NCBI GenBank assembly: GCA_003168375.1
Contig: PMSI01000001.1
Span: forward strand, 1,674,001-1,738,000
Direction of reading: 5' to 3'
DNA from: Vulcanimicrobiota bacterium
GTDB lineage: Bacteria; Vulcanimicrobiota; Vulcanimicrobiia; Vulcanimicrobiales; Vulcanimicrobiaceae
DNA length: 64,000 nucleotides
Shown here: positions 1-64,000 of the stretch, piece by piece
Layout of the letters: every line of letters starts with the position of its first letter
Numbering within the stretch: the stretch's first letter is position 1
Notes under the pieces: model-generated
Seen by the model: the letters and a program-made list of their open reading frames with translations, nothing else
What the model was told of the DNA's origin: nothing
Databases searched by the model: none
Translations under genes and position numbers: made by a program

Positions 1-375
1 ATGCCTGAACTACCTTTGGGGCTCCGCGATAGCGCTCAAGAGTTGTTCAGACGATTCGGTGCGCACAGCGCCGACGACGCGCTGAAGATTTTCGAGGCCG
101 AAGACCGCAGCGCCATCACCGATGAGCGCTCTCTCGACGCCGCGCTGCGCGCATTCGAGCGCGACCACTGTCATCTCTTCATGGGGTCTGACATCCACGA
201 CGAATCTCGGTCACTCGACCAGCGGACGGCGAGTTTCGCCCGGGACATCGAGCGGCGTGAACAGCGGCTTCTGTTGGATTCTGGCCGCGCCCGCCTAGGC
301 GACGCGAAGTTCGGCGATGCGTCTGTGTCGGACGATGAACTATTCGCGCACGTCTTGAGGGAGGTGTTCGAGTGA
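1..375 (+). CDS. Phage tail-region protein, unknown, possibly 5' partial
   Basis: A 124-residue acidic, helix-rich protein beginning with an ATG at the first base of the window, so its true start may lie upstream. I recognise no family. It is the first of five closely spaced plus-strand genes leading into the tape-measure gene. The slot just upstream of a tape measure normally holds tail tube or tail-assembly chaperone genes, so a tail-assembly role is possible, but that is inferred from position only. Residues such as the ELFAHVLREVFE C-terminus give it a normal protein-like composition. Confidence 0.6.
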   Translation: MPELPLGLRDSAQELFRRFGAHSADDALKIFEAEDRSAITDERSLDAALRAFERDHCHLFMGSDIHDESRSLDQRTASFARDIERREQRLLLDSGRARLGDAKFGDASVSDDELFAHVLREVFE

Positions 376-403
376 CCTTCATCCAGACGCGGGCCCTCCG
401 CCG

Positions 404-799
404 ATGACGTCCGTTTTCCAGGATCGCTCGCTCCAACAGCTCACGGCGCACTTGAAGACAGCGCGTTCAGTACTTTTGACGGAACGCGCGCTGTACGCGA
501 AGGTTCTACGAAATGCCGCGCGCGGATTCTACCCGACGGCCTCATATGCCGGCCTCTTGCAGGCGTCGACGAAGCTTGAGGTCGGCGGAACGATCGAGCA
601 GCGCCGACAGGGGATCACCGACCTGGGGGACCTGATCGCTGGGCTCGAGCAGCTGCTCGTTCTCGCTGAGGTGCGCGAGCTGCGCGCCAAGATCGCCGGT
701 GTCGACGCGAACGCTGGCTTGCTCCGGGTCGAGCGGAAGCGGCTTCACACGCTGGTGGAGGAGCACCCAGATCTGCTCGCCGCCGAAGGTCTGCTGTAG
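404..799 (+). CDS. Phage tail-region protein, unknown, helical
   Basis: A 131-residue protein with long predicted helices (QQLTAHLKTARSVLLTERALYAKVL near the start, then leucine-rich heptad-like segments around residues 75-125). It contains no recognisable catalytic motif. It lies 28 bp after the preceding gene and 3 bp before the next, within the tail module. The opposite strand is also open across part of it, but the plus frame has the more natural composition and fits the operon. Confidence 0.6.
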   Translation: MTSVFQDRSLQQLTAHLKTARSVLLTERALYAKVLRNAARGFYPTASYAGLLQASTKLEVGGTIEQRRQGITDLGDLIAGLEQLLVLAEVRELRAKIAGVDANAGLLRVERKRLHTLVEEHPDLLAAEGLL

Positions 800-802
800 G
801 TT

Positions 803-1045
803 ATGCAATCGTCCGCGTCGATCGCGACGCTCGCAAGCGGGGCGATCGCGGGTGGCCATACCGCGCGCGCTACGCAACGAGCCGCGGCTCGCGAGCGCGA
901 CGCGGCCGCCCTCTCGTCCCCGCCGGCTAAAGCCGGTCAAGCTCGGCGGGGGCGTGAGGGCAGCGTGACGACCGATAACACTCGCTCGATCCATTTCTCG
1001 GCCCCTAGGCTCTTTGCTCCGCTTTGCGAGCTGCGGAATGGATAG
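803..1045 (+). CDS. Small phage protein, unknown
   Basis: An 80-residue ORF rich in Ala, Arg and Ser. It starts three bases after the previous gene and its stop overlaps the start of the next gene by 8 bp (ATG at 1038 inside the last codons). The spacing supports it more than the sequence does: composition is low in information and no domain is visible. It could be an accidental reading frame in a short gap between the two neighbours. Confidence 0.35.
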   Translation: MQSSASIATLASGAIAGGHTARATQRAAARERDAAALSSPPAKAGQARRGREGSVTTDNTRSIHFSAPRLFAPLCELRNG

Positions 1046-1391
1046 GGACGAACTCGCCGCCGAATTCGACCGGACGGCTGACGAGGTGCGTACCCTCGGC
1101 GAGAACCTCGCGCAATCGAATGCGCTCTTCCGTGCCTCTCTCACCGAGCTTACCGTGTTTCGCGAGCAAATCGAGGCGGTTCTGCCGAACGTACAAGCCG
1201 TCGCCGAACGGGCCGCTGACGCGGTTACGCGTGGGCGCTCGCTTTTGAACGACACTGCGAAAGCTCTTACCGCGAGCGTTGAAATACTCGCTGGCTACGA
1301 AAGCTACGTCGTCGCACTGAAGGAGAAAGAGCTCACCCTGCGCGGCGAGGCGATGGCGTTGCGCCGACGCGAAGAGAGTGGTCCGAGCTGA
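1038..1391 (+). CDS. Phage tail-region protein with coiled coil, unknown
   Basis: A 117-residue protein starting MDRDELAAEFDRTADEV. I chose ATG 1038 rather than the upstream in-frame alternative at 1014, because the coherent helical sequence begins there. The whole chain looks like one long amphipathic helix with heptads (EVRTLGENLAQSNALF, VQAVAERAADAV) and a charged C-terminus (KEKELTLRGEAMALRRREE). Its TGA stop shares a base with the ATG of the tape-measure gene, so the two are probably translationally coupled. A role as tail chaperone or coiled-coil structural protein is a guess. Confidence 0.6.
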   Translation: MDRDELAAEFDRTADEVRTLGENLAQSNALFRASLTELTVFREQIEAVLPNVQAVAERAADAVTRGRSLLNDTAKALTASVEILAGYESYVVALKEKELTLRGEAMALRRREESGPS

Positions 1392-3844
1392 TGCCCTTTG
1401 ATTTTTTGGTCGGCTTTGGAATTGAGTATTTCGACGGCGGGGCGCCGGCGAAACTCGCGGATCTGGCCCGTAAGGCGGGAACCCTCCATCCGCTGCTTCA
1501 GGCTCTGGCTGTCGACGTCAAGGGCGTTTCTTCGGGGTTCTGGGATCTCAGCAAAGCCGCGATGGCGAGCGGTGCGGCCGTCGGTGGATTCGATGCAACG
1601 CTGCGCGCCAACGCAGCGACGTCGCGCGCGGCTGAATCCGGCGCGCGCGGTCTGTCCTTCGCGTACATGAGCGTCGCTGCTAGCGCGACCGCTGCTGCGG
1701 GCGCCGTGGCGCGGTTAAATGCAATGAGCGCGGGTGGAGCCGCCGGATTCGGCGCCGGCGCCGCGTTCGCCGCGCCGGCTGGAGCCGGTCGCGGCTGGCA
1801 GAATGTCGGTGCTGGCCTCACGCGTCAAATGGCGCTCCCGTCGGCGCCGACGATGAAGTGGGCTGGCGCTTCACCTCTCGCAACTGGCTCCGGCTGGGCT
1901 AGCCCATGGGCTTCACGGCTCATGGGGCCGCCGGGCGCGGGTAGCGGGGGGACGATTTACGGTACCCCTGCATTCGGCCGTGGCGCCGGCGGCGGCTTCG
2001 GCGGTGGAGGCGGAGGCGGTGGTATGCCGCCCGGCGGCGGCTTCGGGGGCATCCCCATGCCGCCCGTCGGTGGTGTTGGAGGAATGATGGCCCGCGCAGC
2101 GGTCCGCACCGGCGTTCAGGCCGTCAAGTACGGCGCAGAAGCTGGGCTTGGGCTCGCGTGGGATGCCATCCACGAAGCGGGTCGTTTTCAAACGATCATG
2201 ACGTCCATCCAGAACGTCACCGGTGCGAACGCCGGGCAGATGGAGCACGCGCGGGGTTCGATCTTCGACGCCGGCGACATGTCGGGGACGTCACCCGCTC
2301 AGTCGGCTGAAATGTTTCGCGAGATCGCTCGGCAGTCGCAAGGCGCCATGTCGTTCGACGCGATGCTCTCACTGCTTCCGCAAGCCGCGAAAATGCAGGT
2401 CGTGCTCGGCGCGGTGCGCGGCTTCTCGCCGACTCAAACCGTCGACAACACAATGGCGCTTGTCCACCTCTTTCGTCAGTACGACCCCAAGGGCGTACCG
2501 AAGATGATGGACACGGTGCTCAAGATGGGCGAGCTCATGCCGTCCAATCTGAGCCAAGCCGTCACGCAGATGGGCTACTTCCTCCCGACGCTCAAGAGCC
2601 TTCACGTCTCGAACGAAGACGCGGCGACGATGATGATCGCAATGTCGCGCTTCGGCATGGGGCGAGCGAAGGGCGGATCATCCCTCGCGCAGTTGGCTAG
2701 ACAGGCGCTCGGGCCGCTACAAATGACCACGCATGCGCAGAAGGGCAAGGCGCTCTTACTCGGGGCCGGGACGAAGGAGCATCCTGGCCTAGACGTGCTC
2801 GATAAGAAGGGCAACAGCCGGTACTTCACCGACAAAGGCGGTGACATTTTCGGCTTCCTCGACAAGCTCGCCGACTACGAGCGCAAGCATGGCTCAGTGA
2901 TGGCCCAACAAGTATTCCAGGGCGCGTTCGGGACAACGGGCACGCGCCTTGCCTCGGTGCTCGCGGATCCGATCATGATCGACCAGCTCCACAAGATCCA
3001 CGACGCGATCACGAAGCAGAAGTCGCTCGGCCTGGACGCTCAGAGCCGTTCGATTTTTGGGACCGCGCAGTTCGCCGAAAAGCGCTCGTGGCAGAACTTC
3101 CAAGCGATTATGACGGAGGTCGGGACGATGGCACTCCCCGCTGTCACCAAGGGGTTTTGGGATCTCGGCAATTCCCTGCACGACGGCCAAAAATGGTTGC
3201 ATGACAACCGCTCCATCACGAAGCGCATTTCGGATGAGATGCTCGCTGACGTTCAGGGCGTCGAGAAGTGGATGCTCCACCACCATAGTGAGTGGGAGAT
3301 GTTGCGCAACGACGCGATCTGGGCGTTCGATAATCTCGATAAGGTCGGTCATTCGCTCGAGGTCGTCGGCGACAAGGCGCTGGCGTTCTACAAGTTCTCC
3401 CACTGGGACAAGACGCCGGCCGATCAAGACGGGTTCGACCCGGTAACCGGTAAGCGCAACCTGCCCGGGTATGATCCTGCCCTTACTGGCGGCAGGGCAA
3501 CGCTGAAGGCGCCTCCTGATCCGAGGTTCCCATTCGGTCACCCGCAGGGTACTCCGCCAGTCGGGCCGACCGTTGAGCGAGCAAAGTCGCTGCGGGAGCC
3601 ACTCGTGCGTCGCGCGCACGAGCACCATCGGCAGAGGACGGTTCGCCACGAACTCGTTATTCGCCACCAGATCGACGGTCCGAATGATGGGGCAAAACAC
3701 GCGCTGAAAACTGTCGTCGGCAAGGCGCTCGAGGAGATCTTCAACGGATCGTCGCGCGACCAGCGCTCCGCAAGCGGTCGGCACGGCTCGATCCCTACGT
3801 CACCGCGTCAACCGACGCGGTTGACCACCCCGAACCCACCATGA
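1391..3844 (+). CDS. Phage tail tape measure protein
   Basis: An 817-residue protein that would set tail length and form the channel inside the tail tube. Residues about 60-185 are Ala/Gly-rich helices, followed by a glycine-rich hinge (about 195-240, with a run of glycines then PPGGGFGGIPMPP). Next comes a TP901-type tape-measure core (about 275-540) with segments such as AQSAEMFREIARQSQGAMSF, LMPSNLSQAVTQMGYFLPTL and QQVFQGAFGTTGTRL. The C-terminal part is charged and proline-rich. At the usual 1.5 angstroms per residue this would match a tail near 120 nm (inference). It overlaps both neighbours, consistent with an intact tail operon up to this point. Confidence 0.85.
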   Translation: MPFDFLVGFGIEYFDGGAPAKLADLARKAGTLHPLLQALAVDVKGVSSGFWDLSKAAMASGAAVGGFDATLRANAATSRAAESGARGLSFAYMSVAASATAAAGAVARLNAMSAGGAAGFGAGAAFAAPAGAGRGWQNVGAGLTRQMALPSAPTMKWAGASPLATGSGWASPWASRLMGPPGAGSGGTIYGTPAFGRGAGGGFGGGGGGGGMPPGGGFGGIPMPPVGGVGGMMARAAVRTGVQAVKYGAEAGLGLAWDAIHEAGRFQTIMTSIQNVTGANAGQMEHARGSIFDAGDMSGTSPAQSAEMFREIARQSQGAMSFDAMLSLLPQAAKMQVVLGAVRGFSPTQTVDNTMALVHLFRQYDPKGVPKMMDTVLKMGELMPSNLSQAVTQMGYFLPTLKSLHVSNEDAATMMIAMSRFGMGRAKGGSSLAQLARQALGPLQMTTHAQKGKALLLGAGTKEHPGLDVLDKKGNSRYFTDKGGDIFGFLDKLADYERKHGSVMAQQVFQGAFGTTGTRLASVLADPIMIDQLHKIHDAITKQKSLGLDAQSRSIFGTAQFAEKRSWQNFQAIMTEVGTMALPAVTKGFWDLGNSLHDGQKWLHDNRSITKRISDEMLADVQGVEKWMLHHHSEWEMLRNDAIWAFDNLDKVGHSLEVVGDKALAFYKFSHWDKTPADQDGFDPVTGKRNLPGYDPALTGGRATLKAPPDPRFPFGHPQGTPPVGPTVERAKSLREPLVRRAHEHHRQRTVRHELVIRHQIDGPNDGAKHALKTVVGKALEEIFNGSSRDQRSASGRHGSIPTSPRQPTRLTTPNPP

Positions 3845-4707
3845 CGGTCAGCGTCTCCGATCGCGTTCCACTCGAGCCCGTCACGTACGAGTCGTGGAGT
3901 GAGGTCAACGCCCTTCGGATAGTCGTCGTCATCGACGGCTTGCGATACTCCGTCGTTGACGCGCAATGGACCGAGAACGGACATGGGGCCGGGGATTCGG
4001 CGAGCATCGTCGTCCCGCTCTCGACGAATCCGGACTTTCCGGTGCAGCTCTTCCGCGGTCAAGCCGTCAATGACTCTGGGCTCTCGAACGCGCAGGGCGT
4101 GATCGATCTCGTGAACGCGACAGAGGGCGCCGCTCAGCAGGCCGACGTCGTCGTCGAGCTCTGGCTCGGCTTTCCGCAGAATCCAACGGTCGATCCGACG
4201 AGCATCGAGCAGCTGGATCGGTGGTTCCTGGGCGAGGTCGACCTGTACAAAGGGGTCTTTCAGGACAACACCGTCACCTTCTCGTGTCGTTCGCTCGCGG
4301 CTCACCTACTGGACGATCACATCACCGCCGTCTCGATGAATCAGACGGTGGGTGCGTTCTTGGCGCAGCAGGCGACGCGGCTGGGGCTGCCGGCGCCAGT
4401 GGTAAAACCCCTTCCTGGGAACAAGCCGGCGACAATCCAGGAGGTCCTTCAGTACGACCAGGTCGGTGGTCAGCAATTCAGCGCTGCGCTCTACGGGATG
4501 CACCCAATGGACCTCGCGATCCGCGGTGCACAGGTGGACGACACCGACGTCTGGGTCAACGTCCGCACCGGGACGATTCGACGCGGAGCTCATCGACAAC
4601 ACTGCGGTGCAAACGGCAGCGAGGAAGCGCTGTGTCATCGACGCCGAGCGCGGGCCTGGGGCACGACGACGAGCTCCTTGCGGAACTGCAGCCGGTCGGC
4701 GAGGTAA
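3841..4707 (+). CDS. Phage baseplate hub/late control D-like protein, 3' end broken
   Basis: The ATG overlaps the tape-measure stop (ATGA). The first about 245 residues look like a tail-hub protein of the gene D type: an immunoglobulin-like start, then FLGEVDLYKGVFQDNTVTFSCRSLAAHLLDDHITAVSM and a helical segment with FLAQQATRLGLP, as expected for the gp27/gpD fold. After about DVWVNVRTGTI (base 4580) composition turns to Arg/His/Cys-rich nonsense and the frame runs antisense into a minus-strand gene. Family members are usually longer and are followed by more baseplate genes, which are absent here. I read this as a truncated gene left by deletion or recombination. A plus-frame shift near 4575 would give a more natural continuation (RFDAELIDNTAVQTAARK), so a frameshift is the alternative. 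Confidence 0.65.
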   Translation: MTVSVSDRVPLEPVTYESWSEVNALRIVVVIDGLRYSVVDAQWTENGHGAGDSASIVVPLSTNPDFPVQLFRGQAVNDSGLSNAQGVIDLVNATEGAAQQADVVVELWLGFPQNPTVDPTSIEQLDRWFLGEVDLYKGVFQDNTVTFSCRSLAAHLLDDHITAVSMNQTVGAFLAQQATRLGLPAPVVKPLPGNKPATIQEVLQYDQVGGQQFSAALYGMHPMDLAIRGAQVDDTDVWVNVRTGTIRRGAHRQHCGANGSEEALCHRRRARAWGTTTSSLRNCSRSAR

Positions 4708-4923
4708 AGGACGACCGCTTTGCGCGGCACCAGGAGCGGGGTCGTAGCGCGACACCGGCAGCTCGCCGCGGTCGATCGCGCGCTTCCAGGTCTTGACGCT
4801 CCGGCCGAAGGTCTTGACGACGGCGGCAAGCGTCATCGTCCCATCCGAGAGAAGGTCGATCGGGTCGATCGGCTGCGCTGCGCGCCGCTCTATGCGGTGC
4901 TGGACTGTCTCGCGAATCGCCAT
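4635..4923 (-). pseudogene. Excisionase-like helix-turn-helix gene with a one-base frameshift
   Basis: Read leftward, the ORF starts MAIRETVQHRIERRAAQPID, then gives a MerR/excisionase-type HTH (TMTLAAVVKTFGRSVKTWKR, AIDRGELPVSRYD). The frame then breaks. Deleting one base from the four-G run at 4738-4741 restores the expected wing (PLLVPRKAVVLYLADRLQ), exactly where HTH_17 proteins have arm-and-wing residues. The restored protein would be about 95 residues, ending at 4635. It starts 5 bp after the stop of the upstream membrane-protein gene. Such proteins usually direct recombination or act as small repressors. The homopolymer position means a sequencing error cannot be excluded. Confidence 0.65.
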
Positions 4924-4928
4924 CGAAC

Positions 4929-5639
4929 TTAGATCTGAGCGAGTGCCGCTCTTCGGCGCGTCACGTCAGTGTCTATTCGCCTAAAAATGGCACCAATGTC
5001 GTCACTCAGTGCCGCGGATGCGGTCTCAGCGTGGCTGAGTTCACGAGAAGACCGGTCGTAGTATGCGACCAGGTCGATAGGCGGCGTAAGATATCGCCCG
5101 TTCAGCGCTGCGCGCATCTCTTCATAGATGACTTCCGCAGCGCGCGACCAGTCCTGAATCCCATCTGACCGCCCAGTCTCAACCTCGCGTAGATGTTGCC
5201 GTGCCGTGGAGGTCAGTGCCGCACCATAGCGCTCATCGACGCGATTGAGCAGATCATGAATGTTTGCAAACTCCGCGTCGGTGACGGCCTGCATCTGGCC
5301 GACGTCGAGGTATTCAACCCGAGCCTCCTTATTCTTGAACGCGAGCTCGTGCGAGTCGTGGCGGGCTGCGCTCGCGGCGTCGGCATCCCTGGAGAGTGCG
5401 TCAAAGCGTTTGAGGAGGCGCTGGTTCTCGTCGAAGAGGTGCTGCAGCGATGCTCGGTACGTTGTCCAATCGATCAAATCTAGGCGAGCGGCGACGAGCC
5501 GTGCGTCGCGATCGTGACGCTGCTTGATCCCGAGCCCAAGTGCCAAGATGAGAACAACAACAACCGCCGCCACCACCGCGATCGCGATATGCCCCGGACG
5601 CGGTCGATTGGTCACCGTCGTCAAGTCTGGACGGTCCAC
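4929..5639 (-). CDS. Single-pass membrane protein with coiled-coil outer part, unknown
   Basis: A 236-residue protein with a short cytoplasmic N-terminus, one transmembrane helix (about residues 18-38, IAIAVVAAVVVVLILALGLGI) and a largely helical soluble domain rich in Asp, Arg, Ala and Glu. It resembles no family I can name. In phage-derived DNA, such one-helix anchored proteins can be superinfection-exclusion factors or spanin-like components, but nothing here identifies which. It is the upstream gene of a two-gene unit with the excisionase-like gene. Confidence 0.65.
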   Translation of the reverse strand: MDRPDLTTVTNRPRPGHIAIAVVAAVVVVLILALGLGIKQRHDRDARLVAARLDLIDWTTYRASLQHLFDENQRLLKRFDALSRDADAASAARHDSHELAFKNKEARVEYLDVGQMQAVTDAEFANIHDLLNRVDERYGAALTSTARQHLREVETGRSDGIQDWSRAAEVIYEEMRAALNGRYLTPPIDLVAYYDRSSRELSHAETASAALSDDIGAIFRRIDTDVTRRRAALAQI

Positions 5640-5934
5640 TCAGTTGCCTTCCCCCCTCTTGGTCTTCGGGCGGGCTTCGTTATGCTCGGCTGCCTTACCC
5701 GGTGCCGCTGCCGTTCGCTCGACGATGAGGCGCGCCCGAGAATCGAACAATTAATCGGCCATGACGTGTCGGGTCTGTCGGGCGCGGCCTTGATGCCGTT
5801 CTGGCCGCGGAAACCCAAAGTGGCGGGTCTATGCCGGCGGCGGCGAGAGTCTTTCGGTTGAGCACGAAAATGGCGGCCGGAGCCGCCTTCCACCGACGAT
5901 TCGGCTCTGCTTTGCATGATAAAGTGGCGGGGGT

Positions 5935-6249
5935 TGCAGGGCGCGACTTTCGAACGCTTCCGGCGCGTGGTCGGCGAGGTAGGCGACGCGGTGGACGGTC
6001 GAACTGCCGACACCGATCTCGGCTCCGACTTGCTCGTACGATTTTGGGGCTCGCCCCGATAGCTTGGGACCAATTGGTCCCAAGCTATTTTTGACGCTAC
6101 CGCGCCCTGAACGCTGACCGGCCTCGACTTTACGGTGCCGCGCTTCTTCCCGTGCCTCTTCGAGTTGTCCGAGCTTCACCGCCAGAGCAGCTCGTTGTCC
6201 GGGGTTTAGGTTGCGACGGCCACGGATCGCAGCGCTCCACGCGATTCCC
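5935..6249 (-). pseudogene. ParB-like DNA-binding protein remnant, broken at both ends
   Basis: The leftward frame reads RGRRNLNPGQRAALAV, LEEAREEARHRKVEAGQRSG and then SYEQVGAEIGVGSSTVHRVA with DHAPEAFE. That is the order seen in the middle of phage and plasmid ParB-like proteins: the NLTPGQRAALA helix, a lysine/arginine-rich linker, then the HTH. The N-terminal ParB nuclease-like domain is missing, because an in-frame stop sits just upstream at about 6255. The frame loses sense immediately after the HTH at about 5935. A GTG at 6179 could still start a shorter product. The 300 bp downstream (5640-5934) show no gene. Origin by transfer then decay is inferred. Confidence 0.6.
6059..6088. repeat. 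30-bp perfect palindrome inside the ParB-like remnant
   Basis: Bases 6059-6073 are the exact reverse complement of 6074-6088, with AATT at the centre (core GGGACCAATTGGTCCC). It lies between the linker and the HTH-coding part of the ParB-like remnant and encodes NSLGPIGPKLS on the minus strand. Its symmetry suggests a binding site for a dimeric protein or a cruciform, rather than a coding constraint. Confidence 0.8.
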
Positions 6250-6313
6250 GCCGCTCAGACGGGCGAAAGGCCGGGGCGCGGCGGTCGGTACCGCGCGTCG
6301 CGGTGAAGCCTCA

Positions 6314-7003
6314 CTACAGGCCGCGCGCGGCCTGGTTCGGTGCGAGCGCGCGGTACAGCGTCGACCGTCCAACGCCGAGCGTACGCGCCACGCTGCCGAC
6401 TGAGGCGCCTGGGTCGTCGAGAAGCGTTCGCGCTGCCTCGAGCTTCGACCGCGTCACCTTGACCGGCGGACCGAACTTCACGCCCCGGCGCTGCGCAGCC
6501 GCGATGCCGGCGTGGACGCGTTCGCGGATCGTCTCGGCCTCGAGCTCGGCGACCGCTGCGAGGACGGTGACGAAGAATCGGCCCATCGGGCTGGTGGTGT
6601 CGATCGCTTGCGTGAGCGACACGAACCCAACGCCGCGCGCGTGGAGGTCCTCGACGATCTCCAACAGGTGGCGGGTCGATCGAGCGACGCGGTCGACCTT
6701 CCAGACCACGAGGACGTCGCCGGCGCGCAGCTGCCCGAGCAGGGAACCGAGCACGGGGCGATCGCGCCGGCGACCGCTCGCGGTTTCCTCGCGGATGTCG
6801 ACCAGGCCGGCGCTCTGCATCGCGTCGCGCTGAAGCGCAAGGTTCTGTTCGTCCGTCGAGACGCGGATGTAGCCGATGCGCTGCGGCGCGAGACTCGGGA
6901 CGGGATCATGAGACGCCGGCGCCCCGCCGTGACGGGAAGCCTCGGCGCGTTCCATGACCTGTAGGTTTCGGGACGACGAGCCCTGTGGCAGCGTCACGTT
7001 CAC
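6314..7003 (-). CDS. Serine recombinase (resolvase/invertase family)
   Basis: A 229-residue small serine recombinase that would cut and rejoin DNA at short recombination sites. After a poorly conserved N-terminal extension of about 40 residues comes the catalytic domain: RIGYIRVSTDEQNLALQRDA with nucleophile Ser49, then GDVLVVWKVDRVARSTRHLLEIVEDLHARG and GRFFVTVLAAVAELEAETIRERVHAGIAAA. A C-terminal resolvase HTH (GASVGSVARTLGVGRSTLYRAL, about 197-218) completes it. The length suits a Tn3-type resolvase or DNA invertase, not a large phage integrase. A later start near residue 35 is possible, but ATG 7003 overlaps the upstream gene's stop. It may drive inversion or resolution of this element. 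Confidence 0.9.
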   Translation of the reverse strand: MNVTLPQGSSSRNLQVMERAEASRHGGAPASHDPVPSLAPQRIGYIRVSTDEQNLALQRDAMQSAGLVDIREETASGRRRDRPVLGSLLGQLRAGDVLVVWKVDRVARSTRHLLEIVEDLHARGVGFVSLTQAIDTTSPMGRFFVTVLAAVAELEAETIRERVHAGIAAAQRRGVKFGPPVKVTRSKLEAARTLLDDPGASVGSVARTLGVGRSTLYRALAPNQAARGL

Positions 7004-7470
7004 ACCACGCCGCCGAACATTTCACTGGGCATGGGGCTTCCGGCAGCGAGACGGTACTCTTCGATTGCATCGATGACATCTTCGCGGAATGCTGCAAACG
7101 TTGGCGGCTCGTCAATGTCGCAGAATATTCCGCCCGTAACGAGCAGCCGGGATCCAGAGACGGCACCCAGAGCCATACCTGCGGTTTCGGCGAGCCGCGC
7201 GAGTCGCTCTGACGTTTCGCAAGTGCCGCCTTCGCAGTACGATTTGTAGAGAACGACGCAGGCCGCGTCCCAAGTCGCGCGTGACCCTGGATCCGTGAGC
7301 ACAGCAGGCTCATCGTCCGCCCGCTGTGCGAGGAGCAACAGCGATCGGTGAGTGTCGAGCATCTGGCCGAGCTCATTCGTAAGCTCCTCGAGCGCGGTGA
7401 TCCCGCGCGCGAGCTGTTCGCGGCGCACTTCATCAGTAACCGAATGGATTCGCACGGGCTGATGGGGCAT
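7000..7470 (-). CDS. Unknown phage-type protein upstream of the recombinase
   Basis: A 156-residue acidic protein with a helical N-terminal half (residues 10-50, including TALEELTNELGQMLDTHRSLLLLAQRA) and a mixed C-terminal half (VSGSRLLVTGGIFCDIDEPPTF). A strong AAGGAGG ribosome site lies 6-7 bases before ATG 7470. Its stop overlaps the recombinase start, so the two are coupled. I recognise no family; a helper or regulator of the recombinase is only a positional inference. Confidence 0.65.
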   Translation of the reverse strand: MPHQPVRIHSVTDEVRREQLARGITALEELTNELGQMLDTHRSLLLLAQRADDEPAVLTDPGSRATWDAACVVLYKSYCEGGTCETSERLARLAETAGMALGAVSGSRLLVTGGIFCDIDEPPTFAAFREDVIDAIEEYRLAAGSPMPSEMFGGVV

Positions 7471-7540
7471 ATGAAACTTCCTCCTTAGGTTGGTTGCGGG
7501 TTGTCAAGAAAAGGGGTGGTGATTCGATTCGGACCGACCG

Positions 7541-8020
7541 TCAGGCGAAAGAGCCGCAGTGGCGCTCGTGCGACGTCGTCGGCCGGACTTCGACTGGTGG
7601 GAAATCGGACGACGTCGGCCCGGCCTCGATTGGCAGGGAAACATATTCTGCCGGTGCCTGGATAGCCGGGCGAACTACCGCGACCGGGCCGGGCTCGATA
7701 CCGAGCATTTCGCGGCACTCGACGAGGTAGCGCGCCTCGTTCGCGGCGTGCTCCTCGAAGGTCCCGTGCATGAGTCGGTCCCAGGTCTCGTGCCGAAAGT
7801 CGACGAGCTTGGCGCAGCTGAACGTGATGCGGAACGAGCCGTGCAGCCTCTCTCCCGCCGCGACGCGCTGCTCGGCGATCTCGCGCACGCGGGCTACCTC
7901 GGCGCGGAAGCGGTAGGTGAGGCTCGCGACATCGCCTGGCGAGAGACCAGCGGAAAGGCGGATGATCTCGCCGACGCCCTTCGCGGCGCGGTTCTGGATC
8001 ACGGTGACGGTAGCGGACAT
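7541..8020 (-). CDS. Unknown protein of the minus-strand cassette
   Basis: A 159-residue protein. The first 110 residues look globular, with a beta segment (SFRITFSCAKLVDFRHETWDRLMHG) and helices (YRFRAEVARVREIAEQRVA, ANEARYLVECREMLGI). The C-terminal 45 residues are Pro/Thr-rich and probably disordered. I recognise no motif. It is the last gene of the run 9755 to 7541 transcribed leftward, separated from the recombinase pair by 70 bp that contains the next gene's ribosome site. Confidence 0.6.
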   Translation of the reverse strand: MSATVTVIQNRAAKGVGEIIRLSAGLSPGDVASLTYRFRAEVARVREIAEQRVAAGERLHGSFRITFSCAKLVDFRHETWDRLMHGTFEEHAANEARYLVECREMLGIEPGPVAVVRPAIQAPAEYVSLPIEAGPTSSDFPPVEVRPTTSHERHCGSFA

Positions 8021-8036
8021 GCGGTATCTCCCTCTG

Positions 8037-8315
8037 TTACGGTGCGTGAGGCGTTCGGGCTGCGGATCTGCAGAATGACAGCCCGGGTCCGCGCTTTCCG
8101 AGGCTCCGCCGTTGCCTGACGATCGCGAGCGGGCGGAAGTCGCTCGGGTTAGGCTCGACCCAGCGATCGTTCTCGTCTTTGACGTCGAGTGGGCCTAATG
8201 CGAGCGTTCGTTCGATCGCGATCGCGTAGCACGTAACGTCGAGACCGGCCCGGATGCCGGCGCGGGTATCTTCCACGAGCGCTTCGAGCTCGTCGGTACG
8301 CGTCCAGGTGCTCAT
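8037..8315 (-). CDS. Small unknown protein of the minus-strand cassette
   Basis: A 92-residue ORF starting MSTWTRTDELEALVEDTRAG. It has an amphipathic N-terminal helix, then a basic C-terminus. Its start overlaps the previous gene's stop by 4 bp (8312-8315). Codon choice matches its neighbours in the cassette. Nothing identifies a function; the final 30 residues (Arg/Ser/Pro-rich) look unstructured. Confidence 0.5.
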   Translation of the reverse strand: MSTWTRTDELEALVEDTRAGIRAGLDVTCYAIAIERTLALGPLDVKDENDRWVEPNPSDFRPLAIVRQRRSLGKRGPGLSFCRSAARTPHAP

Positions 8316-8533
8316 TGCGGAACCAGCCGGTAGGTGAACGAGACGCCTGCTAAACCCGCGACGGTCTGTTCGTTCTCGCCGGCGAGCAGGCCGTGCATCG
8401 CAAGGAGCACGTCGGGCTCGCTCTCGTTTGCTTCCACGATCTCGCCGAGCATGGTCGTCCGCACGGTCAGGCTCGCGGAGTCGCGTTCTTCTACCTCGAC
8501 GATGCGGGCGCGCTCTGCGTCAGTGAACGTCAT
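8312..8533 (-). CDS. Small unknown protein of the minus-strand cassette
   Basis: A 73-residue acidic protein (MTFTDAERARIVEVEERDSA), probably a beta-rich fold with segments SLTVRTTMLGEIVEA and AGVSFTYRLVPQ. It overlaps genes at both ends by 4 bp, a pattern of translational coupling. I recognise no family. Confidence 0.5.
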   Translation of the reverse strand: MTFTDAERARIVEVEERDSASLTVRTTMLGEIVEANESEPDVLLAMHGLLAGENEQTVAGLAGVSFTYRLVPQ

Positions 8534-8751
8534 CGCGACCCCGACACTTTCCCGTACTCAGGCGGCGGGGCGATCTCGATGCCATTGCGATCGGCCTCGA
8601 ACGTCACGCCATGCTGGCGCGGGTTCCCGTCGATCACCGATTTACCGGGATCGAGGTTGACCGGCCAGAACTTGTAGTCGATCGGCGCGTCGTCCGGTAA
8701 GCCGCGCATCGCATCGCGAAGCTCGCCGACGGTCTTCGCATGGCCCTTCAT
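8530..8751 (-). CDS. Small unknown protein, DUF-like phage type
   Basis: A 73-residue protein beginning MKGHAKTVGELRDAMRGLPDDAPI. The pattern TVGELR..L..LPDDAPI is often seen at the start of small phage and plasmid accessory proteins, where a short helix precedes a beta segment (here YKFWPVN). The C-terminus is polar (GIEIAPPPEYGKVSGSR). Function is unknown. It is coupled to both neighbours by 4-bp overlaps. Confidence 0.55.
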   Translation of the reverse strand: MKGHAKTVGELRDAMRGLPDDAPIDYKFWPVNLDPGKSVIDGNPRQHGVTFEADRNGIEIAPPPEYGKVSGSR

Positions 8752-9014
8752 CGCGCCACCATGCCTTCATCGGCAGTGCGGCGCAGCAGCGCTGCGGCGA
8801 AGTGGTAGCAGACCCGGCCGTGCGTTCCGGCGGGACAACTACAGGCCCCGAATCTCCAGCCCTGGAGCGTGACGCTGTACGTTGCGCCGCGCTCACCGGC
8901 GACCCGGTAGCGGCCGTGGCCGAGCGGCGTCACGATGCGCGGGCCGCCGCAGGCCCAGGCCTTGCGGAAGCGGCTTTCGATCTGGCCGCGGTTGACGTCG
9001 ATCGCGTGCATCAC
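8748..9014 (-). CDS. Small SWIM-type zinc finger protein
   Basis: An 88-residue protein with a beta-hairpin core (GHGRYRVAGERGATYSVTLQGW) followed by C58, C60, C69 and H71 in a CxC-x8-CxH arrangement. This is the SWIM zinc-binding signature and it sits where a SWIM beta-beta-alpha unit would end (YHFAAALLRR helix). SWIM domains usually bind DNA or proteins and are normally part of larger proteins such as helicases or transposases. A stand-alone unit this short may be an adaptor or an anti-host protein. It overlaps both neighbours by 4 bp. Confidence 0.65.
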   Translation of the reverse strand: MMHAIDVNRGQIESRFRKAWACGGPRIVTPLGHGRYRVAGERGATYSVTLQGWRFGACSCPAGTHGRVCYHFAAALLRRTADEGMVAR

Positions 9015-9424
9015 GCGTGCGCCTCATCGGGGTCTGAGCAGTCGAGCAGAATCCCAATCCGCGCGTCCAGAATCTCCGCCTCGACGTCGATACACTCGTC
9101 GTGTTCCCGACCGTCCGCGTCGTCGGTGACGGAACCCCGCGCGACGCAGCCGGGGCCGCAGGGGTCCGGGTGGTGCTCGATAGGCTGAGAGGGGCGGGTC
9201 AGAGCGTCAACCCTTAGCGCGCTCGCGCGGTGGTGCGCGGCAAGATTCGAGAGCCGCATACCCTTAGCGCAGAACTTTTCCGCGTCGCACTCATCGCAGG
9301 TGCCGTAGTGCTGGTCGAAGTTATGCTGCGCGAGCGCAACGAGGTCGGCAGCGGTCATCGTCGGCCGAAGCGGGTCGCAGGTCGAGCAGCCGGGGCAGGA
9401 CGGACCGAGGCAGGTGAACGCCAC
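9011..9424 (-). CDS. Cysteine-rich putative zinc-binding protein, unknown
   Basis: A 137-residue protein with a dense cysteine cluster at the N-terminus (C5, C10, C13, C16) and a second one at C43, C46 and C52, then further His/Cys residues (EHHPDPCGPGC, about 83-93). The spacing suggests two or more structural zinc sites. The C-terminal third is very acidic (DDADGREHDECIDVEAEILDA). I recognise no family. It lies 1 bp after the previous gene and overlaps the next by 4 bp. Confidence 0.55.
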   Translation of the reverse strand: MAFTCLGPSCPGCSTCDPLRPTMTAADLVALAQHNFDQHYGTCDECDAEKFCAKGMRLSNLAAHHRASALRVDALTRPSQPIEHHPDPCGPGCVARGSVTDDADGREHDECIDVEAEILDARIGILLDCSDPDEAHA

Positions 9425-9425
9425 G

Positions 9426-9755
9426 TCAGGCCGCCGTCCGCGAGGCTTCGAAGGTGCAGGCCGGGCAGCGCCACGTCTTGTCGGTGAACTGCTTCATCTG
9501 GCCGCCGAGCGGAATCCAACACGTCTCGCTCACCATCGAGCAGCCCGCGGTCGCTTCGTACGACACGCCGCAGTCGGGGTCGTAGTCGACCGCGACGCGC
9601 TGCACGATCCCGACCTCGCATTTGTCGCAGTTGAGCAGCTCGGGCAGGCCGGCCTGGTGCCGGTCGAAGTCGAGCCACGTGTCGCGACCGCGGAAACGGG
9701 CGACGGTCCTCTGGTCGAGGTCGCCGGTCGGCGACGGAGAAATCGTATGTGCCAT
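9426..9755 (-). CDS. Zinc-ribbon-like small protein
   Basis: A 109-residue protein, first gene of the leftward cassette. It has two CxxC knuckles (C43/C46 in LLNCDKCEVG, and C97/C100 in WRCPACTF) plus C62, C72 and C79 between them, consistent with a zinc-ribbon fold. Phage proteins of this sort often bind nucleic acid, but I cannot name the family. Its promoter should lie in the 9756-9883 control region shared with the divergent RHH regulator. Confidence 0.55.
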   Translation of the reverse strand: MAHTISPSPTGDLDQRTVARFRGRDTWLDFDRHQAGLPELLNCDKCEVGIVQRVAVDYDPDCGVSYEATAGCSMVSETCWIPLGGQMKQFTDKTWRCPACTFEASRTAA

Positions 9756-9784
9756 TCGAAGCTAACCCCTTCGGTTGGCGGGCC

Positions 9785-9820
9785 CCGTCGGTCTGATCAC
9801 CGGCGGGGTCGCTTGTTTTT
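9785..9820 (+). terminator. GC hairpin with T-rich tail between divergent genes
   Basis: The segment 9782-9810 folds with CCCCGTCGG pairing to CCGGCGGGG around a TCTGATCA loop, and on the plus strand it is followed by GCTTGTTTTT. As a plus-strand element it would stop antisense transcription. In the leftward transcript it would be a structured leader just upstream of the first cassette gene. Confidence 0.45.
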
Positions 9821-9882
9821 ATGAAACTATCATAAGATATGCGACGGGTTGCGTCAAGTGGTATCCTATGATAAATTCATAA
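9819..9882. promoter_or_regulatory. Two-arm operator/promoter region of the RHH regulator
   Basis: Two 21-bp arms, 9819-9839 and 9862-9882, are inverted copies of each other with 18 of 21 positions matching, separated by 22 bp. Each arm contains a TATCATA/TATGATA core. The region is AT-rich in an otherwise GC-rich window, contains a TATGAT at 9867-9872 that could be a -10 box, and lies directly before the ATG of the RHH gene. It is well placed to control both divergent transcripts, most simply by autorepression through the RHH protein (inference). Confidence 0.7.
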
Positions 9883-9883
9883 T

Positions 9884-10072
9884 ATGCCGAGACCGAAGAA
9901 GGCGAAGGCAAGTCAGGCGAGGCCCGTCACCGTTTCGCTCAAACCACCGGTGCTCAAGCAACTCGACGCGATTATGCTCGAGGATGGTGAGGACAACCGG
10001 TCCGCGATCGTCGCCCGGCTGGTCGTGGACGAGGCGGCTCGGAGGGCTCGGAGGAGCGCTCGGCGACCGTAG
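9884..10072 (+). CDS. Ribbon-helix-helix (CopG/Arc-type) regulator
   Basis: A 62-residue basic protein. The ribbon is VTVSLKPPVLKQLDAIML (about residues 15-33), followed by EDNRSAIVARLVVDEAARRA, matching the beta-alpha-alpha layout of CopG-type dimeric repressors. The N-terminal tail (MPRPKKAKASQARP) and C-terminal tail are Lys/Arg-rich. The start is fixed by the ATG right after the operator arms. It probably represses the divergent cassette and itself. No toxin-like partner is evident next to it, so an antitoxin role is less likely. Confidence 0.8.
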   Translation: MPRPKKAKASQARPVTVSLKPPVLKQLDAIMLEDGEDNRSAIVARLVVDEAARRARRSARRP

Positions 10073-10116
10073 TGCAAACCGGCCCCGCGGCCCCGATGCG
10101 AAAGAAGGGTGTTCCT

Positions 10117-10488
10117 ATGCTAAAGCGCGTCTTGATTTCCGCTCTCACTGTCTGCGTCTGCCTCGGAGTCGCGGCACCGGTGCTCGCTGGCGATTTCGGA
10201 ACCGTCGGCCAAAAGGGCGTTGTGAAGAGGGAAGGCAACGGCTTCCCGTGTTTCGATTCCAAGGACGCCTTCGATGCATACTGGGCGGCGAAGGCGAACG
10301 GCGATCGGTACGGCATGGCCGACGCAGCGCGCGACGCAATCAACCTGAGGCCGGGCTGGCACGTCCGGCTCTTACGCTCCGAGGTTGGGTTCTTCCAGGG
10401 CGGTCACAGCGCGATCCGCATCGAGTCGGGACCGAAAGCAGGCGCAGCGTGCTGGCTGAAGTTCAATCCCGCTGGAATCATCGTGTAG
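10117..10488 (+). CDS. Small secreted protein, unknown
   Basis: A 123-residue protein with a signal peptide (MLKRVLISALTVCVCLGVAAPVLA, cleavage likely before GD). I chose ATG 10117 because AGAAGGG precedes it at a good distance; ATG 10096 in the same frame has no ribosome site. The mature part has two cysteines (in GFPCFDS and GAACWLKF) that could form a disulfide. Its sequence (KDAFDAYWAAKANGD, INLRPGWHVRLL) resembles small exported proteins found near phage or plasmid genes, but I recognise no named family. Confidence 0.65.
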   Translation: MLKRVLISALTVCVCLGVAAPVLAGDFGTVGQKGVVKREGNGFPCFDSKDAFDAYWAAKANGDRYGMADAARDAINLRPGWHVRLLRSEVGFFQGGHSAIRIESGPKAGAACWLKFNPAGIIV

Positions 10489-10674
10489 CGCAGGCTTTTC
10501 AGCGCCTTTGAGGAACCAGATGAAAATGACCTGGTCGACCTCGGACGACGAGGGACACCGTGACTTGCCAGCGCGGGATCAATGCTCTGCAAGCCGACAC
10601 CCAAACGTGTCGCGATCGCGGCAACTCATGTCAAGGCTACGATCCGAGACTTTCAACCAAACGGAAGTCTCAAC

Positions 10675-10974
10675 ATGACACCACTGGAATCCCGTCCTCG
10701 CGTACTATGCGTCCCCGCGTTCATCGAGACCGAATCTGACCGGTTTACGCCATCAGGCGACATAACGCATGAGGAAGTTCTCCGCGCATATCGTAGGTCC
10801 GACTCGGTGCGTTACCGTGCGAGCCTACAGCCGCTTCTCAAGCTGCTCGCGAAAGCTCCAGCTCAGGCTGATGGCAAGCCCGCGAGACTTCGCGACGTGT
10901 CCACAATCGTCGCCGCGACGACGCACGACGAAGTGGACGATCCAACGGGAACCGAAGCGGCCCGCGACCGCTAG
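10675..10974 (+). CDS. Small unknown protein
   Basis: A 99-residue protein. ATG 10675 is preceded by GGAAG at a suitable distance, whereas upstream in-frame starts give unnatural sequence. It contains VLCVPAFIETESDRFTPSGD and a helical part (ITHEEVLRAYRRSDSVRYRASLQPLLKLLAKAP). Function is unknown. The 186 bp before it (10489-10674) show no other gene. A hairpin terminator follows. Confidence 0.5.
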   Translation: MTPLESRPRVLCVPAFIETESDRFTPSGDITHEEVLRAYRRSDSVRYRASLQPLLKLLAKAPAQADGKPARLRDVSTIVAATTHDEVDDPTGTEAARDR

Positions 10975-11006
10975 CGCCGCGTAGCCGTTGGCGGATCCCG
11001 GCCCTG

Positions 11007-11036
11007 AAACCGTGCACCAGTTGGTGCGCGGTTTTC
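11007..11036 (+). terminator. Rho-independent terminator-like hairpin
   Basis: AAACCG-x-GCACCA pairs with TGGTGC-x-CGGTTT around a two-base loop, and the 3' arm runs into TTTTC. The symmetry with A-rich and T-rich flanks lets it serve both the rightward gene ending at 10974 and the leftward gene ending at 11056. Confidence 0.65.
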
Positions 11037-11055
11037 TTCGTTGCCCTTCAAGGCG

Positions 11056-11355
11056 CTAGGTGAGCGCGCTCGCGATCGTCACCGCGACGTTCCCCGCAAC
11101 GAACCGGTCCCGCCGCTCGCCGATCGAGAGCATGATCCGATCGCTAACCGTCTCGTCGTAGACGATCCAGGACGAGGCGGTCCGCTCGATCGCCATGCCG
11201 CGACCGCCGTGGCGCAGCGTGACAAGCCGAGCGCCGCGGCGGGTCGCTTTCACGGCAGGCAGCCGGCGGTGCACCTCGGCGACGACGAGCTCCGCGAATG
11301 CATCGAACGAGAGGCCCGCGCCCGCCGGCGGTATCGCGGGATCTCGAACGGCCAT
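11056..11355 (-). CDS. Small unknown protein
   Basis: A 99-residue protein. A helical segment (LSFDAFAELVVAEVHRRLP) precedes a beta-rich half (ARLVTLRHGGRGMAIERTASSWIVYDETV), a layout reminiscent of small phage accessory proteins. It is the downstream member of a two-gene leftward unit and ends close to the bidirectional hairpin at 11007-11036. No function can be assigned. Confidence 0.5.
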   Translation of the reverse strand: MAVRDPAIPPAGAGLSFDAFAELVVAEVHRRLPAVKATRRGARLVTLRHGGRGMAIERTASSWIVYDETVSDRIMLSIGERRDRFVAGNVAVTIASALT

Positions 11356-11358
11356 TGC

Positions 11359-11664
11359 CTATGCCTGGCGCGCGATCGACCGGGAATCGCGATTGGCGAT
11401 CCACCATGCTGCCTCAGCGCGGTAGTTCTCCGACGCGAGGTGACAGACCGCGCCGAACGCGATGCGCGAGGCGGCCCTCTCCGAGCGCGCTGGGAATGCG
11501 ACGGCGGCGCCGTCGTCGCTCCCTACAGCGTCGACGTCGCACGAGCGCAGGAAGACCGCGATCGCGGCTGCGGTCCGCGCGTCGGCGGGGATCATGCCCT
11601 CCTGGTTGACGTGCCGATCACACGGCTCGAGGTCCACAAGCGGGACGGTGTAGCGCTTCATCAT
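11359..11664 (-). CDS. Small unknown protein
   Basis: A 101-residue protein starting MMKRYTVPLVDLEPCDRHVN. It has the composition of a soluble alpha/beta protein, with three cysteines and a helical C-terminus (YRAEAAWWIANRDSRSIARQA). It lies 3 bp before the next gene. I recognise no family. Bases 11665-11928 upstream show no convincing gene and should hold its promoter and the leader of the divergent secreted-protein gene. Confidence 0.5.
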   Translation of the reverse strand: MMKRYTVPLVDLEPCDRHVNQEGMIPADARTAAAIAVFLRSCDVDAVGSDDGAAVAFPARSERAASRIAFGAVCHLASENYRAEAAWWIANRDSRSIARQA

Positions 11665-11928
11665 CCGCTAGCGTAGCGGCTCGGCGACGGAGCATGGTAA
11701 CGCGCAATCCTACGCGCGACCCGGCCCGCTGAACGCGCCGGATCGCGCGGTGAGCGGTCATCACCGCCTACGCCCCGGCGTCGGCGCTTCGGCCATTCCG
11801 CGTCGCCGGCCTTGGCGACACCCGGCGCGTCGGTTATGATGGGCTCGGGGCGGCGGCTTGACTGCCCGCAACGGCGTCCTACACCCGAAGTCGCCGCCCC
11901 GCCCAAACGACCCTCACGGGGTGTTCAC

Positions 11929-12546
11929 ATGAAAATCGCGCCGGGCCTCATGGCCCTGGTCCTCATCGCCGTCCCTGCCAGCGCTCTCACCAGCGCATCG
12001 CTCCTGCTCTCGCCGGCCGTCGCGTCGGCGACGACGCACAAGACCGCGGCCAATGCTCCGGTCAAGACCGGGTCGCTGCAGCTGTTCTCGACGGAGTCCG
12101 CCGCGCAGAAGCACTGCCCGCGCGACGAGGTGGTCTGGCTAAACACGAACAGCGGGATCTACCACGAGCGAGGAATGCGCTGGTACGGCAACACGCGATC
12201 GGGATACGAGGAACGGTCAATGAAAATCAGGGTCGCGGCGCTCGTCACGCTGTTCGTGGCTGTTCTTGCGGCGAACGCCAGTGGGTCGGACACATTCAAG
12301 ACGGTGCAAGATGCGAACGCGTTCCGCGATATCGGGAGGTGTCAGGACCTCTTCAATGCCATGCATGATGACGCTGCTTATAGGCGCGCCAAGGCCGCCC
12401 ACACCGCGGGGCTATACACATTCTGGCCAGCAGGGACGCGGGTTATGATTGCCAGCGGGAACATGTCGGACGTTTTCGTGATGGCTCGCGACCGACGTGG
12501 TCACACGGGTTGCATTGCGTCCGCCTGGCTAGCGCGTGTAAGGTGA
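11929..12546 (+). CDS. Tandem fusion of two small secreted proteins
   Basis: A 205-residue frame in which two exported proteins are joined without a stop. The first starts at ATG 11929 with a signal peptide (MKIAPGLMALVLIAVPASAL) and carries the CPRDEVVWLNTNSGIYHERG and RWYGNTRSG segments of a small bacterial family built around VVW-NT-SG-YH. Its usual C-terminal cysteine end is missing. The second begins at ATG 12220, preceded by GAGGAA, with its own signal peptide (MKIRVAALVTLFVAVLAANA) and a mature part holding two cysteines (GRCQDLFN, TGCIAS). Most likely a deletion removed the end of gene one and its stop. Independent translation from 12220 remains likely. Confidence 0.65.
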   Translation: MKIAPGLMALVLIAVPASALTSASLLLSPAVASATTHKTAANAPVKTGSLQLFSTESAAQKHCPRDEVVWLNTNSGIYHERGMRWYGNTRSGYEERSMKIRVAALVTLFVAVLAANASGSDTFKTVQDANAFRDIGRCQDLFNAMHDDAAYRRAKAAHTAGLYTFWPAGTRVMIASGNMSDVFVMARDRRGHTGCIASAWLARVR

Positions 12547-13139
12547 AGCTCCGGGGCCGGCCAGGTCGTCTTCACCTATATGGGTGCCGACGAAGCCGCG
12601 CGGATCTACTGGACCGAACGCAAACGGGCGGTCGAAGACCGCTCGCCTAAGGGCTATCGATTACGCGGCATGCGAAACTGGCGAAGCCGAAGTGATCGTG
12701 TCCGTCCGTCCGTTACGTGCACGAGTGCCGTCCGTCCGTCCGCCGGGTCGGCCGGTGTCCGTCCGTCCGCATTGACGACGGCGACTCAAATCACCGCCGA
12801 CGTCGACGAGTTTTGTTTAACGGTCGGCTTCTTGTGGGGTGTCCAGACAGGTCGCCGCGAGGGCCGACGACCGAGGGTTTTTGTGTGACGATCGCCTTCT
12901 TGCGGGTACCCTAGACCCCTCGGCGTCCGGTCGCCGAAGAGCGTGCGCGCTCGAGGATCACTGAACGGCAAACTCAGATCACCGGGTAGTGTCCGTCCGT
13001 CCGCACAAGCATTGTCCGTCCGCCCGCGCTCCCCCGAAACAGTGCTTCGACACGAGGGTGAAGCCGGTCTGCAATTTCGTGCAGGCGGCAGATGAGATGC
13101 TGCGGATCGCCAACAACCTCCACCGCGGCTGAGCAGGTC
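12547..13139. other. 593-bp gene-free stretch at the right edge of the mobile region
   Basis: No reading frame here has protein-like composition over a useful length; the short plus-strand ORFs from 12580 and 12584 are dominated by the repeated VRPS coding of the GTCCG repeats. Bases 13031-13132 on the plus strand give a short natural-looking tail (CNFVQAADEMLRIANNLHRG before a stop), which may be the 3' end of a lost core gene. I see no tRNA. Confidence 0.5.
12700..13026. repeat. Five copies of a GTCCG-based 13-mer
   Basis: GTCCGTCCGTCCG occurs exactly at 12700-12712, 12730-12742, 12757-12769 and 12991-13003, and with one change at 13014-13026. The first three copies are 30 and 27 bp apart and the last two 23 bp apart. 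They are all on the same strand. The clustered spacing resembles iterons or multiple protein-binding sites more than slippage. Confidence 0.7.
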
Positions 13140-13274
13140 GTGAGCGCGCGGGACGTTGCGAGCGCGGTGCTGTTTCGGGAGATCCTGAAGCCGCTCGCGC
13201 AGGGGCTCGGGCCGGTCGGTGAGATCGCGCTGGGCGCCGTCGCCGATTCGCTGTTCGTGAAAAAGCCGCGATGA
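13140..13274 (+). CDS. FlgJ/rod-binding-like mini-protein
   Basis: A 44-residue ORF from GTG 13140. The sequence ARDVASAVLFREILKPLAQG, then GPVGEIALGAVADSLF, resembles the N-terminal rod-binding part of FlgJ-type flagellar proteins (ARDFE..F...LK pattern). Full rod-binding domains are about 90 residues, so this is either a minimal version or a remnant. Its TGA overlaps the ATG of the sigma factor gene (ATGA), which implies coupling and argues that it is translated. No ribosome site better than AGCAGG is visible. Confidence 0.5.
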   Translation: MSARDVASAVLFREILKPLAQGLGPVGEIALGAVADSLFVKKPR

Positions 13275-13942
13275 GCGCGGACGATCGCGAAACGCACATT
13301 CGCGCGCTGCTGCCGATGGTCAAAGCGATCGCTCGCCGCGTCCATCGCATGGTGCCGATGAGCGACGTCGACGATCTGATCGGCGACGGCTGCGTCGGCG
13401 CGATCCGCGCGGTCGACGCGTTCGATGCGGCGCGCGGCGTGCCGCTCGAGCAGTACGCGCGTCGCGTGATCCTGGGCGCGGTGCTGAACGGCGTGCGCCG
13501 CATGGACCCGGTCTCCGAACGGATGCGGCGGACGATGCGCGGCGCCCAGGCGGCGCGCTACGCGCTCGCTCAGGAGCTCGGGGCGATGCCGACGATGAAC
13601 GCGATGTCGCGCCTCACGCCCGCCCTCGCGGCGGCGCGCACCGAGGTGCACCGGCGCACCCCGCTTTCACTCGACACGACGCTCCCGAGCGGCGAACGGC
13701 TCGACCTCGACCACTCCGCAGATCCGCAGACGATCGTGGGCGAGCGGGTCGAGCGAGAGCTCGTGCGCGGCGCGGTCGCAAAGCTGCCGCCGCGCCAGCT
13801 GCGCATCGTCGTCGCGCACTACTTCGCGGAACGCAAGCTCCGCGAGCTGGTCGCGCCGATGCACGTCTCGCCGCAGCGCGTCTCGCAGCTCCACCTGCTC
13901 GCGCTGCGACGGCTTCGCGCGGCGCTGGCGGTGCGCGCGTGA
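13271..13942 (+). CDS. FliA/WhiG-type sigma-70 family factor
   Basis: A 223-residue group 3 sigma factor. Region 2 is at about residues 10-85 (LLPMVKAIARRVHRMVP, SDVDDLIGDGCVGAIRAVDAFD, GVPLEQYARRVILGAVLNGVRRMD). A divergent region 3 follows, then region 4 (about 160-220, KLPPRQLRIVVAHYFAERKL and VSPQRVSQLHLLALRRLRAAL). SDVDDLIGDG and the region 2.2-2.4 layout fit the flagellar/sporulation FliA-WhiG-SigF branch. It would direct RNA polymerase to a small regulon. It lies between an FlgJ-like ORF and an unknown gene, both in overlap, but no other flagellar gene is present in the window. Confidence 0.85.
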   Translation: MSADDRETHIRALLPMVKAIARRVHRMVPMSDVDDLIGDGCVGAIRAVDAFDAARGVPLEQYARRVILGAVLNGVRRMDPVSERMRRTMRGAQAARYALAQELGAMPTMNAMSRLTPALAAARTEVHRRTPLSLDTTLPSGERLDLDHSADPQTIVGERVERELVRGAVAKLPPRQLRIVVAHYFAERKLRELVAPMHVSPQRVSQLHLLALRRLRAALAVRA

Positions 13943-14241
13943 ACGACGCCGCGCGATCCGGACCCGCACTCGAATCCGCCCCGCTCGCGATCGCCGCGCC
14001 GACGATCGCACCGCCGCAGGTCGCGGACGGCGGCGCGGAGATGCCGGCGACGCTGCCGCGCGACCACCCCGCCTGGCAACGCGATATGCTGGCCGTCTCG
14101 GCTCGCGTGCGCGCGCTCCTGGCTCAGCTCCGCCCGGTCGCCGTACGCGTGCTGACGTTCTGGGATCACGCCGTCCGCAGCGTCAGCCTCGGCGGACGCC
14201 GCCTCGAGGTCGACCCGAGCGGCTGCTACCGCCTACGCTAA
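13939..14241 (+). CDS. Unknown protein coupled to the sigma factor
   Basis: A 100-residue protein. It starts with GTG overlapping the sigma stop (GTGA), has an Ala/Pro-rich first 40 residues, then a helical stretch ([27 protein letters not shown]) and a short basic end. Its position suggests an anti-sigma or flagellum-linked role such as FlgM or FlgN, but there is no clear sequence support. Its last 9 bp overlap the end of the opposite-strand slipin gene. Confidence 0.55.
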
Positions 14242-15024
14242 GGCGCCCGGATCCGCTGGACGGGCGCCATCGTCCGGTTTGCGGAGGAAAGGCGTGAGGA
14301 GGTCGATCGGGATCGGAAGGACCACCGTCGAGTTGTGCTCCGTCGCGACCTCGGTGAGCGCTTGGATGAAGCGGAGCTGGAGTGCCACCGGCTGCTTCGA
14401 GATCATCTCGGCTGCGAGCACCAATTTCGTCGCAGCTTGGTACTCGCCTTCGGCATTGATGACCTTTGCGCGGCGCTCCCGTTCGACCTCGGCCTGCCTC
14501 GCCATCGCGCGCTTCATCGATTCCGGCAACACGACGTCGCGGACTTCGACCAGCGTGATCTTGATGCCCCAAGGCTCGGAGTGTTCGTCCATCACGCTCT
14601 GAAGCTGTTGGTTGATGCGGTCGCGCTGGCTGAGCAGCTCGTCGAACTCGTGCTGTCCGATGACGCTGCGCAGGGTCGTTTGGGCGAGCAAGAACGTCGC
14701 CTTGGAATAGTGCTCGACTTTCACAACCGCGTCTTCCGGATTGACGACGCGGAAGTACATGACGGCATCGACGGTCACCGAAACGTTATCGCGCGTCATC
14801 ATCTCTTGGCGGGGAACGTCCAGCGTGACGACGCGGAGGTCGATCCTGATCATGCGATCGACGATCGGAATCAGGAAGATGACGCCGGGACCCTTGGCGC
14901 GCAGCAGCCGGCCGAGACGGAAGATCACGCCTCGCTCGTACTCGCGCAGTACCTTCACCGTCGCGGAGAGCAGCGCCAGCAACACGATGACGCCCACGAT
15001 CGGAACCAGAATCGCCGTAGTCAT
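14233..15024 (-). CDS. Slipin (SPFH/band 7 membrane protein)
   Basis: A 263-residue protein with an N-terminal membrane helix (residues 4-24) and a complete SPFH domain. Hallmark stretches are [48 protein letters not shown] and [37 protein letters not shown]. Slipins form membrane-bound cages that organise membrane microdomains and hold NfeD-type proteases. Its start overlaps the nfeD stop by 4 bp, the classic slipin-nfeD pair. The C-terminus after RKPDDGARP is short and polar. Confidence 0.93.
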
Positions 15025-16400
15025 TCCATCTTCTCCTTCGTAGCCACTTGTGCGACAGCGCGCACGGTCAGGCGTAGTCCGGTGCTCCCGACCACACGAA
15101 CGGGCGTGCCGGCCGGGATGACGCCGTTCGCCGCCTCAGCTTTCCACAGTTCGCCCACAACGAACACGCTGCCGCTCGGCGCAAGTTCGCTGCGTGCGAC
15201 GCCCACCGCGTCGATCAACCCTTCGCGCCCCGTTTGGACCTTGCGGGCTTGGGCGCGCAGTCCGGCGCCGACCGCGACCATGAAGAAGGCCGCGGTCAGT
15301 ACGGCGACGGTGATGATGAGGGTGAGCGAGATGCGCATGAACGGCGCGTTCTCACCGGTGAGGAGCAGCGAACCGAAGACGAACGATGCGATTCCGCCGG
15401 CGGTGAGGACGCCGTGACTGGGCACCTTGATATCGGCGATGAACAAGATCAACGCGAACCCGATCAGCAGCAGCCCGGCGACGTTCACCGTGACCACCGC
15501 GAACGAGGCGAACGCGAGGATGAGCGCGAGGCCGCCGATAACTCCGGGGAAGACCGAGCCGGGGTTGCTCAACTCGAAGATGATCCCGTAGAGCGCGATC
15601 GTCATGAGGATGAAGCCGACGTTCGGGTCGCCGAGCAGGAGCAGAAATTGCTCCGTCGCGTCCATCGGGATCTCGACGACGCTCGCGCTACGCGTCTGGA
15701 GACGTCGAGCACCCGTGGCGGTGCGAACGTTCCGGCCGTCGATCTTGGCGAGCAGCTCGCGCGGGCTCGCCGCGATGAGGTCGATGACGTGCAGGCGCAG
15801 CGCCTGCTCTTCGGTGATCGAGACGCTCTGCCGCACCGCCTGTTCAGCCCAGGCGGCGTTACGGCCGCGCTGCGCGGCGAATCCCCGAATCTCCGCGGCG
15901 GTGTCGTTGGTGAGCTTGGTCATCTCGGTCTTGTCGGCACCGCCGCCGCCGACCCCGAGCGCGACGGGGTGCGCAGCCCCGAGGTGCGTCGTCGGCGCCA
16001 TCGCGGCGATGTTGGCTGCGTAGGTGACGAAAACGCCGGCCGACGCGGCGCGCCCGCCGCTCGGATAGACGTACACCACGACCGGTACCGGCGAGTTGAG
16101 AATCGCCTTCGTGATGTCGTCCATCGACTTCAGCAACCCGCCCGGCGTGTCGAGCTCGATGACGAGCGCTTGCGCGTTGCGACGTTTCGCATCGTCGAGA
16201 CCGCGCAGCACGTAGCGGGCGGTCGCGGGCCCGATGATGCCGTCGACTCGGACGACGTCAACCGCCGCCGCGATCCGCTGCGCGACGGCGGTCGCCGCCG
16301 GCGCGGCGATACCAGGCGCCATCCGGGCGACGAACGCCGGCGGGATGACGATTGCGACGAGAGCGAGCGCGACAAGGCGGATGCGCGACACCATGGCCAT
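15021..16400 (-). CDS. NfeD family membrane serine protease (ClpP class)
   Basis: A 459-residue long-form NfeD. A signal peptide/first helix (residues 7-27) is followed by a ClpP-like protease domain (about 45-235) with [14 protein letters not shown] and [23 protein letters not shown], where the Ser of ASAG is the expected nucleophile. Four or five membrane helices (about 255-380) come next, then the C-terminal OB-fold NfeD domain (about 395-459, [30 protein letters not shown]). It cleaves membrane-associated substrates and works with the coupled slipin. A second ATG lies two codons downstream at 16394. Confidence 0.92.
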
Positions 16401-16545
16401 GGCCTTTCAGGTATCTACAGAGACCACACGCTTACTTGGCCCGGCCCGCCTCGGAGCCGGTACTACTGATTATGCATCCAAGACGTGCGCGACGCCATCG
16501 TTCGCCGCACGGGGCCGGAACCGGCCTCCCGGGCGAGCCGAAATC

Positions 16546-18948
16546 CTACTTCCCATGTTGGAGTGCGATGTAGAGTGCGGCGAACGGCACCGCGTTCTCA
16601 CCCGAACGCGGCTTCGAGGGCGGCATTCCGAACAGCGTCCACGTGCGCTCGACGAACGTCGTCGCGGAACCGAACACCGGGCACTGATTCGGCGCGAACG
16701 CCAGGAGCTGCCAGTCGGCGGCCTTTCCGAACGGTGAGACCTCGGCGAGTGCTTTCGTATACGAACAGGCGGCACGCGGGATCTCCGTGCCGGGGGCGGT
16801 CCCGGGCCGGTCATCATAGTGATACACGTGCAGGACCTCGGTGCGCGTCCTCGTGCACTTCGCGCTCGTGCAATCGTAGACTTCGTTTCCGATGACCCCG
16901 TACGCCCCGCCGACGATCGTCCCCGGCGGCAACGACTTCGTCAGCTTGGGCATCAAGGAGCGCGCACGGAACGTGGGATCGGTCGCATAGTCGGGCACCC
17001 GGCCCTTCGCCGCGAGTGCGTGCGGCATCATCCGCGCCATCGCCATCTGCTTCGCGAGCTGCGGCGGCAGCCATGTGCGCGCGGACAACCGAACGCTCGT
17101 CGCGGTGGCGACGGCGTCGAAACCCAGCGAGTAGATCGTGAACCGCCACTGCACGGAATTGGTCGGCACGAACACGTGTCCGTCGGCGACCGTCGGTCCC
17201 GCGAAGTGCGGCACGGCGCCGATCGGATCGTGCCACAGCAGCTTCAGCGAGCGGGCATCGAACGCGTAGAGGCTGTCGGAGCTGAGCAGATCGTACGCTC
17301 GCAGGATCGCCCAGACGATCCCCGAGCTCTGGGAGCGTCCGTTTGCCGAGACCGCCAGCATCCCGCCCGGCATCGCGTTGAGGCAGAGCAGCTTGTCGCA
17401 CGGCGCGGCGAGGATCGCGGTCTCGCGCGCGACCCACGGGTGCTGAACCGGCTCGCGGAAGATGAAGCGGCCGCGATCGATGTCGAACGCGTACTTCTTG
17501 AGGTAGTCTTTCTCGGCCCATTCGTACACGTATCCCGTGTGGTCGGAGGTGCGCCAGAACGTCGGCGAGCCGTGCAGATGGGGCCCCTGATTCCACGTTT
17601 GATATCGCAGGTGACCGGTCGGATCAGGCGCGCGGTGGTCGATCCCCGCGACGATGCTTTGCACGTACGCGAGCTGGTCGTCGACGACGTAGAAGATCCC
17701 CGTCTTTCCGCCCGCGACGACGCGCTTCGCGCCGTCGACGATCATCGGCCCGGCGGAGCCCAGGTCGACGTCGTACGTTTCGTCCTGGTCGCGCTCGTGC
17801 GGCGGCGCGTACGACCCCGTCACGCCGAACGCGTCCGCGCTCGTCCCCGGTCCGGTACTGTGGAGCTTGACGATGCTGTCGCCGTACGAGCCCGACGCGG
17901 TATCGTAGTGTCCGTTGCCGATCATCGCGTAGACGTTGCCGTCGCGGTCGGCGGCGGGCCCGGCCCCGCCCTGCCAGATTCCGCCGCCTTCGCCGACGCA
18001 CGCCATCGCGAACACGTTCGGCACCAGCCAGTCGGACCGCCACCACTCGAGCCGGCCGCCGACGGGCTGATAGCACACGAAGCCGGCGGAGACCGGAACG
18101 GGACTCGGATGCGTAGCGGGTTCCCAGTGCCAAGCGTACGGTTCGGTGTTGAACGCGCCCGCATAGCTCAGATTCGCCGCGTCGTAGCGCACCATCCAAC
18201 CATAGTACTGCGAGACGTTTTCATTCTGACGGGCGCTGAACGACGCGTACAGATAGCCGTGGTCGAGCAGTAGCGACGCGGTGTCGCTCTCGTTCCTCGG
18301 CACGAAGGTCATCGTTCGACCGTCCGTGCGCTTCATCGAACCTTGCACCTCGACGGGTCCGGCCAGGGTCTTGCCGGTCGCGAGATCGAGCTTGACCAGA
18401 TAGTAGTGAACGTCGAGCGTCTCCAGCATCTTGAGCTCGTCGGCGATGCCGGCCGAGCTCCACGGAAACTGGTTCGCCGTACTGTACAGGACGTCGATCG
18501 TGCCTTTGCCGTCGGCGAACTCGAGCACCGGCGTCGCGTTGATCCCGCGCGCGAGCGCCGGCGGCGACGCGCCGGGGTCGGCGAACGTCCGCCTCCAAAG
18601 CATACCGTTCTGCAGCCCGGTGGACCGGTCGTCCGCGTCGAACGCGTACACGGAGTTCGCGCTCGTCGTCACGTAGGCGACGTTGCGCTCTCGTCCCCCG
18701 GACGATACGCCGTGCGCGTACAAGATCTGTGTGTTCATGGCGCCGTCGACGGCGCGATCGACGCGCCGCAGGCCCAGCTGCGTCACCGTGGCCGGCGTGA
18801 GCACCGTCTCCGCGAGGTTCGCTCCGGTGCGGAAGTTGTCGTTGTGCTGCGTCGGCACGACGACGCCGGCGCGCGCACCGCTGACCGTGCCGAGCAGCAG
18901 CGCAGCGGCGATGAGCGCAGCGGAGGCGCTCGACGGGACCCGATTCAT
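16546..18948 (-). CDS. Secreted PQQ-type beta-propeller protein
   Basis: An 800-residue exported protein. After a signal peptide (ending near GARAG) come repeated beta-propeller blades: VAYVTTSANSVYAFDADD, YLVKLDLATGKTLAG, VYAMIGNGHYDTASGSYGDSIVKL, SLYAFDARSLKLLWHDPIG and HVFVPTNSVQWRFTIYSLG. These resemble pyrroloquinoline-quinone-like repeats of quinoproteins, but I see no heme c CxxCH site or clear PQQ ligand set, so enzymatic activity is doubtful. It lies 10 bp after the PHA depolymerase gene on the same strand, so the two may act together outside the cell. Confidence 0.75.
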   Translation of the reverse strand: MNRVPSSASAALIAAALLLGTVSGARAGVVVPTQHNDNFRTGANLAETVLTPATVTQLGLRRVDRAVDGAMNTQILYAHGVSSGGRERNVAYVTTSANSVYAFDADDRSTGLQNGMLWRRTFADPGASPPALARGINATPVLEFADGKGTIDVLYSTANQFPWSSAGIADELKMLETLDVHYYLVKLDLATGKTLAGPVEVQGSMKRTDGRTMTFVPRNESDTASLLLDHGYLYASFSARQNENVSQYYGWMVRYDAANLSYAGAFNTEPYAWHWEPATHPSPVPVSAGFVCYQPVGGRLEWWRSDWLVPNVFAMACVGEGGGIWQGGAGPAADRDGNVYAMIGNGHYDTASGSYGDSIVKLHSTGPGTSADAFGVTGSYAPPHERDQDETYDVDLGSAGPMIVDGAKRVVAGGKTGIFYVVDDQLAYVQSIVAGIDHRAPDPTGHLRYQTWNQGPHLHGSPTFWRTSDHTGYVYEWAEKDYLKKYAFDIDRGRFIFREPVQHPWVARETAILAAPCDKLLCLNAMPGGMLAVSANGRSQSSGIVWAILRAYDLLSSDSLYAFDARSLKLLWHDPIGAVPHFAGPTVADGHVFVPTNSVQWRFTIYSLGFDAVATATSVRLSARTWLPPQLAKQMAMARMMPHALAAKGRVPDYATDPTFRARSLMPKLTKSLPPGTIVGGAYGVIGNEVYDCTSAKCTRTRTEVLHVYHYDDRPGTAPGTEIPRAACSYTKALAEVSPFGKAADWQLLAFAPNQCPVFGSATTFVERTWTLFGMPPSKPRSGENAVPFAALYIALQHGK

Positions 18949-18958
18949 CGCTGCTCCT

Positions 18959-20338
18959 CTACGGGCACGTGCCGATGACGTAGTAGTTCGTCCCCGTCTT
19001 CTTGAGCGTGGTTTGGTAGAAGACGTTGTCGAGGCCCATGTTCTGGTTCGAGCCGTTGGCGAGCGCGTAGCCGAAGTTGTCGTGCGCGCGACCGGCTTGC
19101 ACGTGATACCAGTTGGCCGTGGTGTAGCAGACCGGCGGCGGGGTCGGCGTGGCCGTCGGGGTGGGTGTCGGCGTGGGGGTCGGCGTCGGCGTGCCGTGGC
19201 CCGTCGGCGTCGGGGTCGGCGTGGGCCCGCCGGTCGGCGTCGGGCTGGGGGTTGGCGTCGGCGTGCCGGTCGAGCCGGACTGGATGCGGTCGACCATCTT
19301 CTTGATCGCCGCCATCTGCGGACCGGTCTTCAGCGCGTAGGTCGAGGTCTCGTAGCCCCACCAGTCCCAGCACCCGTTCGGGTTGTTCGGGGTGCTGCTC
19401 GAGACTTGGTACGGATAGAGCACCAGGATGTTGTTCGTGTCGGCGTACTTGTTGAGGCCGGCTTCGGCGATGAACTTCGTCCCGATGTTCGCTTGCGTCT
19501 GCACGCAGCCGTCGAGGGCGACGATCAGCCGGCACTGCGTCCCGTTCGCGCAGTTCGCCGGCACGTACAGGTAGCCGTTGGTGTCGAGGTCGTTCGCGCC
19601 GCCGCCGTACGGCGTTTGGTCGAAGTTGATCAGCGTCCCGCCGAGCGTCCCGGTGTTGCGCGCGTTCACCGAGCCGTAGAAGTACGTCAGCCACGTGTTC
19701 TCGGAATCGTAGTTGCTGCAGTCGATCATGTACGGGCTGGCCGTCGTCCCGCATGCAACCTCGCCGTCGAGCGATTCCCAGCCGTGTCCCGACGCGAACG
19801 TGTTGTCGTACTTGGTCGAGACGCCGTAGTGCTGGTACTCCGTGTTGAGGTCGTTCATCGTCTTCTGTTCGACGGTGAAGTCCATCGTGCCGGACCACAG
19901 GTATGCTTTTTGACCGCTGAGATTGCTCTTGGGATCGATGGTGCCGGCGCTCGACTGCGCGTCGAGGTAGCTCTCCGATGCGGAAAGCGAGCTGGAGGTC
20001 GCGTATTGGCAGACGATCTGCGCGGTCGTGAGGCTGTCCTGCGCGCAGTAATACGGTCCGCCGGCGTACACCGCCGCGTAGTGGAACGTACCGGAGAACG
20101 CGACCTGCAGCTGCACCGCCATGAAGCCGCCCGACGAGATCCCGGTGACGGCGGTCTTCGTCTTGTCGACGTTGTACGCACCGAGGCTCGACAGACTGCG
20201 GACGGCGCGTTGCGCCCCGTCCGCGGCAAATCCCGGGGCCGGTGTGGAGACCACCCCCGATCCCGCGCAGCCGGCCGCGACGGCCCCCAAGAGCACGGCG
20301 AGTGCAGCCGTCCGAACGACCGGCGTGGGCAGCGACAT
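18959..20338 (-). CDS. Extracellular poly(3-hydroxyalkanoate) depolymerase lipoprotein
   Basis: A 459-residue enzyme predicted to hydrolyse short-chain polyhydroxyalkanoates. I chose ATG 20338 because GGGGAGAAG precedes it and the protein begins with a lipoprotein signal (VLLGAVAAGC, lipid-bearing Cys24). The alpha/beta-hydrolase part has the GISSGG elbow (Ser68) and segments YAAVYAGGPYYCAQ, YVPANCANGTQCRLIVALDGC and GCWDWWGYET, typical of type 2 catalytic-domain depolymerases. A Thr-Pro-repeat linker (about residues 352-400) leads to a short C-terminal domain (NWYHVQAGRAHDNFGYALANG) that probably binds polymer. Surface anchoring with a stalk-like linker would keep the enzyme on the cell. Confidence 0.85.
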   Translation of the reverse strand: MSLPTPVVRTAALAVLLGAVAAGCAGSGVVSTPAPGFAADGAQRAVRSLSSLGAYNVDKTKTAVTGISSGGFMAVQLQVAFSGTFHYAAVYAGGPYYCAQDSLTTAQIVCQYATSSSLSASESYLDAQSSAGTIDPKSNLSGQKAYLWSGTMDFTVEQKTMNDLNTEYQHYGVSTKYDNTFASGHGWESLDGEVACGTTASPYMIDCSNYDSENTWLTYFYGSVNARNTGTLGGTLINFDQTPYGGGANDLDTNGYLYVPANCANGTQCRLIVALDGCVQTQANIGTKFIAEAGLNKYADTNNILVLYPYQVSSSTPNNPNGCWDWWGYETSTYALKTGPQMAAIKKMVDRIQSGSTGTPTPTPSPTPTGGPTPTPTPTGHGTPTPTPTPTPTPTATPTPPPVCYTTANWYHVQAGRAHDNFGYALANGSNQNMGLDNVFYQTTLKKTGTNYYVIGTCP

Positions 20339-20429
20339 GAAAATCTTCTCCCCGGTGAAGCGAGCCCGTCTGAAGAAAATCTCCCTCGCGGGCGGGTTAT
20401 CCTGCGCCCGCCCGGTATCACCCCAAGCC

Positions 20430-20849
20430 GTGAAGCTCGCGCCCGGACTCGACGTTCGCCCCTCGCCGATCACCGGCAAGGGGTGTTTCGCCACGAAACT
20501 CTTCCCGAAGTCGCGGAAGATCGCGGAGTACGCGGGCGAGCGCATCGCGCGCGCCGAAGTCGCTAGGCGCACACGTACGCGCCGCCTGCGCATCCTGCGC
20601 ATCTGCTCCGTCGACTACTACTGGAGTCTCGACGGGTCACGCGGCGGCAACGGCACGCACTACGTCAACCACTCGTGCCGGCCGAACGCGTACATGCGAA
20701 CCACGCGCGGACACATTCTCTTCATGGCGCTGCGCGACATCCGGCCGGGCGAAGAGATCACCGTCGACTACGAGTTGACCCTGCACCCCAATACCAAACG
20801 CTGCCGCTGCAAAGCCCCGAACTGTCGCGGCACGATCAACAAGAGCTAG
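20430..20849 (+). CDS. SET-domain protein (lysine methyltransferase-like)
   Basis: A 139-residue compact SET domain. The sequence SPITGKGCFATKLFPKSRKIAEYAGERI starts the fold. NHSCRPNAYM forms the pseudoknot-linked substrate/AdoMet motif, GEEITVDYEL is the second motif, and a post-SET zinc cluster follows (C-R-C then C-R-G near the end). SET enzymes methylate lysines; bacterial ones act on ribosomal, histone-like or host proteins, and the target here is unknown. I chose GTG 20430, since the upstream ATG at 20337 would lie on top of the divergent depolymerase start. The next gene begins 10 bp downstream, so co-transcription is likely. Confidence 0.85.
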   Translation: MKLAPGLDVRPSPITGKGCFATKLFPKSRKIAEYAGERIARAEVARRTRTRRLRILRICSVDYYWSLDGSRGGNGTHYVNHSCRPNAYMRTTRGHILFMALRDIRPGEEITVDYELTLHPNTKRCRCKAPNCRGTINKS

Positions 20850-20859
20850 GTACCAAGTT

Positions 20860-21981
20860 ATGCACGACGTCTACATCAACGGATTCGGGGCATTCTTCCC
20901 CGGGCCGCCGGTCGGCAACGACGAGATGGAGACGTACCTGGGCCGCATTGGCGGCAAACCTTCACGATATCGGCCCATCGTGCTGCGCAACAACAAGATC
21001 AAGACGCGCCACTATGCGCTCGACGAGAACGGAGTCGCGCAGCATTCAAATGCGAGCATGGCCGCCGCCGCGATCTCGGCGGCGGTCGACTCGTCCGAGC
21101 TGCTGCTCCGCGACGTAACGTACCTCGCCACTGCGACGACCCTGGGCGACGTCCTCCTCCCGGGCCTCGCATCGCAGGTGCACGCGGAGCTGGATCTGGG
21201 GCCGATCGAGATCGCGAGCTTTCAGAGCGTGTGCACGAGCTCGCTCATGGCGCTCAAATCGGCGTACGCGCAAATCCGCATCGGCGAGCACCGTGCGGCG
21301 ACCGTCTCCGGCAGCGAGTTCGCCAGCCGCTATTTCCGGCCCGGCTTCTACGAGCATGCCGGTGACGGCGCGACCGCCGAACCCCCGTTCGAGGCGGAGT
21401 TCCTGCGGTTCACCCTCTCGGACGGCGCCGGCGCGGTGGTGCTCGAGCCGGCGCCGAACGCGCGGCATCGGTCGCTGAAGATCCACTGGATCGACATCCG
21501 GTCGTTCGCGGACCGGTTCTTGCCGAGCATGATCGCCGGCGGCGCGTACGACGGCGAGCGCTTGCGGTTCTGGGGCGACTACGGAAGTCCGGCGAGTGCG
21601 GCGCGCGCCGGCGCGCTGATGCTCACCCAGGACATCGCTCGGATGCGCTCGATGCTGCCGGTGTGGGTGTCACACTTCGTGGAGCTGGTCGAGCGCGGCC
21701 GCATCGTGATCGACGAGATCGATCACGTCTGCTGCCATTACTCCTCGCAGTCGTTGCGGGACGAGACCATGAAACTGCTCACCGCCGCCGGCGCGCTCAT
21801 CCCGCCAGAGAAGTGGTTCAGTAACCTGTCGACGCGCGGCAACGTCGGCGCCGCATCGATCTTCGTGCTGCTCGAGGAGCTGGTACGCGTGCGACCGCTG
21901 GAGAAGGGGCAGAAGATCTTGTGCAACGTACCCGAGAGCGGTCGCGCTCTGAACGGCTTGATGCTCCTGGAGGTCGCATGA
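20860..21981 (+). CDS. Beta-ketoacyl-ACP synthase III-like (thiolase-fold) enzyme
   Basis: A 373-residue condensing enzyme. The catalytic triad is visible: Cys125 in SFQSVCTSSLMAL, His293 in CCHYSSQSL and Asn328 in TRGNVGAASIF. GDGAGAVVLE and the N-terminal INGFGAFFPG also fit KAS III/OleA-type proteins. It is slightly longer than FabH (about 320 residues), with an insertion after GSEFASRYFRPGFYEHAGDG, hinting at an unusual acyl substrate. It probably condenses or transfers an acyl-thioester. Its stop overlaps the start of the diiron oxidase-like gene (ATGA). This is not the housekeeping fabH context, since no fab genes are nearby. Confidence 0.88.
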   Translation: MHDVYINGFGAFFPGPPVGNDEMETYLGRIGGKPSRYRPIVLRNNKIKTRHYALDENGVAQHSNASMAAAAISAAVDSSELLLRDVTYLATATTLGDVLLPGLASQVHAELDLGPIEIASFQSVCTSSLMALKSAYAQIRIGEHRAATVSGSEFASRYFRPGFYEHAGDGATAEPPFEAEFLRFTLSDGAGAVVLEPAPNARHRSLKIHWIDIRSFADRFLPSMIAGGAYDGERLRFWGDYGSPASAARAGALMLTQDIARMRSMLPVWVSHFVELVERGRIVIDEIDHVCCHYSSQSLRDETMKLLTAAGALIPPEKWFSNLSTRGNVGAASIFVLLEELVRVRPLEKGQKILCNVPESGRALNGLMLLEVA

Positions 21982-22664
21982 ACGGCACGGCTACGTCCCG
22001 GGCGGCGCAATCGGTCATGCGGCGCCTGCTCATGGTATGGGTCGACTTCGAGACCTCGCTCGACACCGCGCCGCTGATCGACAAGCTGCGGCGCGGGAAG
22101 TTCAGGCTCGACGACTACCGCACGCTCCTGCTCAACCACCGGCAGCAGGTGATCGAGGGATCGCGCTGGATCGCGCGGGCCGCGTCGAGCATCACCAACG
22201 AGTTCGCCGCCCAGCGCTCGGTTTTTCTCCAGCACGCGCTCACGGAACACCGGGACTACACGATGCTGGAGGCCGACTTCGTCTCGGTCGGCGGGGACCT
22301 CTCGCACATGCTCAGCTTCGAAAAAAACGTCGGGACCGAGGCACTGCACGCATTCATGTTCCAGCGGGCGACCGAGCCCAACCCGTTCGATCTGCTCGGG
22401 GCGATGTTCATCATCGAGGGCGTCGGCAACAAGAAGGCTGCGGTCTGGGGCCGGCTCATCGCGGAGCAGCTCGCGCTCGATGAACGCCAGGTCAGCTTTC
22501 TGCTGTACCATGGCGAAAACGACGCCGGGCATCTGGCAGGGTTCGAGGAAACGCTCGGCTCGGGCATCCTCGAACTGCCCGGGATGGCCGACCGCATCGT
22601 CAAGACGAGCGCCGTCGTCGCACGGCTCTACCGTCTGCAGCTCGAGGAGCTGACGCCGGCATGA
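21978..22664 (+). CDS. Heme-oxygenase-fold iron-containing redox enzyme
   Basis: A 228-residue all-helical protein of the TenA/PqqC/HDO superfamily. Likely metal ligands are Glu60 (HRQQVIEGSRW), Glu90/His91 (LTEHRDYTMLEADF), the Glu of GAMFIIEGVGNKKA, and the HxxxDxxH set at 178-185 (YHGENDAGHL). These match the six-ligand pattern of heme-oxygenase-like diiron oxidases such as UndA and BesC, which use O2 on fatty or amino acids. It is coupled by 4-bp overlaps to both the KAS III-like and the downstream unknown gene. A reaction on the acyl product of the synthase is the simplest inference. Confidence 0.8.
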   Translation: MNGTATSRAAQSVMRRLLMVWVDFETSLDTAPLIDKLRRGKFRLDDYRTLLLNHRQQVIEGSRWIARAASSITNEFAAQRSVFLQHALTEHRDYTMLEADFVSVGGDLSHMLSFEKNVGTEALHAFMFQRATEPNPFDLLGAMFIIEGVGNKKAAVWGRLIAEQLALDERQVSFLLYHGENDAGHLAGFEETLGSGILELPGMADRIVKTSAVVARLYRLQLEELTPA

Positions 22665-23551
22665 CGCCGTACGACCTCGCCACGCACGACTACTCGAACC
22701 CCGATCCGTGGACGGCCCTCGCGCTCGATCACAGCACGTTGTTCGATCCGTCCGCCAAGGCGGCGCTGATGCGCAACAACCGAACGTGGTCGCGGCGGTT
22801 TCTGCTGCCGGGCGTTCGGGTCGTCGCGCGTTTGGCCGTCGCGCTGACGCAGGTCGTGCGGATCTTCGTTCCGCACTGGTTCGCTGCGCCCAAGCTGCTG
22901 CACCGATCGATCGCCTGGGGCATGGCAACCTTCGTGAACCCCGATGCCAATTACCTCATCCTGCGGCACTTCAGCATCGGAACGCAGATGCTGCGCTTCC
23001 TGAGCGACAATATCGGCGGCCTCGAGATGAAGTCGGTTCCGCTCCAGCCGCGGACGATCGACGCGCTCGTCGACAACGTGTTCGTCCAGCACGATCTCAA
23101 CATCTACAACTTCATCATCCAGGTGAACGCGCAGCTCAACGCGCAGGGCCGCGCGATCGCTGCGCGGCCGCGCAGTGAGATGGACTTCAGTGCGATCGAG
23201 GACTTCGATTCGACGCTCGGCGCGATGCCGTGCCGCTGGCACAACATCCTGGACATCCAAAGCGCTATCGAGCTCTACACGCCGCTCTACAGCCTGCTGC
23301 TGACGCGCGCGGATTTCAACCGCGCGAGCGATTCGCTCCAGCTCGACGAGACGATCGCGATCTACGTCTCGCGCATCTTCGGCAACATCGCGCCGCTCGG
23401 GCTGGTGAACAACCGGCACCCGGTGGTGCCGTTCTCGACGGTCCAAGCCGGGTTCCGGCTGATGTTGCACGGCATCGATGCCGAGCAGCTCTACGGCTTC
23501 GTCAAGACCATGCGCGACGCGCCTGAAACGGTCGGGCTGGGAATGTCCTAG
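22661..23551 (+). CDS. Unrecognised partner of the KAS III/diiron oxidase operon
   Basis: A 296-residue protein of unknown fold, possibly a DUF6999-type family (recalled, not verified). It has mostly helical sequence with aromatic-rich stretches (WTALALDHSTLFDP, WSRRFLLPGVRVVARLAVALTQVVRIFVPHWF, ANYLILRHFSIGTQMLRFLSDNIGG, QHDLNIYNFIIQVNAQL). His residues at the FSIGTQ region and VFVQHDLN could be metal or substrate ligands. One segment (about 45-75) is hydrophobic enough to lie at a membrane. It starts inside the stop of the diiron oxidase gene. The strict coupling of three genes suggests a shared pathway or complex. Confidence 0.75.
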   Translation: MTPYDLATHDYSNPDPWTALALDHSTLFDPSAKAALMRNNRTWSRRFLLPGVRVVARLAVALTQVVRIFVPHWFAAPKLLHRSIAWGMATFVNPDANYLILRHFSIGTQMLRFLSDNIGGLEMKSVPLQPRTIDALVDNVFVQHDLNIYNFIIQVNAQLNAQGRAIAARPRSEMDFSAIEDFDSTLGAMPCRWHNILDIQSAIELYTPLYSLLLTRADFNRASDSLQLDETIAIYVSRIFGNIAPLGLVNNRHPVVPFSTVQAGFRLMLHGIDAEQLYGFVKTMRDAPETVGLGMS

Positions 23552-23557
23552 AGCGGC

Positions 23558-24370
23558 TCAGAGACTCGCGACGATCCCTTCGACCAGACGCGCGACGTTC
23601 TCCGAGCTGCTCGCTGCGGCTGCGAGGACTTCTTCGTGCGACGTCGCTTCGCCGGTGCCGTGGACGTTGGTGATCAGCGAGACGCCGGCGACCTCGCAGC
23701 CGAGCGCGCGCGCGGCGATCGTCTCGAGCACGGTCGACATCCCGACCGCGTCGGCACCGATCGTGCGCAGGTAGCGCGCTTCGGCGGGCGTCTCGTACGT
23801 CGGCCCGACGAGCCCCGCGTAGACGCCCTCGCGCAGTGTGAAGGCGTGCTCCGCCGCGACGCGGCGTGCCGACTCGCGCAGGTGCGGAGCGTACGCATCG
23901 ACCATGTCGACGAACCGCGCGGCCTGCCCGGGCAGCAGTTCCGTGCCGATCAGCGGGCTCGTCCCGGTGAGGTTGAGCTGGTCCGCGATCAGCATCAGGT
24001 CGCCCGCGCGGTAGTCCGGGTTCAGGCCGCCGGCCGCGTTCGTGAGCACGAACGTTTTCGCTCCGGCATGCGCCGCTGCGAGCACGGGATAGATCACCTC
24101 GCCGGCGTGGCGGCCTTCGTAGAGGTGGAAGCGGCCGCTGAACGCGACGACGCGCCGTCCCTGCAGCATCCCGACGTGCGCCTCGCCGGCATGTCCGGCG
24201 ACGCTCGGCAGCGGCATCCCAGCGATCTTCTTGTACGGGATCGTCGCGCCATCGATGCGCTCGCGCAGCACCGCGCCGAAACCCGAGCCGAGCACGATCG
24301 CGCACTCGATCTCGCCGCCGGCTTTCTCGCGCAGGGTGTCCGCGGCGCGTTGGAGACGTTTCTGTTTCAT
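23558..24370 (-). CDS. Purine nucleoside phosphorylase
   Basis: A 270-residue trimeric-type PNP that splits purine (deoxy)nucleosides with phosphate. Motifs are IVLGSGFGAVL (phosphate site), SGRFHLYEGR, NAAGGLNPDYRAGDLM, GLVGPTYETPAEARYL (base site) and GADAVGMSTVLETIAA, followed by LITNVHG, where the Asn selects guanine/hypoxanthine. It is the final gene of the rqcP-to-pnp minus-strand run and overlaps the gpmI stop by 4 bp. It makes sugar 1-phosphates that can feed lower glycolysis through phosphopentomutase and aldolase. Confidence 0.93.
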   Translation of the reverse strand: MKQKRLQRAADTLREKAGGEIECAIVLGSGFGAVLRERIDGATIPYKKIAGMPLPSVAGHAGEAHVGMLQGRRVVAFSGRFHLYEGRHAGEVIYPVLAAAHAGAKTFVLTNAAGGLNPDYRAGDLMLIADQLNLTGTSPLIGTELLPGQAARFVDMVDAYAPHLRESARRVAAEHAFTLREGVYAGLVGPTYETPAEARYLRTIGADAVGMSTVLETIAARALGCEVAGVSLITNVHGTGEATSHEEVLAAAASSSENVARLVEGIVASL

Positions 24371-25941
24371 GATACCGCCGGTGGGGTGACGATTCCGGGG
24401 CCGGGTGCGGCGACGGGGGCGAGCAGGTTGGCGCCGGTCATCTCGAGCGGGACGTCGAGCCCCAGGAGCGGGAGCAGCGTCGGCGCGACGTCGCCCAGGC
24501 AGCCTTCGCCGATGAACGCTCCGAGCGGCTGCTCCGAGACCAGCACCAGCGGCACCGGGTTCGTCGTGTGCGCCGTCAGCGGATTGCCCTGCTCGTCGAT
24601 TTTCTCTTCCGCGTTGCCGTGGTCGGAGGTGATCGCCAGGATCCCGCCGGCGTTCAGCACCGCCTGCTCGAGGCGTCCCAGCGCGACGTCCAGCGTCTCG
24701 AGCGCCGAGATCGTCGCATCCCAGACGCCGGTATGGCCGACCATGTCGGCGTTCGCATAGTTCATCACGATCACGTCGTGCCGCCGGCGCGCGAGATCTT
24801 CCACCGCGGCGATCGTAATGTCGTTGGCCGACATCTCCGGCGCGAGATCGTACGTCGCGACCGCGCGGTTGGACGGGATCAGGATGCGGTCCTCGCCGGG
24901 AAACACCTCTTCACGTCCGCCGTTGAAGAAGTAGGTCACGTGCGCGTACTTTTCGGTCTCCGCGAGACGCAGTTGCGTGAGCCCGGCGTTCGCTACGATT
25001 TCGCCGAACACGTGATACTGCGGACGCGGCCCGAACAGCACGGGGTTCGGGAAGTGCTCCTCGTAGCGCGTCATCGTCGCGAACACGAAGTCGAGGTAGT
25101 GGTGGGCCGGGAAGCCGTCGAAGGCGGGATCGCTGAAGGCGAGCGTGAGCTCGCGCGCGCGGTCGGGCCGGAAGTTGAAGAAGATGCAGGCGTCACCGTC
25201 GTTTACCGGACGCGGGTCGCCGACGATCGTCGGCAGCACGAACTCGTCGGTCTCGCCACGGTCGTAGGCCGCCTTGAGAGCCTCTTGTGAGGTCGGAAAG
25301 CGATACTCCGCGTCGGCCTTGGCGAGCGCGTCGTACGCTTTGCGTGCGCGCTCCCAGCGCTTGTCGCGGTCCATCGCGTAGTACCGCCCGCAGATCGTCG
25401 CGATCGCGCCGGTGCGGTCGCGCAGCGCGAGGTGCCGCTCGAGCCGCGCCAAGTACGTCGCCGCCGAGCTGGGCGGCGTGTCGCGCCCGTCCAGAAAGGC
25501 GTCGATCGCGAGCGCGGCCCCGGAGGCTGCGATCACGTCGATCAGCGCCTCGACGTGATCGAGCGAGCTGTGCACTTTCCCGTCGCTGACCAGCCCCATG
25601 AGGTGCAATCTCCCGCCGGTCCGATGCACGTGCTCGATGCACGCGCGCAGCGTCTTGTTCTGCCCGAACGTGCCGCTTGCGATCTCTTCGTTGATCACGA
25701 CGACGCCTTGCGGAACGACGCGTCCGCTGCCGATGTTGATGTGGCCGACCTCGCTGTTCCCCATCACGCCCTTCGGCAGGCCGACCGCCTCGCCGCTCGC
25801 TTCCAACAGCGTGTTCGGATACCGCTCGACGATGCGCGTCCAGTTGGGGAGATCTGCGGCGCGGATCGCGTTGCCGCGTACCTCGGTGGTGCTGCCCCAG
25901 CCGTCGAGAATCGCCAGCACGAACGGGCGGCGGCGCGTCAC
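24367..25941 (-). CDS. gpmI: 2,3-bisphosphoglycerate-independent phosphoglycerate mutase
   Basis: A 524-residue iPGM converting 3- to 2-phosphoglycerate through a phosphoserine. Features are LAILDGWGSTTEVRGNAI (metal Asp), GVMGNSEVGHINIGSGR with the catalytic Ser, DAFLDGRDTPPSSA, the FNFRPDRARELT segment, and the C-terminal NYANADMVGHTG and ITSDHGNAEEKID metal sites. The length matches the family (510-525). Both ends overlap neighbours by 4 bp. The usual neighbour eno is not in the window. Confidence 0.95.
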   Translation of the reverse strand: MTRRRPFVLAILDGWGSTTEVRGNAIRAADLPNWTRIVERYPNTLLEASGEAVGLPKGVMGNSEVGHINIGSGRVVPQGVVVINEEIASGTFGQNKTLRACIEHVHRTGGRLHLMGLVSDGKVHSSLDHVEALIDVIAASGAALAIDAFLDGRDTPPSSAATYLARLERHLALRDRTGAIATICGRYYAMDRDKRWERARKAYDALAKADAEYRFPTSQEALKAAYDRGETDEFVLPTIVGDPRPVNDGDACIFFNFRPDRARELTLAFSDPAFDGFPAHHYLDFVFATMTRYEEHFPNPVLFGPRPQYHVFGEIVANAGLTQLRLAETEKYAHVTYFFNGGREEVFPGEDRILIPSNRAVATYDLAPEMSANDITIAAVEDLARRRHDVIVMNYANADMVGHTGVWDATISALETLDVALGRLEQAVLNAGGILAITSDHGNAEEKIDEQGNPLTAHTTNPVPLVLVSEQPLGAFIGEGCLGDVAPTLLPLLGLDVPLEMTGANLLAPVAAPGPGIVTPPAVS

Positions 25942-26696
25942 GCGAGCACTCCTTTGCGCGCCCCTTCGAGCAGCGCGGCGAACGAGGCAGGATCGAGGCT
26001 TGCGCCTCCGACGAGACCGCCGTCGATGTTGGGCTGTTGCACGTACGCGGTCACGTTCTCCGCTTTCATGCTGCCGCCGTAGAGCAGCCGGCAGTTCGCG
26101 AGGCCGTCGACCGCGGCGCGGATCTCGCCCATGATGTGGTTCGCTTCGTCCGGCGAGTCGGCGTTACCGGTCCCAATCGCCCAGATCGGCTCGTACGCGA
26201 CGACGCAGCGCGCGACGTGCGCCGGCGGCATCCCCTCGAACGCGGCACGAACCTGCGCGCACACCTTGTCGCGCGCTAGCCCGGCGGCGTGCTCGCCTTC
26301 CGTCTCGCCGACCGCGACGATCGGCGTGATGCCGTGCGCCAGCGCGGCCAGCGCCTTCTCGTTGACGCGCTCGTCGAGCTCGCCGAACATCGCGCGGCGC
26401 TCGGAGTGGCCGATCACCACCCACGTGACGCCGCACTCGACCAGCATCCCGGGTGCGATCTCGCCGGTGAACGCCCCGGCCTCGGCCCAGCCCACGTTCT
26501 GCGCGCCGAGCCCGACCTCCGAACCGGCGAGCGCGTCGTGCGCCGCGCACAGCGCGGTGAACGGCGGGCAGATCACCGCGTCCACCGCCGCCAGCGGCAG
26601 GGTCCGCGCCCGCAGGTCCCCGATGAACGCACGCGTCTCAGCCACCGTCTTGTGCATCTTCCAGTTCCCGACGATCAGCGGCTTGCGAGGTCTCAC
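25938..26696 (-). CDS. tpiA: Triosephosphate isomerase
   Basis: A 252-residue TIM barrel interconverting dihydroxyacetone phosphate and glyceraldehyde 3-phosphate. The active-site residues are all present: Lys in GNWKMHK, His in VIGHSERR and Glu in [12 protein letters not shown], and the phosphate-binding end [12 protein letters not shown] and [10 protein letters not shown]. Overlaps of 4 bp with pgk and gpmI show a tightly coupled glycolytic operon. Confidence 0.96.
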
Positions 26697-27877
26697 GGGC
26701 GCTCCAATGCGGCGACGCCCGGCAGGGTTTTGCCTTCGAGGAACTCGAGGGTGGCGCCGCCGCCGGTCGAGACGTGCGTCATCGCGTCGGCGAAGCCGAG
26801 CGCGTGGGCGGCGGCCGCCGCGTCACCGCCGCCGACGACGCTCGTCGCGCCGTGCCGCGTCGCGTCAGCGATCGCTTCGCCGACGACGCGCGTACCGTTC
26901 TGGTACGCCGCCTTTTCGTAGACGCCCATCGGCCCGTTGAAGACGATCGTCTTCGCGCCCCGCAGCACCGCGGCGTAGGCGCGGGCGCTCTCGGGGCCGA
27001 TGTCGAGGATCATCCCGTCGCCGACCTGCGAGACCGCGACGATGCGCGCGGTATCGTCGGCGTCGAACGTGTCGGCGACGACCGCGTCGGCCGGAAGGTG
27101 GAGCGCCACGTTCTGCGCGCCGGCGAGGCCGAGAATCTTCGTCGCAGGGCCCAGGTCGGGATCGCGCAGCGACGTGCCGACGTCGATCCCTTGCGCAGCC
27201 AGGAACGTGTTCGCCATCCCACCGCCGATCACGAACGCGTCGACCTTCGCCAGCAGGTGCTCGAAGACGCCGACCTTGTCGGCGACCTTCGCGCCGCCGA
27301 TCGCGCAGACGAACGGATGCACGGGATGGTCGGTCAAGCGCGCCAATGCCGCGAGCTCCGCCTCCATCAGGAAGCCGGCGTACGCGGGGAGATACGACGC
27401 GACGCCGGTGGTCGAGGCGTGCGCGCGGTGCGCCGTCCCGAAGGCGTCGTTCACGTACAGGTCGCCCGACTTTGCGAGCTCGCGCGCAAACGCGGGATCG
27501 TTGGCCTCTTCCTCGGGGTGAAAGCGCACGTTCTCGAACAGCGCGAACCCACCGTCGGGCAGCGCCTTCGATGCGGCGATCGCCGCTTCACCGACGCAGT
27601 CGTCGACGAAGCGAACCTCGCTCCCCAGCAGCTCCGTGAGCCGAGCGGCGATCGGGCGCAGCGAATACCTCGGATTCGGCTTGCCGTCCGGGCGGCCGAG
27701 GTGCGAGAGGATCACCGTCTTCGCACCCCGTTCGCGCAGCCAGTGCAGCGTCGGCAGCGCGGCGTCGATCCGGGTCGCATCGGCGATCGCGCCGTCCTTC
27801 ATCGGGACGTTGAGGTCCTCGCGCAGCAGGACGCGCTTCCCGCTCACGGCGGCGTCGCTCACGCTCTTGAAGTGCAT
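26693..27877 (-). CDS. pgk: Phosphoglycerate kinase
   Basis: A 394-residue enzyme making ATP and 3-phosphoglycerate from 1,3-bisphosphoglycerate. Recognisable stretches are [72 protein letters not shown] and the C-terminal [33 protein letters not shown]. The gene sits 7 bp after the NRDE gene and overlaps tpiA. Start [15 protein letters not shown] is the normal N-terminus. Confidence 0.96.
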
Positions 27878-27884
27878 ACCGCGG

Positions 27885-28646
27885 CTACCGTTCGACCTCG
27901 CCGCCGCGATCCCACGGCGCCGCGATGCGGAGGTACGGTGCGCTGGTCGGCGGCCCGGCCGCGAAGAGCAGGACCGGGCTTGCCTGCGGCGCGGCCGGGA
28001 GCGCCAGCAGCGAGCTGCAGACGGTTCCGAACGCCTGTGCGGTCACGACCGTCATCGCGCGGTGCGGGTCGTCCTCGTCGGCGTGCCGCAGCAGCTCGGT
28101 CCAGCTCGTCCAGTCATCGGCGCCAGGATCGGGCGGGGCCGCGTCGCGGAACGCCGGAAAGTGGCTGGCGTAGCGCGGCGATGCCGCGATGTCGACGCCG
28201 TCCGGCGTCACCATGTGGTGCCCGGGCGGGAGCTCGTCGACGCGAATCGCGCGCTCGTCGCTGCTCACCGCGAACGCTGCGCTGCGGTCCGCGACCAGCA
28301 GCGTGAAGCCGCGATAGCGCACGGCATCGAGCGCACCGATCGCTTTCGCCGCACCGTGCGCGTCGCGCTCGCGCAGCGCGCGCATGACAAGCCCGCCGCG
28401 ACTCGCCTTTCCCTCGAGCGGTCCGAGCCGGTCCATCCCGTTCACGATCGTCGCGACCACGCCGTCGTCGTTCACGCCGAACCAGCTGCCGCCGCCGAGC
28501 ACGTCGCGCCCCGCAACGACGCTCGGCTCGTCCGCCCAGTACCGTCCCGGCGGCAGGAAGGCGCGGTCGAGCCGCTCGTCGCGGTTCGCTCCGATCAGCA
28601 GCGGCCAGCGATCGCCCGGGCGCAGCAGCAGCAACACCGTACACAT
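27885..28646 (-). CDS. NRDE (TANGO2-like) family protein
   Basis: A 253-residue protein named for its N-terminal motif. It starts MCTVLLLLRPGDRWPLLIGANRDERLDR, with Cys2 as a potential N-terminal nucleophile after Met removal (Ntn-hydrolase-like fold). GRDVLGGGSWFGVNDDGVVATIVN and SRGGLVMRAL follow. TANGO2 homologues are tied to heme or lipid trafficking and stress in other organisms, and the bacterial role is not settled. The gene is embedded in the glycolytic operon between the S9 peptidase and pgk. Confidence 0.85.
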   Translation of the reverse strand: MCTVLLLLRPGDRWPLLIGANRDERLDRAFLPPGRYWADEPSVVAGRDVLGGGSWFGVNDDGVVATIVNGMDRLGPLEGKASRGGLVMRALRERDAHGAAKAIGALDAVRYRGFTLLVADRSAAFAVSSDERAIRVDELPPGHHMVTPDGVDIAASPRYASHFPAFRDAAPPDPGADDWTSWTELLRHADEDDPHRAMTVVTAQAFGTVCSSLLALPAAPQASPVLLFAAGPPTSAPYLRIAAPWDRGGEVER

Positions 28647-28663
28647 GTGCTAGCTCAGCGTGC

Positions 28664-30670
28664 TCACTGCAGGTGGCGTGCGAAGTACTCCATCCAGCGG
28701 CCGAAGACGTCGGCGGTTCGGACCGGATCGGTCGGGAAATGCCCGTTGACCGGATACGCGAAGAACGTCGCGTCCTTGCCGTTGTCGCGCAGCGCGCGGT
28801 AGTACATCGACGAGGTCGCGAACGGATCGCGGTTGTCGCCGACGTCGGAGACGATCAGCACCGGCGTCGTGACGTCGTGGACGTACGAGATCGCCGACGC
28901 GCGCCGGTATTCCGCCGCGTTGTTGCCGACGAACGGCGAGCCGTGGAAGAGCGCCGCATCAGAGGCAGGGTCGTCGGCGGTGCCGTAGTCGGTCGCCCAG
29001 TCGTTCACCGACGCGCCGGAGAACGCGGCGCGCCAGAAGTGATACTTCGAGATCATCCACGCGGTCATGATCCCGCCGTAGCTCCAGCCGCCGACGACGA
29101 TCCGGCGCTCGTCGACGATCCCGCGTGCCCGCACCGCGTCGAGCGCGCCGATGATGTCCTTCCCGGGGCCGTCCTCGGGGTCGTACAGCACGCCGCGCTG
29201 GTAGGCGAGACCGAGGTTGTCGCTGCCGCGATAGTTCGGTTCGAGGACGAGCCACCCGCGCGCCGCCATGATCTGCACCTGACGGCTGAACTGCCGGGTC
29301 GATGCGGAGGTCGGGCCGCCGTGGATGTGCACGACCAGCGGGTACTTGCGTCCGGCGACGTAGCCGGGCGGAAACGTCAGCACCGCATCGCCCCGCGGCC
29401 CGAGCGAGGTCGGATACGCGATCGTCTCGGCCGTCCCGAGCTCGAGCGCGGCGACGACGGCGTTGTAGTCGGTGAGCTTCACCGGCAGGCCGTTCGGCGC
29501 GCGGTAGTACAGCTCGGCGGGCTGCTTCGTCGCCGTCGCGACGAACACCATCGCGCCGTCTCGCGCGATCGCCCCGTCGAGCGCGGAGCTGATGTTGAGA
29601 TCGCCCAGGTCGATGCGCGCCGGTGAAGCGGCGAGCGGTGCGCGCACGAGCGCCGTGGACGTTCCGTCGTGCGCCGTGAACAGGATCGCGCTCGAATCCG
29701 GCAGCCAGGTGAGGTCGTGGACCGCCCGGTCGTACGGCTGCGAGAGCGCCGCACCGCTGCCGCCGCCGGGCGTCGTGACCCACCCTTCGGTCAGCGTGAT
29801 CTGGTTGTCGTCGGCCGAGTGGGTGTAGGCCAAGTGCTTGCCGTCGGGCGAGAAGCGCGGTCCGGACTCGTGCGCGGCGTGCGTCGTCGCCAGGCTCAGC
29901 GTTCCGCTCGCGACGTCGACCAGCTCGACGTGCGCGCGATCGGCGTCGTTCAGCACCGCGTTGGGCGCGAGCACGAACGCGATCGTCTTTCCGTCGGGCG
30001 ACCACGAGAGCGTCGACTGCGCTTCCCCGGTCGCGACGCTCGGCTCGCCCGCGGTTAGCGCGCGCGCCTTACTCGCGCCGTCGGCATCGATGACGAACAG
30101 GTGGACGGGACGCGGTGCGGTGCGGGTGGTGATCGGCGTGTTGCCGACGACGAAGCCGTCGCGGAAGCGCTCGGCGCCGGTCTTCTTCGGCAGCGCGTCG
30201 GTCGCGGCGTACGCGATCGCCCCGCCGTCAGGACGCCACGCGAACTGCTCGACGCCTTCGGGCGCTTTCGTGACCGGCCGCGCGTCGCCGCCGTCCATCG
30301 GCAGGACGAACACCTGCGCGTGCGCGTCGGCTCCGGTCCCTTCCGAGGCGATGAACGCGAGCTTCGTGCCGTCCGGTGACCAGCGCGGGTCGGTGAGGCC
30401 CTTGCGGTCGTACGTCAGCGCGCGACGGGCGTGCGTGGCGAGGTCGACGACGTCGAGCTCGCGGTCGTTGCGGTCTTCGTTCCAGTTGACGCGCGAGACG
30501 ACCACGACCGCCCGTTTTCCGTCGGGCGAGATCGCCGGCGAGCTCAGCCCGACCAGCTTTCGCAGGTCGTCCAGCTGCATGGTGCGCGCAACGGCGGGAG
30601 CGCTCACGCACGTCGCCGACGCGAAGACCGCGGCGGCGACGGGGACGGCGGTGAAGAAGCCGTGCTTCAC
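28664..30670 (-). CDS. Exported S9 family prolyl oligopeptidase
   Basis: A 668-residue serine peptidase. I chose GTG 30670, which overlaps the gap stop (GTGA) and starts a signal peptide (VKHGFFTAVPVAAAVFASATCVSAPAVA); the longer upstream frame has no ribosome site. An N-terminal TolB-like beta-propeller (SPAISPDGKRAVVVVS, DPRWSPDGTKLAFIASEG, GPRFSPDGKHLAYTHSAD) precedes an alpha/beta-hydrolase with GGWSYGGIMTAW (catalytic Ser), VSDVGDNRDPF (Asp) and the His in YPVNGHFP. It would degrade peptides in the periplasm. It interrupts an otherwise glycolytic gene order. Confidence 0.9.
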   Translation of the reverse strand: MKHGFFTAVPVAAAVFASATCVSAPAVARTMQLDDLRKLVGLSSPAISPDGKRAVVVVSRVNWNEDRNDRELDVVDLATHARRALTYDRKGLTDPRWSPDGTKLAFIASEGTGADAHAQVFVLPMDGGDARPVTKAPEGVEQFAWRPDGGAIAYAATDALPKKTGAERFRDGFVVGNTPITTRTAPRPVHLFVIDADGASKARALTAGEPSVATGEAQSTLSWSPDGKTIAFVLAPNAVLNDADRAHVELVDVASGTLSLATTHAAHESGPRFSPDGKHLAYTHSADDNQITLTEGWVTTPGGGSGAALSQPYDRAVHDLTWLPDSSAILFTAHDGTSTALVRAPLAASPARIDLGDLNISSALDGAIARDGAMVFVATATKQPAELYYRAPNGLPVKLTDYNAVVAALELGTAETIAYPTSLGPRGDAVLTFPPGYVAGRKYPLVVHIHGGPTSASTRQFSRQVQIMAARGWLVLEPNYRGSDNLGLAYQRGVLYDPEDGPGKDIIGALDAVRARGIVDERRIVVGGWSYGGIMTAWMISKYHFWRAAFSGASVNDWATDYGTADDPASDAALFHGSPFVGNNAAEYRRASAISYVHDVTTPVLIVSDVGDNRDPFATSSMYYRALRDNGKDATFFAYPVNGHFPTDPVRTADVFGRWMEYFARHLQ

Positions 30671-31683
30671 GCGACGGTGGTCGGGATCTTCGAGGCGACC
30701 ATCTGGGTGAGGTCGGCGAGGCGGCACGAGTACCCCCACTCGTTGTCGTACCAGGCGGCGATCTGGATCAAATCGCCGTTCGCGTTCGTCAGCTTACCGT
30801 CGATGATCGAGCTGTGCGGGTTGTGCTTGAAATCACTGGAGACGAGCTCTTCCTCCGTGTACTCGACGTAGTTCTTGAGGCCGTTCTCCGCCGCGCCGCG
30901 CAGAATCGCGTTGAGCTCGCCGCGCGTTGTCGCCTTCTTCGTCTGCACGACTAGGTACACCATCGAGACGGTCGGCGTCGGGACGCGCAGCGCGAAGCCG
31001 TCGAACGTCCCCTCGACCTCGGGGATCGTCAGGTACAGCGCTTTGGCGGCACCGGTCGAGGTCGGGATGATGTTGGTCGCCGCGTTGCGCGCGCGGCGCA
31101 GATCCTTGTGCGGCGCATCGAGGATGTTCTGGTCGTTGGTGTACGAGTGGATCGTGCACATGAAGCCCTTGACCCAGCCGAGGCTGTCGACGATCGGCTT
31201 CACCGCCGTCGCAAGACAGTTCGTCGTGCACGACGCGTTCGAGATGACGTGGTGTTTGACGGGATCGTACATCGCGTCGTTCACGCCCAGCACCAGCGTC
31301 ACGTCCTCGCCCTTGGCGGGCGCCGAGATGATGACTTTCTTCGCCCCGCCGCCGTCGATGTGCGCGCGCGCTTTCGCGGCGTCGGTGAAGAGCCCGGTCG
31401 ACTCGATCACGATCTCGACGCCGAGATCGCGCCACGGCAGCTTGCCCGGGTCGCGCTCGGCGAGGACCTTGATCGTCTTGCCGTCGATCGAGATCGCGCC
31501 GGCGTCCGCGGTAACGTTCCCCGCGTACGTTCCGTAGTTCGAGTCGTACTTGAACAGGTGAGCGCACTCGGCGGCGCTGGTGAGGTCGTTGACGGCGGCG
31601 ATCTCGACGCCGGGATACCGCTCGAGGAGAGCCTTCGTGAAGTTGCGGCCGATCCGGCCGAACCCGTTGATACCGATGCGCAT
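30667..31683 (-). CDS. gap: Glyceraldehyde-3-phosphate dehydrogenase, type I
   Basis: A 338-residue GAPDH using NAD(P) and phosphate. It has the Rossmann start MRIGINGFGRIGRNFTKALL, SNASCTTNCLATAVKPI with the catalytic Cys, HSYTNDQNILDAPHKDLRRARNAA with the catalytic His region, and the C-terminal WYDNEWGYSCRLADL. Length and motifs are standard. It is separated by 12 bp from whiA upstream, and its stop overlaps the S9 peptidase start. Confidence 0.96.
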   Translation of the reverse strand: MRIGINGFGRIGRNFTKALLERYPGVEIAAVNDLTSAAECAHLFKYDSNYGTYAGNVTADAGAISIDGKTIKVLAERDPGKLPWRDLGVEIVIESTGLFTDAAKARAHIDGGGAKKVIISAPAKGEDVTLVLGVNDAMYDPVKHHVISNASCTTNCLATAVKPIVDSLGWVKGFMCTIHSYTNDQNILDAPHKDLRRARNAATNIIPTSTGAAKALYLTIPEVEGTFDGFALRVPTPTVSMVYLVVQTKKATTRGELNAILRGAAENGLKNYVEYTEEELVSSDFKHNPHSSIIDGKLTNANGDLIQIAAWYDNEWGYSCRLADLTQMVASKIPTTVA

Positions 31684-31695
31684 AGCCTGTTCGCT

Positions 31696-32595
31696 TTAGG
31701 CGAACGAAACTTCAGGCTCCTCTCGGCCGCCGCGCAGCCGCTTGACGAGCCGCATCAACGAGGCCAGGCGGCCGTTGATGGTGGCCTTCCCGACCGGCGG
31801 GTTGCAGCGGCGCCCGAGCTCCGCCAGGGTCTCGTCGGGGTGCGAGAGGCGGAGCTGGGCGGCCTCGCGGAGGGCCGGCGAGAGGTTCCGCAGGCCGTAG
31901 GCGTCGGCCAGGTACTGAATCGCCTCGCGCTGCGCCGCGGCCGCCGAGGCCGCTCGCACGACGTTGGCCGCTTCGGTGTTGACCAGCCGGTGGATGCGGT
32001 TCTTCGTCTCCTTGACCGCGCGGACGTCCTCGAGGTGGAAGACCGCGCCTGACGCACCGATCGCGCCGAGCACCGTGACGATCGCGTCCAGGCCCTTGAG
32101 GTAGACCACACGCCGTCCCTTGCGCAGCATCGTGCGCGGCTCGATCCCCTCGGCCGCGAGCAGGCCGCCGATGCGGTGCGCGCGCGCGTCGTCGGCGGTG
32201 ACGAACTCCAGGTGGTAGCCGTGCTGCGGCGCGGCGACCGAGCCGGCGCACAGGAACGCCGCGCGCAGCTCGGCGCGCCGCTCGAGGCGGCGGCGCGGCT
32301 TCGGGGGCGCCGCAGCCGGTAGTGGTCCCAGGTCGATCTCGAACGTCGTCGCCTTGTAGAGCCGCTGGTCGTGCCCGCGCCGGACCGGCGAGGCGGCGCG
32401 CTGCTCTTCGAACAGCGTCCGGGCCAGGCGCGCGACGGCCGGCCGCCGCGTGCGGAACACGAGCTCGCCGGCGACCTCGACGCCGCCGTAGTAGGCGAGG
32501 CCGTTCCGCAGCGCCAACCGCGCACCGGGATCGGCCGGGACGTCGCGTGCGACCGCATCTTTCGCATCGGCCGACAACCTCGAGCGTTCGGGCAT
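31696..32595 (-). CDS. whiA: DNA-binding regulator WhiA
   Basis: A 299-residue WhiA. The N-terminal part has the degenerate LAGLIDADG-like fold (ALRNGLAYYGGVEVAGELVF, RAELRAAFLCAGSVAAPQHGYHLEFV, MLRKGRRVVYLKGLDAIVTVL). The C-terminal HTH contains PALREAAQLRLSHPDETLAELGRRCNPPVGKATINGRLASLM. In Actinobacteria WhiA drives sporulation septation, and in Bacillus it affects division and metabolism. Here it lies 2 bp after rqcP and directly before gap. No rapZ or yvcK lies with it, unlike the usual rapZ-yvcK-whiA cluster. Confidence 0.92.
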   Translation of the reverse strand: MPERSRLSADAKDAVARDVPADPGARLALRNGLAYYGGVEVAGELVFRTRRPAVARLARTLFEEQRAASPVRRGHDQRLYKATTFEIDLGPLPAAAPPKPRRRLERRAELRAAFLCAGSVAAPQHGYHLEFVTADDARAHRIGGLLAAEGIEPRTMLRKGRRVVYLKGLDAIVTVLGAIGASGAVFHLEDVRAVKETKNRIHRLVNTEAANVVRAASAAAAQREAIQYLADAYGLRNLSPALREAAQLRLSHPDETLAELGRRCNPPVGKATINGRLASLMRLVKRLRGGREEPEVSFA

Positions 32596-32597
32596 CG

Positions 32598-32876
32598 TCA
32601 GCGGAGCCAGTCGACGGGGTCGTCTTTGCGTTCGTCGACGATCTCGTACAGGTCAGCCGGCTTCAGCGAGGGCACCACGCGCTCCGGAACCATCAGCACC
32701 CGCACGGTGAGGAACTTGGTGCGGTAGTGGATGACGAGCACGTCGCCGGATTTCACCTCGTAGCCGGGCTTGAGCGGACGCGCGTCCTTGGTGATCCGCC
32801 CGGCCTCGATCCCGTCCTTCGCTTCGGCACGCCTCTTCGCCAGCCGCGAGACCTTCAAGTACTTGTCGAGCCGCAT
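32598..32876 (-). CDS. RqcP/Hsp15-like S4 RNA-binding protein
   Basis: A 92-residue protein with an S4 domain from the first residue (MRLDKYLKVSRLAKRRAEAKDGIEAGRI, then VKSGDVLVIHYRTKFLTVRVL) and a short acidic tail. RqcP binds stalled 50S ribosomes and helps RqcH add C-terminal tails during ribosome quality control. The size and N-terminal placement of S4 fit RqcP (about 85-95 residues) better than Hsp15. It is the first gene of the run to pnp; the 74 bp to the divergent gene at 32951 should carry its promoter. Confidence 0.85.
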   Translation of the reverse strand: MRLDKYLKVSRLAKRRAEAKDGIEAGRITKDARPLKPGYEVKSGDVLVIHYRTKFLTVRVLMVPERVVPSLKPADLYEIVDERKDDPVDWLR

Positions 32877-32950
32877 CTGGCCGGTCGATTCGCGCGGCAG
32901 GGGCGCCGGACCGCTCCGCGAACGCCGCGCCCGTCGAGGGGGGAAAGACG

Positions 32951-33454
32951 ATGCTCTTGGGTGTTTCCGGGGCCGGACTGCCGGCGGGGCTGACGTACGG
33001 CACGGAGATCGCGGCGGCTGCCGACGCGGCGAAGTTTCCGCAGTGCTGGGTTTACGCGCACGGCTGGCAGGAGACGATCAAGGTCGCGGGCTGGATCGGC
33101 ACGCTCGGCGCGACGCCGGCGACGTTCATCTCCGGTGACGGTGGGCACGGCGTCTTTCAGCTCACCGCGAGTTATCCGCCGACCTGGCAAGATCCGCAGG
33201 CCAACGCCGCGTATGCGATCGCGAACTTTCTCACGCCCGCGATCCAGTACTGGAACTCGACCTTCGGTGTCACCGGCGACGCGTTGATCAAGTGCGTAGC
33301 GGCGGAGTACAACGCCGGCCGTGCGAACGCACAGGCGGGACACAAGCTGGGTGACGTCGGCAAGTACACGACGCATACCGCCGGCGTCTCGTACTCGGAC
33401 TTGGTGCTGAAATACTTCCACCAGTTGGCGGGAGGCCAAGCGCCCAGCGGCTGA
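32951..33454 (+). CDS. Lysozyme/transglycosylase-like protein
   Basis: A 167-residue protein without a strong signal peptide. It has the GH23-like order of motifs: GDGGHGVFQLTASYPPTWQDP (matching the GLFQ..P.....P part of SLT/goose lysozymes), ANAAYAIANFLTPAIQYW, then AAEYNAGRANAQAGH (the AYNAG motif). The region that normally supplies the catalytic Glu before GG.G reads SGDGG, so the acid is not obvious. It would act on peptidoglycan or be a degenerate relative, and might be exported by a non-classical route. The metE-like gene follows 10 bp later. Confidence 0.7.
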   Translation: MLLGVSGAGLPAGLTYGTEIAAAADAAKFPQCWVYAHGWQETIKVAGWIGTLGATPATFISGDGGHGVFQLTASYPPTWQDPQANAAYAIANFLTPAIQYWNSTFGVTGDALIKCVAAEYNAGRANAQAGHKLGDVGKYTTHTAGVSYSDLVLKYFHQLAGGQAPSG

Positions 33455-33464
33455 ATCGAAGGCA

Positions 33465-34493
33465 ATGCCGTTCTCCACGACGATCGCCGGAAGTCTGCCG
33501 AAACCCGCCTGGCTCGCCGAGCCCGAGCGCATCTTCCCGAACTGGCGGCTCGAGGGCGACGAGCTCGCAAGTGCGCAGCGTGACGCGACCCGGATCGCGG
33601 TCTTCGAGCAGCTGCGCGCCGGGATCGGCACGGTCACCGACGGCGAGCAGGCGCGCAAGCACTTCGTGCACGGCTTCTCCGAACGGCTCGAAGGGGTCGA
33701 CGCCGGAAAGCGGCAGAGCCGCGGGATCCGCGACGACCGCTACGACGCGGTTTGCCCGACGGTGACCGGCGAGGTGCGCCGGACACGGCCGGTATTCGGC
33801 GAGGACGCGCGGTTCGCGCGCACGCTGACCCGCGGCCCGCTCAAGATCACGATCCCGGGCCCGATGACGCTGGTCGACACGGTCGTCGACGAAGCCTACG
33901 GGAAGCGCTCCGAACTCGCGTTCGCGTTCGCGCGCGCGATTCGCGACGAGATCGCCGATCTGGTCGCGGCCGGGGTCGACGTCGTGCAGCTCGACGAGCC
34001 CGCGTTCAACGTCTATTTCGACGAGGTCGCGGAGTGGGGGATCGACGCGCTCGACACCGCGCTCGGCGGCGCGCGCTGCACGACCGCGGTGCACGTCTGC
34101 TACGGCTACGGAATCCCCGCGAACGTGCAGTGGAAGTCGAATCTCGGCGACCGCTGGGACCAGTACGCGCACGTCCTGCCGCTGCTCGCGCGTTCGAGCG
34201 TCGACCAGATCTCGATCGAGTTGGCGGGTTCGCACGTCCCGCCTGGCGTGCTGGAGCTGGCCGGGACGAAGACGGTCGCGATCGGCGTGATCGACGTGGC
34301 GAACGAGCGGGTCGAGACGCCGCAGGACGTCGCAGCGACGATCGAACTTGCCCGGCGTCACCTGCCGGACGATCGAATCGTGTGCTCCACGAACTGCGGG
34401 ATGGCGCCGATGCCTCGCGAGATCGCATACGCAAAGCTGCGCAGCCTCGCCGAGGGTGCGCAGCTCGCGAGCGAGGGTCTCTGGGCCGGTTAG
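33465..34493 (+). CDS. MetE C-terminal-like cobalamin-independent methyltransferase
   Basis: A 342-residue single-domain relative of MetE's catalytic half. It opens with STTIAGSLPKPAWLAEPERI and contains TDGEQARKHFVHGFSERLEG. GPLKITIPGPMTLVDTVVDEAYGKR precedes the substrate site VDVVQLDEPAFNVYFDE, then HVCYGYG and STNCGMAPMPREIAYAKL with the zinc-site Cys. Such stand-alone proteins transfer methyl groups to homocysteine or other thiols, often with a methyl donor other than folate. It ends tail to tail with the DUF4870 gene (4-bp overlap). Confidence 0.85.
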   Translation: MPFSTTIAGSLPKPAWLAEPERIFPNWRLEGDELASAQRDATRIAVFEQLRAGIGTVTDGEQARKHFVHGFSERLEGVDAGKRQSRGIRDDRYDAVCPTVTGEVRRTRPVFGEDARFARTLTRGPLKITIPGPMTLVDTVVDEAYGKRSELAFAFARAIRDEIADLVAAGVDVVQLDEPAFNVYFDEVAEWGIDALDTALGGARCTTAVHVCYGYGIPANVQWKSNLGDRWDQYAHVLPLLARSSVDQISIELAGSHVPPGVLELAGTKTVAIGVIDVANERVETPQDVAATIELARRHLPDDRIVCSTNCGMAPMPREIAYAKLRSLAEGAQLASEGLWAG

Positions 34494-34879
34494 GCTACCG
34501 GGGTGCCCGCCGACCAGCGGTCGGCGTACGCGGCGACGACCGGCAGGCGCAGCGCCTTACCCTGGAACGCGTTGATCGTCATCATCAGCCACGCGATGAA
34601 GTATGCGATCCCGACCGCGAGCTGGACGAGCCCGAGCAGGAGCGATACCGCGCCGAGGTGCGCGATCGCGAGCATCGTGCTGATGACCGTCAGGGCGATG
34701 ATCGCGACGATGTAAAAGACGAACAGAACGATCGCCTGAACGGCAACGAATCGAACCCACTGCTGCGGCGGCTTGCCGAGCAGGATGATCAGACCGCCGA
34801 GCCAGGTGAAGAAGGAGGCCAGACCGGCGGCGACGTTGGGCGCGAGACCGAACGACGACTGGTTTGGATCCTGAACCAT
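34490..34879 (-). CDS. DUF4870-like small membrane protein
   Basis: A 129-residue protein with three predicted membrane helices (about residues 17-37, 43-72 and 76-102). The sequences NVAAGLASFFTWLGGLIILL, WVRFVAVQAIVLFVFYIVA and GIAYFIAWLMMTINAFQGK follow the DUF4870 pattern, including the polar W-V-R-F break between helices one and two. Function is not known. Confidence 0.75.
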   Translation of the reverse strand: MVQDPNQSSFGLAPNVAAGLASFFTWLGGLIILLGKPPQQWVRFVAVQAIVLFVFYIVAIIALTVISTMLAIAHLGAVSLLLGLVQLAVGIAYFIAWLMMTINAFQGKALRLPVVAAYADRWSAGTPVA

Positions 34880-34966
34880 GTTTGAGACCCCTTTGCGGAG
34901 CGAGAACGGCGTACTCGAAAGCGAATGGCCCGCAGTCTAACCCGGCTGACGGGCGCCGGAGATTGT

Positions 34967-35000
34967 CCCGGCCGTCGCTTACGTTTCGCTTACGGCCGGG
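34967..35000 (-). terminator. Strong hairpin at the end of the hotdog gene
   Basis: CCCGGCCGT at 34967-34975 is the exact complement of ACGGCCGGG at 34992-35000, with a 16-base loop that itself repeats CGCTTACG. The arms flank the stop codon of the leftward hotdog-protein gene. There is no clear U run after it, so termination would be imperfect or the hairpin may have another role. Confidence 0.4.
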
Positions 35001-35406
35001 AGGTTGCCTCGTTGGCCCCGTCACCCTGGTCGGCGCCCCGCTGGCTCGCCCTCGGGGTGACGCAGGTGCCGCGCGCCCGGACGACCAGAACGGGCTCGTC
35101 CAGTACCTCGGCCGCCGAGGGCGAGAGGTCGGGCCGGGCCGAGATCACCTTGTGCGCGGTGAACTCCATCGTCCGGGACGTCGCCCCGGCCCGCGTGATC
35201 CGGCCGCGCGCCTCGATGTAGTCGCCGGCGTGGACCGGAGCCGTGAACTCGACCAGGTCGTAGGCGACGAAGAGCCCTTCGTCGCCGTCACGGCGGATCA
35301 GCAGTTCCGTCGCGACGTCCCCGAACAAACCGAGCACGCGCGCGCCGTCGACCAGATCGCCGCCGTAGTGCGCGTCGTGCGCGCTCATCCGCACCCGGAT
35401 GAGCAC
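34990..35406 (-). CDS. Hotdog-fold protein, 3-aminobutyryl-CoA ammonia lyase-like
   Basis: A 138-residue hotdog-fold protein. The start [40 protein letters not shown] resembles the Kal lyase of lysine fermentation, with HDAHYGG as the expected active-site stretch, followed by [22 protein letters not shown]. Start choice is uncertain: GTG 35406 (taken here), GTG 35394 or ATG 35388. GGGGAGG, just after the mazG stop, best suits GTG 35394. No other lysine-fermentation genes are seen nearby, so its substrate may be a different acyl-CoA. Confidence 0.7.
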
Positions 35407-35411
35407 CTCCC

Positions 35412-36602
35412 CTACGCTGCCGTCTTCGCCTGCTGCCACAGATCCTCGAGTTCGTCGAGCGTCATGTCGTTCAGTTGCCGCCCGCTCGCGACGGCGTAAG
35501 CTTCCATGTAGCGGAAGCGGCGTTCGAACTTGTCGTTTGCGTCGCGCACCGCGCCCTCGGCGTCGACGCCGAGCCGGCGCGCGAGGTTGACGACGGTGAA
35601 GATCACGTCGCCCAGCTCCTCGCGCACGTGCGGATCCTCGGGCTTCAGATCGCCCGCCCGCAAGCGTGCGTCGGCGAGCTCGCGCAGTTCTTCGTGCAGC
35701 TTCTCGGTGATGTCGCGTGCATCGGGCCAATCGAACCCAACGCGCGCGGCCTTCTCTTGCATCTTCTGTCCGCGCTGCAGCGCGCCCATGTGCTTCGGTA
35801 TCCCGTCGAGCTTCGAGGACCGCGAGAGACCGGCGGTTTCCTGCGATTTGAGCTGCTCCCAGTTCACCCAGACGGCGTCGATGTCGGCGACCGCGACGTC
35901 GCCGAACACGTGCGGATGACGGCGGATCATCTTGTTCGAAAGTCCGTCGATCACGTCGGCGACGGAGAATTTCCCGCGCTCGGTCGCGAGCTGCGAGTGG
36001 AACACGATCTGAAAGAGCAGATCACCCAGCTCTTCGCTCAGCTCGCCCTCGTGGCCGTGCTCGATCGCGTCGACGACCTCGTAGGTCTCTTCGATCAGAT
36101 ACCGCACGAGCGACGCGTGCGTCTGCTCGCGGTCCCACGGGCACGAACGGCGTAGCCGCGCCATGATCTCCACCAGGTCGTCCCAGGTATGGTGCGTCGA
36201 GCCGGGCGGGAGCGGAAGGAGCGGCATCGTGATCGACGCCGACAGCGTCGCGCGCGGCATCCCCGGGATGATCTCCGCCTCGATCGCGCGACGATCGAGC
36301 GCGCGCAGAAACATCGGCAGCCCGAGGAAATCCGAGAGCGGGTTGCCGAGCACGCCCAGGCCCAAATCCCGCTCGTCGATGCGCTCGACGAAGGTATCGA
36401 TCACCTCGGCGGAGCCGCGCAGGAACAGCCCTTGGTCGACGATCAGCGCACGCTCGATCGTGACGCCGTCGCTCTCGAGGAAGCGGACCAGCTCGGGCGG
36501 TGCCAGGACGGTTGCGGCGCGCCCGACCGCACGCAGCGCCTCGCGGCTGCCCAGCGTGAGCAGCCCGGGATCGCCCGGCCCCAGACCAACGATGCGGATC
36601 AC
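35412..36602 (-). CDS. mazG: YabN-like MazG nucleoside triphosphate pyrophosphohydrolase
   Basis: A 396-residue fusion. GTG 36602 starts a tetrapyrrole-methylase-like domain ([35 protein letters not shown]). At about 125 residues to the MazG part it is much shorter than the usual 200-plus, so probably non-catalytic. Two MazG repeats follow: [28 protein letters not shown] with [17 protein letters not shown], and later [11 protein letters not shown] with [25 protein letters not shown]. The EExxE...ExxD metal motifs are intact. It removes aberrant NTPs. It lies 50 bp after the foldase gene, an order similar to the Firmicutes mazG region. Confidence 0.9.
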
Positions 36603-36652
36603 GGGGCGAGATTCGCGAGGCGGGGTCGTTCCGACTCCCGCCTCGCGTGACC

Positions 36653-37684
36653 CTACTTGGTGCCGGCGGGGGCGGGGGCGGCGCTGGCGGGGGCTGCGCT
36701 GGCGGGGGCTGCGCTCGCGGGGGCTGCGCTGGCGGGGGCTGCGCTCGCGGGGGCTGCGCTCGCGGGGGCTGCCGCGGTGGGCAGCGGCGACGGGAACGCG
36801 TCCTTGTAGCGGTCGTCGTAGATCTCGATCTTCGCGGCAGAACGCAACTGCTGGAGAAACAGCGGCTGCTGCTGCTGCATCTGCTGCTGCGTCAGCGTCT
36901 GCTTGATCTGATCGTGCGTGCTCGCGAGCGACGCGATCGTCGGCGGCTTCTTGTCGGTGACCTGGATGATGTGGTAGCCGAACGGCGACTTCACCGGACC
37001 GACGATCTGGCCGACCTTCGCGCCGAACGCTGCGTCCTGGAACTGCGGCACCATCTGACCGCGGCCGAAGTAGCCGAGGTCGCCGCCCTTGTCCTTGGAG
37101 GACGGATCTGTCGAGTATTGCTTCGCGAGCGCGAGCCACGTCGCGTCGGTCGGGCTGGCCTTGACCTTCGCCAGCACCGTCTTCGCGGTGGCCTCGTCGG
37201 CGACCAGAATGTGGCGCGCCTTCACCTGTGCGGGCTTGTCGAACACCGCGTGGTTCTTGTCGAAGTACGCCTTGATGTCGGCGTCGCTGACGTGTACCTG
37301 CGGCGCGACGGCCTTCTCCAGGACCAGCGAGCCTTTGATGATGTTCTGCACGTCCTGCGTGGTGTAGCCCTGCTGCTTCACCATCTGGTCGAACTGGCCG
37401 GCGGGGTACTTCGCCTTGATCTCGCCGATGCGTTTGTCGATCTCGGCCTGCGAGACGTCGACCTTTTTGTCGCGGGCGTACTGATCGATCAGCGTCTGCT
37501 GGACCATCTGGGTGAGCGCTTGCTTCGCGGCGGCACTCGACTCGAGCTTGCGGTCGAGCTCGGCGCGACTGATGGCTTGGCCGTTGACGGCCGCGACGTT
37601 GCCGCCGCCATTGTTGCAGGCGGCGAGCGAGACGCAGAGCGCGACCACGCCGAGCGCGGCGGCGGTGCGGAGTGTACGGGACAT
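36653..37684 (-). CDS. SurA/PrsA-type parvulin foldase lipoprotein
   Basis: A 343-residue lipoprotein (LCVSLAAC, lipid Cys23), start ATG 37684. An N-terminal SurA-like helical domain (AAVNGQAISRAELDRKLESS, QQTLIDQYARDKKVDVSQAEIDKRIGEIKAKYP) leads into one parvulin PPIase domain (about 160-260): KARHILVADEATAKTVL, LAKQYSTDPSSKDKGGDLGYFGRGQMVPQF and GPVKSPFGYHIIQVTDKK. The C-terminus is a Gln-rich coil and then ASAAP pentapeptide repeats. It should assist folding of exported proteins and help insert the LptD-like barrels encoded later in the window (inference). Confidence 0.88.
   Translation of the reverse strand: MSRTLRTAAALGVVALCVSLAACNNGGGNVAAVNGQAISRAELDRKLESSAAAKQALTQMVQQTLIDQYARDKKVDVSQAEIDKRIGEIKAKYPAGQFDQMVKQQGYTTQDVQNIIKGSLVLEKAVAPQVHVSDADIKAYFDKNHAVFDKPAQVKARHILVADEATAKTVLAKVKASPTDATWLALAKQYSTDPSSKDKGGDLGYFGRGQMVPQFQDAAFGAKVGQIVGPVKSPFGYHIIQVTDKKPPTIASLASTHDQIKQTLTQQQMQQQQPLFLQQLRSAAKIEIYDDRYKDAFPSPLPTAAAPASAAPASAAPASAAPASAAPASAAPASAAPAPAGTK
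36681..36770. repeat. Six tandem copies of a 15-bp unit in the foldase gene
   Basis: Six tandem copies of a 15-bp unit (GCGCTGGCGGGGGCT, with a G/C change at base six in copies three, five and six) encode the ASAAP pentapeptide tail of the foldase. Perfect tandem units of this length can gain or lose copies by slippage, so the tail length probably varies among strains. Confidence 0.85.
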
Positions 37685-37764
37685 CGGATCTCCGTCAGGG
37701 TGGACGTGAAAGAGCGGAGGCCGTTTGTCCTCCGCGACCTGCCCCGGATTCGGGGCGTCAGCGA

Positions 37765-38346
37765 CTACTCCTGTGGCGGTTCCCCCCGGTTCGGGGTGCG
37801 CCTTTCGAGCTCGTGGGCGACCTCGTGCGGGTCGGCCGGAAGGGTCAGTTCCGCGGCCTCGGGGTCCTCGCGGTTCTGAACTTGCGGCATGTCGTAGCGC
37901 AGCTCTTCGAGCAGCTGGATGATCTTCGCGGCTTTGCGGTCGGCCGTCATGGTGATCTGCAAGTGCAGACGCGAACGCTGCTCGTCGACCTCGCTCTGCC
38001 GGTTCTCCGTGGTGAGGATCAGGATCGTCATCACCAGCGCGGCGAGCGCCAGCACACCGTCCAGCCAGTAGAACGGCGGCGGGTCGATCGGCCGGCGCCC
38101 GCTCAGCGCTTCGATGCCGTTGATCGCGATCCACGCTGCGACCGCCGCAAGCACGACCCACAAGGTGCGCGGGCGGCCGATCGCGAGCGTGAAGCGCTCG
38201 ATCGCGCGCTGATGGAGCGACGCGCCCGCCAGCGCGCGCCGTTCGAGCTCGGCGATCGACTCGATCGTTTCGTCGATATGACCGGAAAGCTCATCGTCGC
38301 GCCGCACGTTCTGCCGTACCCGGTATCGCCGGTCGTCGCACGGCAC
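37765..38346 (-). CDS. DUF1003 membrane protein
   Basis: A 193-residue protein with the DUF1003 layout: a helical N-terminus, ERFTLAIGRPRTLWVVLAAVAAWIAINGI as membrane helix one, PPPFYWLDGVLALAALVMTILILTTENRQSEVDEQRSRL as helix two plus the conserved ENRQ segment. A cytoplasmic tail (LQITMTADRKAAKIIQLLEELR) follows. Function is unknown, although relatives are linked to metal or membrane homeostasis. It reads divergently from the efflux pair. Confidence 0.88.
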   Translation of the reverse strand: MPCDDRRYRVRQNVRRDDELSGHIDETIESIAELERRALAGASLHQRAIERFTLAIGRPRTLWVVLAAVAAWIAINGIEALSGRRPIDPPPFYWLDGVLALAALVMTILILTTENRQSEVDEQRSRLHLQITMTADRKAAKIIQLLEELRYDMPQVQNREDPEAAELTLPADPHEVAHELERRTPNRGEPPQE

Positions 38347-38449
38347 GCTCGCCGCAGCGAACGTGACAGAGCAACCGCCGCCTCGCCGGTGGGGGCACCT
38401 TTACGTCCGCCTCTTCCGCTCGGCACTGCGATCCGGTAGAATTGCCGCG

Positions 38450-40000
38450 GTGACCGATGGGACTGCGAGGGGGTCGAAGTCCTACTTGCGGCTCGTCACG
38501 TTGGCGGTGCTCATCCCGAGTTGGATGGCGCTCATAGACGGGACGGTCGTTAACGTTGGCCTCGACACGATCGCCGGCAATCTGGGCGTATCGATCGACG
38601 AAGCGTCGTGGATCTCATCGATCTACGTCCTCGCCGCAGTATTCGTCATGCCGCTCACGGGGTGGCTCGCGGCGAACGTCGGCCGCAAACGAGCGTTTCT
38701 CTACGCGATAGGCTGTTTTACCGCGGGCTCGCTCCTGTGCGCGCTGTGCGGGTCGTTGCCGGAACTGGTCGCGATGCGCTTCGTGCAAGGGGTAGGCGGC
38801 GGCCTGATGCTCCCCCTGGCGATGGCGGCGCTGGTCGACGCGTATCCGGCTGAGGATCTGCCGTCGGCGTTCAAGGTGTACGGCGCGTCGGTGATGATCG
38901 GACCGGCGATCGGTCCGGCGCTCGGCGGCTGGATCCTCGCGAACGCGACCTGGCCCTGGATCTTTCTGCTCAACATTCCGCTCGGCATGCTCTCGCTGCT
39001 GTTCGTCTCGGCTGTGCTGCCTGAACAGAGCGAGCGCGGTGAGCGCAGCGCATTCGACTGGACCTCGCTGGCGATCATGGTCGCGGGTTTCTCGGCGCTC
39101 CAGTACGTGCTGCAAGAGGGCCCGCGTCACCAGTGGTTCACGTCATTCGACGTGACCGTGGCGGCCCTCGTCGCGGTCGCGGCGCTGGCGATCTTCGTTC
39201 GCATCCAGCTGACCGCCGCGGTACCGTTCGTCGACTTCCGGCCGCTCGCGATCCCGTCGTATTCCGTCGCGATGCTGCTGGCGCTCATCACCGGCGTCGG
39301 CTTCACCGGCATCGCGCTGATCGTGCCGCTCTACATGCAGGACGTCCTGCGGTACGGTCCGGATATTGCCGGCTTCATCATGGTGCCGAGCGCGCTCGGC
39401 ACCGTGATCGGGACCGAGCTCTCCGGCCGCGCCGCCAAACTGTTCCCTGCGCCGCTCGTCGCCGGCGTCAGCCTCGCGCTTACCGCCGCCGGGACCCTGT
39501 GGTTCGCCACGCTCGGCGACCGGGCGGGATTCGATTCGTTTCTCGTGCCGCGCTTCGTGCAAGGGATCGGCGTCGGGCTGCTCTATGTGCCCCTCAACGT
39601 GCTGATGATGGCGCAGGTCCCGAAGCGGCTGGTCGATGCGGCATCGGGGCTCGGTGCGCTGATCCGCCAGATCAGCGCGGGGTTCGGGTTCGCGATCCTT
39701 GGCAGTTTGGTGGTGCAGAACCGGATCGCCGCGACGTCGATGACCGCGAGCCGCTTCCGCCACGTATCGCTGTTCGACGATGCCGGCTTCGCACTGCTGC
39801 GGCGCTGGTTCGCCGCGCACGGGTACGCGAACGCGGACGCGACGACGCTCTCATTCAACGTGCTGCAAGAGCTCGTCGCGCGAGCGGCGACGTCGGCGGC
39901 GTATTCGGAGACGTTCGTAATCGCCGCGCTGCTGTTCGTCGTATCGATCCCGTGCCTCGCGCTCTTCCTCATCGTCCCCCGAAAGGCACGCGCGGCATGA
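38450..40000 (+). CDS. DHA2-family MFS drug efflux transporter (EmrB/QacA type)
   Basis: A 516-residue protein with about 14 membrane helices. It has the DHA2 start (LVTLAVLIPSWMALIDGTVVNVGLDTIAGNLG) with motif D1-like acidic Asp in helix one, the RFVQGVGGG motif C region in helix five, and ANVGRKRAFLYAIG as motif A. I place the start at GTG 38450, because the in-frame GTG 38363 would add 29 charged residues not seen in the family. It exports drugs or metabolites across the inner membrane and is coupled by ATGA overlap with its membrane-fusion partner. Confidence 0.9.
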   Translation: MTDGTARGSKSYLRLVTLAVLIPSWMALIDGTVVNVGLDTIAGNLGVSIDEASWISSIYVLAAVFVMPLTGWLAANVGRKRAFLYAIGCFTAGSLLCALCGSLPELVAMRFVQGVGGGLMLPLAMAALVDAYPAEDLPSAFKVYGASVMIGPAIGPALGGWILANATWPWIFLLNIPLGMLSLLFVSAVLPEQSERGERSAFDWTSLAIMVAGFSALQYVLQEGPRHQWFTSFDVTVAALVAVAALAIFVRIQLTAAVPFVDFRPLAIPSYSVAMLLALITGVGFTGIALIVPLYMQDVLRYGPDIAGFIMVPSALGTVIGTELSGRAAKLFPAPLVAGVSLALTAAGTLWFATLGDRAGFDSFLVPRFVQGIGVGLLYVPLNVLMMAQVPKRLVDAASGLGALIRQISAGFGFAILGSLVVQNRIAATSMTASRFRHVSLFDDAGFALLRRWFAAHGYANADATTLSFNVLQELVARAATSAAYSETFVIAALLFVVSIPCLALFLIVPRKARAA

Positions 40001-41388
40001 GCAACGTCGCGGACGCGACCGAGACCGGTGATCCCGGCCGCGAACCGGCTGGCCGGAAATCGGAGATCTCGACGCTCGTGGTGACCGACGAGCGCGTCGA
40101 TCGACGCGCGCTCTGGCTGCGCCTCGCCGCGGTCGCCGCGGTCGCGGTGGCGCTCTACTTCACCGGTCACTGGTTCCTCGTCGACCGCCATCGCGTCTAC
40201 ACGGACGATGCGTCGATCGACACCGATCAAGTCTACGTCACGAGCCGCGTGGCGGAGCGCATCGCGCGCATCCTCGTCGACGAGAACCAGTTCGTGCGCC
40301 GCGGCCAGACGCTGGCGATCCTCGACGACGCCAACGAACGAGCCGCCCTCGCGCTCGCGCGCCACAACCTGCGCTCGCTGCGCGCGACGGCGAGCGCCGC
40401 GGGCGACGCGGCCTCGCTCGAGGGTCAGCTCCAGTCGGCGCAGGTCCACGAGCAGGTCGGCGGGATCGACGCGGCGCGCAAAGGCGCGCTGCTCTCGCAG
40501 TCGCAGGCGAGTGCGGCGCTGCGCGGCGTCGCGGTCGCCGAGGCTCAGCTCAGCGCCGCCCGCTCGCAGCTCCAAGCCGCGCTCGCGGCGGTGCCGGCGG
40601 CGACCGAAGGTCTGCGCAAGGCCGAAGCCGATCGCGCCCGGTTCGCCGCGCTCGCGCACGAGGGGTATGTCGCCGCCACGACGCTCGACGCGGCGGTCGC
40701 GGCGGTCGCGCAGGCGCGCGCCACCGAAGGCGCTGCGTCGGCACAAGTCGAGGCGGCGCGAGCCGGCGTTCGCACGGCGGAAGCGGCGCTCGCGCAGCAG
40801 CGCGCCAACGTCAGCGCGGCGGCGAGCGGCACCGTCGCCTCGGCGGCGCAGATCCCGATCGCGCAGGCGAAGACCGACGAGGCCGCCGCGCCGTCGCGCG
40901 TCGCGAACAAGCGCAACGCCGCCGTCGCCGCGGAATCCCAAGCCGACGCGATGGCCGACCAGGTGCGCATCGCCGAGCTCGCCCTGCGCGATACGCGCAT
41001 CACCGCGCCGGTCGACGGCTGGATCTCGGCGCGCAACGCAGCCGACGGCCAGATGCTGACGCCGGGACAGGCGCTGGTCACGATCTCGCCCTCCGACCGC
41101 ATCTTCGTGACCGCCAACTATAAGGAAACGCAGATCCATCGCATCCGTCCCGGCATGCCGGTCGACATCTCGGTCGACGCCTGCGGCGGCGCGAAGGTGC
41201 GCGGCACGGTCGTCGGGTTCGCGCCGGTCGCCCAGAACGCGCTCTCCTCGCTGCCCACGCTCTCGGCGCCGACCAACTTCGTGAAGGTCGCGCAGCGCGT
41301 CCCGATCCGCATCGCGCTCCCGCGCGCTACCGGCTCCTGTGTCTTCCGCCCGGGCACGGCCGTGGAAACGTCCGTGATAGCGAATTGA
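39997..41388 (+). CDS. HlyD/EmrA-type membrane fusion protein
   Basis: A 463-residue periplasmic adaptor. One membrane helix (about 44-60, LAAVAAVAVALYFTGHWFL) precedes the biotinyl-lipoyl half-motif (IARILVDENQFVRRGQTLAILD). A very long Ala-rich coiled coil (about 110-310) gives a hairpin of unusual length for spanning the periplasm. The return lipoyl half and beta-barrel follow (DTRITAPVDGWISARNAADGQML, PSDRIFVTANYKETQIHRIRPGMPVDISVD). No TolC partner is adjacent. A hairpin terminator ends the unit. Confidence 0.9.
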   Translation: MSNVADATETGDPGREPAGRKSEISTLVVTDERVDRRALWLRLAAVAAVAVALYFTGHWFLVDRHRVYTDDASIDTDQVYVTSRVAERIARILVDENQFVRRGQTLAILDDANERAALALARHNLRSLRATASAAGDAASLEGQLQSAQVHEQVGGIDAARKGALLSQSQASAALRGVAVAEAQLSAARSQLQAALAAVPAATEGLRKAEADRARFAALAHEGYVAATTLDAAVAAVAQARATEGAASAQVEAARAGVRTAEAALAQQRANVSAAASGTVASAAQIPIAQAKTDEAAAPSRVANKRNAAVAAESQADAMADQVRIAELALRDTRITAPVDGWISARNAADGQMLTPGQALVTISPSDRIFVTANYKETQIHRIRPGMPVDISVDACGGAKVRGTVVGFAPVAQNALSSLPTLSAPTNFVKVAQRVPIRIALPRATGSCVFRPGTAVETSVIAN

Positions 41389-41399
41389 AAATAAGAAGT

Positions 41400-41433
41400 G
41401 AGGACGCCCGCACGTACGTTTGCGGGCGTCCTC
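41400..41433 (+). terminator. Perfect 13-bp stem hairpin after the efflux operon
   Basis: The stem pairs 41400-41412 with 41421-41433 without mismatch (GAGGACGCCCGCA / TGCGGGCGTCCTC) around an 8-base loop. It lies 12 bp after the adaptor stop. There is no long U run, common in high-GC genomes. Confidence 0.75.
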
Positions 41434-41800
41434 GGTTGAGCTCCCAATCATTGAGTGATCGGGTTTCGGCAAGCCCTCGCGTTCGCACCGAAGAGCCGGG
41501 GGCTCTGCTGTGCGCCGTCGCGGCTAGAGTCCGAGAGGTGGAAGACCCGGCTTCATCCGTAACCCCTTTCGAAAGCGAAGCGCCCCCCGCTCAAAGTTTT
41601 CATCGCGCGAGGGATGCCGTCGCGGTACGACGGTCGCTGGCCGCGGCCCTTCCGCGAGGCGCGAGAGGAGTTCAGCGCGGCGTCGGTAAGGTCTGGGCAA
41701 TGGGCCGCGCGTTGGCTTTCCGCGGCTTGCCTCGTTCCTCGATAGCTCCGCGGACGGTGGGGGAGCGTTGCGGCCGCGGCTGCCGCTTTGTGGTCGAACG
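41434..41800. other. Gene-free stretch before the LuxR-type regulator
   Basis: I see no convincing gene; the short ORFs on either strand have Arg/Pro-rich, codon-random sequence. The region probably holds the regulator's promoter. A TTG at 41768 in the regulator frame is an alternative start. Confidence 0.4.
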
Positions 41801-43285
41801 GTGCTGAACGGGCACGAGCAGGATCACGGATTGACCCTCGAGCGGTTCTATGAGATCGCGATCGAGGCGCGGCCGGCCGCCGTCGACGCTGCGCTTGCAC
41901 GTTTCCCGGCGTCGGCGCGGATCCGGAGCCCGATAGCGATCGGGCTTCGGGCGATGAAGGCCGTCACGGGCGGTGACCTCCCGGGTGGGATCGCGCTGCT
42001 GAAACGTGCCGTCGCCCATTGCGACGGCCAGGCCCGCGAGTACTTGCTGGAACTGCTCATCCCGCTGCTGCTCGCCACGAATGCGCTCGCCGACGCCGAA
42101 GACGCCCTCGCATTAGTCGAGGACACCGTACCCGAGCTCATCCCGGCTTTTGCGGCGTCCCGGGCCTTACTGGCTGCCAGACAGGGCGACGACAACACGA
42201 GCTCGCTGTGGGCGACGGAGGCGCTCATGACGGGGCGTGCGGTTGATCAGCCTATGATCGTCGGCCGCGTGTTGCAGCGCGCGGCGGTTGCGGCATTTTA
42301 CCGGGAGGACTTCGCGGAGGCGCAAGACCGGGCGCTCGAAGCTGCGCGTTGCTACGAGCGGCTGGAGTCCCATCGCAACGCCGCAGCCTGTTACTCCATC
42401 CTGTGCATCATCGCGCAGGACTGGATTGGCGATCCGGACGTCGCGCGATATCATGCGCGGCGCATGACAATGAGCGCTCATCTCGGCGGCGACGTCTCGC
42501 TGGAGAACTGGGGACTGCTGGCTCAACTCGACATTGCCGCGGAGGCCGGCGATACTCGACGAGTCGCATCGCTGCGCGGTCGCCTCGCCGCGAATCCGAT
42601 GAACGAGCAGTATTACCGCGAGCGGTTCACGTACGGAATCATCGACGTCCTCGCGCACGGCTGGGAGGGCCACTTCGACCTTGCGCGCGTTTCATTGAAC
42701 TCATTGCGGAACAAAGACGATCTTTCGCTCTCTGAGAGGGCTCTGTGCGATGGGCTCCTGGCCATCATCGCCCTCTCGAACGGCAACGCAGATCTCGCTC
42801 GGCGACTCGCCCGGCGCACGCTAAGCCAAACGTCCGAGCGGTCGGGAAAGGAGCCGCTGTTCGATTCGCGCCGCCGGCGGATCGCGCGCATCCTCGGTGC
42901 CGCCGTTTGCATCATCCTGCGCGACACCGTCCGCGGTCGGCGCGCGTTGACGCGGTCGATCGATCCCGAACAGCGCTTCGCGCCTCTGATCGACGCGTCG
43001 GGGATGGATGAGGAACGCACGCCCGCGTTGATGCGCGGGTATGCCAAGTTCCTGAATCGCGCGTGCGCGATTGCGAACACAGCGCGTCCGTCGCACGGCT
43101 TGACGGAAGCTGAACTCGAGGTGCTGCGCGCTCTGCCCGCCGGAATGACGCTGGCGACGCTCGCGGCGTCGCTTGGTAAGTCAAGGAAGACTGTCGAGCG
43201 ACAAGTGGGAAACATTTACGCGAAACTGCACGTCGGCAACCGGGCACAGGCGATACTGCGGGCGCGCGAACTGGGAATTCCCTAA
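41801..43285 (+). CDS. LuxR-type HTH regulator with helical-repeat sensor region
   Basis: A 494-residue protein (GTG 41801; TTG 41768 would add 11 residues). The body from about residue 20 to 400 is built of TPR-like helix pairs (MIVGRVLQRAAVAAFYREDFAEAQDRALEAARCYERL; AACYSILCIIAQDWIGDP), as in MalT-like regulators but without the N-terminal P-loop ATPase. The last 60 residues form a LuxR HTH (GLTEAELEVLRALPAGMTLATLAASLGKSRKTVERQVGNIYAKL). It should bind DNA in response to a ligand or partner caught by the helical repeats. The tiny ORF and HD-GYP gene lie downstream. Confidence 0.8.
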   Translation: MLNGHEQDHGLTLERFYEIAIEARPAAVDAALARFPASARIRSPIAIGLRAMKAVTGGDLPGGIALLKRAVAHCDGQAREYLLELLIPLLLATNALADAEDALALVEDTVPELIPAFAASRALLAARQGDDNTSSLWATEALMTGRAVDQPMIVGRVLQRAAVAAFYREDFAEAQDRALEAARCYERLESHRNAAACYSILCIIAQDWIGDPDVARYHARRMTMSAHLGGDVSLENWGLLAQLDIAAEAGDTRRVASLRGRLAANPMNEQYYRERFTYGIIDVLAHGWEGHFDLARVSLNSLRNKDDLSLSERALCDGLLAIIALSNGNADLARRLARRTLSQTSERSGKEPLFDSRRRRIARILGAAVCIILRDTVRGRRALTRSIDPEQRFAPLIDASGMDEERTPALMRGYAKFLNRACAIANTARPSHGLTEAELEVLRALPAGMTLATLAASLGKSRKTVERQVGNIYAKLHVGNRAQAILRARELGIP

Positions 43286-43299
43286 GATGCTAGCGAGCT

Positions 43300-43325
43300 A
43301 AAAACCGCGTCGTGGCGCGGCTTTT
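43300..43325 (+). terminator. Terminator-like hairpin after the LuxR gene
   Basis: AAAACCGCG and CGCGGCTTTT flank a short loop (TCGTGG), giving a GC stem with A-rich and T-rich ends, 15 bp after the stop codon. Confidence 0.7.
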
Positions 43326-43421
43326 CGGAGCGAATGAGGCATACGCCTCATGCGCGCAGGCGCTCCCGGGGATATGCTCTGCTCACTTCCGCTGCTCACC
43401 GCCTTTTGGAGAGAGCCAAAT

Positions 43422-43508
43422 ATGGATGTCAGCCAAATCGCGTTTTCCCTTATCCACGCGGTCATCGCGCTCATCGCCCAGCCCGGGCTGCCCCCCGTCA
43501 ACCTGTAA
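43422..43508 (+). CDS. 28-residue ORF with strong ribosome site
   Basis: ATG 43422 is preceded by GGAGAGAG at an ideal distance. The peptide begins MDVSQIAFSLIHAVIALIAQ and ends PGLPPVNL before TAA. It is an amphipathic-to-hydrophobic helix followed by a proline tail, compatible with a membrane-associated microprotein. It may instead be a leader peptide for the gene at 43518, 9 bp downstream. It is too short for usual ORF callers. Confidence 0.6.
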   Translation: MDVSQIAFSLIHAVIALIAQPGLPPVNL

Positions 43509-43517
43509 GGTTCATTC

Positions 43518-43886
43518 ATGTATCAGCTCGCTACTGACGGGTATCCCGTCGACCGCACGGGCCTGTTCATTGCGTCGTGCACCTCGATGCTGCCGACCAC
43601 CGAGAACATGAATCTCGTGCGCTCCGCGAAGAAGCTCGTGCGCAGCGTACTCGACGGCGCGGACATCAAGCCGCTTCGCGACCTCATCCACCGCGCCGAA
43701 GCGTGGTGCAGCGACGTCGACGACGTGCTCGCCGCAGCCGGACAGGCCGTTATCGACGAGATGCACGGCGTGTCGCGCGCAAGCCTTCACGACGCCGTTC
43801 GCCGGGTCGCACAAATCGAGCGTGACGTGTTCGCCGTCATGCGCCGCGACATGGAAGGCACCGTCCGCGCGGCGTACGCCGGCTAA
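43518..43886 (+). CDS. Unknown protein between microprotein and HD-GYP genes
   Basis: A 122-residue mainly helical protein (NMNLVRSAKKLVRSVLDGADIKPLRDLIHRAEAW, LAAAGQAVIDEMHGVSRASLHDAVRRVAQIERDVFAVMRRDMEG). It resembles a four-helix-type regulatory protein and has one Cys in FIASCTSM and another in AWCSDV. I recognise no family. AAGG lies upstream of ATG 43518. It is 16 bp before the HD-GYP gene, so the three genes from 43422 may form one unit. Confidence 0.65.
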   Translation: MYQLATDGYPVDRTGLFIASCTSMLPTTENMNLVRSAKKLVRSVLDGADIKPLRDLIHRAEAWCSDVDDVLAAAGQAVIDEMHGVSRASLHDAVRRVAQIERDVFAVMRRDMEGTVRAAYAG

Positions 43887-43902
43887 GCAGACGGTAGCGG
43901 CG

Positions 43903-44964
43903 ATGCGCGATCACGACGACCTGTACGAAGCGCCGCACTCCGGACGCGCACACGTCGCAGAGCTCCTCGACGAACGGCGCACGCAGATCGCTGACGACAT
44001 CGTCGCGCGTTTGCGCCGCTGCGACGAGATCATGGTCTCGCCGATCGTCGTCCGCACGCTCGTTCACGCGCTGGCTCGTTCGATCACCGAGAGCTCGCCC
44101 GAGATCCTCGTGCACTGGTCGCGCATGGTCCATCACGCGCACTCCGCCCCGGTCGTCGTCGCGATGATCGATACCGCCTGCGAAGTCACCGAAGAGCTCG
44201 CCCACGCCGAGCATGGTGACGTCGCGATGATCGTCGTGTTCCTCGAGATCATTCGCTCGAGTGCCGTCTCGCTGGTCGTGCACGATCTGCCGTCGCTGAC
44301 CGGCGAACCGGCGATGCACACTGCGATCGAGTCGCTGCTCGCGATGCTCCGCGCTCGCGACGACGCGACCTGCACCCACTCCCGCGCCACGGGCGATTGG
44401 TCGCGCCGCATCGCGCTGCGGATGGGCCTCGGCGCCGAAATGACCGATCGGGTCGCGAAGGCGGGTGTCCTGCACGACATCGGCAAGATCCGTGTCCCGG
44501 ACGCGATCCTGTTCAAACCGGGCCCTCTCGACGAGGCGGAGTGGGCGATCATGAAGCGGCACGCCGAGTCCGGCGCCGAGATCCTGGCCCAAATCCCCGC
44601 GCTCGCCGTGTATGCGCCGATCGTCGCCAGTCATCACGAATGGTTCGACGGCCGCGGTTACCCGTGCGGCCTGCGGCGCGACGAAATCTCGCTCGAGGCG
44701 CGCGTCGTCGCCGTCGCCGACTCGTTCCACGCGATGACGTCCGAACGGCCCTATCGCCGGCCGCTCTCGTACGGTGAAGCGATCGCGGTCCTCGGGTCCG
44801 GTCGCGGGAGCCAGTGGGATCCCGAGATCACCGACGTGATGATCGCGCTGGCCGCCGAGGACCGCAACAGCTCCGCCGACGCGAACCTCAGCGCGCTGTC
44901 GACCTCGTTCTTCGGCGACCGGCTGCGGAGCGGACAGATCGCGCGCGATCGCCGCGCGATGTGA
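43903..44964 (+). CDS. HD-GYP cyclic-di-GMP phosphodiesterase-like protein
   Basis: A 353-residue protein; ATG 43903 is the natural start (the longer frame reads through the previous gene). An N-terminal four-helix sensory region (about 10-150: VVRTLVHALARSITES, VVVAMIDTACEVTEELAHAEHGDVAMIVVFLEI) precedes the HD-GYP domain (about 150-330). HDIGK at 191-195, His in KRHAESGAEIL, HHEWFDGRGYP at 244-254 and ARVVAVADSFHAMTSERPYRR are intact. It would hydrolyse c-di-GMP or a related dinucleotide. Its regulation may involve the adjacent LuxR-type gene. Confidence 0.88.
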   Translation: MRDHDDLYEAPHSGRAHVAELLDERRTQIADDIVARLRRCDEIMVSPIVVRTLVHALARSITESSPEILVHWSRMVHHAHSAPVVVAMIDTACEVTEELAHAEHGDVAMIVVFLEIIRSSAVSLVVHDLPSLTGEPAMHTAIESLLAMLRARDDATCTHSRATGDWSRRIALRMGLGAEMTDRVAKAGVLHDIGKIRVPDAILFKPGPLDEAEWAIMKRHAESGAEILAQIPALAVYAPIVASHHEWFDGRGYPCGLRRDEISLEARVVAVADSFHAMTSERPYRRPLSYGEAIAVLGSGRGSQWDPEITDVMIALAAEDRNSSADANLSALSTSFFGDRLRSGQIARDRRAM

Positions 44965-44978
44965 GCTGAGCTCGGGTT

Positions 44979-47900
44979 CTAGAGCGCTTCGAGCAACATC
45001 CGCAGCGTCGGGAGCTGCTCGGTCGCCGTGCGCGCCGGGAGATCGATCGTGATCCGCCCCTCGCTGAAGCGAAACTTGTTCTTCGTGATCGACTGGAGCT
45101 TCGCGATCGAGGCAGGATCGAGCCGAAATGCGCTGCCGACGCCGAGCGTGAGCCGCTGCTCGTTGATCACGACGCGGGTCACCCCGACTTTCAGCGCCAT
45201 GACGCGCAGCCCCGTGATCTCGACCAGCGCGTCGAACTCCGGCGGCGTCGGTCCGAAGCGGTCGCGCACCGAGGCGACCGTTTCCTCGACCTGAGCCAGC
45301 GTCCGCGCCGCGGCGAGCTGCTGGTAGATCGCGATCTTCTGAGAGACCTGCGGGATGTAGTCGTCGGGGACGTAGGCGTCGAGTTTGACGTCGATGACCG
45401 CCTCGCGGACCTCCGGAGCTGGTCGAAGGGCTGTCGAACGACGGTCGGCGACGGCTTCAGCCAGCAGTTGCACGTAGGTCTCGAAGCCGACGGCGCCGAT
45501 GAACCCGGACTGGGCCGCGCCGAGCAGGTTGCCGGCGCCGCGGATCTCGAGGTCGCGCATCGCGATCTGGAGCCCGCTGCCGAGATGGGTGAACTCGCGA
45601 ATCGCCTCGAGTCTCGCCTTGGCCTCCTCGGAGAGCGCCTTGTGCGCTTGGTAGAGCAGAAACGCGTAGGCTTGATGGTTCGAGCGCCCGACGCGGCCGC
45701 GCAACTGATAGAGCTGCGCCAACCCGAACTTGTCGGCGTCGTTGACGACGATCGTGTTCACGTTGGGGATGTCGATCCCGTTCTCGATGATCGTGGTCGA
45801 GACGAAAACGTCGATCTCGCCGTCGATGAATCGGCTCATGACCGGCTCGAGCTCGTGCTCGCGCATCTGCCCGTGGCCGACGGCGACGCGCGCCTTCGGA
45901 ACGAGCTGCTCGAGCGCGCGGGCAACGCCGTAGATCGACTCGATCCGGTTGTGGACGTAGTACACCTGCCCGCCGCGATCGATCTCGTTCACGATCGCGC
46001 GCTGCACGACCGCATCCGACGCGGGCACGACGACCGTCTTGATCGACATGCGGTTCTTCGGCGCGGTCTGGATCAGCGAGAGGTCGCGCACGCCCATCAG
46101 CGACATCTGCAGCGTGCGCGGGATCGGCGTCGCGGAGAGCGTCAGGACGTCGACCGTCGCCTTGAGCTGCTTGAGGCGCTCCTTGTGCATCACCCCGAAG
46201 CGCTGCTCCTCGTCGACCACGATCAGCCCGAGGTCGCGGAACACGACGTCCTTCTGCAAGATCCGGTGGGTGCCGACGACAACGTCGACCTTGCCTTGCG
46301 CGAGGTCGTTCAGGATCGCTTGCGCCTCTTTCTTGGTCTTGAAGCGCGAGAGCTCTTCGATCCGCAGCGGGAAAGAAGCGAAGCGCGCCGTGAACGTTCG
46401 GTGGTGCTGCGAAGCCAGCAGCGTGGTCGGGCACAGCACCGCGACCTGCTTGCGGTCGGCGACCGCCTTGAAGATCGCGCGCACCGCGACCTCGGTCTTC
46501 CCGTAGCCGACGTCGCCGCACACGAGGCGGTCCATCGGCTTGGGTTCCTCCATGTCGTGCTTGGTGTCGACGATCGCCGTCGCTTGATCGGGGGTCGGTT
46601 CGTACGGGAACGACTCCTCGAGCTCGGCTTGCCACGGCGTGTCCGGACCGAACGCGTGGCCGCGCGCGACCTCACGCTCCGCGTACAGCTCGACCAGCCC
46701 TTCGGCGATCGCCGCGAGCTTCTCCGAGACGCGCGTCTTCGTGCGCGCCCAGTCCGAGCCGCCCATCTTGGAGAGCCGCGGCGCGGCGCCTTCGCTCGCG
46801 CTGTACTTGGTGACTTGGTGCATCTGGTGCACCGGCACCAGCATGCGGTCCGTCCCCGCGTACCGCAGGTCGAGATAGTCGCTCGTCGCGCCGAGGATCG
46901 TCTCGGTGCGCAGCCCGAGATACTGACCGATGCCGTGAACGGCGTGCACGACGTAGTCGCCGACCTTGAGGTCGGCGAGCGTCACCGGCACGCCTTCCTT
47001 CACCGCGCGCAGCTTCACGCGCTTGGCGGGCTGCCCGTAGATCTCACGGTCGCCCAAGACGTGCAGGTGCAGCGCCGGGATCGAGAAGCCGCTCTCGATC
47101 GAGCCTTGGTCGACAAATACCGTGCCCGTCTTGCGCATCTGCGCGACGCCGTTGGTGCCGGCGGCGCGCAGATGGACGAGCGTCGCCGAGCGTTCGACGG
47201 TGACGTCGGCGGCGCGTACGATCTCGGCGAGGCGCGAAGCGCCGGTTGCGACCAGCCACACGGTGTCGCCGGCGGCGACCCACGCGCGAACCTGCTGGGT
47301 GAACAGTTCGATGCGGCGGTTGAAGTGCTCGGCCGGGCGCGTTTCGAGTACGAACGTGTCGACGGCGCGCGGGAGCCAAGCGAGATCGCCGGCTTCGATC
47401 CCGCCGGTCATCGTCAGGACGCGCCGTGCGGCGAGCCGCTCGCGATGGCCGACCAATCGCGGGTACGGCGCGATGACGTCGGCGAGCAGTGCTTCGCCGA
47501 CTTCGTCGTCACGAACGTCGAGCTCGCCGGAGTCGACGCCGGCCATCAGCGCCTCGGCGCCGCGCGCGCGTTCGTCGTCGAGACCGTGCTCGACCGTTTC
47601 GAGCATCCCGGGTTCTTCGAGGACGACCAAGGCGTCGCCGTGGAGGTAATCGAGGATCGTCGCCTGCGCGTCGTAGGCGAGCGCGAGCCACGGCTCGGGG
47701 ACGTCGGCTCCGCCGCCGAGATACGCGCGCAGCGCCGAGATCACGTTCGCCTCGCCGGCGGCGCGCGCCAGCACGTTCTCGCGCAGCGCTTCGTCGCGCA
47801 GGATCTCGAGCCACGGCGTGACCGAGACCGCGTCGAGCGTCCCGGTCGAGCGCTGCGACTGCAGGTCGAACGGGCGAATCGAGTCGACCTCGTCGCCAAA

Positions 47901-48557
47901 GAACTCGACGCGCACCGGCTGCTCCGCGGTGGCGGGGAACACGTCCAGAATCCCACCGCGCACCGCGTACTCGCCGGCCGCGCTCACCACGTCGACGCGC
48001 GCGTACCCGAGGCGATAGAGTCGTTGGAGCGTCGTCTCCCAGCCCGCGCTCTCGTTCGCGCGCAGACGAAACGAGGCGTCCTCGAAAACGCTGCGCGGGA
48101 TGACGTACTGCCGCAGCGCGGCGACCGGGGCGACGATCACCTGGGGCTTGCGCGCGCACATCTCGGCGAGCAGCGTCATGCGCGCGCTGCGCTCCGAGGG
48201 CGATTCGATCGCGCCCAGCGTCTCGTCGCGCGCGCGCAGCAGCGCCACCGTCTCGGCCGCGCTCGCACCCAGGTAGTAGGTGAGGTCGGTGAAGGTCCGC
48301 TCGGCGACGTCGGTCGTCGGGACGACGACGAAGATCTGGCCTCGCAGAACGTTGTGCAGCGCCGCCAGCAGGTACGGCCGGGCCGTGCTCGTCGTCTCGT
48401 GGAGCGCGAACGCCAGCCCGCGCCCGGCCAACGGCGTCCGAAGCCGCTCGATCAGCTCGGCGAGCGGACGAGAGGAAGCAGGGAGGGCTCGAACGAGGCT
48501 CGGCGCGAGGGCAGCTTGCGGCACGGCCTCCAAGTGTACCACGTGCGTCCGCATCAT
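44979..48557 (-). CDS. mfd: Transcription-repair coupling factor
   Basis: A 1192-residue Mfd. The UvrB-homology module is at the N-terminus (VVPTTDVAERTFTDLTYYL and EYAVRGGILDVFP). The RNA polymerase interaction CarD-like domain is marked by ADLKVGDYVVHAVHGIGQYLGL. The RecG-like translocase has CGDVGYGKTEVAVRAIFKAV (Walker A), IVVDEEQRFGVMHKERL (DEEQ box) and LTLSATPIPRTLQMSLMGVRDL. QLRGRVGRSNHQAYAF and the C-terminal TRCF domain complete it. It removes RNA polymerase stalled at lesions and recruits UvrA. Its start overlaps the GT2 stop by 4 bp, placing it at the end of a glycan operon. Confidence 0.96.
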   Translation of the reverse strand: MMRTHVVHLEAVPQAALAPSLVRALPASSRPLAELIERLRTPLAGRGLAFALHETTSTARPYLLAALHNVLRGQIFVVVPTTDVAERTFTDLTYYLGASAAETVALLRARDETLGAIESPSERSARMTLLAEMCARKPQVIVAPVAALRQYVIPRSVFEDASFRLRANESAGWETTLQRLYRLGYARVDVVSAAGEYAVRGGILDVFPATAEQPVRVEFFGDEVDSIRPFDLQSQRSTGTLDAVSVTPWLEILRDEALRENVLARAAGEANVISALRAYLGGGADVPEPWLALAYDAQATILDYLHGDALVVLEEPGMLETVEHGLDDERARGAEALMAGVDSGELDVRDDEVGEALLADVIAPYPRLVGHRERLAARRVLTMTGGIEAGDLAWLPRAVDTFVLETRPAEHFNRRIELFTQQVRAWVAAGDTVWLVATGASRLAEIVRAADVTVERSATLVHLRAAGTNGVAQMRKTGTVFVDQGSIESGFSIPALHLHVLGDREIYGQPAKRVKLRAVKEGVPVTLADLKVGDYVVHAVHGIGQYLGLRTETILGATSDYLDLRYAGTDRMLVPVHQMHQVTKYSASEGAAPRLSKMGGSDWARTKTRVSEKLAAIAEGLVELYAEREVARGHAFGPDTPWQAELEESFPYEPTPDQATAIVDTKHDMEEPKPMDRLVCGDVGYGKTEVAVRAIFKAVADRKQVAVLCPTTLLASQHHRTFTARFASFPLRIEELSRFKTKKEAQAILNDLAQGKVDVVVGTHRILQKDVVFRDLGLIVVDEEQRFGVMHKERLKQLKATVDVLTLSATPIPRTLQMSLMGVRDLSLIQTAPKNRMSIKTVVVPASDAVVQRAIVNEIDRGGQVYYVHNRIESIYGVARALEQLVPKARVAVGHGQMREHELEPVMSRFIDGEIDVFVSTTIIENGIDIPNVNTIVVNDADKFGLAQLYQLRGRVGRSNHQAYAFLLYQAHKALSEEAKARLEAIREFTHLGSGLQIAMRDLEIRGAGNLLGAAQSGFIGAVGFETYVQLLAEAVADRRSTALRPAPEVREAVIDVKLDAYVPDDYIPQVSQKIAIYQQLAAARTLAQVEETVASVRDRFGPTPPEFDALVEITGLRVMALKVGVTRVVINEQRLTLGVGSAFRLDPASIAKLQSITKNKFRFSEGRITIDLPARTATEQLPTLRMLLEAL

Positions 48558-49819
48558 CGCGGCGGTTCCGAGCAGCGTTCGATCGTGAGCGCGACGATGC
48601 CCACGGTCAGCGCGCGATCGTCGTTCATGCCCAGCGAGCGAGGCGTGGCGGGCGCGATGCCGTCGATCTCGACGAGGAGTTCGGACCGTCCGGCAGTGCG
48701 GTCCGGGGGCACGGATATCTCATAGCAGCACGGTCCGTCCAGGCGCTCCTCGATCTCCGCGATCGCACTGCCGTTGACGGCGACTCGGACGCGCGACACC
48801 TCCCGGCCGACTCCGACGAGGTGCACGAGCTCGAGCACGACCCGGAGCGCGACCGTCCCCACGCGATCGGCGGCGCGCACGGGCAGACAGATTCGCAACG
48901 CTCCGCGCGCCCAGCTCCCCCACCCCTCGGGAGGGTACGCCCCGTTGACCTTGTAGCGAAATGCGTTTCCCGCCCGCGCGAAGATCAGCCGCTCGCCGAG
49001 CGCATACCGGTTACGCCGGCGATACGCCTGCGTGGTGAGCGTCGCTGCGATCTCGCGCATCTCCGCGTTCATCCGATCGTGCGCGGCGTTCAGGCTGCGC
49101 CGGACGAGCTGTTCACGCCACACCGGGTCGCCCAGGCGCGCCGCGATGCCGGCCAGCTCGGCCGCCCGCCGCGACGCCGTCCAGCGCGGCGGGACGCCCG
49201 CCGAGTGCACGACGTCGGGCCACCGGTGCACCCCGTAGCGGCACCACGGTTCGTCGAGAAACTGCAGCCAAAAATGGAGATCGGAGTGGATCGCTTTCGG
49301 GGCAGGACGCCAGCCGTACGGCAGGCGGCGATACGCTGCTATGGTATGTCCCCCGCTGGCCAGCCCGAAGCCGACCTCGTTTCGGCGCATGCGTTTGAGC
49401 GCGTTTGCGTCGTTGCGCGCGTCGAACATGACCGTGTCGGCGTGACCCTCGGGCGTGACGTCGATCTGCATCGAGTGCGCGAGATCGTGATCGGCCAGCA
49501 GGCCGGCCAGCGTTTCGAGATGATCGGGAAACCACAGATCGTCGTCGCACTGATAGGCGACGTAGCATCCTCGCGCGTGCTGCAGCGCGGCGTGGCGGCT
49601 CAGCTCGCCGTGGCGCTCGCCCTTCGGATTGGAAACGTAGCGCACCCTCGGGTCGCGTTCGGCGATGGCGGCGACGATCTCGGCAGTGCGCGGTGGTGCG
49701 CCATCGCCGACCACGATGAGCTCGAAGTCGCGCACGGTCTGGGCGAGAACGCTTTCGATCGAGAACCAGAGCGTATCGACGTGGTCGTGGGTCGGGAGGA
49801 TGACGGTGAATTGCGTCAT
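48554..49819 (-). CDS. GT2 glycosyltransferase with C-terminal beta-sandwich
   Basis: A 421-residue protein with GT-A features in residues 1-210 (TVILPTHDHVDTLWFSIESVLAQT, ELIVVGDGAPPRTAEIV, YQCDDDLWFPDHLETL as DxD). A helical linker leads to a C-terminal beta-rich domain (about 310-415: VALRVVLELVHLVGVGREVSRVRVAVNGSAIAEI and CYEISVPPDRTAGRSELLVEIDG), like accessory carbohydrate-binding modules on capsule glycosyltransferases. It has no membrane helices. It overlaps the sugar-oxidoreductase gene upstream and mfd downstream by 4 bp each. Confidence 0.85.
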   Translation of the reverse strand: MTQFTVILPTHDHVDTLWFSIESVLAQTVRDFELIVVGDGAPPRTAEIVAAIAERDPRVRYVSNPKGERHGELSRHAALQHARGCYVAYQCDDDLWFPDHLETLAGLLADHDLAHSMQIDVTPEGHADTVMFDARNDANALKRMRRNEVGFGLASGGHTIAAYRRLPYGWRPAPKAIHSDLHFWLQFLDEPWCRYGVHRWPDVVHSAGVPPRWTASRRAAELAGIAARLGDPVWREQLVRRSLNAAHDRMNAEMREIAATLTTQAYRRRNRYALGERLIFARAGNAFRYKVNGAYPPEGWGSWARGALRICLPVRAADRVGTVALRVVLELVHLVGVGREVSRVRVAVNGSAIAEIEERLDGPCCYEISVPPDRTAGRSELLVEIDGIAPATPRSLGMNDDRALTVGIVALTIERCSEPPR

Positions 49820-50742
49820 GCACCGACAGCGATGCCGGCCAGGGCCCGCAGCTCTGCGATCGCGCGAACGATACGCAGACCGTCGGCAGCCGAGCTCTTG
49901 GGTGGGGGCCCCATCCCTTGGACGAAGCTGATGAACGCTTGCAGTTCCGCAACGAGCGGAAGGGTGTTCGCAAATCCCCGGAACTCCGGTTCGGGGACGG
50001 CGTCGCCGCGGAGTGCCCCGGTCGTGCGATCGATCCGCAACGCCTCGTCATAAGCACCACCGAGCGTCGCGATGCCGTCCCGGCAGCGCAGCTGAACCGA
50101 GCGCACGCGCTCGGGCGATCGTACGCTGAGCTCGAAGCGAAGCCACAACGGCTCCCGCAACAGGCCCGTCAAGGCCAGGAGCCGGCCCCCGGCGATCTCC
50201 GCCGCAGCCGCAACAGGCCGCGGGATCTCGCCCAAAATCTCCAGCCCGATCGCCAGCTCGTGGGGCAGCAGGATCCACGCCGCGTCGGCGTCGGGATGCG
50301 GGTGGCCCCAACCGAGCCGTTGGGTTGCGACGCCGCAGACCGGCCCGAGCTCTTCGGAGCGCGCGATCGCGGCGAGCGCGACGACGCCGGGATGATAACG
50401 CCACTTGTCCATCACGAAAACGCGGTCGCCGGCGGTCTCGACGATCCGCCGCGCCGCCGCCACGTCGTCCGTCAACGGCTTCTCGCAGAAGATCGGGATG
50501 TTCGTCTGCGCGAGTCGCATCACGACGTCCGCGTGGGTGGACGTCGGGGTGGCGACGACCGCGGCATCGACGGCCGGCAGCGAATCGATCGAATCGACGA
50601 CCGCCGCCGCTCCGCCGTCGCCCGCTCGAGCGACGGCGGCCGGATCGCGTGCGACCACGACGACGCCCACGCCGGCCGTGACCAGATCGCGCAGGATGTG
50701 CGCGCCCCACCGGCCGCAGCCGACGAGCGCGACCGTCAGCAT
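49816..50742 (-). CDS. Gfo/Idh/MocA family oxidoreductase
   Basis: A 308-residue protein with Rossmann start TVALVGCGRWGAHILRDLVTAG, the AVVATPTSTHADVVMR loop and the EKP motif (FCEKPLTDDVAAARRIVE), then a second domain (GPVCGVATQRLGWGHPHPDADAAWILLPHEL with the active-site His). Such enzymes oxidise or reduce nucleotide sugars and inositols with NAD(P). The position between an RmlC-like and a GT2 gene suggests it makes a modified sugar for a surface glycan. Confidence 0.88.
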   Translation of the reverse strand: MLTVALVGCGRWGAHILRDLVTAGVGVVVVARDPAAVARAGDGGAAAVVDSIDSLPAVDAAVVATPTSTHADVVMRLAQTNIPIFCEKPLTDDVAAARRIVETAGDRVFVMDKWRYHPGVVALAAIARSEELGPVCGVATQRLGWGHPHPDADAAWILLPHELAIGLEILGEIPRPVAAAAEIAGGRLLALTGLLREPLWLRFELSVRSPERVRSVQLRCRDGIATLGGAYDEALRIDRTTGALRGDAVPEPEFRGFANTLPLVAELQAFISFVQGMGPPPKSSAADGLRIVRAIAELRALAGIAVGA

Positions 50743-51254
50743 CGCGTCGTGCGAACCCGTAGCTGGTCGAGGAGTTCCGCCAGCGGCTGCGCGGAGGCGT
50801 CACGCTCCGAAAGGAGCGGCGCCGTCAGGGGCCACCGCAAGCCCAAGTCCGGATCATCCCAACGGCACCCCAGCTCGTCGTCTTGGGGATTCCAGTACGA
50901 CGTAACGCCATAGCAGAACGTCATCTCCTGCGCGAAGCAAAACCCGTGCGCGATTCCGGGCGGGATCTTCAAGAGCGCCCGCCGGGTGCCGGCGAGCTCG
51001 ATCATGTGAGTCGTTCGGAAGCCTCGGCTCTGCGCTCGCAGGTCGCACAAACCGACGATCATCGTTCCGGCGATCGGGACGAGATAGTCGAAGTGCCGCA
51101 GGTGTACGTGCACGCCGCGAAGCGTATTCGGACGCGACTGAACCAGATTCCATTGCACGGGTCGATCGGCGAGCCATTCATCGCGGAAGAGTTCGGTGAG
51201 GTCGCCCCGCGCATCGGAATGGGTCTGCAAGGCTATGAGCGCGACATCGTCCAC
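50736..51254 (-). CDS. RmlC-like sugar 3,5-epimerase family cupin
   Basis: A 172-residue cupin similar to dTDP-4-dehydrorhamnose 3,5-epimerase (RGDLTELFRDEWL, NTLRGVHVHLRHFDYLVP with the active-site His, MTFCYGVTSYWNPQDDELGCRWDDPDLGLRWP). The family Tyr/Asp region is present, but no other rml genes lie nearby, so it may act on another nucleotide sugar. It is the first gene of the glycan-mfd operon. Upstream 51255-51471 contains the promoter region shared with the divergent sulfotransferase gene. Confidence 0.85.
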   Translation of the reverse strand: MDDVALIALQTHSDARGDLTELFRDEWLADRPVQWNLVQSRPNTLRGVHVHLRHFDYLVPIAGTMIVGLCDLRAQSRGFRTTHMIELAGTRRALLKIPPGIAHGFCFAQEMTFCYGVTSYWNPQDDELGCRWDDPDLGLRWPLTAPLLSERDASAQPLAELLDQLRVRTTRC

Positions 51255-51471
51255 GAGGGCCCCTCCAGCGGCGGGTGCATCCGCAGGTCCCGAATGCGAC
51301 CGGCTGACGAAAAGTCCTCGCCGGTGCGGCGTACGATCCGCCTCCCCGGGACCGCTGCCGCTAACGGACCGCGGAGATTGCTACCGGGGCTATTAATGCT
51401 GCGTTAGAACGGAGAACCGCGTTGCCGTAGCAGGTTGGGGAACCGGGCTCATCGGCCGCGAAGCCGTCGGC

Positions 51472-52155
51472 ATGCCCATCTGCCACGAGCGCCGCTTCGT
51501 GTTTCTGCACGTGCCGAAGACCGGCGGCGTCTCGGTCACGCAGGCATTGCGCCGTGCCGGCCTCACCTTCACGTTCGACCGCAGCGTGAGCGTCTGGCCG
51601 AAAGTTGCACTCCATTCGCACAATGGGGACTTGGTGCGGCGATTAAAGGCGGTGTATCCGCTCAACACCGTCAGCGGCTTCCGCGAGCCCCATCTGCCTG
51701 CGAGCGTTCTTTTCGACCTTGCCGAACCGCAGGCGCGCGAGTATTTCACCTTCACGTTCGTGCGAAATCCATGGGCGCTGGTCGTTTCGACGTATCACTA
51801 TTGGGTGAAGGTCTTCGCCGAGCACGAGGAGCTCGGGCGCCTCGATCCGGACTTTCCGCCCTTGCTCGACGGCGACTTCTCTGCGTTCGTGCGCCGCTAT
51901 CCGATGGCCGCGACGGACCAAACCGCGTTCATCTCGGACGAGCAGGGACGCTCGCTGGCGAACTTCGTGGGCCGATCCGAGCGGCTGTACGATGATTTCG
52001 AAACGGTCTGCAGCCGGATCGGCGTCACGGCGACGCTCCGGCACGAGAATGCGACCGAGCATGGCCCTTACCGCGACTATTATACCGGCGAAACGCGCGC
52101 GATCGTCGCGCGGCATTTCGCGCGGGACATCGCGGCGTTCGGCTACCGCTTCTAG
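51472..52155 (+). CDS. Sulfotransferase family 2-type protein
   Basis: A 227-residue soluble sulfotransferase-like enzyme. HVPKTGGVSVTQALRRAGL is the 5'-phosphosulfate loop for PAPS, and FTFVRNPWALVVSTYHYW the 3'-phosphate motif. The rest (DQTAFISDEQGRSLANFVGRSERLYDDFETV) matches the Sulfotransfer_2 family, which also sulfates polysaccharides. It lies next to glycan genes on the opposite strand, so decoration of the surface glycan with sulfate is a reasonable inference. The PAPS-making genes are not in the window. Confidence 0.85.
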   Translation: MPICHERRFVFLHVPKTGGVSVTQALRRAGLTFTFDRSVSVWPKVALHSHNGDLVRRLKAVYPLNTVSGFREPHLPASVLFDLAEPQAREYFTFTFVRNPWALVVSTYHYWVKVFAEHEELGRLDPDFPPLLDGDFSAFVRRYPMAATDQTAFISDEQGRSLANFVGRSERLYDDFETVCSRIGVTATLRHENATEHGPYRDYYTGETRAIVARHFARDIAAFGYRF

Positions 52156-52196
52156 TGCTCTGCCACGCCGCTCGGGAAAGCTCCGCGGGTTGACCC

Positions 52197-53735
52197 TCAG
52201 CGCTCGAGCCGGATCGGCATCGTGAAGGCGGCGCTGCGGCCGTCGGCGGTCGAGGCGACGAACTCGATCTGATAGGTCCGGTTGAGCAAGAAGAACGGGA
52301 TCCCGCTCGGCATCTGCTCCTGACCGGCGAAGTATCCCGGCGCACCCTGCGGGACGATGATCTCGTGTCCCATCGTCCGCGCGATCACCGCGGTGACGTC
52401 GGCGCTCGTCGTCACCCGCACCAGCAGCAGCCCGCCCTTGTGGATCACCCGGTCGTTGAGGGCGATCTCGACGATCTGCGGCGCGCCGCTCGGTCCCGGC
52501 GCCGGGGCGACGATGTAGTTGAACAGGCTGGGCGTCGCGCTCGGTTGAGGCGTCGGGGTCGGCGGGGCCGGCGTCGTCGTCGAGGCCGGTTGAGGCGCCG
52601 GGGTCTGCGTGGCGGGCGCGGCCGGGCCCGGCAGCGGCATCGGCGACGGGGCGGGTGCGGCCAGGGCGAGCAGCAGCGGGAGCGCGTACAGGGCGAGCAT
52701 CGTTCCTCCGAGCAACGCCGGGTCCCGCAGCGCGGTTCCGGCCACGACGTCCGGGACGTACCCCGCCAGACCGGTAAACGACGCGGCGAGGAGGGCGGCC
52801 GAGGCCGGCGTCCGCCCGGCGATCGCGACCACCGGGACCAGCCACACCGCGTACCACGGCTCGGGCGAGGGCAGCGCGAGCCAGCCGGCCAGCGCGGCGC
52901 CGGCGAGCAGATCGCCGCGCCGGACCGCCGCGACGAGCGCCACAACTGCGGCGACCGCCAGCACCAGGCCGATGACGATCGGAAGCCCCGAACCCGACCA
53001 CGCCGCCAGCGCCGGGGCGTGGATCAGCGAGATACGCGGCGGCCCGCTGCCATGGTCGAAGCCGTGGGTGATGACGGACCAGCCGAGCGGGGCGTACGCC
53101 AGAACGAGGATCCCGAGCGCGGCGGCGGCCGCCCCCGCCCGGCGCCGCGGCGGGAGGCGAACGAGCGCCGCCGCCAGCGGGACCAATGCGACCGCTTTGA
53201 CCGCGGCGGCGGCGACGAGCGCGCCGAGCCGCGCCGGCGCGCGGCGGCCGCGATCCGCCACCAGTACGAGCGCCAGCCAGAAGACGTCGTTGTGCCCCTC
53301 GAGCGCGCTCCACAGCACCACCGGGTGGAAGGCCAGCAATGTCGCCAGCCGCGGCCGTGCGCGGGCAGCGAGACGGACGCAGGCCAGCAGCGCCAGCGCG
53401 GCGAGGAGGCGCAGCGTGAGGATCGTGCCGCCGGAGCCGAACGGACGCGTCAGCGCGACGATCAGGGCGCACGGCAGGGTGAACAGCGGGCCGTAGACGT
53501 CGCGCGGCAGCGAGCCGTCCCAGGCGCGCAGAGCGGCGTCGAGCAGCGGGTCGTGCAGCGGCGCGACGTCGGCGGTGCGATACGCGTGCGCCCACGGATC
53601 AGCCCCGTGGGCGAGCAGCGCGCCGTACGCGGCGTACGCCCAGACGTCGGCCGAGATCACGTTGACGGCGAAGACGCACGCCAGCGCCAGCGCCGCGACG
53701 GTCAGGCGGGTCGGCACGCCGGGGCGAGCGATCAC
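52197..53735 (-). CDS. GT87-like membrane mannosyltransferase with surface domain
   Basis: A 512-residue protein with about nine membrane helices in its first 350 residues, with motifs VWAYAAYGALLAHGADPW, LLAFHPVVLWSALEGHNDVFWLAL and WLALPSPEPWYAVWLVPV, typical of the DUF2029/GT87 group that uses polyprenyl-phosphate sugars. A Pro/Thr-rich stretch (about 375-410) leads to a soluble C-terminal beta-domain (VAPAPGPSGAPQIVEIALNDRVIHKGGLLLVRVTTS). The C-terminal addition is not part of the standard family. Confidence 0.75.
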   Translation of the reverse strand: MIARPGVPTRLTVAALALACVFAVNVISADVWAYAAYGALLAHGADPWAHAYRTADVAPLHDPLLDAALRAWDGSLPRDVYGPLFTLPCALIVALTRPFGSGGTILTLRLLAALALLACVRLAARARPRLATLLAFHPVVLWSALEGHNDVFWLALVLVADRGRRAPARLGALVAAAAVKAVALVPLAAALVRLPPRRRAGAAAAALGILVLAYAPLGWSVITHGFDHGSGPPRISLIHAPALAAWSGSGLPIVIGLVLAVAAVVALVAAVRRGDLLAGAALAGWLALPSPEPWYAVWLVPVVAIAGRTPASAALLAASFTGLAGYVPDVVAGTALRDPALLGGTMLALYALPLLLALAAPAPSPMPLPGPAAPATQTPAPQPASTTTPAPPTPTPQPSATPSLFNYIVAPAPGPSGAPQIVEIALNDRVIHKGGLLLVRVTTSADVTAVIARTMGHEIIVPQGAPGYFAGQEQMPSGIPFFLLNRTYQIEFVASTADGRSAAFTMPIRLER

Positions 53736-53778
53736 CTCCGAGGGCTTCGCGAGTCCGGCACACGAATCCGGATTGCCG

Positions 53779-55074
53779 ATGGACGACGGTTGGCTGCGGC
53801 GTGCGTTGGCGCAGAAGCGCGATGGCGCGGCTCTCGACGATGCGACGTGGGATCGGATCGTCGACGGCTACGTAAAGGGCGAGATCGACGATGCGCCGGT
53901 CGCGGCGCTGGCGATGGCGTGCACGATTCGCGGGATGGCCGACGCGGAGATCTTCGCCCTGACCGGCGCGATGGTGCGCTCCGGCGACACGATCGTGTTC
54001 CCGGCCGGGCGCATCGTCGTCGACAAGCACTCCTCGGGCGGGGTCGGCGACACGGTCTCGCTGGTCGCCGTCCCGCTGGTCGCCGCGTGCGGCGTCCCGG
54101 TCGCGAAGCTCTCCGGTCGCGCGCTCGGCCACACCGGCGGAACGCTCGACAAGCTCGAGGCGATCCCCGGGGTGCGGACCGATCTCGAGCCCGCCGCCTT
54201 CGTCGCGCAGGTCGAGGCGATCGGCTGCGCGATCGCCGCCCAGTCGGAGCGGCTCGTCCCGGCCGACCAAAAGCTCTACGCCCTCCGCGACCGCACCGCG
54301 ACGGTCCCGTCCGTCGGGCTGATCGCGGCGTCGATCGTTTCGAAGAAGATCGCCGGCGGGGCCGGGGCGATCGTGTTCGACGTCAAGGCGGGACGCGGCG
54401 CGTTCATGCACACGATCGCCGAGGCGAGGGTGCTCGCCGAGACGCTGGTGCGGCTCGCGGCGGCGTTCGGGCGCCGCGCGAGCGCGGTCATCAGCGACAT
54501 GGAAGAGCCGCTCGGCGCGGCGGTGGGCAGCGGGATCGAGGCCGTCGAGGCGCGCGATTTTCTGCGCGGCGACGAGCGCGATCCCCGGCTCTCCGAGGCG
54601 GTCTTCGCGGTCGTGCACGAGATGCTGCGCGTCGGCGGGATCGCCGAGCGCGAGATCGAGACCCGCGCGCTGGACACGCTGCAGTCGGGCGCCGCCTACG
54701 AGCGATTCGCGCAGCTCGTCCGGGCGCAGGGCGGGAGCCCGGGGGCGCTCGACCGGATCGCGGCCCACCCGCACCGCGCGACCGCGACCGCCGCGCGCGG
54801 CGGCGTCGTGACCGCGATCGACGCGGCCGCGATCGGCGAACTGGCCCGCGATGCGACGGTCGCCGACGGCCCGTTCGCCGGGATCCGCATCCTCGCGCGG
54901 GTCGGCGCGCCGGTCCGCGCCGGGGAAGCGCTCGCCGAGTGCGCCGGGCCGTCGCTCGACCCGTTCGCCGTCGCGCGCGCCTTCACCATCGGTGTGCAGG
55001 CGCCGCCGGCCCGCAACCTCGTCGAAGCGGTGGTGAGGGATGAACTCCCCGCCGCGGTGGAACTACGACGGTAA
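53779..55074 (+). CDS. deoA: Thymidine/pyrimidine nucleoside phosphorylase
   Basis: A 431-residue enzyme; ATG 53779 gives the family length (430-440), while upstream in-frame starts run into the opposite-strand gene. Signature stretches are VVDKHSSGGVGDTVSLVAVPLVAACGVPVAKLSGRALGHTGGTLDKLEAI (phosphate and thymine site), RTATVPSVGLIAASIVSKKIAGGAGAIVFDVKAGRGAFM and the C-terminal lipoyl-like domain GPFAGIRILARVGAPVRAGEALAE. It cleaves thymidine to thymine and deoxyribose 1-phosphate. It shares one base with the hldD start. Confidence 0.93.
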   Translation: MDDGWLRRALAQKRDGAALDDATWDRIVDGYVKGEIDDAPVAALAMACTIRGMADAEIFALTGAMVRSGDTIVFPAGRIVVDKHSSGGVGDTVSLVAVPLVAACGVPVAKLSGRALGHTGGTLDKLEAIPGVRTDLEPAAFVAQVEAIGCAIAAQSERLVPADQKLYALRDRTATVPSVGLIAASIVSKKIAGGAGAIVFDVKAGRGAFMHTIAEARVLAETLVRLAAAFGRRASAVISDMEEPLGAAVGSGIEAVEARDFLRGDERDPRLSEAVFAVVHEMLRVGGIAEREIETRALDTLQSGAAYERFAQLVRAQGGSPGALDRIAAHPHRATATAARGGVVTAIDAAAIGELARDATVADGPFAGIRILARVGAPVRAGEALAECAGPSLDPFAVARAFTIGVQAPPARNLVEAVVRDELPAAVELRR

Positions 55075-56141
55075 TGGCGATCGAGCGAATGCAGACCAAC
55101 GGTCCGGTGGCCGGCCGGGTCGTGGTGACCGGCGCGGCCGGCCTCATCGGTAGCGCGCTCGTTCGGCATCTCAACCTCGAGGGCGTGGACGACATCGTCG
55201 CGGTCGACCGGCTCGGCACGAGCGAGAAGTGGCGGCACCTCGTGCCGTTGCGCTTCGCCGACTACCTGGACGCCGAAGAGTTCTTCGCACGCATCGCGCG
55301 CGAGCCCGATGCGTTCGGCGAGATCGCGACGGTGTTCCATCTCGGCGCGTGCTCGTCGACGACCGAGCGCGACGCTTCCTACCTGATCGCGAACAACGTC
55401 CGGCGCTCGCAGGAGATCGCCGGCTGGTCGGTCGCGCGCCGGGCCCGTTTCGTGTACGCGTCGTCGGCCGCGACGTACGGCGCGCGCGAGAGCGACCTGC
55501 GCGAAGATCTCGATCCGCACTCGCTGCGCCCGCTGAACATGTACGGTTACTCGAAGCACCTCTTCGATCAGTGGATGCGGCGCGAGGGGATGCTGCAGGG
55601 CGCCGTCGCGCTCAAGTATTTCAACGTCTACGGCCCGAACGAAGACCACAAGGGAACGATGCGGAGCGTCGTCGCGAAAGCGTACGATCAGATCCGGGAG
55701 CGCGGCGCGATCGAGCTGTTCAAGAGCTATCGGCCCGGGATCGCCGACGGCGAGCAGACGCGCGATTTCCTGTACGTCAAGGACGCCGCCGCGATCACCG
55801 CCTTCCTGGCGCGGACGCGCAGCGCCGGCGGCATCTTCAACGTCGGTGCCGGGATCGACCGGACCTGGAACGATCTGGCGCACGCGGTCTTCACGGCGCT
55901 GGAGCTGCCGCCGCGGATCGAGTACGTCGAGATGCCCGACGTGCTGCGCGGAAAGTACCAGTACCGCACCGTCGCCACGGTCGAACGGCTCCGCGCGGCC
56001 GGCTGGACGCAGCCGTTCACCCCGCTCGAGGACGCGGTGAGCGACTACGTGCGGAACTACCTCGTGACGGGGAGCGTGCTCGGCGGTGAGGCCGAGACTC
56101 CGGCGTCGAGCCCGCGCCCGACGTTCTCCGCGACGAGGTAG
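55074..56141 (+). CDS. hldD: ADP-L-glycero-D-manno-heptose 6-epimerase
   Basis: A 355-residue SDR-fold enzyme making ADP-L-glycero-D-manno-heptose for the lipopolysaccharide inner core. It has VVVTGAAGLIGSALVRHLN (NADP site), HLGACSSTTERDASYLIANN and YGYSKHLFDQW with the YxxxK catalytic pair, and RDFLYVKDAA. HldD-like length is about 310-330 plus a 25-residue Ser/Pro tail. The tail is encoded by DNA that also codes the end of the opposite-strand glycosyltransferase over 85 bp. It is the clearest gene-level sign of a heptose-containing outer membrane here. Confidence 0.92.
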   Translation: MAIERMQTNGPVAGRVVVTGAAGLIGSALVRHLNLEGVDDIVAVDRLGTSEKWRHLVPLRFADYLDAEEFFARIAREPDAFGEIATVFHLGACSSTTERDASYLIANNVRRSQEIAGWSVARRARFVYASSAATYGARESDLREDLDPHSLRPLNMYGYSKHLFDQWMRREGMLQGAVALKYFNVYGPNEDHKGTMRSVVAKAYDQIRERGAIELFKSYRPGIADGEQTRDFLYVKDAAAITAFLARTRSAGGIFNVGAGIDRTWNDLAHAVFTALELPPRIEYVEMPDVLRGKYQYRTVATVERLRAAGWTQPFTPLEDAVSDYVRNYLVTGSVLGGEAETPASSPRPTFSATR

Positions 56142-57088
56142 AGCGGACGGCCCTTGATCTCGTCGTAGACCCGCCCGACATACTCGCCGAGGATCCCGAT
56201 CGTGATCAGCTGCACGCCGCCGAGGAACAGGATCGCGAAGATCGTCGACGTGTACCCCGGCAGGTTGTAGCCGGTGAAGACGCGGAGCGCTACCTCGTAC
56301 AGCGCGACGAAGAACGCAACGGCGCTGACGATGAACCCGAACCACGTCGCCAGCCGCAGCGGAATCTCGCTGAACGCGGTGATCCCGTCGATCGCGAACT
56401 TCAGCATCTTCGAGACCGGGTACTTCGACGACCCCGAGAAGCGCTCGGCGCGGTCGTATTCGATCCCGGTCTGTTTGAAGCCGACCCAGGAGACGAGCCC
56501 GCGGATGAAGCGATGCCGTTCGCGCGAGTCGCGCAGCGCCGCCGTGACGCGCCGGCTCATCAGCCGGAAATCCCCGGTGTCGACCGGGATCGAGACGTTC
56601 GTCAGCCGCCGGATGATGCGATAGAACAGCGCCGCGGTGATGAGCTTGAAGCGGCTCTCGCCGTGACGGCGCCGGCGCGTCGCGAAGACGACGTCGTAGC
56701 CGTCGCGGAACTTGGCCAGGAACTCGTCGATCAGTTCCGGCGGGTCTTGCAGGTCACCGTCCATCAAGACGACGGCGTCGCCCCGCGCCGCGTCGAGCCC
56801 CGCCGTCGCTGCGATCTGGTGCCCGAAGTTGCGCGAGAGCGAGATCACCCGCAGGTGGGGGTCGTCGTGCGCGGCGGCCAGCAGCTTCTCGAGCGTGGCG
56901 TCGCGGCTGCCGTCGTCGACCAGGACGATCTCGTAGGCGGCGGGCGCGACGGTCAGGCCCCCGATCACGTTTCGGATGCGGCGAAGGAGCTCGTCGATGT
57001 TGTCGGCCTCGTTGAAGAGGGGAATGACGACGCTGAGCGTCGCGTCCGCACCTCGGCGGACGAGGACCTCCTGCGAAGGGGAGAACAC
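56057..57088 (-). CDS. GtrB/ArnC-like polyprenyl-phosphate glycosyltransferase
   Basis: A 343-residue GT2 enzyme. GT-A part: LSVVIPLFNEADNIDELLRRI, YEIVLVDDGSRDATLEKLL, SRNFGHQIAATAGLDAARGDAVVLMDGDLQDPPELIDEFL (DxD), RRRRHGESRFKL and RERHRFIRGLVSW. Two C-terminal membrane helices (about 240-270 and 285-310) match GtrB/Dpm1 type I enzymes that attach a sugar to undecaprenyl phosphate for flipping. It overlaps the 3' end of hldD by 85 bp, tail to tail. Confidence 0.92.
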   Translation of the reverse strand: MFSPSQEVLVRRGADATLSVVIPLFNEADNIDELLRRIRNVIGGLTVAPAAYEIVLVDDGSRDATLEKLLAAAHDDPHLRVISLSRNFGHQIAATAGLDAARGDAVVLMDGDLQDPPELIDEFLAKFRDGYDVVFATRRRRHGESRFKLITAALFYRIIRRLTNVSIPVDTGDFRLMSRRVTAALRDSRERHRFIRGLVSWVGFKQTGIEYDRAERFSGSSKYPVSKMLKFAIDGITAFSEIPLRLATWFGFIVSAVAFFVALYEVALRVFTGYNLPGYTSTIFAILFLGGVQLITIGILGEYVGRVYDEIKGRPLYLVAENVGRGLDAGVSASPPSTLPVTR

Positions 57089-57144
57089 CCCGCGTCCTTC
57101 TCGCCGGGGGCTCCGGCGCCTCGCGGCGGAAGAAGACCGCGCTG

Positions 57145-57528
57145 ATGATCGCCGTGCTCTTCGCCCTCGCGCTCGCTTTCGGCGACGGGGCGCCCGTCGC
57201 CGCGAGCCCCTACTTGCACGTCGGACCGACCCCGCCGCCGCACGGCTACCCGGCGATCAACGCGGTCGCGATCTCGACGACGACGATTCGCGCGGGCCGC
57301 CCGGTTCACGGCAGCGTCGAGACCTCCGACAACGTGAACTACGTCGAGGTGCGGATCGAGTACCGCGCCGTGGCGATGCACCAGGACGCATCCGGAAAGT
57401 TCTCGCTCACCTACACCGTGCCGTGGTGGCTGCCGCCGTGGCTGCGCCATGGTTACACGCTGCAGATCATCGCGCGCAGCGTCGACGGCGTCGAGACGCT
57501 GCGCGAGATTCCGATCACCGTGAGGTAA
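57145..57528 (+). CDS. Small exported protein, unknown
   Basis: A 127-residue protein with a signal sequence (MIAVLFALALAFGDGAPVAAS). The mature part is one Ig-like beta-sandwich (PAINAVAISTTTIRAGRPVHGSVETSDNVNYVEVRIEYRAVAM and YTLQIIARSVDGVETLREIPITVR) with a tryptophan/proline loop (VPWWLPPWLRHG). It resembles bacterial Ig-like adhesive or cell-surface domains. Function is unknown. Confidence 0.65.
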   Translation: MIAVLFALALAFGDGAPVAASPYLHVGPTPPPHGYPAINAVAISTTTIRAGRPVHGSVETSDNVNYVEVRIEYRAVAMHQDASGKFSLTYTVPWWLPPWLRHGYTLQIIARSVDGVETLREIPITVR

Positions 57529-57536
57529 CGGCCGCG

Positions 57537-59813
57537 TCACCGTGCGCTGAGGCCGGCGATCGTCTCGTGCAGGAACGCGGCCTGATACGCGATCGTGTCG
57601 GCGACGCCGGGGAAGCGCGGGTCCGCGCGTTGCGAGCCGAGCCGGTAACGGGCACCCTCCGCGAGCAGCGTCCCGCGCGCGTGGAGACTCTCGAGCGCCT
57701 GATCGACGCAGCGTGCGGCGTCCTGCGCCAGTTCGGGATCGACGAACGCGCCCGGCGGCAGCGCGTTGCGCAGCCGGACCACGCCGTCGCGCGCTTCATC
57801 GCGTTCGAACGGGAGATCGACCGCGATCAGCCATTGCGCGAGCAGCGCGCTCGTCGTGACGGGGCGCGCGGCTGCGAGTGCCGATGCGAGGTCACCGCGG
57901 CCGTCGAACGGCACGACGCGGTACAGCATCGAGAGGCGCCGCCCGCGGAACGGGTCGAACGCGATCGCCGCGAACCAGACGCGCGCGATTGGGACCAGGT
58001 GATCGACGATCCCCTTGAGCGCGCGCATCCTGCCGTCGGTGCTGTAGAAACCCTCCGGCGTGACGAAGAACGTCGCGCCGCGCCGCACGACGTCGACGAT
58101 GCGCGCGATGTCGGCATCGACGCCGGCACGCAGCGCGGCGAGCAGTTCGCCGCGGTACGGCTCGTTGACCGACGCCAAGCGGACGCGCGTCTCGCCGGCG
58201 GCAAAGAATGCCGGCCGCAACAGATCGGAAAGGTTCCGCGCGCGGGGCGGGAGCGAGGCCTGCGCATCGGCGCGGAAGACGATCTCGAGCGGGAGATCGT
58301 CGTGGTGAGCCTGCAGCGTCCAGGCGATGCTGCGCAGCGGGCGCGACGAGAGCTCGTTCTCGAGCGGCAGCATCCCGATCGCGACGAACAACGGGCCCGC
58401 GTTCACCGAGCGCATCAGCGGCGCGAGCCACGGCATCCGGATCGCGAAGAAGCCGGGCTCGTACATCCGGCGCGACGATGCGGTGAAGAGCGGCCGCAGC
58501 CCGCCCTGTAGATACCCGCGCTCGACGATGATCTCCGACTCGTCCTCGTGCTGGTGGTTCGCGATCAGCACGGTCGGACCGCGGCGCACCGGGAGGCGTC
58601 CCCACTGGCGCACCCGCATGCGCGGCGCGAACAACGGCTGGCGGATCGCGCTGGTCAGCCCGACCAGCAACACGGACCAGATCGAGACGAGCGGCTTGCG
58701 CCCGACGCGCAGCACCCACAGCGAACCGATCGCGAAGCTGAACCCCGCGGCGGCGAAGAGCCAGCGGTAGCCGTCGGCCGTCGTCGCGCCGCGCGCGATG
58801 ATCCAGGCGCCGAGCAGCGGCGCGGCGAGCGAGGGCAGGTACGAGAGCGTTCCCCACACGCCGAGATCGCGCGCGACGTCGCCGAGTTCCGGGATCGCGT
58901 CGAGCGCGAGCGCCCACCCGACCGAGAACACGCCGCCGAAGCCGAGTCCGAACAGCGCCGCGTAGACGAAGATGAAATGCACGTCGGGGACGAGCGCGAA
59001 GCCGAGCGCGGCGAGCGTCATCGGGACGCCCGAGAGCGCGACGACCACGCGCCGGTCGAACCGGTCGGAGAGCTTGCCGGCGCCGATGCTGGAGACGATC
59101 GCGCCGAGCAGCGCCGAGCCGGCGACGAGCCCGGTCCCGAGCGAGGCGTCGCGCACGCGCAGCACGTCGCTGAAGAAGTACAGGATGTAGGTGTTGAGCA
59201 GCGTCATGCCGAGCACGATCCAGCCGCGCGCGACGACCGTGACCCAGAGATCGTGACGGTCGCGGATCACCGCGTGCGGCCGCGGTGCGCTCGGCGCGGG
59301 ACGCGGGATCCGCGCCAGCGAGACGCCGGCGACCGAGACGGCGACGGCCATCGCGAGCAGCGCGTGCTGCGGTGAGAGCAGCGCGGCCGCGGCCAGTCCG
59401 AGGACGGTCCCCACCAGCGTGAAGACGCCGCGCGCGCCGGCCGAGGTGCCCCAGGCCTCGCGCGGGACGACGTCGGGGAGCAGCGCCTGATAGATCGTCT
59501 GCGCGGCGGTGATCGCGACCGTCGCCGCGACGAGCGCGACGCCGAGCGCGCCGATCGAGAACGCGAACGCCATCGCGCCGACCGCCGCGACGTCGACGGC
59601 CAGCGCGATCGCGGTCTCCACCCGCCGGTCGCCGCCGCGCCGACGCGCGCGGTCGGAGAACCAGCCGGCGAGCGGCGGCACGACCGCGACCGCGACGCCG
59701 ACCATGGTCGCGAGCACGGAGAGCACCGCGGTGTGATCGAGCGGTGCGAGGCGCAGCACCAGCGCCGGCACGACGATCGAGATCAGCGCCGTGTCCTGGA
59801 AGTGGATCCCCAA
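57537..59813 (-). CDS. MFS transporter fused to a PlsC-like acyltransferase
   Basis: A 758-residue two-domain protein. The N-terminal half (about 1-385) is an MFS transporter with around 12 helices (SDRFDRRVVVALSG motif A-like; DAIPELGDVARDLGVWG). The C-terminal half (about 400-600) is a glycerophospholipid acyltransferase-like domain with NHQHEDESEII (an HxxxxD-type motif, here H-Q-H-E-D) and FVTPEGFYS (EGxxS). It resembles the LplT-Aas partnership for lysophospholipid import and re-acylation in one chain. TTG 59813 is the first allowed start, but the sequence upstream to ATT 59861 (RLRDHATLNALWLG) looks like helix one's missing front; the true start is uncertain. Confidence 0.8.
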   Translation of the reverse strand: MGIHFQDTALISIVVPALVLRLAPLDHTAVLSVLATMVGVAVAVVPPLAGWFSDRARRRGGDRRVETAIALAVDVAAVGAMAFAFSIGALGVALVAATVAITAAQTIYQALLPDVVPREAWGTSAGARGVFTLVGTVLGLAAAALLSPQHALLAMAVAVSVAGVSLARIPRPAPSAPRPHAVIRDRHDLWVTVVARGWIVLGMTLLNTYILYFFSDVLRVRDASLGTGLVAGSALLGAIVSSIGAGKLSDRFDRRVVVALSGVPMTLAALGFALVPDVHFIFVYAALFGLGFGGVFSVGWALALDAIPELGDVARDLGVWGTLSYLPSLAAPLLGAWIIARGATTADGYRWLFAAAGFSFAIGSLWVLRVGRKPLVSIWSVLLVGLTSAIRQPLFAPRMRVRQWGRLPVRRGPTVLIANHQHEDESEIIVERGYLQGGLRPLFTASSRRMYEPGFFAIRMPWLAPLMRSVNAGPLFVAIGMLPLENELSSRPLRSIAWTLQAHHDDLPLEIVFRADAQASLPPRARNLSDLLRPAFFAAGETRVRLASVNEPYRGELLAALRAGVDADIARIVDVVRRGATFFVTPEGFYSTDGRMRALKGIVDHLVPIARVWFAAIAFDPFRGRRLSMLYRVVPFDGRGDLASALAAARPVTTSALLAQWLIAVDLPFERDEARDGVVRLRNALPPGAFVDPELAQDAARCVDQALESLHARGTLLAEGARYRLGSQRADPRFPGVADTIAYQAAFLHETIAGLSAR

Positions 59814-59856
59814 CCACAGCGCGTTCAGCGTCGCGTGATCGCGCAGGCGGAACGTG

Positions 59857-60453
59857 CTAATCGATGTCCGCCCAGGCCGCGACGTCGATGCGCACGTGGG
59901 CGTCGGGTTCGCCCTTCGCGACGTGCGCGCGGGGGAGTGCGCGGTTCTCGTCGCGTTCGATCGTCCCGAACGAGCCGCGCGTGACGCGGAACGCGACGCG
60001 CGCGCCTTGGCGCAGCTTCAGCACCAGGCGGAAGTGCCGCGCGTCGACGCGATCCATCCGCACCTCAGCGGGCGACCAGCCGCTGCGTTCGGTGCTCAGG
60101 AAGATGTCGTCGCCGGGCGGCGTCCGCGGCGGGACGAAGACGTCGATCGTCGAGGTGACCAGCTCGGTCTGGTCGGCATCGCGCTCGGCGGCCGGCGCGA
60201 TGAGGTATGCGGCGCGCGGGATCTTTGCGGCCGGCAGCGCGTCCGGCGTCAGCGTCTGCGGTGTGGCGCGATTGTCGGCGTCGAGCGAGATCGCGATCGC
60301 GCGGCCGGGGACGATCGCGGCGCACGACGCGCCCTCGGCGAGCCGCAGCACGCCCGCACCGGCGACCGCGAGGCGGTCGCCCGCGCACGCCAGCGGCACG
60401 ACGCGGAACAGCGTCGCCGCGGCGGCCGCAGCCAACAGCATCGCGTGCGTCAC
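59857..60453 (-). CDS. Exported starch-binding-like beta-domain protein (second paralog)
   Basis: A 198-residue protein. GTG 60453 overlaps the barrel stop (GTGA); ATG 60441 is an alternative. A signal peptide (MLLAAAAAATLFRVVPLACA) precedes a short domain (about residues 20-95) and a C-terminal beta-sandwich (DIFLSTERSGWSPAEVRMDRVDARHFRLVLKLRQGARVAFRVTRGSFGTIERD). That sandwich has the WxP..V.M.R......L.LK.G..V.FRVTRGS pattern of CBM20/48-like carbohydrate modules. The protein at 62076-62942 carries the same module, so these two are paralogs flanking one barrel. Confidence 0.75.
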   Translation of the reverse strand: MTHAMLLAAAAAATLFRVVPLACAGDRLAVAGAGVLRLAEGASCAAIVPGRAIAISLDADNRATPQTLTPDALPAAKIPRAAYLIAPAAERDADQTELVTSTIDVFVPPRTPPGDDIFLSTERSGWSPAEVRMDRVDARHFRLVLKLRQGARVAFRVTRGSFGTIERDENRALPRAHVAKGEPDAHVRIDVAAWADID

Positions 60454-62075
60454 GGGGTGATCGCGAAGCTCCAGCGCGGCTGCCAGCGCATTCCGCCCCA
60501 ATCGAAATCGTAGGCCCGTCCGACGTCGATCCCGATGTTCGGGAAGGGCCGGAACTTGACGTCGGCGCGCGCCTCCCACTGTGGCCGGCCGAAGCCCCCG
60601 AACTGCGGGAAGTCGGCAGCGTGCGTGACGGTGAGACGATACGACGTGTTCCCGTTCGGCGTGAACTGCAGCACGCCGCTCTCCGTGCGCGACATGCCGG
60701 CGCCGCTGAACGCGGCGTAGCCGAAGTACGGCGTACCGTCCGGCAGCAGCAGCGGCGGGTTCAGCGTCGGATAGAACAGCGCTTGCGCGTTCGGGTACAC
60801 GTTCGCGTTCCAGGTTGCCAAGTAGTAGCCGAACAGCGTGACGGTGCGCGTCAGCGGACGCGTCACGGCGGCGTTCGCGCTGAACGAATCGTTGTAGTGC
60901 GGGAACGAGTACCACGTCCGGGAGACGTCGTAGGTCGTCGTGAGTGTCGCGCCGAGCGGGATGTGCACCGTCGGCGCGGCGATCGAGAGATCGAGCCCAT
61001 GGCGCCACACGGTCGCGTACCTGCGCGCGTCCGGTAGCTGGCCGAGCAGCCCGCCGTACTGCGCGTCGAAGCCGGCATTCCCGCTCAGGCGGTACGTCAC
61101 GCCGCCGAACAGCGGACGGTCCCGCGTACGCAGCGCCGCCGTGAAGCTCGACGAGCCGAACGTCGAGCGGAAGTAGTCGAGCCCGAGGAAGCCCGAGCCG
61201 AGCCCGACGTGCCCCGACGCGCCGTACTTCGAACCGCTCCCGTCGACGCTCAGCGTGTAGCGCGAGCCGAGCCGCCGGTACGCGTTGAAACCGGAGACGG
61301 GATAGCCGCGCAGCGGCGCATCGATCGCCGCGGTCGCGTACGCGTCGTCGCCGGAGACGAGCTGCTGCTGCAGCCCGAGCGCCGCGCCGGGGCCGCTCTC
61401 CCAACGCGCGTGAAGCGCGGTCAGCGCGTTCTCCGAGCCCCACAGCCCGTACGGCTGGTCGAACGTCGCACCTTGGAGGCTGCTCGAGCTGAAGCCGGCG
61501 CCGGTCGAGAACGAGTGCAGATACGACGGCACGGGGACCCCGCCGACCGACGTCGGGAACGACGCCGGCGAGAAGCGCACGTCGGCGTGCGGAACGATCG
61601 TCGCATGGCGTGACTTGATGAACGCGTAGCGGTCGTCGACGTCCGGGAACGCGAACCGCTGGGCGTCGAACTCGGCCGGGCTCGCGGGACCGAGTGCGCG
61701 ACTCGTGCGCGTGACGCCGGACGCAGCGTCGAGCAGGTCGACGCGGTCGGCGTCGATCTCGAGCGCGATGGCGTCGGCGTTCGCGCTCGCCTCGCCGCGC
61801 GTGACGCGCGCATGTCCGGCCAGCACGACGCGGTCGGTCTTGAGGTCGACGTACGCGGCGTCCGCGCTCGCGCGCGTGCCGTCGGCGAGCGCGAACCGCG
61901 CGCCTCCGCGCGCGACCAGCGTCAGCGTATCGGAGAAGAAGAACACCGACGCGCCGTCGAGCGTCGCGGTCGCCCGTGCGCTCGCACCAAGCGGCAATCC
62001 CGCCATCACCACAAGCGCCAGCGCGACTCGGGCGAAGCCCGAGCGCGGCGACTTTGTGCGTAAGCGCAAAGTCAC
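60450..62075 (-). CDS. LptD/OstA-like outer-membrane barrel with OstA-N domain
   Basis: A 541-residue exported protein. A signal peptide (about residues 14-34) is followed by an OstA/LptA-like beta-jellyroll (about 36-115: ATLDGASVFFFSDTLTLVARGGARFAL, DGTRASADAAYVDLKTDRVVLAGHARVTRGEASANADAIALEID) and then a barrel of alternating strands rich in aromatic ends (GSRYTLSVDGSGSKYG, TLFGYYLATWNANV, NIGIDVGRAYDFDWGGMRWQPRWSFAITP with terminal aromatic-rich strand). It may insert or relay lipopolysaccharide or another lipid at the outer membrane. Full LptD is longer and has a plug cysteine pattern not seen here. Confidence 0.8.
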   Translation of the reverse strand: MTLRLRTKSPRSGFARVALALVVMAGLPLGASARATATLDGASVFFFSDTLTLVARGGARFALADGTRASADAAYVDLKTDRVVLAGHARVTRGEASANADAIALEIDADRVDLLDAASGVTRTSRALGPASPAEFDAQRFAFPDVDDRYAFIKSRHATIVPHADVRFSPASFPTSVGGVPVPSYLHSFSTGAGFSSSSLQGATFDQPYGLWGSENALTALHARWESGPGAALGLQQQLVSGDDAYATAAIDAPLRGYPVSGFNAYRRLGSRYTLSVDGSGSKYGASGHVGLGSGFLGLDYFRSTFGSSSFTAALRTRDRPLFGGVTYRLSGNAGFDAQYGGLLGQLPDARRYATVWRHGLDLSIAAPTVHIPLGATLTTTYDVSRTWYSFPHYNDSFSANAAVTRPLTRTVTLFGYYLATWNANVYPNAQALFYPTLNPPLLLPDGTPYFGYAAFSGAGMSRTESGVLQFTPNGNTSYRLTVTHAADFPQFGGFGRPQWEARADVKFRPFPNIGIDVGRAYDFDWGGMRWQPRWSFAITP

Positions 62076-62942
62076 CTAATGCGGCGGCTGGTTGGGCTGC
62101 GAGGGCGGGCGCGGCGTCGGGAACCCGCCCGGCGGCGACGCGTGCGGGGCCGGGAAGATCCCGCCGGGCTGGAACGGGTTCGGATTGTACGGTGTGGGGA
62201 CGGCGCCGGGCTGCGCGCCTTGCGGAGCGTTGCCGCGATCGTCGGTCCAGGCGAACACGTCCGTCCGCGCCTCCTGCGCATCGACCTCTTTGGTCACGTA
62301 TTCGAGCGCCGGCGCCTGCAGGCCGTCGTTGCCAACCGCGACGGAGTTCCACGAACCCCGCGTGACGCGGTACGCGAACTTCGTCCCCGATGCGAAGCGG
62401 CGCACCGCGCGATAGCGATTGCCGTCGATACGGTCGAGCTTGATCGCCTGCGGGTTCCATCCGCTGACGTCGGTGCTGATGTAGACGCTGGCGTTGAGCG
62501 GCGTCGTCGGCGGCACCGTCACCAGGAACGCGACCGCGACCTCTTTGCCGGTCAGCTTGACGCCGACGATCTCCGGCGCGCGCTCGGTCGTGGGGCGCGT
62601 CGCCGCGAGCGGTTGCGCGACCGCCGCGTAGGCGACGTCCGGTGCGAGGTGCCGCGCGGTCAGATCGAGCTCGACGACTTGTTTGGTCGCCGGGTCGAAG
62701 AGCGCGCGGGCGAACAGCTTCGCGCGCGGCTTCAGTGTCGTCGGTTTGCCGGTGTCGTAGTCGGCGATCCGCGGGGTGTCGGCCAGCTTGAACGCGTCGC
62801 CGGTGGTGAAGTAGACGTAGCCGTTGCGGACGTCGAGGAGCTGACCGGTGAAGCGCACCAGCTCACCCTGCGCGAGCGAGGGCAGCGCGAGCGCGGCAAG
62901 CGCGATCGACGCGAGGAGGACGGCGAGCGGACGCATCGTCAT
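62076..62942 (-). CDS. Exported starch-binding-like beta-domain protein (first paralog)
   Basis: A 288-residue protein; ATG 62942 overlaps the upstream barrel stop. A signal peptide (MRPLAVLLASIALAALALPSLAQ) is followed by a small beta-domain (LVRFTGQLLDVRNGYVYFTTGDAFKLAD) and a linker. Then comes a CBM20/48-like module (NASVYISTDVSGWNPQAIKLDRIDGNRYRAVRRFASGTKFAYRVTRGSWNSV). It ends with a long Pro/Gly/Asn-rich tail (about 225-288) that could hold it to the envelope. The module is clearly the same kind as in the 59857-60453 gene. The role is unknown, perhaps sensing or holding glycan for the barrels. Confidence 0.75.
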   Translation of the reverse strand: MTMRPLAVLLASIALAALALPSLAQGELVRFTGQLLDVRNGYVYFTTGDAFKLADTPRIADYDTGKPTTLKPRAKLFARALFDPATKQVVELDLTARHLAPDVAYAAVAQPLAATRPTTERAPEIVGVKLTGKEVAVAFLVTVPPTTPLNASVYISTDVSGWNPQAIKLDRIDGNRYRAVRRFASGTKFAYRVTRGSWNSVAVGNDGLQAPALEYVTKEVDAQEARTDVFAWTDDRGNAPQGAQPGAVPTPYNPNPFQPGGIFPAPHASPPGGFPTPRPPSQPNQPPH

Positions 62943-64000
62943 GGCGTGAACTGGATCACGAACTGCGGCGTCCACCGCTCGTTGGCGAAGTTGAAGTAGT
63001 ACGAGCGGCCGAGGTCGAGCAGTATCTGTCGCGAGAGCCGCACGCGCAGATCAGCGGCGAACTGCCACGGTGGTTGTCCATAGAGCCCCGGGACCGGTGC
63101 CGGTGTGTCGTAGAAGCGCGAGAGCATCAGGTTGAGCTCGAAGGATGGCGTGGGGGTGTAGATCACGGAGGAGGTGTAGCCGCGGGAGGTCGCCAGACCG
63201 CGGAAGGCCGCCTGCCCCGAGAACGTGCCGAACGGCGTGACGGTGATGTCGGGGCTCGGAGTATACGCCGCCAGCTGGGCGGACCCCCAGTAGTCGTCGA
63301 TCGTCTTGATCTCGTACGCCACGAAGGCGCGCAGGTGCTGCCGTTCGCGCACGCCCCCGAGCGTCAGGCGCAGGTCGCCGTTGTCGAGCTGGTGCGGCAG
63401 GCTGTACCAGGTGCGCTGGCGGTCGTACGAGGCGGTGAACGCGAGCGACCTCGTGAGGTTGATCGCCGGCGTGTAGAGCGAACCGCCGAGGTAGCGGTAC
63501 GAGACCGTCGGCGGCCCCGGCTGCTCGTTCGGGTAGCCGCCCTCGCCGTAGATGTCGTGCGCCCACCCGATGCCGGCGCGCGGCCGCAGGAGCAGCCGCG
63601 TCGAACCGTGGGTGAGCGGCGTCGGACCGCCGGTGAACACCAGCGAGGCGTCCGTCGGGTGCTCTTTCCAGCGGGTGTCGAATTCCGGGGTCGAGACGTT
63701 CAGGTCGGTGATCCCGTGCGGCAGCCCCAGCAGATATTGATAGTAGTTGTCCTGCGTGTAGGTCAGGCTCGAACCGCGAAAGCCGCCGGTGAGCTGGAGC
63801 TGCGCGAAGCCGGCCGCGTTCGTCGGCCGGTTGATGATCCCGGCCTGCGCGGCCGACTCTTGGAGGAACAACCGGCTCTCGAACTTCGGTGACCAGCGCT
63901 TGTAGCCGATCAGATTGTACTGGCGCTGTTCCTGCGTCAGCGGGTCGACGCCGAAGACGATCCAGTCCTGATCCCAGACGAAGTGCTGGTCGAACGCGAG
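62939..64000 (-). CDS. LptD-like outer-membrane barrel, 5' end beyond window
   Basis: At least 354 residues of C-terminal sequence; the frame stays open to the window edge, so the N-terminus lies outside. It consists of barrel strands with the usual aromatic girdle (FDQHFVWDQDWIVFGVDPLTQEQRQYNLIGYKRW, SLTYTQDNYYQYLLGLPHGITDLNV, AFTASYDRQRTWYSLPHQLDNGD, FVAYEIKTIDDYWGSAQLAAYTP) and ends in ERWTPQFVIQFTP, a terminal aromatic outer-membrane signature. It resembles LptD C-terminal barrels. Its stop overlaps the next gene, making an operon with two barrels. Confidence 0.75.
   Translation of the reverse strand, partial: LAFDQHFVWDQDWIVFGVDPLTQEQRQYNLIGYKRWSPKFESRLFLQESAAQAGIINRPTNAAGFAQLQLTGGFRGSSLTYTQDNYYQYLLGLPHGITDLNVSTPEFDTRWKEHPTDASLVFTGGPTPLTHGSTRLLLRPRAGIGWAHDIYGEGGYPNEQPGPPTVSYRYLGGSLYTPAINLTRSLAFTASYDRQRTWYSLPHQLDNGDLRLTLGGVRERQHLRAFVAYEIKTIDDYWGSAQLAAYTPSPDITVTPFGTFSGQAAFRGLATSRGYTSSVIYTPTPSFELNLMLSRFYDTPAPVPGLYGQPPWQFAADLRVRLSRQILLDLGRSYYFNFANERWTPQFVIQFTP

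Follow-up and report, generated by a model that had tools for sequence, protein, structure and literature searches.

A ketosynthase, dimetal oxidase, and DUF6999 cassette as a putative transferable lipid-biosynthesis module

Three overlapping genes encoding a ketosynthase (KAS), a heme-oxygenase-like dimetal oxidase (HDO), and a DUF6999 protein lie together in the window, the whole stretch of 64,000 nucleotides that was analyzed (positions 1674001 to 1738000 of the source contig, from a genome of 4.43 Mb). This trio probably constitutes a module for lipid biosynthesis that depends on O2, is complete in itself, and can be passed on horizontally; it would use the acyl-ACP (or acyl-CoA) of its host. 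The gene coordinates (Table 1) confirm the arrangement described in the earlier note, with all three genes on the plus strand and a 4-base ATGA overlap shared by genes 1 and 2 as well as by genes 2 and 3. Literature searches for DUF6999, for DarB with this oxidase, and for an HDO with a ketosynthase returned no description of the trio, and the pathway seems to have been described by nobody so far.

Table 1. Coordinates of the trio and adjoining features in the window
Feature	Position	Strand	Remarks
Gene 1, ketosynthase (KAS III / StlD-DarB superfamily)	20860-21981	+	373 aa; triad C125-H293-N328
Gene 2, heme-oxygenase-like dimetal oxidase (HDO)	21978-22664	+	228 aa; PF14518 weak, AlphaFold fold
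Gene 3, DUF6999 protein	22661-23551	+	296 aa; PF22523
Inserted cassette, trio only	20850-23557	+	empty site in closest relative L105
SET-domain gene, resident	20424-20849	+	PF00856 7.8e-20; start codon provisional
Purine nucleoside phosphorylase-like gene, resident right flank	23558-24370	-	92% identical in L105

Conservation and acquisition of the three-gene unit

An HDO-seeded scan of a species-representative collection yielded 135 relatives, the best 80 of which were combined with a copy from a Pseudoalteromonas plasmid into a set of 81 loci; residue alignments cover 37 KAS, 66 HDO, and 64 DUF6999 proteins. Within this set of the best 80 relatives and the plasmid copy, the KAS gene lies directly upstream of the HDO gene in all 81 loci. 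The DUF6999 gene follows downstream on the same strand in 78 of them; in the three exceptions (L026, L027, and L050), the contig breaks off a short way past the HDO gene. The same 81 loci are distributed over the Alpha- and Gammaproteobacteria, Myxococcota, Acidobacteriota, Chlorobiota, Actinomycetota, and the Poseidoniales archaea. The conserved order in distant genomes, proposed as a test in the earlier note, is thus found across several phyla, in Bacteria as well as in Archaea, and conservation across 81 loci rules out chance as an explanation of the trio. The findings listed there as damaging to a common pathway are absent: most metal ligands are kept, and DUF6999 is no known unrelated family. 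KAS and HDO form a single open frame in nine loci of the set, with linkers of 5 to 39 residues. These fusions come from six lineages (Corallococcus, Kiloniellales, Chlorobiales, Acidobacteria, a deltaproteobacterium, and Longispora) and are strong evidence of the two proteins working together. Between the three proteins, pairwise distances show correlations of r = 0.86 to 0.91; joint inheritance would lead to such values, but so would common descent, which they partly reflect. Large clusters of antisense open reading frames were discarded as GC-rich shadow frames. A role in antiphage defense was dropped, as the PADLOC models match none of the three proteins at an E value of ≤0.1.

The closest relative, L105, shows an empty site in which the stop of the SET-domain gene stands directly against the end of the phosphorylase gene. 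Most flanking proteins are 92 to 97% identical between the window and L105 (93% for the SET protein). The alignment of the two genomes breaks at the SET stop and picks up again inside the phosphorylase end, which gives an insertion of ∼2.7 kb with an exact left edge at the SET stop codon and a right edge somewhere from 23552 to about 23590. Between these two resident genes, the inserted cassette contains the trio only. Of 149 genomes of the phylum, a single one has DUF6999, and the KAS branches within a clade of alphaproteobacterial sequences (15 rows; support of 100/98). Together with the empty site, these observations indicate that the trio most likely arrived in one piece from an alphaproteobacterial donor, and a transfer of this kind suggests that the three genes suffice for whatever is selected. 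The third-codon-position G+C content of the trio equals that of its neighbors. A possible alternative, loss of the trio from all relatives, is far less economical than a gain, and contamination of the genome is unlikely given the megabase-sized contig and the flanks syntenic with those of relatives. Among plasmids, a single record carries DUF6999, and none was found in viral contigs.

The SET stop and the ATG of the KAS gene are separated by 10 bp, and the SET gene may supply transcription to the trio. It was rejected as a further member because it stands beside the trio in no other locus of the set (best 80 of 135 relatives and the plasmid copy). The SET protein itself is compact with a Cys-rich tail, and its gene lies beside the phosphorylase gene in L105 too; its sole NCBIfam match is a Dot/Icm effector model, far under the cutoff. 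The minus-strand gene at 18959-20545 encodes a probably secreted, depolymerase/esterase-like protein with a long Thr-Pro repeat linker, whose match in L105 is split over about 7.3 kb.

The ketosynthase and the dimetal oxidase

The KAS matches Pfam ACP_syn_III_C (9e-10), and its best NCBIfam match is the StlD/DarB model NF005293 with 335.5 bits, below the cutoff of 450. The DarB model NF053539 gives 294.2 bits and its cutoff of 550 is likewise not reached. Eight KAS relatives from other trios score 289 to 401 bits against NF005293, all below 450, and the DarB cutoff is not reached by any trio member tested either; a Prevotella KAS from outside the trio passes this cutoff with 492 bits. The best PDB match is StlD (5gk0; 1e-63), with whose catalytic triad Cys125, His293, and Asn328 align. 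This triad, already recognized in the earlier note, is invariant in all 37 aligned homologues. The StlD/DarB insertion (W210, S215, A217, M224, G227, and W238) is kept together with R183, these residues being invariant or nearly so across the 37 proteins. Judged from its sequence, the enzyme is related to, yet outside, the curated StlD/DarB family, and, given the scores below both cutoffs, its product may be of another type. KAS III enzymes first bind an acyl group to the Cys residue and then condense it with a second thioester. The Cys-His-Asn triad is common to all of them and does not by itself fix the chemistry.

StlD/DarB enzymes convert two fatty-acid-derived chains into cyclohexanediones, according to Fuchs et al. 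2013 as cited in PMC3949708. They represent both the nearest solved structure and the nearest curated family, and the trio KAS has their triad, their length, and their internal insertion. Where the known clusters rely on the aromatase DarA (PMC3949708), the trio has the HDO as the oxidizing partner. The inserted cassette carries neither DarA nor an acyl carrier protein (ACP), the latter being found far away in the same genome. Related ketosynthases also occur in other settings. A Streptomyces plasmid cluster (L088:9673-18101) contains a KAS near the trio clade without HDO or DUF6999 and instead holds ACPs, FabF, a P450, an FAD enzyme, and an SCP2 protein. On Bacteroidales plasmids (L089:9355-11125 and L090:7409-9134), a StlD/DarB-type KAS lies directly 3' of a TetR-like or helix-turn-helix regulator without obvious pathway genes alongside, and is perhaps a self-regulated signal maker.

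The second protein reaches 27.1 bits against PF14518, with a gathering cutoff of 28.9, and 61 of 64 relatives match this family at an E value of ≤0.01. Its AlphaFold model (pLDDT of 95.5) shows a seven-helix heme-oxygenase fold, the closest PDB structures being 3dde and the dimetal oxidase CtCADD (TM of 0.80 to 0.85), with UndA low in the fold search at a TM of 0.63. Residues E60, H86, E90, D93, E147, H178, D182, and H185 are invariant in all 66 aligned proteins, and E90, D93, E147, H178, D182, and H185 are the predicted metal ligands. The motif H178xxxD182xxH185 as well as E60 and E90 had been named in the earlier note and are borne out by this invariance. His91, there paired with E90 as a ligand, has to be replaced by position 93, an Asp residue in all 66 proteins (position 91 is His in 64), and the invariant helix ligand E147 had been overlooked.

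In the profile alignment, E90 corresponds to Glu86 and D93 to His89 of MboA, in a numbering that takes the PDB construct to be shifted by 25 relative to the paper, which is the analyst's reading. The MboA match is weak (E value of about 0.1); D93 also lines up with a His residue in the alignment with 3dde (8e-11). His89 is one of the three ligand histidines of MboA and is partly displaced by a neighboring Asp residue (PMC13185094). The HDO of the trio therefore deviates from the canonical set of three histidines and three carboxylates, one His position being Asp93 throughout the 66 proteins. H86, located one turn earlier, and E60, both invariant, might replace the missing ligand. Known HDOs vary in their ligand sets (PMC13108848), so Asp93 lowers the case for a canonical HDO and not that for an HDO-like enzyme. 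With O2 and two metals, HDOs desaturate, oxygenate, or cleave C-C bonds, their substrates being mostly fatty or amino acids (PMC13108848); given the altered ligand set, the reaction of the trio enzyme cannot be read from its relatives. The fold and the helix ligands E90, E147, and HxxxDxxH are shared with the superfamily members MboA, UndA, CADD, and SznF, from which the trio HDO differs in Asp93 in place of the canonical His and in its occasional fusion to a ketosynthase.

The DUF6999 protein and neighboring genes

The third protein, which the earlier note had left unrecognized, is a clear member of Pfam DUF6999 (PF22523), with an E value of 1.9e-106 and 355.6 bits against a gathering cutoff of 27 over positions 1 to 274 of 275. 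The family has no assigned function, and no paper in the literature searched mentions it. Residues R45, R102, H103, N117, H144, D145, D198, D229, H270, and E275 are invariant in 64 of 64 proteins. Comparison of the all-alpha AlphaFold model (pLDDT of 92.9) with the PDB returned only unrelated helical proteins both by Foldseek (best E value of 0.57) and by VIA-align (best Z of 3.4), which does not by itself prove a new fold. The DUF6999 profile has no match among PDB sequences. A reading of H103...H144-D145...D198 as an HD domain was dropped, as no such structure appears among the matches. Of 76 proteins, 56 have a hydrophobic helix around residues 43 to 69 above the usual threshold, and the DUF6999 protein is thus probably membrane associated.

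A His-rich membrane protein of 186 to 200 residues adjoins the trio in 37 loci of the 81-locus set (best 80 of 135 relatives and the plasmid copy), which are exactly the loci of one fully supported DUF6999 clade. Its sequence is rich in invariant His, Glu, and Asp residues and has four to five hydrophobic segments, and sequence-family searches with it gave chance-level matches only. An actinobacterial mosaic (L023:1198-4394) combines KAS and HDO of the alphaproteobacterial clade with a DUF6999 protein and a His-rich membrane protein of the gamma/archaeal clade, the membrane-protein gene sitting between the HDO and DUF6999 genes and overlapping the HDO stop. KAS-HDO and DUF6999 plus the membrane protein thereby behave as two swappable halves.

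Fatty acid desaturase genes adjoin the trio in the archaea (after the trio), in a Rhodospirillales metagenome-assembled genome (MAG), and in Corallococcus, where the desaturase occupies the slot held elsewhere by the His-rich membrane protein. Several Alphaproteobacteria carry an acyl-[ACP]-phospholipid O-acyltransferase (NF005291; 1602 bits) next to the trio, and several have alpha/beta hydrolase and DUF2339 proteins beside it. These neighbors point to membrane lipids, with acyl-ACP as the likely source. The earlier expectation of a carrier supplied from outside the locus agrees with both the distant ACP gene of this genome and the acyltransferase adjoining the trio in some relatives. At L017:11576-12889, a cytochrome P450 gene overlaps the DUF6999 end, placing another oxidase in the slot beside the trio.

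Proposed pathway and alternative explanations

A condensation of two chains followed by oxidation through the HDO is the probable course of the pathway. By analogy with its family, the KAS would join two fatty-acid-derived thioesters in a Cys-based Claisen condensation, most likely to a product of the StlD/DarB type, a 2,5-dialkyl-cyclohexane-1,3-dione or a related diketone. A product of the cyclohexanedione/resorcinol type is the leading guess, albeit a tentative one. The fusions back the partnership of the two enzymes and suggest the KAS product as the substrate of the HDO; it would be handed over directly and oxidized via the dimetal site and O2, perhaps in the role that DarA plays in dialkylresorcinol pathways. 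The DUF6999 protein, probably membrane associated and with an invariant His/Asp/Glu/Arg set, would then perform or enable the final step at the membrane; the His-rich protein of about four membrane helices would take part in this within one large clade. The earlier reading of the trio as one pathway is partly supported. Gene order and fusions speak strongly for it, a terminal alkene or nitro compound as the product stays conjectural, its assignment of one ligand was mistaken, and its third protein now has a DUF name.

The folds of the first two enzymes would also suit a hydrocarbon route, in which an OleA-like KAS condenses two chains head to head to a beta-keto acid and an UndA-like HDO decarboxylates it oxidatively, with an olefin or an unsaturated ketone as the outcome. 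UndA, whose substrates are fatty acids (review PMC13108848), does appear in the fold search, although low. The likeness to OleA extends to the KAS III-type enzyme and a possible two-chain condensation, but the KAS is closer to StlD/DarB in sequence, the cassette lacks genes for the partners OleB, OleC, and OleD, and the HDO has Asp in place of a ligand His, so that this route is considered unlikely. The desaturase genes beside the trio in archaea, Corallococcus, and the Rhodospirillales MAG, and the alphaproteobacterial acyl-ACP-phospholipid acyltransferase, are also what a tailoring of single chains would predict. Here, a FabH-like KAS would prime or extend one acyl chain, which the HDO and the membrane oxidases desaturate or hydroxylate for incorporation into phospholipid. 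The position of the KAS far from FabH in the tree and its retained StlD/DarB insertion make this explanation rather doubtful. The Acinetobacter desiccation factor DtpC is an HDO-domain protein that guards against oxidative stress (PMC13232832), and a similar protective function of the trio HDO, with its neighbors merely incidental, is highly improbable in view of the invariant linkage to a ketosynthase in the 81-locus set and the existing fusions.

Two-chain condensation with subsequent oxidation is therefore the preferred reading. A mobile, order-conserved unit of three genes that needs no other genes close by is an accessible target, and a clone of 2.7 kb could bring a new lipid to light. 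Conceivably, though at somewhat less than an even chance, the trio makes an undescribed class of oxidized membrane lipid or lipid signal in many bacterial phyla and the Poseidoniales archaea, by means of a KAS-HDO pair with an Asp-for-His dimetal site, a DUF6999 enzyme of new fold, and a new His-rich membrane oxidase family. If true, this would provide a function for DUF6999 and for the unnamed His-rich membrane family, and the HDO superfamily would gain a ketosynthase-coupled member with a changed ligand. It would also offer a possible explanation of an O2-dependent lipid in abundant ocean archaea.

Follow-up and report, generated by a model that had tools for sequence, protein, structure and literature searches.

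Paired LptD-like barrels and CBM20-fold proteins in an Eremiobacterota operon: a candidate accessory outer-membrane translocon

LptD is commonly regarded as a single essential barrel in each cell that works with a single partner on a single substrate. Its barrel consists of 26 strands, and the seam between the first and the last of these acts as the lateral gate. Starch or glycogen is the usual ligand of CBM20 domains. In Borrelia, which has no LPS, the LptD homologue BB0838 is required for surface lipoproteins (PMC13317210), and this lipoprotein role shows that a change of substrate within the LptD family is possible. As we read the locus described here, its nearest polysaccharide analogue is EpsX/EpsY, a composite OPX/beta-barrel translocon (PMC9601211). 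Among the papers searched, none links LptD with CBM20 or with Eremiobacterota.

Operon layout and adjoining genes

We analysed a stretch of 64,000 nucleotides from an Eremiobacterota genome (G000:C4:1674001-1738000; hereafter the window), in which open reading frame calls give an operon in the order barrel1, module1, barrel2, module2 and an MFS gene, all on the minus strand. Only the C-terminal part of barrel1 lies in the window (62939..64000); the gene starts outside it at C4:1738696 and encodes a protein of 585 aa (C4:1736939-1738696, or L001:8940-10697) that is LptD-like by its AlphaFold model and Foldseek matches. Module1 (62076..62942) encodes a predicted secreted protein of 288 aa with an N-terminal beta domain, a CBM20-fold domain and a Pro-rich tail. 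Barrel2 (60450..62075) encodes a 541-aa LptD-like paralogue of barrel1 with a weak LptD_N match (E 0.0073), and module2 (59857..60453) a 198-aa paralogue of module1. Module1 overlaps barrel1 by 4 bases (ATGA), barrel2 directly abuts module1, and module2 overlaps barrel2 by 4 bases (GTGA). The original prediction, made from the window sequence, had read the gene order, the overlaps and the abutment correctly, and the N-terminus of barrel1 that it proposed to seek upstream was found there.

The two pairs are related to each other. The alignment of barrel1 with barrel2 spans both proteins in full, with 25.5% identity (599 aligned positions, E 5e-32), and module1 and module2 share 37% identity over 94 aa (E 1-2e-15), which places the motif previously noticed in the two module proteins beyond chance. 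Comparison with sister genomes gave dN/dS values of 0.23-0.47 for both barrels and both modules, indicating purifying selection and therefore four real, constrained genes, which are also conserved across the class. A search of the window with Rfam gave no match anywhere.

In the window's genus, the MFS gene (57537..59858, minus strand, with a start at about 59813-59858) follows module2 at 8/8 loci; at the remaining operon loci examined, which belong to other genera, no such gene was found. The protein had been described as a fusion of MFS and acyltransferase parts. The first part holds (PF07690, 1.9e-20); for the second, a putative acyltransferase of PlsC/Aas type, the C-terminal half has motif-like invariant stretches (NHQHEDES and PEGxYSxDGR), and Pfam and PDB profile searches returned no match to it. 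Around the stop of module2 (59857-59861), neither an ATG nor a GTG is available to start the MFS gene. The GATTAG there, common to some relatives (L090, L092), would permit an ATT start overlapping the module2 stop codon.

On the plus strand, a gene for a signal-peptide protein of 127 aa (57145..57528) converges on the operon and is kept in many loci of the window's family (f1); a Pfam search with this protein gave no match. By eye, its C-terminal pattern is like the end of a membrane protein encoded at 52197-53735. A GT2 glycosyltransferase gene (56057..57088, minus strand; PF00535, 3.4e-34) lies beyond it, and synteny shows that such a gene often adjoins the operon.

Folds of the barrels and the modules

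An AlphaFold model of barrel1 built with 58 aligned relatives reached a pLDDT of 90.3 and a pTM of 0.80. Foldseek against the PDB returned LptD for all 15 top matches (E 1.4e-12 to 4e-8), followed by pilus ushers as the next best (8e-6), with TM-scores between the model and LptD that were low (0.2-0.4). In the model, strands of at least 5 residues assigned by DSSP number 10 before residue 166 and 19 after it, and barrel1 is thus predicted to be an LptA/OstA-type jellyroll joined to a barrel of about 18-20 strands. A VIA comparison, whose rows cover mainly residues 170-558 of barrel1, gave its highest scores to TonB-dependent receptors (Z up to 15.5), with LptD behind them (Z 13.3). The assignment to LptD therefore depends on the arrangement of jellyroll plus barrel and not on the barrel by itself. 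The full-length homology suggests that barrel2 has a similar fold.

Sequence comparison points to the same relatives. The profile of the barrel family matched that of canonical LptD with an E of 2.9e-5 and a probability of 74, the match being centred on the jellyroll; LptD_N was weakly detected in 9/58 barrel members and OstA_2 in 3/58, and none of the PDB sequences matched the barrel family profile. The earlier description of LptD-like barrels with an OstA/LptA-type jellyroll is thus upheld by the model, by Foldseek and by the profile match. Neither barrel1 nor barrel2 contains a cysteine, and this is also the case for 19/39 first barrels and 12/19 second barrels.

Conservation is concentrated at both barrel ends. 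Averaged over the three opening and the three closing strands of the barrel, conservation in the alignment is 2.57 bits, compared with 1.95 for the rest, and the near-invariant residues D179, G186, H195, R197, R526, R537, Y539, F541 and P550 all lie at these ends. Part of this seam conservation could reflect barrel folding by BAM, a process that may likewise keep the last strand constant, but the first four strands show no lower conservation.

Module1 begins with a signal-peptide-like sequence that has no lipobox. A small beta domain at the N-terminus comes next, then a second domain and finally the Pro-rich tail, which is predicted with low confidence. The second domain of the model has a CBM20 fold according to VIA (glucoamylase 2vn4, Z 10.8; STBD1 8x8k, Z 10.3), and Foldseek agrees. 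Pfam CBM_20 was detected in 14/65 module relatives (best 2.1e-6), with no match in the window modules themselves. The suggestion that the modules are of CBM20 type is supported by the fold. The Trp of the SGW motif, at the position of the first-site Trp, is kept in 58/65 modules and the Trp of RGSW in 39/65. Binding of a glycan by the modules is plausible, and the predicted CBM20 fold is no proof that this glycan is an alpha-glucan. We also considered the module as an LptE and rejected this, as it has no lipobox and a different, CBM20-type fold.

A CBM20-fold protein beside a barrel might also mean uptake, the module capturing an alpha-glucan or oligosaccharide and the barrel importing it. The general preference of CBM20 domains for starch or glycogen, the retention of the SGW Trp and the resemblance of the barrel part to TonB-dependent receptors in VIA agree with such a role. 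However, biosynthetic genes make up the constant surroundings, among which we saw neither an amylase nor a TonB component, the barrel has no plug domain, and a jellyroll is a feature of export in known families. We regard uptake as very improbable.

Canonical LptD, distribution and duplication

The window genome carries LpxC, two LptF/G proteins, an LptC-like protein and an ABC protein read as LptB; LpxA and LpxB are present by sequence reading alone. Two tandem LptA-like genes (L068:8407-9812, G000:C4) lie between mreB and the gene for a RarA-like ATPase. Family f3 has, in place of the tandem LptA-like genes, a single long protein (L071:8352-10277) in which the OstA repeat occurs several times. 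Near the lpx/lpt cluster, the product of L067:5654-8323 (G000:C4) is 889 aa long and carries an SLH domain (PF00395, 9.8e-12); it is perhaps an OmpM-like outer-membrane tether.

Canonical LptD is a protein of 918 aa with the stretches TTCENP and GNCY, encoded directly downstream of the second lptF/G gene (L069:6133-8886; G000:C4, about 1248132-1250885). A profile of its family finds Neisseria LptD (7omm) at 3.8e-15. It was found in 31/31 genomes of a set of relatives and in 144/149 genomes of the phylum, including 85/85 good ones, and two of its cysteines are invariant in the phylum. PF04453 matched neither the window barrels nor the canonical LptD of this phylum, so the absence of a PF04453 match is uninformative here, and annotation based on that model would wrongly report Eremiobacterota as lacking LptD.

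The idea that the window barrels are the sole LptD of the genome was rejected, as a canonical LptD adjoins lptF/G. The barrels are therefore additional, supplementing LptD and not replacing it. The original prediction had taken the locus as a system different from the usual single LptD-LptE pair; it is an addition beside LptD and not another version of it. A complete canonical LptD elsewhere had been listed among the findings that would speak against the prediction and is indeed present; barrels without an OstA domain and modules unlike each other, listed with it, are not what we found.

Alternatively, the barrels might be extra LPS translocons fed by the same LptB2FG-LptA bridge, serving LPS variants such as those bearing O-antigen, with the module sensing the O-chain. 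This would fit a genome with one LptF/G pair and two tandem LptA-like genes, a jellyroll suited to LptA docking, and Wzy_C and heptose-epimerase-like genes nearby. Yet canonical LptD is present and universal, and both barrels lack the cysteines that are invariant in its family. LptA copy number, considered as a predictor of barrel number, was rejected since it bore no clear relation to it. We consider this reading unlikely.

To survey the distribution of the operon, we scanned genome contigs, using as queries the first-barrel proteins from the window's genus and from its closest relatives, which gave 43 loci, 41 of them titled Eremiobacterota or WPS-2 and two titled only 'bacterium'. Relatives of the barrel occur in 108/117 genomes of the class (67/70 good ones) and in 0/15 good genomes outside it; relatives of module1 occur in 103/117 (66/70 good ones). 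The barrel search gave 111 hits, and the three outside the class were short ones. These were rejected as family members: they cover short OstA stretches, and the ones examined, in G127, G129 and G133, fall within canonical LptD genes. The module family has a single match beyond the class, a CBM20-like domain on an esterase-like protein, which was likewise rejected. Within the window's genus, G105 has the whole operon (L047). A cultured relative, Vulcanimicrobium alpinus, probably has the operon as well; this organism has a genome of 3.50 Mb and an LPS-covered outer membrane (PMC9758169).

Module1 directly follows barrel1 in 38/39 loci, and the four-gene order of barrels and modules is seen at 17 loci, which belong to f1 and f2. 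In a tree of 58 barrels, one branch parts the first from the second barrels (support 95/84). Family f3 has its second barrel elsewhere in the genome, away from pair 1, and when these second barrels were added to the tree, all 40 first barrels stayed on one side of a branch (SH-aLRT 98). First modules likewise form one clade (96), with all second modules, including the f3 copies, outside it. We observed in f3 (L033, L036, L038) a lone second module beside a glpX-like gene and without a barrel; with the second barrel elsewhere, pair 2 is therefore split in this family. Most genera of f1 show pair 1 alone and have probably lost pair 2.

With the root taken between the two groups, the simplest reading of these trees is a duplication older than the divergence of the class into its three families. 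A recent local duplication was rejected, as the trees set all first barrels against all second barrels and unite the first modules in one clade. The proposal that a barrel-module unit was duplicated thus stands, supported by paralogy and trees, with the duplication being ancient and not local.

Pair 1 has constant neighbours, namely DeoB, a polysaccharide-initiating sugar transferase (PGT, PF02397) and MurJ. Beyond these lie a Wzy_C protein and GT2 glycosyltransferases, with heptose-epimerase-like genes also near. DeoB, PGT, barrel1 and module1 all run in the same direction in f3; the PGT locus of f1 and f2 is instead divergent from pair 1 and does not form one operon with it. The second barrel of f3 is near MurJ-, rfbD- and epimerase-like genes, named from their sequences.

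These neighbours could instead belong to a pathway for soluble polysaccharide, with the barrels acting as pores comparable to EpsX or AlgE of the Wzx/Wzy or synthase pathways, the CBM20 module guiding the polymer and no lipid being inserted. Linkage to PGT, MurJ and Wzy-like genes agrees with this, as does a barrel of about 18-20 strands, closer to the 18-stranded EpsX (PMC9601211) than to LptD. OPX export proteins, moreover, occur in 46/70 good class genomes and are missing in the other third; the OPX matches in the window genome lie away from the operon (C6:927642 and C4:660756). However, barrels of the EpsX/AlgE type do not have an LptA-type jellyroll, and Foldseek clearly ranked LptD first. 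We judge such pores to be rather unlikely.

Proposed translocon and comparison with known systems

The reading we prefer, to which we give an even chance, is of an accessory translocon of LptD type, present in two copies in the operon and devoted to a second glycan or glycolipid. Each copy would have a CBM20-fold partner and work beside the canonical Lpt machinery. Much as in LptD, the N-terminal jellyroll would take up a lipid-linked glycan from the periplasmic side, and the substrate would pass through the barrel lumen and leave at the seam between the first and last strands. The secreted CBM20-like protein may hold or recognise the glycan portion of the substrate and stand in for LptE; this role is suggested by its fold and by its constant pairing with the barrel. 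Because of the content of the locus, the likely substrate would be a glycan or glycolipid begun by the neighbouring PGT and made with the MurJ-like flippase, the Wzy-like protein and glycosyltransferases, though this linkage is guilt by association.

This reading is favoured by the LptD matches of barrel1, the CBM20 fold of module1, the steady pairing of the two, the occurrence of the barrel family in 67/70 good class genomes against 46/70 for OPX exporters, the conserved seam and the separate, universal canonical LptD; the low TM-scores to LptD and the VIA ranking weigh against it. For such a translocon, export itself, the substrate, the contact between module and barrel and the feeding of the barrel are all inferred. 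The original prediction had the modules feeding a glycolipid to the barrels or sensing the glycan state, and both roles are likewise hypothetical. The feeding of the barrels is its weakest link: the genome has just two LptF/G genes and no evident second ABC exporter that would supply them. More tentatively, and at somewhat less than an even chance, the barrels may form a dedicated second outer-membrane glycolipid translocon common to the class, in which an LptD-derived barrel with a CBM20-fold partner replacing LptE exports a non-LPS surface glycolipid, and which was duplicated before the class diversified. If true, this would reveal how outer-membrane lipid export came to vary among diderm Terrabacteria, and it would provide a translocon whose choice of substrate can be compared directly with that of LptD.

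The window barrels resemble LptD in having a predicted N-terminal LptA/OstA jellyroll followed by an outer-membrane beta barrel, in their best Foldseek matches and in the conservation of the seam strands. They differ from it in strand number (about 18-20 in the predicted barrel against 26), in the absence of the conserved cysteines that form the interdomain disulfide, and in their adjacent partner, a secreted CBM20-fold protein without a lipobox in place of the lipoprotein LptE; their genes also lie in a glycan locus, with canonical LptD present besides. As the 26 strands, the cysteine pair and the LptE-type partner are not found, we class the barrels as an LptD-derived family and not as LptD proper.

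Borrelia BB0838 (PMC13317210) offers a parallel as an LptD-family barrel with a non-LPS substrate, which is what we propose for the window barrels, but its substrates are lipoproteins in an organism without LPS, whereas the window genome has LPS genes and canonical LptD. Like glucoamylase and STBD1, module1 has a second domain of predicted CBM20 fold with an SGW Trp that is mostly kept; unlike them, the window module is free-standing with no enzyme attached, and Pfam CBM_20 is detected in 14/65 members of its family. EpsX/EpsY (PMC9601211) likewise combines a barrel with a periplasmic partner at a Wzx/Wzy-type polysaccharide locus, but EpsX is AlgE-like and has no jellyroll, and EpsY is an OPX protein and not a CBM20 fold.
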